NCBI GenBank assembly: GCA_011772645.1
Contig: WVZE01000038.1
Location: forward strand, 1-38,995
From: Candidatus Aenigmatarchaeota archaeon
GTDB taxonomy: Archaea > Aenigmatarchaeota > Aenigmatarchaeia > QMZP01 > QMZT01
DNA length: 38,995 nt
Reading direction: 5' to 3'
A program made the translations under genes and the position numbers. Below, one piece after another: positions 1 to 38,995 of this stretch (positions are counted from its first letter, which is position 1; each line of letters starts with the position of its first letter). The notes under the pieces are model-generated. The model made no database searches. It was not told the origin of the DNA and saw nothing but the letters and a program-made list of their open reading frames with translations.

Positions 1-2243
1 CCGCAGTCGGAGTTCTGGGAGCATACGGGCTCTGAACAAAGGATCGGGGTGTATCCTGGATCGCCCCGTTTGAAGAGTGCGATGTTGTTATCGTTCCCTA
101 TGTTATAGGTAATTCCGCCATATGTCTCTCTGAGAGCATACTGGTTGGGCTCCTCCGTATAGGGAAAACAAACATTTGAAACCAGAACATTATCGCTTTC
201 AACCACCTCTATTCCACCCCTGTCTGAGTAGAGGACGCCGTTCTTATTGCTGGTAAAAACGGACACGTTTTCTGAATTTTCAATTTTTACGCATGTCCTG
301 CTGCCTTCATAAATGGAATAGTATAAATTGACATTATTGGAATTCTTGATCTCTATGGTCGTGTCAGTGGGCTCTCCGGCACCATTGAAGGCATACACAC
401 AAATAGGTTCATTGGTGTTTTCAATAAGCAGTGCACGACTAACATCTCCCAAACCGCGCTGCCTTGCCAGAAGTCCGTAGTGACTCCCTCCTCCGTTGTC
501 ACTTATCCTGAATCGATGATATCCGAGAAATGCGTCTACTTCACTCCCATAAGCGCCTGCCATTACGTTCCTGGTAACAGAGTTCCTTCCAGCCCGCCAT
601 TCGATGGGTGTGAAGCCCGGACCACCCGGTACCTCAAGATGCATATCTGTGTTCACGCTTAGCGAAGAAATTATCGTGGTCGCATCCTTGTCATTTTCCG
701 TGGTCAGTATAATGGTCTCCCCGGAAGGAGTCCAGGAGCTGTGGGGAATGATTCTTGAGAAAATATCGCCCACTCCGACCATTTCAGTTCTACTCTTAAG
801 CACGATCGTATCGCTGACAGTGTATATTCCTCTTGGAAGGAGTATCTTGTCATAGTTTTCGATGGCATAATTCAGGGCACTTGTATCGTCTGTCACGCCA
901 TCGCCCATTGCAGAGTAGCTGCCCATCTCTTTCACATTCACTGCATCTGCATCCTCGAACGAGGGGAATGTGTTTTCATCCCACCTGTGCTTTTTGACCA
1001 GGCTGTCAATGAGCTGGCTCGTGGTTACATCTACATTCTCGGTTTTAGATCTGTACTCGTTTGTGTTAAGGACGCCGTCAATAAGATTCGTTTCCTTGTA
1101 ATTGATGTAAACGTATTCCTTTATGTGGGTCCAGCCCTGGCTGTCTGTTATGTCCCAGCCGTTCGCAACAGAATCAGCACCTTTGACGTACACATCCCTC
1201 ATATAGAGATTCTTGCCGTCTTCAAATATCTGGCCACCGTTTGTTTCTATCAACCCGTCAACCAGGCTGAAGCCTCCCCTGGCCCGGCGCACGGCGCCGT
1301 TTGTAATACTTCCTGTAGTCGTAACGATATGAAAGCCCGCCACGAGAACAGGGCTTGCTGTACGGCTGCCCAGGTAGAACGCAGCATCATCCTGGTTCTT
1401 GAATGTGCTGCCGAAAATATATCCATGTCCGTTGTAGCCGTAGTAGTATTCACCTTCACTAAAGCAGGGTTCCGTACAATTATAAGGCTCTCCATAAAAA
1501 CCGTATTTACCTCCCTCAACCTCGACATTGTATGATGCCCCGCCGAGAGAGCCGAACATGCCCACACCGGCAAAAGCGCCGGTCGCATCTATCCTGGTGT
1601 CCTCGATAGCGGACCCCTGCGCACTAGAATGCTGTATGCCAATTGCTCCCGGATTTCCACTGAGGTCTATGTCAATCCCTCTGAAAATCTGGTTGAATGA
1701 TATGTCATTCTCTCCGCACTCCGGCCAGTTGTAGCCATACCTAGGGTCCCAATGTCCGGCATGTGCCCAATACAAAATCACAAACTGCGGGTTTTGCGGG
1801 TCAGAGAACTTGTTGGTATTCTCATTGAGCTTTATTATTGGCCTTCCAGCGCCCTTGGTCGAACCAACCAGCACATTCGGCTCTGGTTCGCCACGGAAAA
1901 TCGCATGATATTCCTGCTCGCAATATAGTGTGTCCGAAACCAGGTAGACCGCCCTTTCTCCGTTTTCCTGATTGGGAAAGAAGGCAACAAGCTGGTGATC
2001 CCGGGAATCGTTTATCGCCTTCTGCAGTGCCACAGTTGAGTCCTGCACACCAGTTGGGTCAACGGGGTTGCCGTTCCAGCCGTCATAAAGGGTCACATCC
2101 AGCACACCGATCTTGATGAGCTCGTTGTCTTGAGCTCCAATCTGGATTATGTGGTCCGGCAGTTCAGCCTCGAGTGCTTCGGATTGCGCAGAAATGATCA
2201 AAAACATGAAAAGGCTGCATATTACTAGCCGGTTGCTGCTCAT
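1..2243 (-). CDS. Secreted right-handed beta-helix protein with two pectate_lyase_3/GH55-like segments (partial; C-terminus beyond the left edge)
   Basis: Manual minus-strand translation is open from 2243 to 1 with no stop: MSSNRLVICSLFMFLIISAQSEALEAELPDHIIQIG... (signal peptide), then ...VLDVTLYDGWNGNPVDPTGVQDSTVALQKAINDSRDHQLVAFFPNQENGERAVYLVSDTLY... and a second copy of the motif ...VKEMGSYSAMGDGVTDDTSALNYAIENYDKILLPRGIYTVSDTIVLKSRTEMVGVG.... An in-frame upstream start is possible at 2297. Absent from the ORF track because it has no stop in the window. Confidence 0.85.
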   Translation of the reverse strand, partial: MSSNRLVICSLFMFLIISAQSEALEAELPDHIIQIGAQDNELIKIGVLDVTLYDGWNGNPVDPTGVQDSTVALQKAINDSRDHQLVAFFPNQENGERAVYLVSDTLYCEQEYHAIFRGEPEPNVLVGSTKGAGRPIIKLNENTNKFSDPQNPQFVILYWAHAGHWDPRYGYNWPECGENDISFNQIFRGIDIDLSGNPGAIGIQHSSAQGSAIEDTRIDATGAFAGVGMFGSLGGASYNVEVEGGKYGFYGEPYNCTEPCFSEGEYYYGYNGHGYIFGSTFKNQDDAAFYLGSRTASPVLVAGFHIVTTTGSITNGAVRRARGGFSLVDGLIETNGGQIFEDGKNLYMRDVYVKGADSVANGWDITDSQGWTHIKEYVYINYKETNLIDGVLNTNEYRSKTENVDVTTSQLIDSLVKKHRWDENTFPSFEDADAVNVKEMGSYSAMGDGVTDDTSALNYAIENYDKILLPRGIYTVSDTIVLKSRTEMVGVGDIFSRIIPHSSWTPSGETIILTTENDKDATTIISSLSVNTDMHLEVPGGPGFTPIEWRAGRNSVTRNVMAGAYGSEVDAFLGYHRFRISDNGGGSHYGLLARQRGLGDVSRALLIENTNEPICVYAFNGAGEPTDTTIEIKNSNNVNLYYSIYEGSRTCVKIENSENVSVFTSNKNGVLYSDRGGIEVVESDNVLVSNVCFPYTEEPNQYALRETYGGITYNIGNDNNIALFKRGDPGYTPILCSEPVCSQNSDC

Positions 2244-2322
2244 TTTTGATAATCTGTATGTACTTCTCTTTAATTCGGAAAACCCCATCATTCTCATATT
2301 AATATAAATGTTGTGTTGTCTT

Positions 2323-3126
2323 TTATTTGACCCATTTCTCCAGACCCTTTCCTTCGGGCCTCCCTTTCCCCAGGTCAATAGTCATGCCGTCCCTCGCGGC
2401 GATCGTTTTCACGCCCGTTTCCTTCTCGATCCATTTGGCCTCCCTTTCAGGCTTTGCCTTCAGCATCTTCATCCCGAAGTGCTGGATTACGGCGAGCGAG
2501 GGCCTGACCTTACCGATAAGCTTCACTGCCTGGTTGGAATTCATGTGTTCCGGCCATTCGACGTTTTTCGGTCTCAGCACGTTCAGAACGAGGTAATCAC
2601 ACCCTTCGAAATGTTTTTCCTGCCCCTCGAAATACTCCCCGTCCCCCGCGTATCCCAGGGTTTTCGACCCCCTGAAAACTAAACCAAGGGCTTTGGTCTC
2701 TCCGTGCTTGGTTGGCGTTGCTTCTATCTCTATTTTCCCGATCTTCGTTTTATTCCCAGGTCCGAGTATTTCATAGCGGTCGAGGAATTTCAGGTGATAT
2801 GGGGAAACAGCCGGCCTGTAAGAATCCCCTCCCTTTATCGCGAATTCACTCCCTATAAGAACCCCTCTCTTCTTCATCGCTCCCTGAGCCATGGATTCTA
2901 TTACCATTTCCGCGTCCGTGTAGTGATCCGTGTGGGCATGCGAGACAACTACGCCAGTTAATTTCCGCAAATTAACTCCATACTGCTTTGCCCGGACTAG
3001 CGCTCCCGGCCCGGGATCTATGTGTATCAGCTCGTTGTCCATCTCCAGAACAAATCCTCCCGACGCCCGGATCTGCGTCATTATCACGATCCTTCCGCCC
3101 GCGGTCCCCAAAAACGTGATTTTCAT
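2323..3126 (-). CDS. MBL-fold metallohydrolase
   Basis: MKITFLGTAGGRIVIMTQIRASGGFVLEM...HIDPGPGALVRA...GVVVSHAHTDHYTDAEMVIE...: HxHxDH motif. Start trimmed from the ORF-track start at 3303 to the Met at 3126. Confidence 0.85.
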   Translation of the reverse strand: MKITFLGTAGGRIVIMTQIRASGGFVLEMDNELIHIDPGPGALVRAKQYGVNLRKLTGVVVSHAHTDHYTDAEMVIESMAQGAMKKRGVLIGSEFAIKGGDSYRPAVSPYHLKFLDRYEILGPGNKTKIGKIEIEATPTKHGETKALGLVFRGSKTLGYAGDGEYFEGQEKHFEGCDYLVLNVLRPKNVEWPEHMNSNQAVKLIGKVRPSLAVIQHFGMKMLKAKPEREAKWIEKETGVKTIAARDGMTIDLGKGRPEGKGLEKWVK

Positions 3127-3351
3127 GGAACTAATTTTGTTTCCCGTATTATTAAGTTTGATGCCGAATCTGTTACTTCTTTCTTTGAGAAAAGTTATCG
3201 CACGCCTGAAACCCAGGGTCCCAGACATCTCCGAGATTGTTTGCGCACTCCAGGTCACCCGGAACTTTGCTCCTGAAGAATACACAATCCTTACACCTTG
3301 CATCGAATCTCATGATATCCCAATTTATTTTTATTTCATTCTTTTATATAT

Positions 3352-5019
3352 GTGATTATGAAACTCAGAAATCTCATTCTCGAGTACGCCCTGCAGAACG
3401 CGATATTCTACAAGGGGAAGGCAAATCCTTCCGCTGTCCTGGGAAAGATTATCTCCCAGAGTCCGGAGGCAAGATCCAACATAAAGGAAACGAGATCGCT
3501 GGTTGAGCAGACCGTAAGGCAGGTCAACCTCATGAGTCTGGACGAGCAGAGGAAGGCCCTCAGGAAGCTCGCCCCTGAAATGCTCGAAAGGGAGGAAAAG
3601 AGGCAGGAGGGCTTGTCCGATCTCCCTGATGCGAAGGAAGGGTTACGTACGCGCTTCGCCCCCTCCCCCACCGGTCCTTTGTCAATAGGACAGTTCATGC
3701 GCGCAGTCTTCCTTTCGCACGCCTACGCCAGGAAGTACAAGGGGAAGTTCATCGTGCGGGTGGAGGACACGGACGCGAAGAAGATCGAGCCCGGGGCGTA
3801 CGAATGGATAAAGGAGGATCTCATCCGGATGGGAACGAAATGGGATTCGCTTGTTCTCCAGTCCGATCGCCTTTCGCTCTACCACAAATTCGCGAAAGAG
3901 ATGATCGAGCTTTCGAAGGGATACGTCTGTTCATGCTCGCCCGAAAATTTCAGGAAGCACAAGCTCTCGAAAAGGGAATGTCCCTGCAGGGCAAACGACA
4001 AAAAGAAAAATCTCGAACTCTGGAACGCAATGGTAAGGGGCGAACTGGAGGAGGGATCGGCTGTCTTGCGATTCATGGGTAACATGAGCGATCCGAACCC
4101 CGTCCTTCGCGATCCACCGTTACTCAGGATAAACAAGGCGAAACACCCGTTGAAGGGGACTAAGTTCTCGGTCTGGCCTTTGTACAACTTCGCGTGCGTT
4201 GTGGATGACCATGACCTCGAAATCACGCACGTATTCCGCGGGAAGGAGCACGAGCACAACACCGAGGTCCAGAAAAGGATAGCTGACGTTTTCAAATGGA
4301 AATTCCCGAACGTTATAAACTTCGGGATGATCCGCTTCCCGGATGAGAAAATACACACGAGGGATATCAAAGAGATGATCGCGGAAGGGAAAGTGAAGGG
4401 ATGGGACGATCCAAGGCTTCCAACGATACGCTCTTTGCTCAAGAGGGGGTTCCAGCCCGAGGCGATAAAATCCCTTGCTTTACAGTGCGGACTCTCGAAG
4501 AATGACATCGAGCTGAGCTGGGAAAACCTGGACACGCAGAACCGGAAGCTCATCGATCCAATCGCGAATCGGTACATGGTCGTGATCGAACCTGTTAAAT
4601 TATCCATAGATAACGCCCCTGAGAAGCACGAGGTGTTCGAGCCCCTACATCCCGATCATGCCGACAGGGGGAAGAAGAAAATCCCTCTCAACCACTCGAG
4701 GATTTACATTTCGAAGGATGATCACAAGGTCTTCTCCGGCAAGTTTATCCGCCTGAAGGGATTGTACAACATCACGCTAGGTAAGAGGCCGAGATTCTCG
4801 GACGATCTCCTCATAAAGGAAATGCCCAAGATCCAGTGGGTGAGCGAGCCGAACGTGAAGGTCCGCGTGGTTAACAGGGACGGAACGCTAGAAGGCCTGG
4901 GAGAACCGGAACTGACTAACACGAAACCCAACGAGCTGATCCAGATGGAGAGGATCGGGTTCGGAAGGATTGATTCGAACAACCGGAGGGAAGTCGTGGT
5001 TTATTTTGCGCACAAGTAG
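3352..5019 (+). CDS. gltX: Glutamyl-tRNA synthetase (archaeal type, probably non-discriminating)
   Basis: TRFAPSPTGPLSIGQFMRAVFLSHAYARKYKGKFIVRVEDTDAKKIEPGAYEWIKEDL; class I synthetase signature. GTG at 3352 or ATG at 3358. GatDE in the same window fits a non-discriminating enzyme. Confidence 0.93.
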   Translation: MIMKLRNLILEYALQNAIFYKGKANPSAVLGKIISQSPEARSNIKETRSLVEQTVRQVNLMSLDEQRKALRKLAPEMLEREEKRQEGLSDLPDAKEGLRTRFAPSPTGPLSIGQFMRAVFLSHAYARKYKGKFIVRVEDTDAKKIEPGAYEWIKEDLIRMGTKWDSLVLQSDRLSLYHKFAKEMIELSKGYVCSCSPENFRKHKLSKRECPCRANDKKKNLELWNAMVRGELEEGSAVLRFMGNMSDPNPVLRDPPLLRINKAKHPLKGTKFSVWPLYNFACVVDDHDLEITHVFRGKEHEHNTEVQKRIADVFKWKFPNVINFGMIRFPDEKIHTRDIKEMIAEGKVKGWDDPRLPTIRSLLKRGFQPEAIKSLALQCGLSKNDIELSWENLDTQNRKLIDPIANRYMVVIEPVKLSIDNAPEKHEVFEPLHPDHADRGKKKIPLNHSRIYISKDDHKVFSGKFIRLKGLYNITLGKRPRFSDDLLIKEMPKIQWVSEPNVKVRVVNRDGTLEGLGEPELTNTKPNELIQMERIGFGRIDSNNRREVVVYFAHK

Positions 5020-5049
5020 GAAATATTACACTGTAATGTTCCGAAAGCT

Positions 5050-5859
5050 CTACAAAATCCCCAAAAGATCAAACAAACCCAAACCCCTACCTCTAAGTTC
5101 CACGAACTCCGCGTACTCAACCCCAGCGAGCTCCTTCGCCTTCTCCTTTGCGTCATGGATCGTCCCAAGGGAATCTATCAGACCGATTTCAATCGCGTCC
5201 TTCCCCAGAAACACATCCCCGCTTGATATCTGATCTACCTGTTCCTGGGATAAATTCCTTGTCTTCTTTATGTCATCCAGGAAGTACTTGAATATCTCAT
5301 CGATCATGTATTGGAGTTTCTCCCTCTCCTCCTCTGTGATGTTTCGAAAGGGAGTTCCCGTGTCCTTCCTCTCCCCTGAGGTTATCTGCTCATACGTGAT
5401 TCCGTATTTTTCGAACAGCTGGGAAAACTCGAGATACGAGGCAGTCGCCCCTATGGATCCCGTCAGGGTTAACGGATCAGCCATTATGTGGTCACAGGAT
5501 GAGGCTATCCAGTACGCCCCGCTCGCCGCGATGTCCCCCATCCAGCACACTGTTGGTTTTTCCATACGTTTAAGAGCATAGGCTATCTCCCTGGAAGCGA
5601 CAGCAGATCCTCCGGGAGAGTTTATCTCGAAGAGGACGCCACGTATGGTCGGATCCTCCTCTGCCTTTTCTATTATGGAAAGCATTTCCTCTGGTGTGGT
5701 TGTTTCGAAAAGGAAGGAGGGAGATGAGGTTATCGTCCCCTTCACGCGGATCACAGCGACCGTGCTCCCGAAGGAGACCAAAGAAAACATTCCGGCAACA
5801 AAGATAACGACCGCGGCCCCGATCAGCAGGCCCAGGAGGAACTTCCCGTAGTTTTTCAT
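5050..5859 (-). CDS. sppA: Signal peptide peptidase SppA (S49)
   Basis: N-terminal TM helix; ...GVLFEINSPGGSAVASREIAYALKRMEKPTVCWMGDIAASGAYWIASSCDHIMADPLTLTGSIGA... Confidence 0.93.
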   Translation of the reverse strand: MKNYGKFLLGLLIGAAVVIFVAGMFSLVSFGSTVAVIRVKGTITSSPSFLFETTTPEEMLSIIEKAEEDPTIRGVLFEINSPGGSAVASREIAYALKRMEKPTVCWMGDIAASGAYWIASSCDHIMADPLTLTGSIGATASYLEFSQLFEKYGITYEQITSGERKDTGTPFRNITEEEREKLQYMIDEIFKYFLDDIKKTRNLSQEQVDQISSGDVFLGKDAIEIGLIDSLGTIHDAKEKAKELAGVEYAEFVELRGRGLGLFDLLGIL

Positions 5860-5916
5860 AACAATCGTTTGTATATCTTACTTAAATGTATTGGCGGAAT
5901 TATTAAAAGTGATGTT

Positions 5917-6891
5917 ATGATCTGCCTGGGAATAGAATCGACTGCTCACACCTTCGGGATCGGAATCTGTGATGATAAGGGAAGGATTCTCGCGAACGAG
6001 AGGTCTGTTTACAAGCCAAAGAAGGGCTGGGGGATCGTCCCCATGGAAGCCGGGAAGCACCATGAAGAGACGAGGGACGGGGTTCTCAGGAAGGCTCTTG
6101 AAAAGTCCGGAAAGAGAATGGAGGACGTTGACCTGATAACCTATTCCAGGGGACCGGGCCTCCCTCCGTGTTTGTACAAGGGCATGGAATTCGCGAAAAA
6201 CCTCGCCGGCGAAAACAAAATCCCTCTGATAGGGGTGAACCACTGCGTTGCGCACATAGAGATCGGAAGACTGACCTCAGGGTTTAAAGACCCTGTGGTT
6301 GTTTACGTTTCCGGCGGAAACACGCAGATCATTTCCTTCTCCGAATCTCGCTACCGCGTGTTCGGGGAGTGCATGGATATTGGAATTGGAAACGCGCTCG
6401 ACAAGTTCGGTCGTTCGGTGGGGCTCGACTTTCCTCAGGCCCCTAAAATCGAGCAGCTCGCCAAGAAGGGGAAATGGATCGATCTTCCCTATGTGGTGAA
6501 GGGGATGGATCTTTCCTTCTCAGGAATCGTGACCGCCTGCCTGAACAAACACAAGTCAGGCGAACCACTCGAAAACCTCTGTTACTCGATCCAGGAGGTT
6601 TTCTTCTCCATGCTCACAGAGGTAACTGAGCGTGCGCTCGCCCACCTGGGGAAGGATCAGGTTTTGCTTACGGGAGGCGTTGCGGCGAACCTCCGCCTGC
6701 AGGAAATGCTGAACAAAATGGCGAAGGAAAGGAAAGGAAAATTCGCAGTCGTCCCCCGCGAACTGTCAGGCGATAACGGAGCAATGATCGCCTGGAATGG
6801 GTTGATCGCTCACAAATCCGGACAAAAAAGTTCGAGAGATGTTGATTCAAGATGGAGAACTGATGACGTAGATGTTCCGTGGGTAAAGTAA
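5917..6891 (+). CDS. kae1: tRNA N6-threonylcarbamoyladenosine biosynthesis protein Kae1/TsaD (no fused Bud32 domain)
   Basis: MICLGIESTAHTFGIGICDDKGRIL...KKGWGIVPMEAGKHHEETRDGVL...GVNHCVAHIEIGR...VYVSGGNTQII...LLTGGVAANLRLQEML. Start trimmed from 5869. Confidence 0.93.
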   Translation: MICLGIESTAHTFGIGICDDKGRILANERSVYKPKKGWGIVPMEAGKHHEETRDGVLRKALEKSGKRMEDVDLITYSRGPGLPPCLYKGMEFAKNLAGENKIPLIGVNHCVAHIEIGRLTSGFKDPVVVYVSGGNTQIISFSESRYRVFGECMDIGIGNALDKFGRSVGLDFPQAPKIEQLAKKGKWIDLPYVVKGMDLSFSGIVTACLNKHKSGEPLENLCYSIQEVFFSMLTEVTERALAHLGKDQVLLTGGVAANLRLQEMLNKMAKERKGKFAVVPRELSGDNGAMIAWNGLIAHKSGQKSSRDVDSRWRTDDVDVPWVK

Positions 6892-6892
6892 T

Positions 6893-7195
6893 TTAAAATG
6901 GGTATACTCCTACTTTTCTTGCTTGGCATATATCTATAAATTTACCAATTGACTCATCCGCTTCAGGTCCTGATACTAAAAGTTTCAATTGACGGTCACC
7001 ACTTAGTTCTTCTTTGGGTTCACCTACAATCACCAGACTTTCTTTGGTTTCATGATCCTTTATAACGCCAGTGTCATAATTTTCTCTTGACCTGGGATGA
7101 TATTGAGGATTGAATTTTTCCCCGAATGACTCGTTGAGCCCTTTTATCACAGCAGTGGTGTTAAGATTGAGTCGATAAGTTCTTCCTCTGGGCAT
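6893..7195 (-). CDS. Conserved hypothetical protein, about 100 aa
   Basis: MPRGRTYRLNLNTTAVIKGLNESFGEKFNPQYHPRSRENYDTGVIKDHETKESLVIVGEPKEEL...; SD-like GAGGTGAT upstream. Confidence 0.6.
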   Translation of the reverse strand: MPRGRTYRLNLNTTAVIKGLNESFGEKFNPQYHPRSRENYDTGVIKDHETKESLVIVGEPKEELSGDRQLKLLVSGPEADESIGKFIDICQARKVGVYPF

Positions 7196-7300
7196 TATCA
7201 ATCACCTCGAATTGCTTATTTTGACAGGAAATTTTATATTCTTTTTCCCCAGGTTTTTCCGGGGCGAACCAAATTTAAATCCTGTCTGCAATTTCTATGT

Positions 7301-8527
7301 ATGAAAATCGCAATCCTCTCGGACTTCCATTTCGGTTTCGGGACAGGGACGGAGAGGGAGGAAGATCCCTACGAGGCGGTGAGGGAGGCGATCGAAAAGG
7401 CGAAGGATTCCGACCTGATACTTCTCGGAGGGGATGTTTTTGACACCAGGAATCCGAACGCGGAGGTTCTTGCGAGGGCGATGGAACTGCTAGTGAAAGC
7501 TCTGCTCAGGAAGAGCGGAACCAGGCTCGTTAAGGGTCTGGGAAAGGATATTTCGAAGGTCTCGGAGATCGCGCTCATGGGAACCCCGATCGTCGCGATA
7601 CACGGGACGCACGAACGAAGGACGAAGGGCCTGCTGAACCCGGTAGAGGCGCTCGAGAAGGCTGGATTCCTTGTATACCTCCACTGCAACGGGGTGGTTT
7701 TCGAGAAAAACGGGGAGAAAGTCGCTGTTCACGGCATGTCAGGAGTTCCGGACCAGTACGCCGAATCCGTTCTGAAGAACTGGAACCCGAAGCCTGTCGA
7801 GGGCTTCAACATCTTTATCCTCCACCAGTCTATCACTGAATTCCTTTACGCCCCGCACACGCTGGACCTGAATATCCTCCCGAAGGGTTTCGATTTGTAT
7901 GTGAACGGGCACATACACGAGCCAAGGAAGGCCGAATACTCCGGGAAACCCCTCCTCATGACCGGTTCCCTGATACCCACCCAGCTGAAGGAGGAGTCCA
8001 CCAAACCCAAGGGATTCTGGACCTTTGAGACCAAAACGCTTGAAACCCGCTGGATACAGCTGGGTAACCAGAGAAAGGTTTACTACAAAACGTTCGAGAA
8101 CCCGGATCTCGAAACGATCGAAAGGGAAATCAAAAAGATCCTGGAGGAGGAGCAAAGGAAGAAACCAATAGTGAGAGTGAATCTGAAGGGGAAGGTCAAG
8201 GATACGCTAACGAGTGAGATAGAATCGAAATTCGGGGATAAGATACTCATCTCCTTCAAGAGGGAGGTCCCGAAAAGCGAAATCCCGACCAGAACCCTTG
8301 AGGAGCACAAGCTGTCCGTGGAGGAAATGGGCAGGAAGTTTCTTCTTGAAAACCTTGAAAAATCCGGCCTGGATCCGAAAACATTCGAGAACGTCTTTGA
8401 GCTGCTCGTTGAGGGCAAGAATGAGGAGGCAACGGAAAGATTAACCAGGATGCCGGTAAAAAAGAAACCGAAAAGGGAAGTAAAGGAAACGAAACAAACC
8501 GTGTTATTCGGGGAGAAAGCTAATTAG
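7301..8527 (+). CDS. mre11: Mre11-like DNA double-strand-break repair nuclease
   Basis: MKIAILSDFHFGFGTGTEREEDPYEAVREAIEKAKDSDLILLGGDVFDTRNPN...AIHGTHERR...YVNGHIHEPR: calcineurin-like phosphoesterase motifs in Mre11 context. Confidence 0.85.
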   Translation: MKIAILSDFHFGFGTGTEREEDPYEAVREAIEKAKDSDLILLGGDVFDTRNPNAEVLARAMELLVKALLRKSGTRLVKGLGKDISKVSEIALMGTPIVAIHGTHERRTKGLLNPVEALEKAGFLVYLHCNGVVFEKNGEKVAVHGMSGVPDQYAESVLKNWNPKPVEGFNIFILHQSITEFLYAPHTLDLNILPKGFDLYVNGHIHEPRKAEYSGKPLLMTGSLIPTQLKEESTKPKGFWTFETKTLETRWIQLGNQRKVYYKTFENPDLETIEREIKKILEEEQRKKPIVRVNLKGKVKDTLTSEIESKFGDKILISFKREVPKSEIPTRTLEEHKLSVEEMGRKFLLENLEKSGLDPKTFENVFELLVEGKNEEATERLTRMPVKKKPKREVKETKQTVLFGEKAN

Positions 8528-8562
8528 CTTAACGTGATAAATATATTATTAAGGGTGTTTTT

Positions 8563-9132
8563 GTGGTGGAGTTCTATATCAAGGTCGAGAATGTCGTGGC
8601 CTTCGCGGTCCTGGGCAGGAAGATAACTCTGACCAAACTGGTGGAGAAGATGGATAACACGGAATACGAACCCGAGCAGTTCCCCGGCCTTGTATACAGG
8701 ATAAAGGATCCCAGGGCAGCCGCCCTCATATTCTCCTCGGGGAAGATCGTGTGCACGGGAGCGAAAAGCATACAGATGGCGAAGGAGGCTATGAAAAAAA
8801 TAGTGAACGATATAAGGAAGACAGGAACCTCCATGCCGAGGAAGTTCAAAATCAACATAGAGAACATCGTGGCCTCGACCAAGATAGAGGTTAAGCCCAA
8901 ACTGATGCTGGATGAAATCGCGATTTCGCTCGAGGAAGTGGAATACGAACCCGAGCAGTTCCCCGGCCTTGTGTACAGGATGAAGAGCCCCCGAACTGCT
9001 TTCCTGCTTTTCGGTTCAGGAAAGATAATATGCACGGGCGGGAGAAACCTTGAAGACATAAATATCGCGCTGAACAAGTTCAAGAAACGCCTGGAAGGGA
9101 TCGGGCTGAAGGTCAAACCCATAAAGGGATAA
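8563..9132 (+). CDS. tbp: TATA-box-binding protein (TBP)
   Basis: Two direct repeats of the TBP fold: VENVVAFAVLGRKITLTKLVEKMDNTEYEPEQFPGLVYRIKDPRAAALIFSSGKIVCTGAKS / IENIVASTKIEVKPKLMLDEIAISLEEVEYEPEQFPGLVYRMKSPRTAFLLFGSGKIICTGGRN. GTG start. Confidence 0.97.
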   Translation: MVEFYIKVENVVAFAVLGRKITLTKLVEKMDNTEYEPEQFPGLVYRIKDPRAAALIFSSGKIVCTGAKSIQMAKEAMKKIVNDIRKTGTSMPRKFKINIENIVASTKIEVKPKLMLDEIAISLEEVEYEPEQFPGLVYRMKSPRTAFLLFGSGKIICTGGRNLEDINIALNKFKKRLEGIGLKVKPIKG

Positions 9133-9161
9133 ATTTTAAGTTCTAAAAACAATTCTTTACT

Positions 9162-10076
9162 ATGGACCAGTTCGAAAGAATCCTGAGGGACATAAAATCC
9201 ATGAAGATACAGGGAGCGGAGAGCGTGGCGATAAACGGAGTGAAGGCTTTCCGATACAGGGCACTCAAAACAAAGACCACATCCTATGACAAATTTTTCG
9301 ACGAACTGGATAAGATAAAGGGAAGGATATTCGAGGTGAGACCCACCGAACCTTTAATGAGGAACTGTATACGCTACGTGATCTCAAACCTGAAGAGCTC
9401 GCCAGGATTGGATGTCACCGATCTTAAGAAAATGCTCGGTAAGTTCGTGAAGGAAACCCTCGACCACATGGATCACGCGGAGAGGATGATAGCGAAGATC
9501 GCTTCCCACAGGATACACACAGGGATGATAGTGTTCACTCACTGCCACTCCTCCACTGTCACGAACATACTCAGGCAGGCGAAGAAGGAGGGGAACTGGT
9601 TCAGGGTTTACAACACGGAGACGCGCCCTCTCTTCCAGGGAAGAATAACAGCGAAAGAGCTCTCGAAGATCCGGATCCCTGTCACGCACTTTGTCGACTC
9701 CGCCGCGAGGATCGCCATCCGAAAGGCAGACGTCGCTTTTTTCGGGGTGGACGCGATAACCACCACGAAAATATACAACAAGATAGGATCAGAGATGTTC
9801 GCCGTTATCGCCAACAAGTACGACGTCCCTTTATACGTGTGCGGTGACTCCTGGAAGTTCGACCCCGAGGGGATCTACGGCTTTGAGGAGACCGTGGAAA
9901 AACGCGGGCCTGAGGAGATCTGGAAGAACCCGCCCAGGGGGGTTAAGATCGAGAATCCGAGCTTTGAAAGAATAAACCCCGATCTGGTCACAGCGATCAT
10001 ATCAGAACTCGGAGTTTACTCCCCGGAGAACTTCGTTGAAGAGGTGAAGAAGGCGTATCCCTGGCTTTTGGGATAA
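9162..10076 (+). CDS. Ribose-1,5-bisphosphate isomerase (eIF-2B alpha/beta/delta-like family)
   Basis: MDQFERILRDIKSMKIQGAESVAINGVKAF...HRIHTGMIVFTHCHSSTVTNILRQAKKEGNWFRVYNTETRPLFQGRITAKEL...FFGVDAITTTKIYNKIGSEMFAVIANKYDVPLYVCGDSWKFDP. Confidence 0.85.
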   Translation: MDQFERILRDIKSMKIQGAESVAINGVKAFRYRALKTKTTSYDKFFDELDKIKGRIFEVRPTEPLMRNCIRYVISNLKSSPGLDVTDLKKMLGKFVKETLDHMDHAERMIAKIASHRIHTGMIVFTHCHSSTVTNILRQAKKEGNWFRVYNTETRPLFQGRITAKELSKIRIPVTHFVDSAARIAIRKADVAFFGVDAITTTKIYNKIGSEMFAVIANKYDVPLYVCGDSWKFDPEGIYGFEETVEKRGPEEIWKNPPRGVKIENPSFERINPDLVTAIISELGVYSPENFVEEVKKAYPWLLG

Positions 10077-10078
10077 CT

Positions 10079-10930
10079 ATGAAAATAGGATACAGTTCAA
10101 GATGGTTGTTTGTTGATGATAAGGAAATGAACATTTTCGAGGAATTGAAATACGCCAGTTCTTTAGGCTTTGAGGTTTTCGGTCTGAATCTAGACCGTAA
10201 GCAGAACAGGCGATTAAAGAACGATGACTTGATCAAACTCAAAAAACTTGCGGTAAACTACGGAATGAAAATCATAGTCCGAAGCCCCCACCATCTGAAC
10301 ACATCAATAAACAGCAAAGAACTAATTAAATCGGTTCGGGAAAACATCAGAATTGCGAAACTTCTGGGTTCTGACAGGCTGATGATTCATGCGGGACATA
10401 TGCTGGAAGAGCTGGAACTGGATTTTCAAACTTCAAAATCATACAAGGGGAAGAAAAGAAGCGATTTCCGTATCTCCCAAAACAGGATACAGAAGCGGTT
10501 TGAACAGCTGATTTCCAACCTAAAGAAAATCGTTTCTCTGGGCAGGCAGAGCGGGGTGAAAATCGTTCTGGAGAACAGCGGTGAGTATTACCAGTTCGGT
10601 TCAAACATTGTAGAATACTACAAGATTCTGAAAGAAGTTAGGGGCTTGAAATCTTCAATAAGCACGGGTCATGCCAACATATCCGGAAACAACGTTTATG
10701 AGTACATATCGAAATGCATGACTGAGATAATAAATCTCGATCTCCATGACAACCACGGGGAGAAAGACGAACACCTGCCCTTGGGCGAGGGTAACATCGA
10801 TTTCAAGAGCATTCTACTAAAACTTAAGAGCAGGGAAGACCTGACCCTTTTAATCGATACGTATAAAAACGATTTTATAGAGCGATCTTTGTCGAATTTG
10901 AGAGGAATCCTAAAATCAATAAATTCCTGA
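10079..10930 (+). CDS. Sugar phosphate isomerase/epimerase-like TIM barrel (AP endonuclease family 2)
   Basis: Starts 2 nt after the R15P isomerase stop; ...MIHAGHMLEEL...KIVLENSGEYYQFGS...SSISTGHANISG...NLDLHDNHGEKDEHLPLGEGNIDFKSIL. Confidence 0.8.
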   Translation: MKIGYSSRWLFVDDKEMNIFEELKYASSLGFEVFGLNLDRKQNRRLKNDDLIKLKKLAVNYGMKIIVRSPHHLNTSINSKELIKSVRENIRIAKLLGSDRLMIHAGHMLEELELDFQTSKSYKGKKRSDFRISQNRIQKRFEQLISNLKKIVSLGRQSGVKIVLENSGEYYQFGSNIVEYYKILKEVRGLKSSISTGHANISGNNVYEYISKCMTEIINLDLHDNHGEKDEHLPLGEGNIDFKSILLKLKSREDLTLLIDTYKNDFIERSLSNLRGILKSINS

Positions 10931-10972
10931 TCACCATTCCGGTATTTCAGAATTAATCGAAAAGCTTCATCC

Positions 10973-11353
10973 TTATTGCCCTTTGCTCTCCTTAACCCTT
11001 TTTCCGTTCTGCGGGTGTTTGGAAACGTCTATTATGAAGTTTTCGTGAATGATGTTCCTTCCTATTATAACCGGGTATTTCATGTGCGATCGGTCGTTTA
11101 AATTCGCCTCGGCCTCGTATTCTCTCCCGTTGATCTCTATCCTTACCTTCACCACGGGCCTCTGCTCGGCCTCCTTCGTTATCGGCGCCTTGACCTTCTG
11201 GGTCCTTAGGACAGGCCCTACCTGCGCTTCAGCAGCGATCTTGTTGTCTATCGATGTGAGCTTCGCTCCGGTGTCGAAGAGAGCGGTCGTCCCAACAACG
11301 TTCTTCCCCACGATCTTTATGGGCTCTATCAGACCGATTATTTTTTTCGCCAT
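10973..11353 (-). CDS. Retropepsin-like/putative ATP-dependent zinc protease domain protein (RimB family)
   Basis: AKKIIGLIEPIKIVGKNVVGTTALFDTGAKLTSIDNKIAAEA...VVKVRIEINGREYEAEANLNDRSHMKYPVIIGRNIIHENFIIDV; DTGA motif and the R-x-x-x-x-P-V-I-I-G-R block. Confidence 0.78.
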   Translation of the reverse strand: MAKKIIGLIEPIKIVGKNVVGTTALFDTGAKLTSIDNKIAAEAQVGPVLRTQKVKAPITKEAEQRPVVKVRIEINGREYEAEANLNDRSHMKYPVIIGRNIIHENFIIDVSKHPQNGKRVKESKGQ

Positions 11354-11455
11354 GAAAACCACTATTTTGCTAGCAATTTATTATTGTCCGAGGTTTCTAA
11401 TAAAATTTTCAGGATTTTCGAGCAAAAATAATAAACCTTTGTACAATCTATAAGT

Positions 11456-13003
11456 ATGGGATTCGTTGAGCACAAGCTGATAAGAAAGGGATCGCTCGAA
11501 TCGCGGACGTACCAGGAAGCGATACTCGGAATAGCGGCCGAGAACAACCTCCTTTGTGTTCTGCCGACCGGTCTTGGGAAGACTCCTGTAGCTATCGTTC
11601 TCTCCGTCTTCCGCCTGGAGAGATACCCCGATTCGAAAATCCTGATCCTGGCTCCAACCAAGCCCCTGATCGAGCAGCATTTAAACACCTTCAGGGAGGT
11701 GATAAACCTCCCGGAGGACGAATTCGCCCTCCTTACGGGAATGACCAAACCTGAGGAAAGGGAGGAATCGTACAGAAAATCTAAAATAATTTTCGCGACC
11801 CCTCAGACGGTCAGGAACGACCTGAAGAACGAGCGATTGGATCTCTCGAACTTCTCGCTCGTGGTTTTCGACGAAGCGCATCACTCGATCGGGGATTACG
11901 CATACCCCTACATAGCAAAGGTTTACCTGGAGAGCTCTCAGAACCCCCGGATACTCGGTCTCACCGCTTCCCCCGGAGGAACGAAGGAGAAGATCAGGGA
12001 GATAATGGAAAACCTGGGAATAGAAAAGGTCGAGATCCGGACAGAGGAGGATTTCGACGTCGCTCCTTTCGTGAAGAAAAAGCAGATAGAATGGGTCAAT
12101 GTCGAGCTCCCGCAGACGTTTTTCAACATCCGGGAGGGCCTGAGGAAGGCTTACGAGCAGCGATTGAAACAACTGAGGAAGATCGGTTTCTCCAAACCGG
12201 TCAGACTGGTCACGAAGCGTGACCTGCTCGACCTCCAGAAAAAACTCATGTCTGGCCCGGGAGGTTACAAAAAATTCTGGGGAGTTTCCCTTGTTTCCCA
12301 GGCGATAAAGTCTGAGCATGCCCTGAGCCTGGTGGAGACCCAGGGGATAAACTCGCTCGAAAGCTATTTCAAGAAACTGCGTTCGGAAAAGGCGAAATCC
12401 TCCAAAAGTCTCGTTAAGGACAGGAACATCCGGGACGCGATGTTGCTGGCGAAAGAACTTTCCGAGAAGGGCTTCCGCCACCCGAAGATCAGGAAGCTCT
12501 GCGAGATCGTGAGCTCCCAGTTCAGGGAGAACCCTCGCTCGAAAATAATCGTTTTCGCGAACTACAGGAACATGGTGAGGGAGATAGTGAGCGTCCTCTC
12601 GGAGGTGGAAAACTCTAAACCAATCGAGTTCATGGGGCAGAAGGAGGGTCTCACCCAGAAGGAACAGAAGAAGAGGATTTCCGATTTCAGGGAAGGAAGA
12701 TACAACATTCTCGTAACCACCTCAGTTGGAGAAGAAGGGATCGATATCCCGGAGATGGAACTCGCTGTTTTTTACGAACCCGTTCCCTCCGAAATTCGCT
12801 CGATCCAGAGGAGGGGGAGGGTTGGGAGAACGAAGCTCGGGAAGATAATGATCCTGATCACCAAGAAAACGAGGGACGAGGCCTACTACTGGACGGCCCA
12901 CAGGAAGGAAAGCGTGATGAAGAAAACGCTCTACAGGATGAAGGGCGAGAGCTCCCCGAAAAAGAGAGGGCAGACAAAGCTCGAGGATTTCAAGGATTTA
13001 TAG
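11456..13003 (+). CDS. hef: Hef-type (FANCM-like) SF2 helicase, without the C-terminal XPF nuclease domain
   Basis: SRTYQEAILGIAAENNLLCVLPTGLGKTPVAIVL...TKPLIEQH...VVFDEAHHSIGDYAY...LGLTASPGG...NILVTTSVGEEGIDIPEMELAVFYEPVPSEIRSIQRRGRVGR; ends RGQTKLEDFKDL. Confidence 0.9.
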   Translation: MGFVEHKLIRKGSLESRTYQEAILGIAAENNLLCVLPTGLGKTPVAIVLSVFRLERYPDSKILILAPTKPLIEQHLNTFREVINLPEDEFALLTGMTKPEEREESYRKSKIIFATPQTVRNDLKNERLDLSNFSLVVFDEAHHSIGDYAYPYIAKVYLESSQNPRILGLTASPGGTKEKIREIMENLGIEKVEIRTEEDFDVAPFVKKKQIEWVNVELPQTFFNIREGLRKAYEQRLKQLRKIGFSKPVRLVTKRDLLDLQKKLMSGPGGYKKFWGVSLVSQAIKSEHALSLVETQGINSLESYFKKLRSEKAKSSKSLVKDRNIRDAMLLAKELSEKGFRHPKIRKLCEIVSSQFRENPRSKIIVFANYRNMVREIVSVLSEVENSKPIEFMGQKEGLTQKEQKKRISDFREGRYNILVTTSVGEEGIDIPEMELAVFYEPVPSEIRSIQRRGRVGRTKLGKIMILITKKTRDEAYYWTAHRKESVMKKTLYRMKGESSPKKRGQTKLEDFKDL

Positions 13004-13024
13004 GATCTCGGACAAACTTAAAAT

Positions 13025-13315
13025 ATGGTCCAGAGCCTTTACCTGTGCGGGAACTGCAAGAAACAGTTCAGGGTCAAGGACTCCGAGTCGTACAAGATCC
13101 TCTTCTACATATTCCTCTGGCTTTCCGTTTTCGTCGCGATATTCGTAATAACCATCCCCCTCCTCGTGATAACCGTCCCGATCGCATACTACTTCTATGG
13201 AAGATCCAAAAAGCTTAAGGGGAAGAAGTTCTACTGCCCTTTCTGCAAGAAGGAGATGCAGAGAACAGGGATCGAGGAGAAGGATACAGTGGATCTGGTC
13301 GGGGAGCCTGTTTGA
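13025..13315 (+). CDS. Small membrane-anchored zinc-ribbon protein
   Basis: LCGNCKKQF ... hydrophobic IFLWLSVFVAIFVITIPLLVITVPIAYYFY ... YCPFCKKEMQ: two CxxC knuckles separated by one or two TM helices. Confidence 0.6.
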   Translation: MVQSLYLCGNCKKQFRVKDSESYKILFYIFLWLSVFVAIFVITIPLLVITVPIAYYFYGRSKKLKGKKFYCPFCKKEMQRTGIEEKDTVDLVGEPV

Positions 13316-13367
13316 GATTGGATATTCAATTAAACTGAATTTAAAACTTTCTATTAACTCTAAAATA

Positions 13368-14453
13368 ATGGGCAAACAATATAAGATCAACGTTGCAATC
13401 ATTGGGGTAGGAAACTGCGCTAAGAGTCTAGTCGAGGGTGTGGCTTTCTATACCAGAAATAAAAAAGATACAACCGGATTAATGCATCCAGTGATTGGAG
13501 ATTACCATCCTTCTGACGTAGGATTCGTAGCAGCTTTCGATATCGATGAAAGGAAAGTGGGAAAGAAACTTCATGAGGCAATAAGCGCGGAACCAAACAG
13601 AACAGTTAAGATCGCTGATCCCCTAGAATACGATACTGTTGTTCAAAGAGGACCTACATACGATAGTGTTATACCTGAAACGAGAGATTCCTTTATCAAA
13701 GAAAGCAAGTTAGACCCTGTCGATGTTTTTGATGTACTTAAGGGCTCTGTTACAGAAATTGTAATAAACTACCTTCCCACGGGAAGCGATAAGGCGACTT
13801 ATGCTTATGCAGAGGCGGCTTTAGAGGCGGAATGCAGCTTTATCAATTGCATGCCTACTCCCATAGCCAAAAGCCCCAAATGGATAGAAAAATTTGAAGA
13901 CGCAGGTCTTGTTCTAATGGGGGACGATATAAAGAGCCAGTGCGGGGCAACGATTGTAAACAGAATATTGCTTGAGTTATTCAAGATGAGAGGTATCAAG
14001 GTCACGAAATCAGAACAGGTCAACTACGGGGGGAATGCGGACCACTTCAATCTACAATATAGGGCGCATTCAAAAGAGGGGACAAAGGAGGACGCCTTGA
14101 AAAGTGTCCTGGACAAAAAAGACGCAAGACCCACGGCGAGAATGATTTATACCAAGGAGAATTACGATCACAAAAAGGCAGAAATTAACGTCGAAGGGGA
14201 GATTTTCGGTCACATTCCAGTTTCAATTGATTTGACTCTGCAAGATGAGGACAGCCCGAACAGTGGGGGTGTCGTAATAGACGCGATAAGGGCTGCCAGG
14301 CTCCTTGTAGACAACCACAAAGCATATGACGCGAAGGTACTGAGCTGCTTTTTAATGAAATCGCCATATGAACAAATGGATGATATGTTGGCATTCAAGT
14401 ATTTTGAGAACATTATTAACAGGCCACGTAATCCGATTATTTTAAAGTATTGA
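13368..14453 (+). CDS. ino1: Inositol-3-phosphate (myo-inositol-1-phosphate) synthase
   Basis: MGKQYKINVAIIGVGNCAKSLVEGVAFY...DVGFVAAFDIDERKVGKKL...NYLPTGSDKATYAYAEAALEAECSFINCMPTPIAKSP...GDDIKSQCGATIVNRILLELF. Start trimmed from 13197. Confidence 0.92.
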   Translation: MGKQYKINVAIIGVGNCAKSLVEGVAFYTRNKKDTTGLMHPVIGDYHPSDVGFVAAFDIDERKVGKKLHEAISAEPNRTVKIADPLEYDTVVQRGPTYDSVIPETRDSFIKESKLDPVDVFDVLKGSVTEIVINYLPTGSDKATYAYAEAALEAECSFINCMPTPIAKSPKWIEKFEDAGLVLMGDDIKSQCGATIVNRILLELFKMRGIKVTKSEQVNYGGNADHFNLQYRAHSKEGTKEDALKSVLDKKDARPTARMIYTKENYDHKKAEINVEGEIFGHIPVSIDLTLQDEDSPNSGGVVIDAIRAARLLVDNHKAYDAKVLSCFLMKSPYEQMDDMLAFKYFENIINRPRNPIILKY

Positions 14454-14491
14454 CATAAAAGTTATTATAATCCTATTATAATATTCTAATT

Positions 14492-15853
14492 ATGTATTCT
14501 CCGAAAATTCGCGGAATGCTCAGGAGAAAAAAGATCCGAATCGGGGATCACGTCCTTATCGAGAAATCCCGAAAACGCTATTTCGGAATGCTCATGCCCA
14601 AACCGGAATTCGGGGACCCGGGAACGATCGTGATCAAGCTCGATAACGGCTACAACGTGGGATTCGATGTGAAAGGTCTGAAGATCTCGAAAGCAAAATT
14701 CGAGGAACCGGAATCCGTGGAGGAGGAGATGAGATACGAGCTCGGGAAGACGAGCAAGAGCCTCTTGAAAGTCGATTTTGACCCGAGAAAGCCGAAGGTC
14801 GCCCTGATATCCACGGGAGGCACGATAATTTCCCGGGTGGATTACCGGACAGGAGGCGTCTACGCAGTGGAGAACCCGAAAGAACTTCTGCACAACGTCC
14901 CCGAACTTTCCAAGATAGTCAATCTGAAGATGTCTAACCCCCTCAACAAGATGAGCGAGGATTTCGATCCTTCAGACTGGGTCTCGCTCGCGAAACACGT
15001 GGCGAGGGAACTGAATTCAGGGAAGAAGGGCGTTATAATAACGCACGGAACGGATACGCTTCACTACACCTCAGCTGCTCTCTCTTTCTTTTTGAAAGGC
15101 CTCCGCAAACCCGTGGTTCTCGTGGGAGCGCAAAGATCGAGCGACAGGGGTTCATCAGACGCTGGGATGAATCTTGTTTGCGCCTCTCATGCAGCCCTGT
15201 CCAACATAGGAGAGGTGGGGATCTGCATGCACGGAAGTACGAATGATGATTATTGCCTTTTTATAAGAGGAACTCACGCTAGAAAAATGGATTCCGAAAG
15301 GAGAGACGCTTTCAGGTCGATAAATGAATATCCATTGGCAGAGGTCTGGCCTGACGGAAGGATTGAAATGAAAAACAGAAATTACAAAAAGAGAAAAGAT
15401 AACACCAAAGTAAAAGTTGATAGTAAGTTTGAACCAAAGATTGCGATATTAAAAGTTTATCCAGGGGCTGACCCCGATGTCATAAACTACTATGTTTCGA
15501 AGAGTTACAAAGGATTTGTCATTGAAGCCACAGGTCTGGGACATGTTCCTACTAATGGAAAGAACGAATGGATAAGTACAATTAAAAAACATACAGCAAA
15601 TGGAATACCCTTTGTAACAACACTCCAAACCATATATGGAAGGATAAATACCAATGTTTATACAAACCTTAGAATTCTTTATCGAGATGCCGGTGCGATA
15701 CCAGGAGATAACATGCTGACGGAAGTTGCTTTTGTCAAATTGGGCTGGATACTAGGTCATACCAAAAACATGGAAGAGATAAAAAGAATGATATCAACAA
15801 ACTATGCCGGAGAAATTACGAAGAGGACATTAGCCGGGCATTTCTTATACTAA
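14492..15853 (+). CDS. gatD: Glutamyl-tRNA(Gln) amidotransferase subunit D
   Basis: N-terminal GatD domain, then asparaginase motifs PKVALISTGGTIISRVDYRTGGVYAVENPKEL and KGVIITHGTDTLHYTSAALSFF. Confidence 0.95.
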   Translation: MYSPKIRGMLRRKKIRIGDHVLIEKSRKRYFGMLMPKPEFGDPGTIVIKLDNGYNVGFDVKGLKISKAKFEEPESVEEEMRYELGKTSKSLLKVDFDPRKPKVALISTGGTIISRVDYRTGGVYAVENPKELLHNVPELSKIVNLKMSNPLNKMSEDFDPSDWVSLAKHVARELNSGKKGVIITHGTDTLHYTSAALSFFLKGLRKPVVLVGAQRSSDRGSSDAGMNLVCASHAALSNIGEVGICMHGSTNDDYCLFIRGTHARKMDSERRDAFRSINEYPLAEVWPDGRIEMKNRNYKKRKDNTKVKVDSKFEPKIAILKVYPGADPDVINYYVSKSYKGFVIEATGLGHVPTNGKNEWISTIKKHTANGIPFVTTLQTIYGRINTNVYTNLRILYRDAGAIPGDNMLTEVAFVKLGWILGHTKNMEEIKRMISTNYAGEITKRTLAGHFLY

Positions 15854-17056
15854 TTCTCTTCCCTTCAACATTGCATCTAATTTTTCTAAATCCTTTTTAA
15901 GAATATGTTTCATCATACTATCCATTTTCTTATAACCCAATAACCTCCTTACCAGCGAAGCCTTCTTTTTCAGGTTTATATCAAATACACCCATTTTATA
16001 TATTTTTAAAAAATTATTTTTTCCACAGATGAGAATTCTTGGAGGAGAGGTTGAAGAGGCTTTTGCATATGACGTTCCAATACCAACTTTGTTTAAAAGT
16101 TTTTTAACAAAATCTAATTGCTTCTCATCTTTGGAGCCTACTTGAATTTCTCTGCATTTTCTATCACCCACATAGGCTTCTCCACAAAGAAAACCGGAAA
16201 GATAAGTTAGTATAAAATTTTCATTCTTTTCAATAATTAATTTTATTTTATTCAATAAATTTTCAACAAAATTATGAAAAAAGAGATTATTGTAGTTCAG
16301 ATTAAGTGATCCTAGTTCTGTTTTAATTTTATACTTGCCCTTAGCCTCTGTAAAGTATGGGGAAGATAACAATTGATTAGTAGCAGATAATCCAGTATTT
16401 TCAATCCAGAATTTAATTATATTTTCAAGTTTATCTTTGACAATATGTTTTATGTTTCCATTGAAAATTAATCTCCATCTCCAGTATTCTTTGGGAATGT
16501 AAAAAATTTCGAAAAATAGAATTATATTATTTATTATTAGCGGTTCTGAATTCACAAATTCTAACGTGGTTTTCTTGACCCTAAACTTCGTTTTTTCTGC
16601 ATCCAGCAAACCTATGCATCTTACGAAATTTTTATCTATTTTTATGAATTTGGGTAGTAATAAATAATGTATCTTTTTATTGTTTTTGTGTGTACTTTCA
16701 TATTGAATATACACTTTATCCTCCAACTTAATGTGAAAATTCTTTATCGCGTACCATTTGTCCCCAAACCTGAAATTATTATTTATTTTAATTCCAACCT
16801 TTCTTTTTACTAACTTCTTATTCTCCAATTTTGAAAGGCATTTTCTAGCTGTTCTTTTTTTAATTTTAATTTTTTCGCAAATTTCATTTACAGAAAGTAT
16901 TTCCTTGTTTTTACTCAGTATTAAATGTATTTTTTCTTCGATGGGCAAGTAATTAAACAAATTTTTAAAATCTTGAACTATAATTACCTTTTGCATTTCT
17001 CCCTTCCTGTCTTCCATATACAGAGGAACAAAGTTTAAAATATTACACACATCCAT
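15845..17056 (-). CDS. Winged-helix + LAGLIDADG homing-endonuclease-like protein inserted between gatD and gatE
   Basis: N-terminal HTH (IHLILSKNKEILSVNEICEKIKIKKRTARKCLSKLENKKLVKRK), then two LAGLIDADG-like motifs: FVRCIGLLDAEKTKF and LTYLSGFLCGEAYVG. Markedly AT-rich relative to neighbours; antisense to gatDE. Confidence 0.75.
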   Translation of the reverse strand: MDVCNILNFVPLYMEDRKGEMQKVIIVQDFKNLFNYLPIEEKIHLILSKNKEILSVNEICEKIKIKKRTARKCLSKLENKKLVKRKVGIKINNNFRFGDKWYAIKNFHIKLEDKVYIQYESTHKNNKKIHYLLLPKFIKIDKNFVRCIGLLDAEKTKFRVKKTTLEFVNSEPLIINNIILFFEIFYIPKEYWRWRLIFNGNIKHIVKDKLENIIKFWIENTGLSATNQLLSSPYFTEAKGKYKIKTELGSLNLNYNNLFFHNFVENLLNKIKLIIEKNENFILTYLSGFLCGEAYVGDRKCREIQVGSKDEKQLDFVKKLLNKVGIGTSYAKASSTSPPRILICGKNNFLKIYKMGVFDINLKKKASLVRRLLGYKKMDSMMKHILKKDLEKLDAMLKGRELV

Positions 17057-17150
17057 ATTAATTATTTATATCTTGGTATAATAAATATTTTCAAAAAACT
17101 CTCCTATTTCATTTTTTAATTATCCTGACAAATGTTAAATGAGGGATTGA

Positions 17151-19037
17151 ATGAGTGAAATCGACTACTCAAAAATCGGATTAAAGTGCGGTCTTGAACT
17201 CCACCAACAGCTTTCGACCAAAAAACTTTTTTGTAGATGTTCCAGTAGGATGAAAGAGAAGAATTTGGAAAGTGAATTCGAAAGAAAGATGAGACCAGTT
17301 GCCGGAGAGATGGGAGAAATTGATATAGCTGCAATGCATGAAACCTTGAGGGACAGGAGTTTTGTTTATCATGCCTATGAGGACGAGGCCTGTCTGGTAG
17401 ATAGTGATGAGTCCCCACCTCAATCGATAGATGAGGAAGCTCTAGAAACAGCCTTGGCTGTTTCATTGATGTTCAATTTGGAAATTCCAGAGGAATTGCA
17501 TGTAATGAGAAAAACTGTTTTGGATGGGAGTGCATGCTCTGGTTTCCAAAGAACGATAGTTGTTGGCATGGAGAAGGAAAAATCCGGTATAAAAACTTCA
17601 AGAGATTTGGTGAGGGTAACAACTTTATGTTTAGAAGAAGATGCATGCAAAATTAAAAAGACAGAGGGAAACAGGATTTATTACTCTTTGAGCAGACAAG
17701 GTATCCCCTTGCTCGAACTAAGGACAGATCCTGATATAAAGAGCCCAGATCATGCTCTCGAAACAGCCAAAAAGATCGGCTTGATTTTCAGGAGTTTCCC
17801 TGCTATTCGTCGTGGGATAGGAACGATACGCCAGGACGTGAACATATCGATAAAGGGAGGCGAAAGGATTGAAATCAAAGGGGCGCAGGATCTTAAACTC
17901 CTTCCTAAACTTGTTGAAAACGAGGCTCTGAGACAAAAGAATTTGCTGGGAATCAAAAGGGAATTGAAAAAGATAAAATTCAAAAAAGTCAAACCGCGAA
18001 TGGTTCACGTCTCCCATATTTTCAAGGGATCGGAATCCAGGATAACCAAGAACAAGGCAACCTATGCGATTCTGATTCCTAATTTCGCCGGCCTTCTGAA
18101 AAGGAAGCTCACCCCCGACCGGACCCTGGGGAGCGAGATCGCGAATTACGTTCGAGTGAAGAGTGAACTGAAAGGGATAATACACAGCGATGAAGATCTC
18201 GAGAAATATAAACTCTCAAAGGAATTCGGTATCCTTCGAAAGCGATTGAAGGCGAGGAAAGGGGACACGCTCATAATAGCCTCGGGTGAAAAAGAATCGG
18301 TCAGAAAGACAATGCGGATAGTTTGTGAAAGAATAAACCAATTGATAAAGGGGGTTCCGAAAGAAGTGAGAAGAGCGAAAGAAACAGGCGATACGGAATA
18401 CATGCGTCCGCTCCCGGGAGCCGCTCGTCTCTATCCAGAAACAGATATCCGTCCAATAAAGATTTCCGGCAAAATTCTGAGGGAGATCAGAAAGAACCTC
18501 CCTGAACTTATAGAGGAGAGGGAGAGGAAAGAGAAGGAAGAGATCAAAAAGAGAGCGAAGATAAGCGATGAGATAATAGACCAGATTGTAAGGATGGGAA
18601 GGAAGGAGATTTTTGACAAACTGATAGGATCCGGATTCGATCCGAAAACCGTTTCCTCCACGCTGACCTCCACGCTCCGCTACCTGGAGAAGAAGGAAGG
18701 CGTTAACATCAACGTTCTCAAGGACCGCCATTTCCTGGAGACCTTCGGGGCTTTAAAGAGGAGGAGGATCCCGAAGGAGGCGATACCGGAAGTCCTGAAG
18801 TCGTTCGCTGACAACCCGAAACAGACCCTGGATGAAGTCATAAGAAAACTCGGCATGGGGGTGATATCCAGGGACGATCTCAGACTTATCGTTCAGAAAA
18901 CCATAACCGAGAACCCAAATCTTGTCAAGGACCCGAGAGGGAAGAAGATCATGCTCGGTCTCGTTATGCAGAAGGTCAGGGGGAAGGCGGACGCAAGGAA
19001 GGTTATTGAAATAATAGAGGAAGAGATGAGGGAATAG
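17151..19037 (+). CDS. gatE: Glutamyl-tRNA(Gln) amidotransferase subunit E
   Basis: IGLKCGLELHQQLSTKKLFCRCSSR...LEEDACKIKK...YSLSRQGIPLLELRTDPDIKSPDHALETAKKIGLIFRSFPAIRRGIGTIRQDVNISIKGGERIEIKGAQDL. Confidence 0.96.
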   Translation: MSEIDYSKIGLKCGLELHQQLSTKKLFCRCSSRMKEKNLESEFERKMRPVAGEMGEIDIAAMHETLRDRSFVYHAYEDEACLVDSDESPPQSIDEEALETALAVSLMFNLEIPEELHVMRKTVLDGSACSGFQRTIVVGMEKEKSGIKTSRDLVRVTTLCLEEDACKIKKTEGNRIYYSLSRQGIPLLELRTDPDIKSPDHALETAKKIGLIFRSFPAIRRGIGTIRQDVNISIKGGERIEIKGAQDLKLLPKLVENEALRQKNLLGIKRELKKIKFKKVKPRMVHVSHIFKGSESRITKNKATYAILIPNFAGLLKRKLTPDRTLGSEIANYVRVKSELKGIIHSDEDLEKYKLSKEFGILRKRLKARKGDTLIIASGEKESVRKTMRIVCERINQLIKGVPKEVRRAKETGDTEYMRPLPGAARLYPETDIRPIKISGKILREIRKNLPELIEERERKEKEEIKKRAKISDEIIDQIVRMGRKEIFDKLIGSGFDPKTVSSTLTSTLRYLEKKEGVNINVLKDRHFLETFGALKRRRIPKEAIPEVLKSFADNPKQTLDEVIRKLGMGVISRDDLRLIVQKTITENPNLVKDPRGKKIMLGLVMQKVRGKADARKVIEIIEEEMRE

Positions 19038-19040
19038 GAT

Positions 19041-19817
19041 TTACTTCTTGCAGTGGGAACGCCCGGAAAAATTTCTCTCAAAAGAAATGATCCTTACAGG
19101 GGAATTGCTCTGTTTTATTGTTACCACATCCCCCTCCCTGATTTTGGTGACCTGACACTCCTGCCCGTCCGCGCATACCTCCCCTTCCGGGTTCAGACAT
19201 TTTACAGAAACAATCCCTCCGGGGAACGTGATCTCCCCTCTCTTAAGTCTCCCGCAGTAGGGAGCGATCCCAACCACTCCGAATCTTTTCGAATCCTTGA
19301 GGGGTTTTGCCCCTGCTGATTTCGCGTATGCATGCGACCCCCCGGGGGTGTATACAAGGATTCCTGAATTCCTCTCGATCGTTTTCTTCCCCTTCAACCT
19401 TAACTCCGAATCAAGGATCCGCCTCACGTAGATCGGGGAAACGAGAACGTCGTTCATTCCTATGTAAGGGGTTTTCACCCCGTTTATCCTGGTTTCCAGC
19501 CTGGGGAATTTCTGGATGAAGAAATCCTTCCCCTCCTTCCCGAGCAATATCCTCCGAACCTTATTCTCGAAATCCTTGTCGTTCGCCGCCATGTAGAAAC
19601 CCACGGAGTGTCCGGGGTTTATCCCCAGGATAGGACACGAAAGGAAGGACTGGTTACCGAACAGGGTTCCGTCCCCCCCGATAAGGATCGCTAGATCAAC
19701 ATCATGGAGATTCTCATAAACATGTTCCACCCCAAGACTATTCAGGATCTTCTCAACCCTCCTCTTTATGTCCCTTCCGTAAGAGTTCTTAGAGTTTATG
19801 AACACCTTTGAAAACAT
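19041..19817 (-). CDS. nadK: NAD(+) kinase
   Basis: MFSKVFINSKNSYGRDIKRRVEKIL...DLAILIGGDGTLFGNQ...ILGINPGHSVGF...ERNSGILVYTPGGSHAYAKSAGAKPL. Start trimmed from 20015. Confidence 0.87.
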   Translation of the reverse strand: MFSKVFINSKNSYGRDIKRRVEKILNSLGVEHVYENLHDVDLAILIGGDGTLFGNQSFLSCPILGINPGHSVGFYMAANDKDFENKVRRILLGKEGKDFFIQKFPRLETRINGVKTPYIGMNDVLVSPIYVRRILDSELRLKGKKTIERNSGILVYTPGGSHAYAKSAGAKPLKDSKRFGVVGIAPYCGRLKRGEITFPGGIVSVKCLNPEGEVCADGQECQVTKIREGDVVTIKQSNSPVRIISFERNFSGRSHCKK

Positions 19818-19877
19818 GCAAAAACCCCTGTTAATTAAATTTATAAGTTTTATCAGTAATAAAAATTTGTGATCCCC

Positions 19878-21236
19878 ATGGATCTGGGTTTCGAGTCGGG
19901 ATTTTCGGACTTCGACGTGGACGTGGAAGAAGTCGAGGTGAAGAAGGTCAAGAAGTACGACAGAATATGGCACATCAAGGAAGGAGGAAGCATATACCAG
20001 AAGCCAACGATTCACGAGGGAGTGATGTACTTCGGGGCGATGGATTCCTGTGTTTACGCCGTTGATGCGGAGAGCGGGAAGGAGATCTGGCGAACAAAGC
20101 TCGAAGGACCGGTTATGGGATCTTGCCCTCTCGTTAGGGGCAACGTGATTTACATAGGTTCGTACGCTTATGATTTCTACGCTCTGAACAGGGAGACAGG
20201 CAAGATAGTATGGAGGTTCAGGACAGGCGGGGAGGTAATTAGCACGCCAGCTGTCTGGAATGATAAAATTTACTTCTGCTCAGGTGACGGGTACGCATAC
20301 TGCCTGGATCTGGAAGGCAAACCAGTCTGGAAGTTCAAGACAGGAGACAAGGTCGCGTCCTCCCCAGCAGTGGCGGAGGGGAAGGTGGTGTTCGGATCTT
20401 TCGATGATAACTACTACTGCCTTGACGCGGAAACGGGAGAGGAACTCTGGCGATTCAAGACAGGAGCAGAAATATGGCAAGTTAATCCGGTTTTGATAAA
20501 GGAGGGAAGGGTTTATTGTTCGTCATTTGATAATCACGTATACTGTCTTGATCTGGAAACAGGCAGGGAAATCTGGCGATTCAAAACAGGGAAATATGGA
20601 AATTCGAGCGCTCCTGTTTACTACAAAGGTCTTCTCTACCACGGGACCCGAGACGGGATAATGTATTGTCTAACGCTCGAAGGCAAGGAGCTGTGGAGGT
20701 TCAAATGCAGGGAGGCAATGGACTGCGGTGTCGGACACGAGGGGATGTTCCTCTTTGTTAACGGCGACGGATTCCTCTATGCGCTTGACGCAAAGACGGG
20801 AAAAGAATTATGGAGATTCCGTACAGGAACCGTTAACTATCATTTCCCCACGGTCTGGGAAGGGAAGATCTACTTCTCCTCCTGGGACTGCCACATATAC
20901 GCGATAGATCTGGAAGGCAAGGAATTATGGAGATTCGCTTCATCGAACCTCAGGGAATCCGAAATCCCTCCGACATACGGGGCATGGAAAATGGAGATCA
21001 AGAAATCCAGCACTGACGAAGAAACGATAGAAGATGAAAAATACAGGGAGAAGAAAGAGGAAAGCGTTTCGTTATCGGATTATCATGTTACCTCAGAATA
21101 TTCAACCACTTCCGAATACAAGCAGAAGAGCGATTACGATACGAGTTTCGTGATGTTCGAGGATGTATTGGAAGGTGAGGATATATGGACATCGGATTCG
21201 AGGGATTTGAGGCCTCGGAGTTTGACGCTGAGATAG
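19878..21236 (+). CDS. PQQ-like (BamB-like) 8-bladed beta-propeller protein, copy 1, cytoplasmic-looking
   Basis: Eight [E/P/V]-[L/I/V]-W-[R/K] blade motifs (GKEIWRTKLEG, GKIVWRFRTGG, GKPVWKFKTGD, GEELWRFKTGA, GREIWRFKTGK, GKELWRFKCRE, GKELWRFRTGT, GKELWRFASSN). No signal peptide; C-terminal SDYHVTSEYSTTSEYKQKSDYD tail. Confidence 0.88.
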   Translation: MDLGFESGFSDFDVDVEEVEVKKVKKYDRIWHIKEGGSIYQKPTIHEGVMYFGAMDSCVYAVDAESGKEIWRTKLEGPVMGSCPLVRGNVIYIGSYAYDFYALNRETGKIVWRFRTGGEVISTPAVWNDKIYFCSGDGYAYCLDLEGKPVWKFKTGDKVASSPAVAEGKVVFGSFDDNYYCLDAETGEELWRFKTGAEIWQVNPVLIKEGRVYCSSFDNHVYCLDLETGREIWRFKTGKYGNSSAPVYYKGLLYHGTRDGIMYCLTLEGKELWRFKCREAMDCGVGHEGMFLFVNGDGFLYALDAKTGKELWRFRTGTVNYHFPTVWEGKIYFSSWDCHIYAIDLEGKELWRFASSNLRESEIPPTYGAWKMEIKKSSTDEETIEDEKYREKKEESVSLSDYHVTSEYSTTSEYKQKSDYDTSFVMFEDVLEGEDIWTSDSRDLRPRSLTLR

Positions 21237-22537
21237 AGGACATAGAAGTCAAGAAGGTTGGGAAATTCGACAGGGTATGGAGGGCAACCCACGGAGGAAG
21301 TATCACCCAGAGTTTGCTCCATGGGGATGTTTTGTATTTTTCAGCAGCGGATTCCTTTGTTTACGCACTCAACGCCGATACTGGAGAAGAGCTGTGGAGG
21401 TTCAAAGGCGGCGACATTTTCATGTGTACACTCGAGATGCACAAAGGGAAGTTGTATACAGGTTCTTATGACGGTTATTTTTATTGCCTGGACAAGGGCA
21501 ATGGCGAGGTTGTATGGAAGTTCAGGGCCGGAGGTAAGGTGGGTAGCGGACCTGCATTTGCGGACAACATAGTTTATTTCTGCTCCAAAGACCACTATGT
21601 TTACGCTTTGAATTCAGAGACTGGAAAAGAGGTATGGAGGTTCAAGGCAGGGGATGAAATGATGTCCGTCCCGAAAGTATCCAATGAGAAATTATTTATA
21701 ACGTGTTTTGATGGGAATCTCCATTGCCTTAACAGGTTAACGGGTAAGGAAATCTGGCGTTTCAAGAGTGGAGCAGAGGCTCATAACGATGTTGATCTTC
21801 TCGTTTACAGAGGAATGGTCTTCTTCGCTTCCTTTGATGGAAATCTTTATGCAATTTCGGTGGAAAATGGAAAGGAGGTGTGGAGATACCGGGCAGCGAA
21901 GTTCGGTTGCGGTAACGCCCCTGTAGAGCACAACGACATTTTATATTACGGAACAAGGGATGGCTATCTGGTCGCTCTAAATATCGAAGGCAAGGAGATA
22001 TGGAAGTTCAAAACAGGCGGACTCATCGAAGGCCTTCCAGTCATACACGACAACAGGATTTACATTGGATCCGAGGATCGTTTCCTTTACGTTCTAAATA
22101 TGGAGGGGAAGGAGCTGTGGAGGTTCAAAACTGACGGTTATCTTTATGATACCCCGAAGATAAGGGGAAATCTTGTATACATAGGTTCCTGGGACTGTCA
22201 TGTGTACGCGATCGATATCAACACGCACAAGGAGGTCTGGCGAGCTAATGCAAGCACCCTCGTTCCCGCCACAATCCCGCCCTCTGGAGCTGAATTCGAG
22301 ATCCAAGTCAGCAAGTCATCAGAAATCGAGGAAGCGATATCAGAGGAGAAGTACAATAAGAAGAAGGAAGAAACTGTCTCACTCTCCGACTATCACATCA
22401 CGAGCGAATACTCGAGCGAGAGCGAGTACAAACAAAAGAGCGATTACGACGTGAATTTCGTTATTTTTGAAGGAGTGATGGAGGAAAATAAAGATTTATC
22501 AGAATTAAAATTCGAACCTATGACCAAAAGAATCTAA
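21185..22537 (+). CDS. PQQ-like (BamB-like) beta-propeller protein, copy 2 (tandem paralogue)
   Basis: MDIGFEGFEASEFDAEIEDIEVKKVGKFDRVW aligns with copy 1 MDLGFESGFSDFDVDVEEVEVKKVKKYDRIW. Same blade motifs and tail SDYHITSEYSSESEYKQKSDYD. Overlaps the 3' end of copy 1 by 52 nt; SD-like GGTGAG before the ATG. Confidence 0.88.
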   Translation: MDIGFEGFEASEFDAEIEDIEVKKVGKFDRVWRATHGGSITQSLLHGDVLYFSAADSFVYALNADTGEELWRFKGGDIFMCTLEMHKGKLYTGSYDGYFYCLDKGNGEVVWKFRAGGKVGSGPAFADNIVYFCSKDHYVYALNSETGKEVWRFKAGDEMMSVPKVSNEKLFITCFDGNLHCLNRLTGKEIWRFKSGAEAHNDVDLLVYRGMVFFASFDGNLYAISVENGKEVWRYRAAKFGCGNAPVEHNDILYYGTRDGYLVALNIEGKEIWKFKTGGLIEGLPVIHDNRIYIGSEDRFLYVLNMEGKELWRFKTDGYLYDTPKIRGNLVYIGSWDCHVYAIDINTHKEVWRANASTLVPATIPPSGAEFEIQVSKSSEIEEAISEEKYNKKKEETVSLSDYHITSEYSSESEYKQKSDYDVNFVIFEGVMEENKDLSELKFEPMTKRI

Positions 22538-23133
22538 ATCCCGAAAAGCCTGTCGATCACGAGCTGGACGTCCCTGAAAACCTCCTCCTTCGATCTGTCC
22601 CCGTTCACCACGAAGAATCTCTCTTCATTAATCATCTCCTTGTATGCTTCCCTGACATTCTTAAGAAGCTCGACCTTCTCCAGTCTGTCGTTCGGAAGCG
22701 AACGCTCCCTCTTGAGAGAGATCTCCGGGTCGATATCTATGAAGATCACGACATCCGGCTTCCTGACGTCCTTGTGAAGGGATTTGATCCACTCCTTCTC
22801 GACCTTGAATATCGCGGATTCATACGCTATGGTCGAGTAGAAGTAGCGATCACAGATCACGTTCTTCCCCGCGTTCAGTGCGGGGGTTATGGTTTTTTTC
22901 AGGTGCTCGAAGCGATCGGCCGTGTAGAGGAGGGTGATCGCCTCCCCTGACGTGATCGTTGCCTGCCCCACTAGCCACTTCTTTATCAGCCTCCCTGCCG
23001 GATTCTTCGGACTGGGCTCCTCTGTGTAGATAACCGGGATCGCCTTCTTATGCAGATAATCGTACAACATCTTGGCCTGCGTTTCCTTCCCCGATTTGTC
23101 AATCCCCTCAAAGACAATAAACTTCCCTTCCAT
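22534..23133 (-). CDS. tmk: Thymidylate kinase
   Basis: MEGKFIVFEGIDKSGKETQAKMLYDYL...YTEEPSPKNPAGRLIKKW...ADRFEHLKKTITPALNAGKNVICDRYFYSTIAYES. Start trimmed from 23175. Confidence 0.92.
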   Translation of the reverse strand: MEGKFIVFEGIDKSGKETQAKMLYDYLHKKAIPVIYTEEPSPKNPAGRLIKKWLVGQATITSGEAITLLYTADRFEHLKKTITPALNAGKNVICDRYFYSTIAYESAIFKVEKEWIKSLHKDVRKPDVVIFIDIDPEISLKRERSLPNDRLEKVELLKNVREAYKEMINEERFFVVNGDRSKEEVFRDVQLVIDRLFGI

Positions 23134-23248
23134 TTTGACCAATAGTATGTTATAGCGGGAAAGATTAAAAAGCATTCAGAAAAACAGGAACAATAAGAGT
23201 TTTTAAATTAATACTGCCATATATTAATACGTTCGTAGGTGTGATTGC

Positions 23249-23779
23249 ATGAAAAGTTCCATTAAACCCGCTCTCTGTACAGCCGCCTTGGGATTGCTAG
23301 GACTATCCGATTGCGCATCAAAATTCCTGTACGAGGGCAATAAAATATTTGCCGTTAGAGGGGATAACGAAATTCGTTTTTATATGGACAAAAAGGAAAT
23401 TACTGTCCTTTTAGATTCTGACACGGAAATACCGAAATCATATGTAATTTCAAACAACCCGGGTGGTTGGGAGCCCGGTAGAGGCGGTGTTGAGGGAATA
23501 ATATTTGAAGATTCAGATTTGGATGGCGACCCCAATAGAACAATAGTGAAAATAAGATACTCTGCCGGCGGCAGTGATACCTTCATAGTTAAAGGGCCTC
23601 TGCGCAACGACTCAATCAGCAATATTGATTTTTATAACCCGGGAAAAAACACATGGGAAAAACTTGACCCCAACGCCCCGGACATTCCCGAGAAAAGGAA
23701 GACACAGTTAATCAAAATCTTCGAGATCGAAGAGGATGACTGTGAAAGAATTCTTGAGGCGTATAAAATCAAAAAGTGA
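23249..23779 (+). CDS. Putative lipoprotein A (novel small secreted family)
   Basis: MKSSIKPALCTAALGLLGLSDCASKF: signal peptide with lipobox-like LSDC; C-terminal NIDFYNPGKNTWEKLDPNAPDIPEKRKTQL. Confidence 0.6.
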   Translation: MKSSIKPALCTAALGLLGLSDCASKFLYEGNKIFAVRGDNEIRFYMDKKEITVLLDSDTEIPKSYVISNNPGGWEPGRGGVEGIIFEDSDLDGDPNRTIVKIRYSAGGSDTFIVKGPLRNDSISNIDFYNPGKNTWEKLDPNAPDIPEKRKTQLIKIFEIEEDDCERILEAYKIKK

Positions 23780-23794
23780 GATCAATACGGTAAA

Positions 23795-24433
23795 TTATAA
23801 AAATCTCTCCAGTTCATTGAGTGATTTTATTGTGAATTTGTATTTCCCCCTCTCTGTGTGACTCCTCTCGAATTCGTTTTTCCTTCTGATCAGAACCGCC
23901 TTCATCCCGAGTTTTTCCGCAGGCACGATATCAACAGTCAGGTTGTCCCCAACCATCATGGCTTCTTCTGGGCGAATGTTTAGATTTTTCAGAACGTCTT
24001 CAAATGCCCTTATGTCTGGTTTAAGCAAGCCAGTTTCAAAGGAAAATCCCGCATAATTAATATGCTCCATTATTCCCGATTCCCGGATTTTGGGGATATC
24101 TATTGCTATCGAGTTTGAGAGTATTGCCAGCTTGTGGTTTTTTCTGAATCTTTTGAAACAATCTATAACTTCAGGAAAAAGAATGAGCCTGGATTTTTTC
24201 CACGTCTCCTCTATCTCTTTGGCAACAGATTTATCATTTACTCCAAATTTTCTGAGCATATTAGTAACAAGAATTCCGAAATCCTCTTTGCTAACCATTA
24301 ACTCCTCCTCAATAATGCGGTCGTTGTGCATGTTCTTCTCCAATCCGATTTTTGAGAGAACAAAATTATGCGGATTGAAAGGATCATTGTAAGAAAGGGT
24401 ATTCCATAAATCAAAGATAATAGCCTTTACCAT
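23795..24433 (-). CDS. HAD-superfamily hydrolase
   Basis: MVKAIIFDLWNTLSYNDPFNPHNF...HKLAILSNSIAIDIPKI...FETGLLKPDIRAFEDVLKNLNIRPEEAMMVGDNLTVDIVPAEKLGMKAVLI. Confidence 0.88.
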   Translation of the reverse strand: MVKAIIFDLWNTLSYNDPFNPHNFVLSKIGLEKNMHNDRIIEEELMVSKEDFGILVTNMLRKFGVNDKSVAKEIEETWKKSRLILFPEVIDCFKRFRKNHKLAILSNSIAIDIPKIRESGIMEHINYAGFSFETGLLKPDIRAFEDVLKNLNIRPEEAMMVGDNLTVDIVPAEKLGMKAVLIRRKNEFERSHTERGKYKFTIKSLNELERFL

Positions 24434-24519
24434 TTACATCTTATGGTGGCTCAGATTAAAAAGTATTCAGAAAAACGGGACCATAATGATTTTTAAAATT
24501 AATAGTCGTTAAGGATTAT

Positions 24520-25191
24520 ATGGTGAAAATAAAACCGTTTCTATACAAAGCAGGTATGGGTTTTGCAGGAGTGAATCTTATTTTAAATCTTATTGGCTGC
24601 TCACCCGGTTATAAGCATACATTCGAATATAAAGGATATCAATACACAGCGAATGTTTGCGATAATAACATCACCATAGATTTTGGTGAAGAAAAGGTTA
24701 ATATTGAATTTGATGATAAATTGAATTTGAATTGGGAGAAAATCACAGTAAACCCGTTCAAAAAAGATTATATAGAAGACAAAAAAGATGAGGTAAGAAA
24801 ACTTATCCTTGTTAATAATGAAAAAGATAATTTACCTAATGAAATTACGGAAAGTTTATCGGGCTTATATCCATTTTCTTTTGGTCCCCGAGGTAAAAAA
24901 GGCGGGAACATCGATTTTAGCAATATAGAAAATACTGTTTGGGAATATAACGGATTACTTGCTGATGACGTCCCGTCTGAAAGGGAACAGCTGAGGAATT
25001 TTGAAGAATTTTCTGAAAAATATGTAGGACTCTTCGAAGCTCTTAAAGATTCTTTGCAGCCCATTGACATGAATCTATACGGCAGCACAGAATTCAGGAG
25101 AAGGCAAAGGGAATTCGCGAGTGAACAAAAAGTCTTGGCTAATAACCAAAATTCGAAAGTTTTAGGTCTCCAAAATAGAAGAAGACTTTAG
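24520..25191 (+). CDS. Putative lipoprotein B (probable distant paralogue of lipoprotein A)
   Basis: MVKIKPFLYKAGMGFAGVNLILNLIGCSPGYK: lipobox LIGC; GGNIDFSNIENTVWEYNGLLADDVPSEREQL parallels lipoprotein A NIDFYNPGKNTWEKLDPNAPDIPEKRKTQL. Confidence 0.6.
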   Translation: MVKIKPFLYKAGMGFAGVNLILNLIGCSPGYKHTFEYKGYQYTANVCDNNITIDFGEEKVNIEFDDKLNLNWEKITVNPFKKDYIEDKKDEVRKLILVNNEKDNLPNEITESLSGLYPFSFGPRGKKGGNIDFSNIENTVWEYNGLLADDVPSEREQLRNFEEFSEKYVGLFEALKDSLQPIDMNLYGSTEFRRRQREFASEQKVLANNQNSKVLGLQNRRRL

Positions 25192-25724
25192 TAAGGCACT
25201 TTCTTTATCCTCAAAAGATACGCGACCCCGTTCGCGACCAGGTGTATCACGGGCGTTAGAATTACGAGAATAACGACCCATTCCCACTTCAAAGCGACCA
25301 CGAAAGCCAGGAAAACAAGCATGCCGATTATGAAGTCCAGCTGATCGAGCAGCGGGGCGGGCTTCCCCCTGGGGATTCCGATCCTTCTTTTCAGAAAAGA
25401 GCCTCCCAGGTCCCCGGCCATCGCGCCCAGGCCGATCACGAATCCCATGAACGGCGACATGGGAACTATGTCCAGCGCGACAGGTGACAGATCCCACGGA
25501 AGGTAGGGGAAAACGATCATCTGGAACGTTCCGACCAAGGTGGCGATCACAACCCCCAGCATGAAACCTTCCCAGGTCTTCCCATTTCCGAATACCGGCT
25601 TTCCGCGGAACGTTTTTCCGCCGTCTATCGATCTTTTCCCTCTGGCGAGCATGCACAGACCGTTCGCTCCGTAGGCTGGCCATAAAAGCCAGACGGCCTC
25701 AACGAAAGTGTAGATGTCGATCAT
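25188..25724 (-). CDS. carS: CDP-archaeol synthase (DUF46)
   Basis: WPAYGANGLCMLARGKRSIDGGKTFRGKPVFGNGKTWEGFMLGV...GAMAGDLGGSFLKRRIGIPRGKPAPLLDQLDFIIG. Confidence 0.92.
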   Translation of the reverse strand: MIDIYTFVEAVWLLWPAYGANGLCMLARGKRSIDGGKTFRGKPVFGNGKTWEGFMLGVVIATLVGTFQMIVFPYLPWDLSPVALDIVPMSPFMGFVIGLGAMAGDLGGSFLKRRIGIPRGKPAPLLDQLDFIIGMLVFLAFVVALKWEWVVILVILTPVIHLVANGVAYLLRIKKVPY

Positions 25725-25782
25725 ACGGCTCTATATAAAATTGGATGCCTGACTAATTAAGTTGATTCAGGATTAAGAAATT

Positions 25783-27159
25783 TTATGCAGGTACGTGTAT
25801 CTCTTTCCTCTGTCCCCTAAGATCTGACACCAAATCATCGAATTCCTTTCCAAGTTCCTCTTTGAGTTGATTGATTGGAGGTATAATTTCCTTATCGACT
25901 CCATACTTTCCTCTAAAATCAGCAGAATCAGACTTGAAAAAATCATAAACAATATCACCTACCCCGCCCAATATACTCTCATTTAACTCCTCCAATGTGA
26001 AGTCTGCAGCTATTTTCCTCCCGCCCATAACCAATCTATGAGAAATTTGCCTATTATATTCTTTTAACATATCCATGAATTTATCAGGATCGCGATCAAA
26101 CTTCTCTTTTAACTCTTCCCCTACAGCCCCTACAAGATTCATAGTTATCTGCTGAGCCATACTTTTCAAATCCTCAAGTGCTTCAACCTTGGGTTTTCCT
26201 TCGGCATGTGCCTTATCGAAGTCTTTTCCTATGCACACTTCCATATAATTTTTCGGCTCTAGGCGCGTATCTTTGAAAGCCTCGAAGTTGGAAATGGTCT
26301 GAAGAAGTGTTACCATTTCTACACCATAACGCGAACCGAACCACCACTCGTAAAGGGCATCTTTACTTACAGCAATATCTCCCGTTAGAGGATATCTGGG
26401 ATCTGCCTCTATGAGTTTCATTTTCTTCAATACCTTTATAATAGGTTTTCCGAGTGTTGAGTTGACGCGTCCGCCCGAATATTTCTCAGCCCCCTCATAA
26501 TGTGCTCTGCTATCAAAGGCGGTTTTTACAAATTTCATATCTTCATCTGTAACAATGGGCAAGGCCGTGGCCTCCATATCCTGAGGCGTCACTGTCCTAT
26601 GGTCGTCGTCCCAAAAAACCAAAACTTCATTCTTTTCAGGCCTCTCATGCTCTTTTCCGGCCACCAGACTTGCGAAATACATGTTAAGTCCTTTGCCTGG
26701 CCGGGCAGTGAGATAAGGAGAATCTTCACCGAGATAGTCTAACAGAATCTCGTTAACTATTTTGCTTCCTAAGTGAAAATAATAGAGTCTGGGCAATTCA
26801 GGAAGTTGTCCCCTATTTCTTTCTCTCCTGTAGATTCTCTTATTTATGGTTTCCAACGCCAGAGAAAGTGTAGTAACGTTTTCTCCAGCGAGAGCTTTCT
26901 CCTTCGACTGATCCGATAACAACACGGTATTAGCGGCAATATCGCTATAACCTGAAAGATTAACTCCTATTGCACTCTCCACAGTTTTTTGGAGTATTCC
27001 TTGCTCCGTCCTGTGATCCTCCCTGTTTATAGTGGGCAATATTATGTGAAGTTTCCTTATTTGGGGCCTTCCTCTATATGCTTCAAATACCAAGGAAGCC
27101 GATGATAAATACCTCTTATCAAATTCATTTGAACTGGGACTTTTGTATTCGGCACTCAT
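25783..27159 (-). CDS. Divergent GT-A glycosyltransferase resembling GT81 (glucosyl-3-phosphoglycerate synthase-like)
   Basis: TARPGKGLNMYFASLVAG...NEVLVFWDDDHRTVTPQDMEATALPIV...YSGGRVNSTLGKPIIKVL...DPRYPLTGDIAVSKDALYEWWFGSRYGVEMVTLLQT: GKG..., DxD-like, GGRVT...P and PLxGE...GYGVE landmarks of GpgS/MpgS-type enzymes as recalled. Confidence 0.6.
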   Translation of the reverse strand: MSAEYKSPSSNEFDKRYLSSASLVFEAYRGRPQIRKLHIILPTINREDHRTEQGILQKTVESAIGVNLSGYSDIAANTVLLSDQSKEKALAGENVTTLSLALETINKRIYRRERNRGQLPELPRLYYFHLGSKIVNEILLDYLGEDSPYLTARPGKGLNMYFASLVAGKEHERPEKNEVLVFWDDDHRTVTPQDMEATALPIVTDEDMKFVKTAFDSRAHYEGAEKYSGGRVNSTLGKPIIKVLKKMKLIEADPRYPLTGDIAVSKDALYEWWFGSRYGVEMVTLLQTISNFEAFKDTRLEPKNYMEVCIGKDFDKAHAEGKPKVEALEDLKSMAQQITMNLVGAVGEELKEKFDRDPDKFMDMLKEYNRQISHRLVMGGRKIAADFTLEELNESILGGVGDIVYDFFKSDSADFRGKYGVDKEIIPPINQLKEELGKEFDDLVSDLRGQRKEIHVPA

Positions 27160-27212
27160 TTAACCACTTAATAATAGATACACTTTAAACTATTTAAATG
27201 TGTTCTAGAGTT

Positions 27213-27581
27213 TCACTTTTTGAAAATCAGCCAGTCTTTCTCTCCTGCCTTCTTGAAACGGAGGATCACGTATTCCCCTTTCAGTTTCTTCCCCTTGAAC
27301 TTCAGAACGATCTTCCAGTCCTTCCTGTCGACAATTTCGAAAGTTCCTTTATCCCAGATCTTCACCTTCCCCGCTCCGTACCCCTCCGGGATCTTCCCCT
27401 CGAATTTCGCATACGAAAGTTCATGATCCTCGACCTGTATCGCAAGCCTCTTGACTTTCGGCTTGGTGGGAGGCTCTTTCGGGATCGCGAAGCTCTTGAG
27501 AACCCCGTCCATCTCCAGGCGGAGATCCCAGTGGAGGTTTCGGGCGTGATGCTCGTGAACGACAAAGATCGGTTTTCCCAT
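27213..27581 (-). CDS. Stand-alone LigD-type 3'-phosphoesterase domain protein
   Basis: MGKPIFVVHEHHARNLHWDLRLEMDGVLKSFAIPKEPPTKPKVKRLAIQVEDHELSYAKFEGKIPEGYGAGKVKIWDKGTFE: classic VxxHxARxLHxDLRLE and EDHxxxYxxFEGxIPxGxYGAG motifs. Confidence 0.92.
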   Translation of the reverse strand: MGKPIFVVHEHHARNLHWDLRLEMDGVLKSFAIPKEPPTKPKVKRLAIQVEDHELSYAKFEGKIPEGYGAGKVKIWDKGTFEIVDRKDWKIVLKFKGKKLKGEYVILRFKKAGEKDWLIFKK

Positions 27582-27635
27582 AAATTAAAATTTATATACC
27601 CAATTTAAATTAAACTTCACATACTGACCGTTCAG

Positions 27636-27796
27636 GGGCCCGTAGCTCAGTGGTAATTTCGTGAGAAGCAGATATAATCTGCTTCAATCGCTGAAGAGTG
27701 CTCGGCTCGCATCCGAGAGGCCTCGGGTTCGAAAATAGAAACCTCCAGCGGGTTTCTATGCATCCAGCAACCAGTTCGAAACTCCCGACGGGTCCA
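27636..27796 (+). tRNA. tRNA-Ala(CGC), apparently with two introns (D-loop about 27656..27695, T-loop about 27734..27782)
   Basis: Acceptor GGGCCCG/CGGGTCC with G3:U70 and A73; TA; D-stem GCTC/GAGT with GG in the D-loop; anticodon arm CTCGG-CTCGCAT-CCGAG (anticodon CGC at 27708-27710); T-stem TCGGG/CCCGA with TTCGA. The D-loop and T-loop each contain an extra segment of about 40-49 nt that forms a 9-bp hairpin. CCA is not encoded. Confidence 0.85.
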
Positions 27797-27797
27797 T

Positions 27798-28505
27798 ATG
27801 AAATTCCTCTACGTAACGGATACGCACGGAACGCGGACGGTATATGAGAAGATGTTCGATCTGGGGAGAGGGAAGGATATCGATTTCCTAGTGTTCGGCG
27901 GGGACATCACTTCCGGAGTGAACCCGAACGGGCAGAAGTTCTTCCTTGAATCCTACCTGGTTCCCAGGCTGAAGGAATTCAGAAAGCATTTCGGTAAGCC
28001 TGTTTTCATCATGATGGGGAACGATGATTTCGAGTCAAACGTACGCATACTCAGAAGGCTGAGCAGGCAAAGAATTATCCGCAAACTTCACGCGAGGTAT
28101 TACAAAATGAACGGTTTTAATATCGCCGGCTACCCTTTCGTCAACCCGACGCCTTTCCTCCTGAAGGACTGGGAGAAGACAGAGGAGGAGATAGGAAAGG
28201 ATCTCGAGACCCTTTCGAAAAACATCAACCCGAAGAAGACGATCTATGTCTTCCACGCGCCTCCGTTCGGGACGAAGCTGGACATGCTCCACAACAGGGA
28301 GCATAAGGGAAGCAGGGCGATCGCGGATTTCATAAAGAGAGAGCAACCCCTTCTTTCCCTCCACGGACACATACACGAATCCCCAGAGGTTTCCGGAGTG
28401 ACCAAACAGAGGATCGGGAAAACATTATGTGTGAATCCCGGGAACGGGAGGATAATCCTGGTGGATACAGAGGGGATGAAGATAAAAGAAATCGGTCAGG
28501 AATAA
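27798..28505 (+). CDS. Calcineurin-like metallophosphoesterase
   Basis: MKFLYVTDTHGTRTVYEKMFDLGRGKDIDFLVFGGDITSG...VFIMMGNDDFES...YVFHAPPFGTKLD...SLHGHIHESP. Confidence 0.9.
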   Translation: MKFLYVTDTHGTRTVYEKMFDLGRGKDIDFLVFGGDITSGVNPNGQKFFLESYLVPRLKEFRKHFGKPVFIMMGNDDFESNVRILRRLSRQRIIRKLHARYYKMNGFNIAGYPFVNPTPFLLKDWEKTEEEIGKDLETLSKNINPKKTIYVFHAPPFGTKLDMLHNREHKGSRAIADFIKREQPLLSLHGHIHESPEVSGVTKQRIGKTLCVNPGNGRIILVDTEGMKIKEIGQE

Positions 28506-28550
28506 TTTTTTAAATCTTTTTGGCAATTTAAACCATATCAAGGTTTTGTT

Positions 28551-28673
28551 ATGAGCGATCTGATCGAGAAAAACATATGCCTGAAATGCGGGATCGTTTT
28601 TTCAAAAGCGAGTGAATGCCCGAGGTGCGGGAGCAAAAAGGATATCGATATCTACTTTGACATGAAGGAATAG
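28551..28673 (+). CDS. 40-aa zinc-ribbon protein
   Basis: MSDLIEKNICLKCGIVFSKASECPRCGSKKDIDIYFDMKE*: two CxxC knuckles. Below the ORF-track length cutoff. Confidence 0.7.
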   Translation: MSDLIEKNICLKCGIVFSKASECPRCGSKKDIDIYFDMKE

Positions 28674-28707
28674 TTTTATTTCTGTGATCTAATATATTAT
28701 TAATTGT

Positions 28708-28944
28708 ATGGTCTTTCAGACCCTGAACAGGCTCAAGTGGAAGGGGGATTTGGAAAAAGCGGAGATCGATATCCTCAGCAGGGGTTCCCCCGAAGACAGG
28801 AAAACCATTCCCGGGAACAGGGTAACAAATATAAAAAGATCGCACTTCTATTTCAAGGATAACGACCGAGAGACGTTTATCCCGAACCACAGGGTTCTGG
28901 AAATCCGAAAGGAGGGAAGAACGATATGGAAAAGAAAAGAATGA
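28708..28944 (+). CDS. DUF504/UPF0248 family protein
   Basis: MVFQTLNRLKWKGDLEKAEIDILSRGSPEDRKTIPGNRVTNIKRSHFYFKDNDRETFIPNHRVLEIRKEGRTIWKRKE. Confidence 0.85.
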   Translation: MVFQTLNRLKWKGDLEKAEIDILSRGSPEDRKTIPGNRVTNIKRSHFYFKDNDRETFIPNHRVLEIRKEGRTIWKRKE

Positions 28945-29435
28945 TCGAGTGCTATCGAAGGCCGGCAGAGGACAAGTCCCTGAGGAACTGGAAGAAGGTC
29001 CGCCATCCCATGAGGGTTTTGTTCAACTTCCTTGTTATAACCTTCTGCAAGTTCATGCCGGACATAGAGTTCAAGAACAGGCTTTACAGGGCGATTGGCA
29101 TGAAGATCGGAAAGAACGTGACAATAAACGGGACGAATCTGGATGTGTTCTTCCCAGAACTTATCGAGATCGGGGACAACACCATTATAGGAGGGTTCAC
29201 GACAATCATAACGCACGAATTCCTTAATGACGGTCACTGGAGAAAGGGGAGGGTTAAGATCGGGAAGAACGTGATGATGGGCGCGCTGGGGCTCGTGATG
29301 CCCGGAGTGGAAATCGGTGACAACGCAAAGATCGCTGCTTATTCCCTGGTCAACAAGAACGTTAAAGCGAATAGTTTCGTCGGCGGCGTCCCGGCAAAGG
29401 AGATCAGGAACGGTGGGAAATTAAAATCAACTTAG
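28926..29435 (+). CDS. Left-handed beta-helix (hexapeptide repeat) acyltransferase
   Basis: IGMKIGKNVTINGTNLDVFFPELIEIGDNTIIGGFTTIITHEF...VKIGKNVMMGALGLVMPGVEIGDNAKIAAYSLVNKNVKANSFVGGVPAKEIR. Confidence 0.88.
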   Translation: MEKKRMIECYRRPAEDKSLRNWKKVRHPMRVLFNFLVITFCKFMPDIEFKNRLYRAIGMKIGKNVTINGTNLDVFFPELIEIGDNTIIGGFTTIITHEFLNDGHWRKGRVKIGKNVMMGALGLVMPGVEIGDNAKIAAYSLVNKNVKANSFVGGVPAKEIRNGGKLKST

Positions 29436-29744
29436 TCCAATCCTTAAATCTCTCAACCATTCCTGCGCAACCTTCTTGGCATTTGAAAATTCTCCCTTTT
29501 CTATGAAATCCTTATATTCTGTCAGATACCAGTGCACATCCTCGTAAGGATCCAAATGATTAAAACTATTGGTGTCGCTTATTTTCTGAATCACTGCATC
29601 ATAACGCATCTCCCCGTATTGGCGCATTTTCTTTCGGTAGCTGCCCAGATAATCGGGTATTCCAATTAAACTTATTACCATAGGTTCAAGTTTCCGGAGT
29701 TCAAGCTTGTAAAGTTTCTTATAATCAAATTCATCGTCCATCAT
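29427..29744 (-). CDS. Hypothetical protein, 105 aa
   Basis: MMDDEFDYKKLYKLELRKLEPMVISLIGIPDYLGSYRKKMRQYGEMRYDAVIQ...; compact intergenic fit, own start. Confidence 0.6.
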   Translation of the reverse strand: MMDDEFDYKKLYKLELRKLEPMVISLIGIPDYLGSYRKKMRQYGEMRYDAVIQKISDTNSFNHLDPYEDVHWYLTEYKDFIEKGEFSNAKKVAQEWLRDLRIGLS

Positions 29745-29789
29745 TTTAGAAAGGTTCGAACTTTTTTAAACCCTTCGGAAATAATAAAC

Positions 29790-30365
29790 ATGCTTAAAAA
29801 ATTCTCGGAAAGGGTTTTCTCGAACAGGAAAGCGCTCTTGTTACTGGCAGTTCTGAACTTCCTGGGTTTCCTCGTCGGAATGTCCACCTATTATCTCCAG
29901 CTCAGCGAAGCTCCCGCATACCTGTGGATCGTTATCCTGGACTGTCCCATAGCGGTTCTCCTTTTCGCTATTGTCTGCGCTTTCATCTACCTTAAACTTG
30001 AAGTCCCGAACGTCCTTGAGTTCTTCACTTCTGTTTACCTGATAAAGTTCGGGGTATGGACGATGTTGGTTCTCGTCCTCTACTGGAACTATTATTCAGC
30101 GGACGCGGTGATCGGGGCATCAACCTTCCTTCTGCATGTGGGGATGGTTCTGGAAGGTGTGATGTTAATGCCCAGAATCAGGCCGAAGAAATATAACACT
30201 GTAATACTCCTGGCGATCCTCCTCATCAACGACTTTTTTGATTACTTCCTCGGAACCGTGACAAGAATCCCCCCGGAACACCTCGGATTTCTCATGTACG
30301 AAAGTTTTGCAGCGAGCATTCTCTTGACCCTTTCGATATTCATTTACCAGAACAAACGATCCTGA
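29790..30365 (+). CDS. DUF1405-like integral membrane protein
   Basis: ALLLLAVLNFLGFLVGMSTYYLQLSEAPAYLWIVILDCPIAVLLFAIVCAFIY...FTSVYLIKFGVWTMLVLVLYW...HVGMVLEGVML. Confidence 0.82.
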   Translation: MLKKFSERVFSNRKALLLLAVLNFLGFLVGMSTYYLQLSEAPAYLWIVILDCPIAVLLFAIVCAFIYLKLEVPNVLEFFTSVYLIKFGVWTMLVLVLYWNYYSADAVIGASTFLLHVGMVLEGVMLMPRIRPKKYNTVILLAILLINDFFDYFLGTVTRIPPEHLGFLMYESFAASILLTLSIFIYQNKRS

Positions 30366-31374
30366 AGTTCTCCCCTTCCTCTTGTGTTTTGAACTTCGAT
30401 CCCAAGAACTTCTCACAAAGCCAGATGTTCGTTTTCACATGCTCAGTCAGGTCAGGGGCGATGATTTCCGATCTCCCCTTCGCAAGAGCCATGAAAGGAA
30501 TCAATTGATCCGCGAGATGCCCGCCAACAGTGGATCCGTATTTGATCTCCTCCTGGAGCCTGAAGGCCGCCTCTCTCCCAACAACTTCCGCGGGCTTCCT
30601 CCTCTCTCCCACGTGATCACCCGCGAGTATGCACCATGTCGAGGTCTCCGCCCAGAGGACGATAACGGATCCGGGACATTCGCTCTCCACGTAAACAGGC
30701 TTCACATCCACTCCCTTCTCCTTCCTTATTACCCTGTGGAAACCCACGATCTGCCTCTCAGCGACCTTCCTCTCCTTGAGCAAAGCGCTCGACAGGGACA
30801 ATCCGTTTATGCTCTCAACCTTCCCGGGATCCTTCATAACTATGGGATTCATCCTCTTCACAGGGTTTATCTCGAACTCCACATCACTTCCTCCCACGGG
30901 GTAGAAACCGTGTTTCTTAACCGTGAATCTCGAAAGAACTCCCATCCTCGAGAGTATGGGGAGCAGAACGTTCTCGAGATAGGGAACAGGAGGCGACCAA
31001 AGGCTAGCGATTGATCCTCCCCTTATTTTCAGAACTGTGTCATCCTTCCCGAAAACCGCCGGGAGAAGGACAGCGTAACTCAACAAACCGATTGACCCCG
31101 CTGTTTCGATATTAACATCAAAGGTCCCGCCCTTTATTTTTCCGGGGTGGAACTCGATCTCCCTCGATCCCACCTGATCCCCCTTTATCTTTGCGGAGCA
31201 GATCTTCCCAAGGGTTCGGACAGCCTCCAGATGCTGGTGACGCAATCCGGGGCTCGGACGTTTCGCCCGTATATCCGTTATCCTGATCGGTTTCCCCGTG
31301 AGGGCTGAGAAGGCAGTCGACAAGCGAACGATCGTTCCAGACCCACTTCCATACTCCCCCGGAATCTCCATCAT
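30340..31374 (-). CDS. rtcA: RNA 3'-terminal phosphate cyclase
   Basis: GEYGSGSGTIVRLSTAFSALTGKPIRITDIRAKRPSPGLRHQHLEAVRTLGKIC...YPVGGSDVEFEI...GGHLADQLIPFMALAKGRSEI. The 3' end overlaps the convergent DUF1405 gene by 26 nt. Confidence 0.92.
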   Translation of the reverse strand: MMEIPGEYGSGSGTIVRLSTAFSALTGKPIRITDIRAKRPSPGLRHQHLEAVRTLGKICSAKIKGDQVGSREIEFHPGKIKGGTFDVNIETAGSIGLLSYAVLLPAVFGKDDTVLKIRGGSIASLWSPPVPYLENVLLPILSRMGVLSRFTVKKHGFYPVGGSDVEFEINPVKRMNPIVMKDPGKVESINGLSLSSALLKERKVAERQIVGFHRVIRKEKGVDVKPVYVESECPGSVIVLWAETSTWCILAGDHVGERRKPAEVVGREAAFRLQEEIKYGSTVGGHLADQLIPFMALAKGRSEIIAPDLTEHVKTNIWLCEKFLGSKFKTQEEGENFRIVCSGK

Positions 31375-31406
31375 ATTTATTATTTGGGTTCACCAATTAA
31401 AGAATA

Positions 31407-31871
31407 ATGAGAAGGAAACTCCCTTTCGTTACCCTGATAAACGCGGTGTTTTTCGTTCTGATAATAATAGTTATGAGCTATTTCATAGAATTCAAAACCA
31501 TGATAGGCCCGGTTTTCATTGTACTGGGTTTCGTTACCCTGATCCCCCTCTTTATTGGCGAGCACTTTCACCTTGAATCCTCCTTTTCCGACATCCTGTT
31601 CGGCATAATAGACAACGGAATATTCATAATATCCGCCCTGATAGGAGCGGATCTCGCGGGGATTCTGGGCGCGATAGTGGGAGGAGCTGTAGGAAACGCG
31701 ATCTCCGATGCGATAGGAGGGATATTCGAGGGCAAGTTCGCCAACTGGATGAAGAACAGGGGAATACCCCAGGAGAGGGAAGCCCTGTATTCCTCCATAG
31801 GGAAGCTTGCTGGATGCCTGTTCGGGGCAGGAATCGTTCTTCTGATAGTGTGGACGATCCTTGGGCTCTAG
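31407..31871 (+). CDS. Small integral membrane protein with Gly-zipper-like segment
   Basis: Hydrophobic helices; ALIGADLAGILGAIVGGAVGNAISDAIGGIFEGKFANWM. Confidence 0.65.
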   Translation: MRRKLPFVTLINAVFFVLIIIVMSYFIEFKTMIGPVFIVLGFVTLIPLFIGEHFHLESSFSDILFGIIDNGIFIISALIGADLAGILGAIVGGAVGNAISDAIGGIFEGKFANWMKNRGIPQEREALYSSIGKLAGCLFGAGIVLLIVWTILGL

Positions 31872-31904
31872 ATTTCAGAAATTTCCAAAAAATTATTGGG
31901 ATTC

Positions 31905-32113
31905 TTAAAACTTATCCAAAATTTCACATACACCACAAAGAGCCCCTCTAGTCATTACTTCTAATGCAACTGCCTGGTATGCGGAATATATGACAGTTAA
32001 AGGTCCTCTATATAGCCAGGCAGATTGTCGAGAAGAAACGGATCTCCTCTGTGGCTGTCAATAATTACTTGAGCAACTCCATAACCAGGTAATGATTGTC
32101 CAAATTTGCCCAT
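31905..32113 (-). pseudogene. Small gene with apparent frameshift (two overlapping reading frames)
   Basis: Frame 1: MGKFGQSLPGYGVAQVIIDSHRGDPFLLDNLPGYIEDL* (32113..31997). The adjacent frame continues ...QSAWLYRGPLTVIYSAYQAVALEVMTRGALCGVCEILDKF* ending at 31905. Confidence 0.45.
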
Positions 32114-32172
32114 ATTAATCATTGTAATCTGTTAAGATTTAAATAACATTATTGTTCATACTCTTTACAACC

Positions 32173-33423
32173 CTAAGAAACCTGAACAGTCTCCCCGTTC
32201 TTGGGAGCTTCCGCCTCAAATCCCTGCTTACGGAGTTCTTTCGCAAAATCCTCCGGTTTCTCCCCGTGAATGAGCAGGATCTTCTTTGGCTTAACCTTTT
32301 TGTAGAACTCGATCAGGTGATCATGATCCGTGTGCGCTGAGAAATCGAGAAATTCCATCCTCATCCTAGGCTTGACCTCAAGGTCCTCATGCACGAACTT
32401 CCCGGTGTCGATCAAAGTCCTTCCAGCGGTTCCGGGAACCTGAAATCCTGTCAGGACGAGCGAGCAATCAGGCCTTTCGTACAGCCTGGAAATGTAATGA
32501 ACAACAGGCCCTCCGTTCAACATGCCTGCCGTTGTCAGGATAACGCAGGGACTCTCTATGATCCTGTCCCTGTCCATCCCCCTCTCAACCTTGTGCGCCC
32601 TTGAAAACGCCTTCTGGAGTATCTTATGATTCCTGATGCTCTTCGGATGCCTCAGGATCGCCTCTGTCGCCCGGATCCCCATACCGTCCATGTAAATCGG
32701 GACGCCCAGCTCGTGAAGGATTATCAGTAATTCCTGCGTTCTTCCCACGGCGAAAGAGGGTATAACACATATCCCTCCCCCGTAAACTGTTTCCTGCACG
32801 ATCTTCTTGAGGGAATCCTCGAGCTTCTTCCTGTTGGGGTGGTTGGTGTAGGAATAAGTGGATTCGCTTACAAGAACATCTATCCCCTTTAACTTCTTCT
32901 CCGCTCCTCCCATAAGCTGCGTGTCCATGAATTTCACATCCCCTGTGAAGAGAATCCGCTTCCCCCCGTTCTCGAGCAAAGGCATGACGCTCCCTGGTAT
33001 GTGACCTGCGTGATGGAATTCCACGGAGGACGTTGTGAAATCCTCCCTCTCGCCCGCCTTGAGAAACCTCACGTTCCTCTCGAGCTTCTTTATGTCCGTC
33101 ATCAGGTAATCCAGAGGACCTCCCTCCCTCTTCTGGAGCTTGAGCGAATCGCGGAGAAGGATGGATAGCAGATCCAAAGTCGCGGGCTCGCAGTAGATAG
33201 GCCCGTCATATCCCAGCCTGTAGAGCTGGGGAAGGAGGCCGGAATGATCAAGATGGGCATGCGAAACAAAAACACCATCGAGATTTATTTTCGGCTGGAT
33301 CGGCTTCTCCCCTGACTGCACGCTGATCCCGTACTCCCAGAGAAACTTCTCGGACCCCGTATCTATCAACATCCCCATCCTGCCTACTTCCCTGCATCCT
33401 CCGAGAAAGCGCATTTCGATCAT
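32173..33423 (-). CDS. MBL/beta-CASP RNA exonuclease (CPSF-like, without KH domains)
   Basis: MRFLGGCREVGRMGMLIDTGSEKFLWEYGI...GVFVSHAHLDHSGLLPQLYR...GHIPGSVMPLLENGGKRILFTGDVKF...LVSESTYSYTNHPNRKKLED...VLTGFQVPGTAGRTLID...FLDFSAHTDHDHLIEF. Confidence 0.92.
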   Translation of the reverse strand: MIEMRFLGGCREVGRMGMLIDTGSEKFLWEYGISVQSGEKPIQPKINLDGVFVSHAHLDHSGLLPQLYRLGYDGPIYCEPATLDLLSILLRDSLKLQKREGGPLDYLMTDIKKLERNVRFLKAGEREDFTTSSVEFHHAGHIPGSVMPLLENGGKRILFTGDVKFMDTQLMGGAEKKLKGIDVLVSESTYSYTNHPNRKKLEDSLKKIVQETVYGGGICVIPSFAVGRTQELLIILHELGVPIYMDGMGIRATEAILRHPKSIRNHKILQKAFSRAHKVERGMDRDRIIESPCVILTTAGMLNGGPVVHYISRLYERPDCSLVLTGFQVPGTAGRTLIDTGKFVHEDLEVKPRMRMEFLDFSAHTDHDHLIEFYKKVKPKKILLIHGEKPEDFAKELRKQGFEAEAPKNGETVQVS

Positions 33424-33464
33424 TACAAAACCTTTCTTTAGAATTTGTAATAATTGATTAATAA

Positions 33465-33995
33465 CTATTTAAACCTCTTACCTGTTCTCCCGGTCAGATG
33501 GTAGCCAACATCATAGCTCAACATCCCCAGGAATATTATCCAGTACCCGGTCGCGAAAGAAACCAAAAAAGTCACGATCTCCAGAACCACCCTCTTCTCC
33601 AGAACTTTCGAAAGAATCCCCTTTATCCTTCCCCTGTCCGCTGGGTCGCTCAATATCTCATCCGCCACTCCCGCGGCAATGAATAACAAAAGAAGGCCAA
33701 GATCCACTGCCGGTAAACCCCAGACAGCAAGCGACAGGACCATTGCCAGAATCCCCACAACATGCGGTTTGCTGTCTATTTTTTTCGTAACCAAAACAGC
33801 TATCACGATCGCGAAACCCAGGGGGGCGAGCAGAGGATGGTTCACGAGCACGTAGGCGATCAAAATCCCATACGCAGTCCCGCCCGCATAGGCCAGAGAT
33901 CCCGGTAACTTCAGACCCTCATCCACTATGAGGTCCACGAACTTCGTAAGAACCCCTATCCCAAACACAACGAGCAGGATCTCCATTCCCATCAC
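33465..33995 (-). CDS. Multispanning membrane protein, unknown function
   Basis: Several hydrophobic helices; start overlaps the dys stop by 4 nt (probable operon). Confidence 0.72.
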   Translation of the reverse strand: MMGMEILLVVFGIGVLTKFVDLIVDEGLKLPGSLAYAGGTAYGILIAYVLVNHPLLAPLGFAIVIAVLVTKKIDSKPHVVGILAMVLSLAVWGLPAVDLGLLLLFIAAGVADEILSDPADRGRIKGILSKVLEKRVVLEIVTFLVSFATGYWIIFLGMLSYDVGYHLTGRTGKRFK

Positions 33996-34897
33996 AGAAA
34001 CTCCGAGATTAGCAGGGGAAAAACAATCGTTGCATCTCCGTCAATCGTGATATGATTCGCTCGCTTGTTAATCTTCCCCCAGGAGACCGCCTCGTTCGTC
34101 CTCGCCCCGGAGAGCGAGCCGTCCCAGGGCTGAGAGGTCGTTACATACACAGCGTAATCCATCCCTTCGCGGACGATATTCGCCCCTATCGCGTGATGTT
34201 TCGATATCCCCCCTCCGAGGATTATTCCTCCCGTTTTTCCCGCGTTCAGGACGATATTTGCGAGATCCTTCATATCCCCTGTAACATCTATCCCGAAATC
34301 AGGATGATCCTGCTTGAAGAAATAGGTCTGCAGCCCGATAGCGGAATCCGTTATCCCCGGGGAGAAAACAGGAATGCGATTTCGTTCGGCCCAGTAAAGG
34401 AAAGAACCCCTGTCCTTCGTGAGTTTCCCCATCTCCCTCGCTAGCTCACTCGGGCTAGTGACCTTTCTCTCTCTGTGAATTCTCTTGAACAACTTCTGCA
34501 TCTTTCTCTCAAGCAGAACGTAACGATCGTTAGGGACGATTATGTTGCCTATCCTGTTCATCCCCTTCTTCCGCAAAACCCTGTCATCCAGGCTGAAATC
34601 CCCTAGCAGGTAGGGCTTGAACGACCTGATGAAATCGTGTTCAATCCCTCCACCTGTCGTTATTATCACATCCACCATCCTCTTCTCGCACATTCTCGCG
34701 AAGAGCGAGCGAAGACCTGAAGCAACCATGTTAGCGGTGAAGGTAAGAAACACGACCGCTTTCTCCTTTCTCATCTCCCTTATTATCTCCACCCCTCTTG
34801 CCAGGCGCTCGGCCTGGAATCCCGCGGAGCCCATCTGCCCCACGATCTCCTCCGTTCTCATGCCCTTCCTGATGTTGAAGTCCTTTATTTTTTCCAT
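33992..34897 (-). CDS. dys: Deoxyhypusine synthase
   Basis: TFTANMVASGLRSLFARMCEKRMVDVIITTGGGIEHDFIRSFKPYLLGDF...PVFSPGITDSAIGLQTYFF...GGIILGGGISKHHAIGANI...SGARTNEAVSWGKI (catalytic Lys region). SD GGAGGTGATT upstream of the ATG at 34897. Confidence 0.95.
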   Translation of the reverse strand: MEKIKDFNIRKGMRTEEIVGQMGSAGFQAERLARGVEIIREMRKEKAVVFLTFTANMVASGLRSLFARMCEKRMVDVIITTGGGIEHDFIRSFKPYLLGDFSLDDRVLRKKGMNRIGNIIVPNDRYVLLERKMQKLFKRIHRERKVTSPSELAREMGKLTKDRGSFLYWAERNRIPVFSPGITDSAIGLQTYFFKQDHPDFGIDVTGDMKDLANIVLNAGKTGGIILGGGISKHHAIGANIVREGMDYAVYVTTSQPWDGSLSGARTNEAVSWGKINKRANHITIDGDATIVFPLLISEFL

Positions 34898-35009
34898 AAC
34901 AATCACCTCCTGAAAATTAGAATTAAAATTAACTTACCCTCGGGTCAGCGCCAAGAACCATCGAATGAAACCCATGTTTTTATTTTACCGTCACCACTTT
35001 TAAACCTTT

Positions 35010-35387
35010 TTACTCTTTCATCCTTTCAAAAGACGGCCTGATCTTGGATGTATCATAAATTATCGTGAGCTTTTTGATTCTCCCGTCATCCGCGAATTGA
35101 AAAACGTCTACGCACTCGAACGAAGTAGGCGTACCATCCTTTAATAACCAATCATAAAGGAAGTGACCGGCTCCAACAGATTTGTTATCGCTTTTGAGAA
35201 TGTTCAGCAAGGTTATTTTCGATTTTGAGGTATCCTTGAAAAGTTCCCTGTAAAAATCGATTGCTTTTATTTTTCCGTACAGAGGCGAGAAAACTATCGC
35301 ATCTTCCGTAAACAGTTTTATCATCATTTCGTAATTGCCTTTTTCCAAAGCATTCAGATAATCCTTTATTATTTTTTCAATTTCCAT
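35010..35387 (-). CDS. SnoaL/NTF2-like domain protein
   Basis: EKIIKDYLNALEKGNYEMMIKLFTEDAIVFSPLYGKIKAIDFYRELFKDTSKSKITLLNI...YDWLLKDGTPTSFECVDVFQFADDGRIKKLTIIYDTSKIRPSF. Confidence 0.8.
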   Translation of the reverse strand: MEIEKIIKDYLNALEKGNYEMMIKLFTEDAIVFSPLYGKIKAIDFYRELFKDTSKSKITLLNILKSDNKSVGAGHFLYDWLLKDGTPTSFECVDVFQFADDGRIKKLTIIYDTSKIRPSFERMKE

Positions 35388-35481
35388 AAAACTAGATTGG
35401 AAGCTCTTTTAATAAAATTATACTCCAACTTTTCCTGAACGAAATTCATTTTTTATAAAACTCAAACAATTATACAATATA

Positions 35482-36516
35482 GTGATCGGCATGGATCTTG
35501 AAAAAAGACTGCATCTCGTGAAGAGGAACACGGAGGAAATTCTGACCGAGAACGAACTGAAGGCTCTCCTGAGGAAGAAGAAACATCCTTCAGCCTATAT
35601 CGGTCTGGCGATCACGGGTAAACCCCACATAGGATACTTCATACCAATGATCAAGGTCTCAGATTTCCTGAAGGCGGGCTTCCACTTCAAGATCCTGTTC
35701 GCTGACATACACGGCCACCTGGACGACCAGAAGACTCCTTTCGAACTCCTGGACCACAGGATGAAGTACTACATGGAAGTTATCTCGGGCATGCTCGATT
35801 CGATAGGCGTTGACAGGGGGAAGCTCAAGTTCGTGAAAGGAAGGGATTTCGAGCTCGATCCAAAGTATACGCTGGACATGTACAAACTCTCCGCCCTGAA
35901 CACCTTCGCCCGCTGCAGGAGAGCGGCCTCGGATGTCGTCCGTTTCGGAAAGGAGCCTAAACTGAGCGGTTTCATCTACCCGATACTGCAGGCGCTTGAC
36001 GAGGTTTACCTCGAATGTGATGTTCAATACGGAGGACACGACCAGAGGAAGATCCTCGCCTTCGCCCGTGAGGTCCTCCCAACCCTTGGATACAAAAAGC
36101 GAGTGGAGGTTATGACCCCGATGCTCCCCGGCCTTCACGGAGAGAAGATGTCCGCTTCCGAGGAGAAATCAAAGGTTGACCTTCTCGACTCCCCGGAAGC
36201 CGTGGAGAGAAAGATTTCAAGGGCCTTCTGCCCTGCAGGAAAAACCGAAAACAACGGCGTTCTCGCTTTCATGAAATACGTGATCATGGTTCTGAAAGAG
36301 GATCGGAAGGAGAAATTCCTGGTTGAGAGACCTGAAAAATTCGGGGGAAACGTTTCCTACGGGAATTACAAATCACTCGAAAGGGATTTCGTTTCCGGGA
36401 AGCTCCACCCGGAGGACCTGAAAAAAGCGATGGCGAAAGAAGTAAACAAAATGCTCGAGCCGGTAAGAAAGAGATTCAAAGGAAAGAAAGATCTCGTCCG
36501 AAAAGCTTATCCTTAG
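35482..36516 (+). CDS. tyrS: Tyrosyl-tRNA synthetase
   Basis: SAYIGLAITGKPHIGYFIPMIKVSDFLKAGFHFKILFADIHGHLDDQKTPFELL...YPILQALDEVYLECDVQYGGHDQRKI...PGLHGEKMSASEEKSKVDLLD. ATG at 35491 is an alternative start. Confidence 0.93.
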   Translation: MIGMDLEKRLHLVKRNTEEILTENELKALLRKKKHPSAYIGLAITGKPHIGYFIPMIKVSDFLKAGFHFKILFADIHGHLDDQKTPFELLDHRMKYYMEVISGMLDSIGVDRGKLKFVKGRDFELDPKYTLDMYKLSALNTFARCRRAASDVVRFGKEPKLSGFIYPILQALDEVYLECDVQYGGHDQRKILAFAREVLPTLGYKKRVEVMTPMLPGLHGEKMSASEEKSKVDLLDSPEAVERKISRAFCPAGKTENNGVLAFMKYVIMVLKEDRKEKFLVERPEKFGGNVSYGNYKSLERDFVSGKLHPEDLKKAMAKEVNKMLEPVRKRFKGKKDLVRKAYP

Positions 36517-36522
36517 AAACAG

Positions 36523-37197
36523 CTATTCAAGAATCCACGGAACGTACACAGAAACCTCTTTCACCCCGAACTTCATTTTCTTTACGGGTTTCTCACCGTA
36601 CTTTTCCTTCGGGTAAACCCAGTATGCTGATATCAGGATGTCGTAACCCGTTCTCTCCCTCGTTCTCACCCTCACCCTCAGCTTCTTGACGTAATCGCAG
36701 ATGTACCACTCCGGTTTCTGAGGCTTTACGTAATCCTTCCTCTTTATGGATAGAAGCAGCTCGAGCCATCCTTTCCGTACGCGCTCCTGCCCGATCTTCA
36801 TCATCGCCTCCACATCCTCCTTCACGGAAACAATATCCCCCCTCGAAAGACCAACGAAACCGTATGGATACGGGTGCGAATGGTAGCCACCGATTATCTC
36901 CGTCCCCAGGGACTCGAACGTCCGTAACACACGCTTGAACGCGGCCTTGTTCCCGTGTATAACCTCCGAGGGCGTTCGTTTATCTGTCTGAAACGGGTAA
37001 ACCTCCTTGACCGAAACGACCTCTGTCCTCTCCCCGTTTATCTCCCTGGTAGCGTTCCTGCCGAGAAGCGCCCCGTTCGTTTCCCTGTTGTACACCTCGA
37101 CAGCGGAGGTGATGATCGTTCTGAATGTTCTCCTCTCTATGAAGACATCCCTGAAACCCTCTGTTTTCCTCTTCCCCCCGGCCCTTCGCTTTCTCAT
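36523..37197 (-). CDS. JAMM/MPN+ metalloprotease-like protein
   Basis: VEVYNRETNGALLGRN...GTEIIGGYHSHPYPYGFVGLSRGDIVSV: E...GxxxG plus HxHP...SxxD. The HxH-to-S spacing is 9 residues. Confidence 0.78.
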   Translation of the reverse strand: MRKRRAGGKRKTEGFRDVFIERRTFRTIITSAVEVYNRETNGALLGRNATREINGERTEVVSVKEVYPFQTDKRTPSEVIHGNKAAFKRVLRTFESLGTEIIGGYHSHPYPYGFVGLSRGDIVSVKEDVEAMMKIGQERVRKGWLELLLSIKRKDYVKPQKPEWYICDYVKKLRVRVRTRERTGYDILISAYWVYPKEKYGEKPVKKMKFGVKEVSVYVPWILE

Positions 37198-37379
37198 GCT
37201 TTATTATTGTCCGGAACCCGTAATAAATCTAGTTTACTCCAGAAAATTCTGCACACAAAGTTTATAAATGTACGCCCCCAACTATTCAGTAATGCTTAAT
37301 GAAACAGCAAACGGGATCGAAGCTACGACTTCTCTAATCATTAGGCTCACCAATTGTTTCACCAAGCACGATACATTTC

Positions 37380-37400
37380 TGATGTATTGGTGATACATCA
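37380..37400. promoter_or_regulatory. Perfect inverted repeat TGATGTAT-TGGTG-ATACATCA upstream of an HTH gene (candidate operator)
   Basis: 8-bp arms, 5-nt spacer, about 47 nt upstream of the HTH start; related half-site GATACAT at about 37370. A TATA-like TTAAAAA lies between it and the ATG. Confidence 0.5.
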
Positions 37401-37446
37401 TTTCAACCTTCTAACAACAACTTCTTAAAAACCTTCTGGTGCTGAA

Positions 37447-37782
37447 ATGATCTTCCAATACGTTTCTGGGCTGAGAGAGGAGTCTGAGAATCTTTCCGTA
37501 AATGAAATCCTCGATTTCGCCATTAAGATCGCCGGCAAACACCTCAACGGAAAGAAGATCAAGATATTGGGTATGATAGCAGCCTACAAAGAGCCAAGGA
37601 CCATAACCTCCGCCGTTGACCAGATCTCCCACATTTTATGCTGCCCGAAATCAACGGTATGGATGAACATGAACTTCCTGAAAGACCTGGGCCTGATAAA
37701 AAACGGGAGGGGCAGGCCGGTGAAGCTAACGAAGATCGGGAGGATGATACTCGAAAACAAAACGGGAGGAGGTGAAGAATGA
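37447..37782 (+). CDS. Winged-helix transcriptional regulator
   Basis: KILGMIAAYKEPRTITSAVDQISHILCCPKSTVWMNMNFLKDLGLIKNGRGRPVKLTKIGRMIL: wHTH with recognition helix and wing. Confidence 0.8.
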   Translation: MIFQYVSGLREESENLSVNEILDFAIKIAGKHLNGKKIKILGMIAAYKEPRTITSAVDQISHILCCPKSTVWMNMNFLKDLGLIKNGRGRPVKLTKIGRMILENKTGGGEE

Positions 37783-37994
37783 AGGAAGTGGAAAGTAAAG
37801 TGGAAATAGTCAAATCAAGACACATAGACTTTGGCGTGTATGGTTCGGATACCAGATTCATATTCACAGGAGCTGACGGCGAAACTTACATAGAGAAAAA
37901 AGACTTCAACAACGATAAGGTTAAAGGCATCATTGAAAAAGAAGGCGGAAAGCTTTACTTTTGCTTCACCAAATATGCATTGGGAGGAGTTTGA
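37779..37994 (+). CDS. Hypothetical protein, 71 aa, translationally coupled to the HTH gene
   Basis: ATGA overlap with the HTH stop; MKEVESKVEIVKSRHIDFGVYGSDTRFIFTGADGETYIEKKDF.... Confidence 0.65.
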   Translation: MKEVESKVEIVKSRHIDFGVYGSDTRFIFTGADGETYIEKKDFNNDKVKGIIEKEGGKLYFCFTKYALGGV

Positions 37995-38274
37995 ATGGGA
38001 ATATCTGATATACGCTATAGATTTGGAGGATACGGAACAGAGGAACTAATCATGTATATCAAAGGTTTTGGTATCGGAAGGAGATTAACATCGGATGCTC
38101 TCGAAAGACGATTTTTCTACGAATCTCTGGCAATCCAAGAACTGAACCAAAGGGGGCTGGCATATCCTCTCACAGTTTAGAATTGGAGAAGAAGCCTCTG
38201 AAAGTCTATTTCTGGCGATCAAACATATAATACCCAGATCACTCAAAAATATAAACATAGGACTTGAAAACTAA
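37995..38274 (+). pseudogene. Small protein apparently frameshifted at a G5 run (38152-38156); about 92 aa if one G is removed
   Basis: Annotated ORF ends ...FFYESLAIQELNQRGLAYPLTV*. With four Gs the frame reads ...ELNQRGWHILSQFRIGEEASESLFLAIKHIIPRSLKNINIGLEN*, ending at 38274. Confidence 0.55.
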
Positions 38275-38300
38275 AGTAATTGAAAAGCCAGGGAATTCCC

Positions 38301-38995
38301 ATGAAACTCGAAATCAACCCATGGGGGACAGAGGACGTGAAGGACTACGAGAAGCTATCGAAGGAGTTCGGAATCCAGCCTTTCGCTCCTCTCCTGAAGA
38401 GAATGAAGGAGCCTCACCTACTCATGAGGAGAGGGATTGTGTTCGGGCACAGGGACTTCAACAAGATCCTTGATTCGGTCAAGAGGAAGGAGAGCTACGC
38501 CATGATGACGGGTTTGATGCCCTCCGGGAAGTTCCATCTTGGTCACAAGATTCTCGCTGAACAGATCATACACCACCAGCAGGTTATGGGAGGAAGGATA
38601 TTCCTGTGCGTCGCGGACGTTGAGGCTTATAACATGCGGCTTAACAACATGGAGGCCCTCCGAAAGACAGCGATAGAGGAATACCTCCTGAACTATATCG
38701 CTCTTGGCCTGAAACCGAAAAACTGCGATTTCTACTTCCAGAGCTCCCGCTCGAAAGACCCGGACCAGGCAAATGCCTTCTACCGCCTCGCCGGAATGGC
38801 CGCGAGAAAGACGACCTTCAACGAGATGCGCGCGATTTACGGAGAGATCTCACCTGCGAAAGTAATGTCCGTAATGATTCAAGCTTCCGATATCCTCCAC
38901 CCCATGCTCCCTGAATTCGGGGGATTCAAACACGTGGTCGTCCCTGTAGGGGTGGACCAGGACCCCCACATGAGGCTGACGAGGGATATCGCTTC
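38301..38995 (+). CDS. trpS: Tryptophanyl-tRNA synthetase (partial; C-terminus beyond the right edge)
   Basis: MKLEINPWGTEDVKDYEKLSKEFGIQPFAPLLKRMKEPHLLMRRGIVFGHRDFNKILDSVKRKESYAMMTGLMPSGKFHLGHKILAEQIIHHQQ...: archaeal TrpRS N-terminus and HIGH-like PSGKFHLGH. Absent from the ORF track because it has no stop. Confidence 0.95.
   Translation, partial: MKLEINPWGTEDVKDYEKLSKEFGIQPFAPLLKRMKEPHLLMRRGIVFGHRDFNKILDSVKRKESYAMMTGLMPSGKFHLGHKILAEQIIHHQQVMGGRIFLCVADVEAYNMRLNNMEALRKTAIEEYLLNYIALGLKPKNCDFYFQSSRSKDPDQANAFYRLAGMAARKTTFNEMRAIYGEISPAKVMSVMIQASDILHPMLPEFGGFKHVVVPVGVDQDPHMRLTRDIA

Follow-up and report, generated by a model that had tools for sequence, protein, structure and literature searches.

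The genome of a Candidatus Aenigmatarchaeota archaeon (DPANN; 775 kb in 47 contigs, estimated completeness 78%) carries a gene for tRNA-Ala(CGC) at 27636-27796 (+) of the window, i.e., of the whole 38,995-nucleotide stretch of DNA analyzed here. We consider it very probable that this gene specifies a precursor with two BHB introns, cut by an epsilon2 endonuclease and joined by RtcB, and that the intron in the T-loop comes from a dispersed family of structured elements. The anatomy of the gene, the pairing at its junctions, the covariation, the spread of the T-loop element and the presence of the enzymes were observed in the sequence. The doubly interrupted tRNA is a known type of gene, and the family of elements, designated R1, is the less expected part.

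Gene body and intron junctions

Exon 1 (27636..27654, +) holds the acceptor 5' strand, U8 and A9, the D-stem 5' strand and the D-loop up to position 20. Exon 2 (27695..27733, +) runs from A21 through the D-stem 3' strand, the CGC anticodon arm, the variable region and the T-stem 5' strand to TTCGAA, and exon 3 (27783..27796, +) supplies U60, the T-stem 3' strand, the acceptor 3' strand and the discriminator A73, with CCA not encoded. An earlier note had read the sequence and its coordinates exactly from the letters, and all its landmarks are in place: the acceptor GGGCCCG/CGGGTCC with G3:U70, the D-stem GCTC/GAGT, the anticodon arm CTCGG-CTCGCAT-CCGAG and the T-stem TCGGG/CCCGA are complete. 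A TATA-box-like sequence, TTTATATA (27591..27598, +), lies about 40 nt 5' of the tRNA and is, by its sequence, a putative promoter. A gene for a calcineurin-like metallophosphoesterase (27798..28505, +) starts 2 nt past the tRNA and is a synteny anchor common to two relatives, G001 and G007; the nearest relatives of the metallophosphoesterase are those of Candidatus Aenigmatarchaeota CSMAG_1834, LacPavin_0920_SED3_MAG_50_31 and RS_17_31. Divergent from the tRNA, 27213-27581 (-) encodes a small stand-alone LigD 3'-phosphoesterase-domain protein (Pfam LigD_N, 4.2e-38).

Because of the two inserts, the precursor was not called by standard tools: ARAGORN found 0 tRNA in the whole window, and Rfam gave none above the gathering score. 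When both inserts were removed in silico, the resulting 72-mer was called tRNA-Ala(cgc) by ARAGORN, which recognized neither the unspliced form nor the forms with one insert removed.

The junctions were analyzed by trying every cut position, and each junction gave one BHB solution that leaves the mature tRNA with a loop of 7 nt. Intron 1 (27655..27694, +; 40 nt) lies at D-loop position 20/21. Its outer helix is the D-stem, its central helix is AGTG 27649-27652/CGCT 27689-27692 with one G-U, its bulges are GT^A 27653-27655 and GA^A 27693-27695, and its inner helix is ATT 27656-27658/AAT 27686-27688. The D junction is a strict hBHBh', a motif that appeared in just 0.145% of the insert shuffles. 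Intron 2 (27734..27782, +; 49 nt) lies at T-loop position 59/60. Its outer helix is the T-stem, its central helix is TTCG 27728-27731/CGAA 27777-27780, and its bulges are AA^A 27732-27734 and AC^T 27781-27783; a contiguous inner helix is absent, and the junction is relaxed and BHL-like. The T-type motif, which is the hBHB register alone, appeared in 1.7% of the intron 2 shuffles. The earlier note had estimated inserts of about 40 and 49 nt, which are 40 and 49 nt by the BHB register, and had been unable to fold either junction as a strict hBHBh'. That statement holds for the T junction, which has no inner helix, and fails for the D junction. In the same way, its suggestion of a relaxed BHB or an unusual enzyme specificity suits the T-loop intron and not the D-loop intron.

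The two perfect 9-bp hairpins that had been noticed are GAAGCAGAT-ATA-ATCTGCTTC (27665..27685, +), inside intron 1, and ATAGAAACC-TCCAGCG-GGTTTCTAT (27735..27759, +), the R1 hairpin in intron 2, whose membership in a dispersed intron family had gone unnoticed. They are unusual in the window: perfect stems of at least 8 bp with a loop of 3-8 nt form seven hairpins in its 39 kb, two of them within the 161 bp of the tRNA. Hairpins of the form GA[AC]GCAG...CTGC[TG]TC are repeated within D- and T-loop introns and also lie immediately 5' of several tRNA genes (window 27665-27685; L004:1467, L010:1469, L015:1394 and L012:1607; L155, upstream of tRNA-Gly). The intron 1 hairpin is perhaps a member of a second dispersed repeat family, which we do not claim because the alignment used hand-picked examples only.

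Group I introns do exist in archaea (PMC6125680), but there is next to no chance that the inserts are introns of this or another self-splicing class. Over 27500-27900 no Rfam family, and with it no conserved catalytic core of group I, was matched at E <= 10; at 40 and 49 nt the inserts fall far below the length of such introns; and BHB motifs are found at the junctions.

We examined 21 T-loop introns of the window genome and its relatives; in 20 of them, four intron bases pair with the T-loop TTCR exactly at the BHB register, compared with a mean of 0.48/21 and a maximum of 4/21 in 2000 shuffle trials. Across the 21 introns, tRNA position 57 and the intron base opposite it change in concert (G-C 10, A-U 9, G-U 1 and A-C 1). 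This pairing and covariation are the best evidence that the T-loop inserts would stay removable.

It could be argued that the locus is a pseudo-tRNA, a dead tRNA-Ala gene that gathered insertions, since the precursor was missed by both ARAGORN and Rfam and the assembly is incomplete, so that an intact second copy is possible. We consider this highly improbable. Every stem is intact, and the orthologues, whose comparison the earlier note had suggested, carry compensatory changes: in ten of them (introns removed where present) 21/21 stem pairs are formed in every sequence, 8 of the 21 show two-sided changes, and G3:U70 is invariant (10/10). Both junctions have BHB pairing, with the covariation at position 57 noted above. 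Most tRNAs of the genome look alike, and the other tRNA-Ala(CGC) that had been raised as a refutation was not found by the anticodon-arm pattern with <=3 mismatches in the 78% complete genome. GCG is also the commonest Ala codon in the long window ORFs, which are uncurated.

The same gene was then compared among relatives. In G007 the D-loop insert is homologous, with the AGTG/CGCT helix retained and compensatory changes in the hairpin stem, and the T-loop is uninterrupted. In G001 the tRNA-Ala(CGC) has no introns; G003 and G004 have T-loop introns only, at the same position and with sequence unrelated to intron 2; and G014, from another family, has introns in both loops. The relatives differ in intron content, both sites being filled in some and empty in others. 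The D-loop intron is common to the window genome and G007, and the missing T intron of G007 could be a loss, instead of a later gain in the window's lineage.

Splicing machinery and interruption of other tRNA genes

The sole PF01974 protein of the genome has 396 aa, and its residues 10-396 align to the ARMAN-2 epsilon2 EndA (PDB 4FZ2/9W2K; E 2.9e-102). The subunit type, which the earlier note had proposed to check, is by this alignment epsilon2 (ARMAN-2 type): one polypeptide of about 390 aa made of three units, homologous along its length to ARMAN-2 EndA. It keeps the Tyr-His-Lys triad and the Tyr-Lys of the ARMAN-specific loop (ASL), as FRIYF, HSKHV, KKTFIL and QYGVYK (compared with PMC12397907). 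Epsilon2 EndA has been described already (PMC6379350, PMC12397907); the ARMAN-2 enzyme requires the ASL for cutting BHB and BHL substrates, and it cleaves relaxed BHB substrates (PMC12397907). Nearly every genome searched within the order yielded a match of epsilon2 length, and the rest of the class gave short alpha-type matches only. An RtcB ligase is also encoded (3.8e-156).

From these features we infer that tRNA-Ala(CGC) is transcribed and spliced. The precursor transcript would contain both BHB introns; the epsilon2 endonuclease would cut it at the strict D-loop BHB and the relaxed T-loop BHB, and RtcB would ligate the exons into a standard 72-nt tRNA. The cell is probably able to excise both introns. 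The inserts have the attributes of archaeal BHB pre-tRNA introns, namely BHB junctions (strict in D, without the inner helix in T), a canonical 72-nt tRNA-Ala upon excision, and an encoded endonuclease and RNA ligase; together with the stem compensation in orthologues, these attributes support the idea, first put forward in the earlier note, of a non-canonical archaeal tRNA with two introns.

Only nine tRNAs of the genome passed the Rfam tRNA cut-off. Using an intron-tolerant finder written for this analysis, which gave no matches when the same DNA was shuffled four times, we resolved 22 tRNA genes, of which 20 were interrupted and two had three introns. The DNA scanned was a partial, non-random set of stretches chosen by Rfam matches, T-arm patterns and R1 matches. 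Further tRNAs were visible that the finder did not score, such as an uninterrupted Pro-GGG and an interrupted Gln; in total, introns break at least 20 of the roughly 25 tRNA genes resolved. Interruption of both D- and T-loops is also found in Arg-GCG, Pro-TGG and Asp-GTC of the same genome. With epsilon2 EndA and RtcB both encoded and so many tRNA genes interrupted, a doubly interrupted tRNA is nothing out of the ordinary in this genome, and its kind is known. As a warning, standard tRNA finders miss most tRNA genes in such genomes. Introns in the D-loop, anticodon loop and T-loop together were seen in tRNA-Lys(TTT) (L172, G000:C34) and tRNA-Arg(TCT) (L184, G000:C26), and tRNA-Gly(TCC) (L146:1390-1570, G000:C3) has an apparent 17-nt insert in the anticodon stem (~29/30) plus a T-loop R1 intron.

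The introns of Thermoproteales/Crenarchaeota tRNAs resemble those described here in their 20/21 and 59/60 sites, with two or three per tRNA, and in having strict and relaxed BHB motifs, many interrupted tRNAs and similar introns across tRNAs; earlier work already describes both positions, more than one intron per gene, relaxed BHB motifs and transposition of introns (PMC4090602, PMC4033280). However, those lineages have an (alpha beta)2 endonuclease, and the window's genome has epsilon2. ARMAN-1/2 are alike in EndA architecture, triad and ASL Tyr-Lys and in non-canonical, multiple tRNA introns (PMC4033280, PMC6379350, PMC12397907; PDB 4FZ2, 9W2K), but differ in lineage; the comparison covers enzyme and intron pattern. 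The window's genome links heavy tRNA interruption with the epsilon2 enzyme in a lineage other than ARMAN. A search of open-access full texts found no paper devoted to DPANN or Micrarchaeota tRNA introns.

Structure and distribution of R1

R1 opens intron 2, spans 41 nt (27734..27774, +) and consists of a 9-bp stem, the loop UCCAGCG and the tail GCAUCCAGCAACCAG. Further copies in the same genome occupy T-loop introns (Ile-TAT, Gly-TCC, Lys-TTT, Asp-GTC, Arg-TCT), Arg-CCT, where the element is extended, and the anticodon-loop intron of Gly-GCC. A covariance model, built from four copies and roughly calibrated, matched 20 of 160 genomes of the class, which make up the searched phylum set, at E <= 0.001 and 17 at E <= 0.0001. 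R1-bearing tRNAs are numerous and come from at least 12 genomes, with the element at 59/60 and 37/38, and four different tRNA genes of G002 hold nearly identical complete introns. The weak matches L157 and L200, and most of those below ~23 bits, look like chance. The tRNA-Gly(TCC) of L186 (G002:C11) has an anticodon-loop intron of >100 nt with two tandem R1 copies, and a T-loop intron too.

Among 20 distinct R1 sequences from tRNA and rRNA genes, 98.5% of the cells are paired, and the covariation is 0.518 compared with 0.153 when shuffled; copy relatedness inflates this value, and a slid-partner control that keeps the relatedness gave <=0.101. The strongest covariation signal outside the stem is between loop position 11 and tail position 33, which pair as A-U in 9, U-A in 9, G-C in 1 and U-G in 1.

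R1 also occurs outside tRNA introns. One copy in G074 lies within an archaeal 16S rRNA gene (L195:1501-1541, -), where it is probably a BHB intron. Inverted copies end exactly at the start codons of porG (G048), of a NusA-like KH protein and a MacB-like permease (G020), of a Rad50/SMC-like gene (G010) and of an HVO_2753-like zinc-finger gene (G070), and place GGAGG, by sequence a likely ribosome-binding site, ~7 nt ahead of the ATG. These loci are L150 and L167 (G048, tandem copies), L153 and L169 (G020), L156 (G010) and L194 (G070). An inverted R1 is also held by the anticodon-loop intron of a tRNA-Ala(CGC) in G152 (L201:96-135), and we dropped the rule that tRNA introns use one strand and protein leaders the other. 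In the window's own genome, an inverted R1 at L185 overlaps an ORF end. Rfam gave no match for the non-tRNA copies L185 and L188. The R1 core pattern had no exact match in IMG/VR, and viral carriage was rejected.

Origin and spread of R1

There is no settled account of how BHB introns are acquired, and the mechanism of tRNA intron transposition was described in a review as still unknown (PMC4090602). The occurrence of R1 in many tRNAs and 16S rRNA, and inverted in a tRNA and at start codons, suggests a mobile family of BHB introns, resembling the transposed introns of Thermoproteales, in which near-identical introns likewise sit in non-orthologous tRNAs at different positions. A mobile DNA element is the simplest common reading of these homes, and we infer spread by transposition. 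Such a family would insert mostly in tRNA genes, at 59/60 and 37/38, and the 3' end of each R1 intron would pair with the exon, so that the insert could be removed.

On the other hand, tRNA genes may have exchanged R1 introns through gene conversion or recombination, with no transposition of an element. The near-identical introns across several G002 tRNA genes and the flanking sequence that tRNA T-arms have in common would fit this route, which we nevertheless think somewhat unlikely, as R1 is also at 37/38, in 16S rRNA, by protein starts and inverted, and the flanks differ there. It is also conceivable that R1 is primarily a cis-acting RNA (or antisense) with its own function, e.g., translational control of protein genes, with tRNA introns as its secondary hosts or as a source of antisense RNAs. 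The five protein start codons with GGAGG and the conserved, covarying loop and tail sequences speak for such a function. But most copies sit in tRNA introns, and the protein genes, just five such starts, have no obvious regulon; one tRNA intron carries R1 inverted, and orientation is therefore not strictly tied to function. We judge this second alternative quite unlikely.

A further reading goes beyond this, and we hold it to be less likely than not. R1 may be an unrecognised mobile structured nucleic-acid element of ~41 nt with a pseudoknot-like loop-tail pair, which would move as DNA in both orientations, survive in tRNA and rRNA genes via a spliceable BHB and be able to act as a ribosome-binding leader when inverted at gene starts. 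With a recognizable core and many copies, in both orientations and several RNA classes, R1 can be tracked between empty and filled sites, and the tRNA-Ala(CGC) with its R1 copy is a good case for studying the movement of such introns.

Large-scale tRNA intron transposition was reportedly described by Fujishima et al. in 2010, as cited in PMC4033280 and PMC4090602. The present case differs in lineage and in its inverted, rRNA and mRNA-start copies and loop-tail covariation. Compared with Thermoproteales/Crenarchaeota, the shared intron core is here conserved and structured over many genera, 16S rRNA and protein starts, as found by searches within the phylum.

Palindromic elements of the REP/IS200-IS605 type are, like R1, small dispersed hairpins in both orientations, and the genome has a Y1 transposase (Y1_Tnp) gene. 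However, the hairpin beside tnpA, in the one contig-end copy examined, is unrelated to R1; nothing ties the transposase to R1, and the link was rejected. The gene is an IS200/IS605-type fragment at a contig end (L205:1432-1755, -; G000:C4) with a hairpin of its own, CCACCCACTGAAGTGGGTGG.
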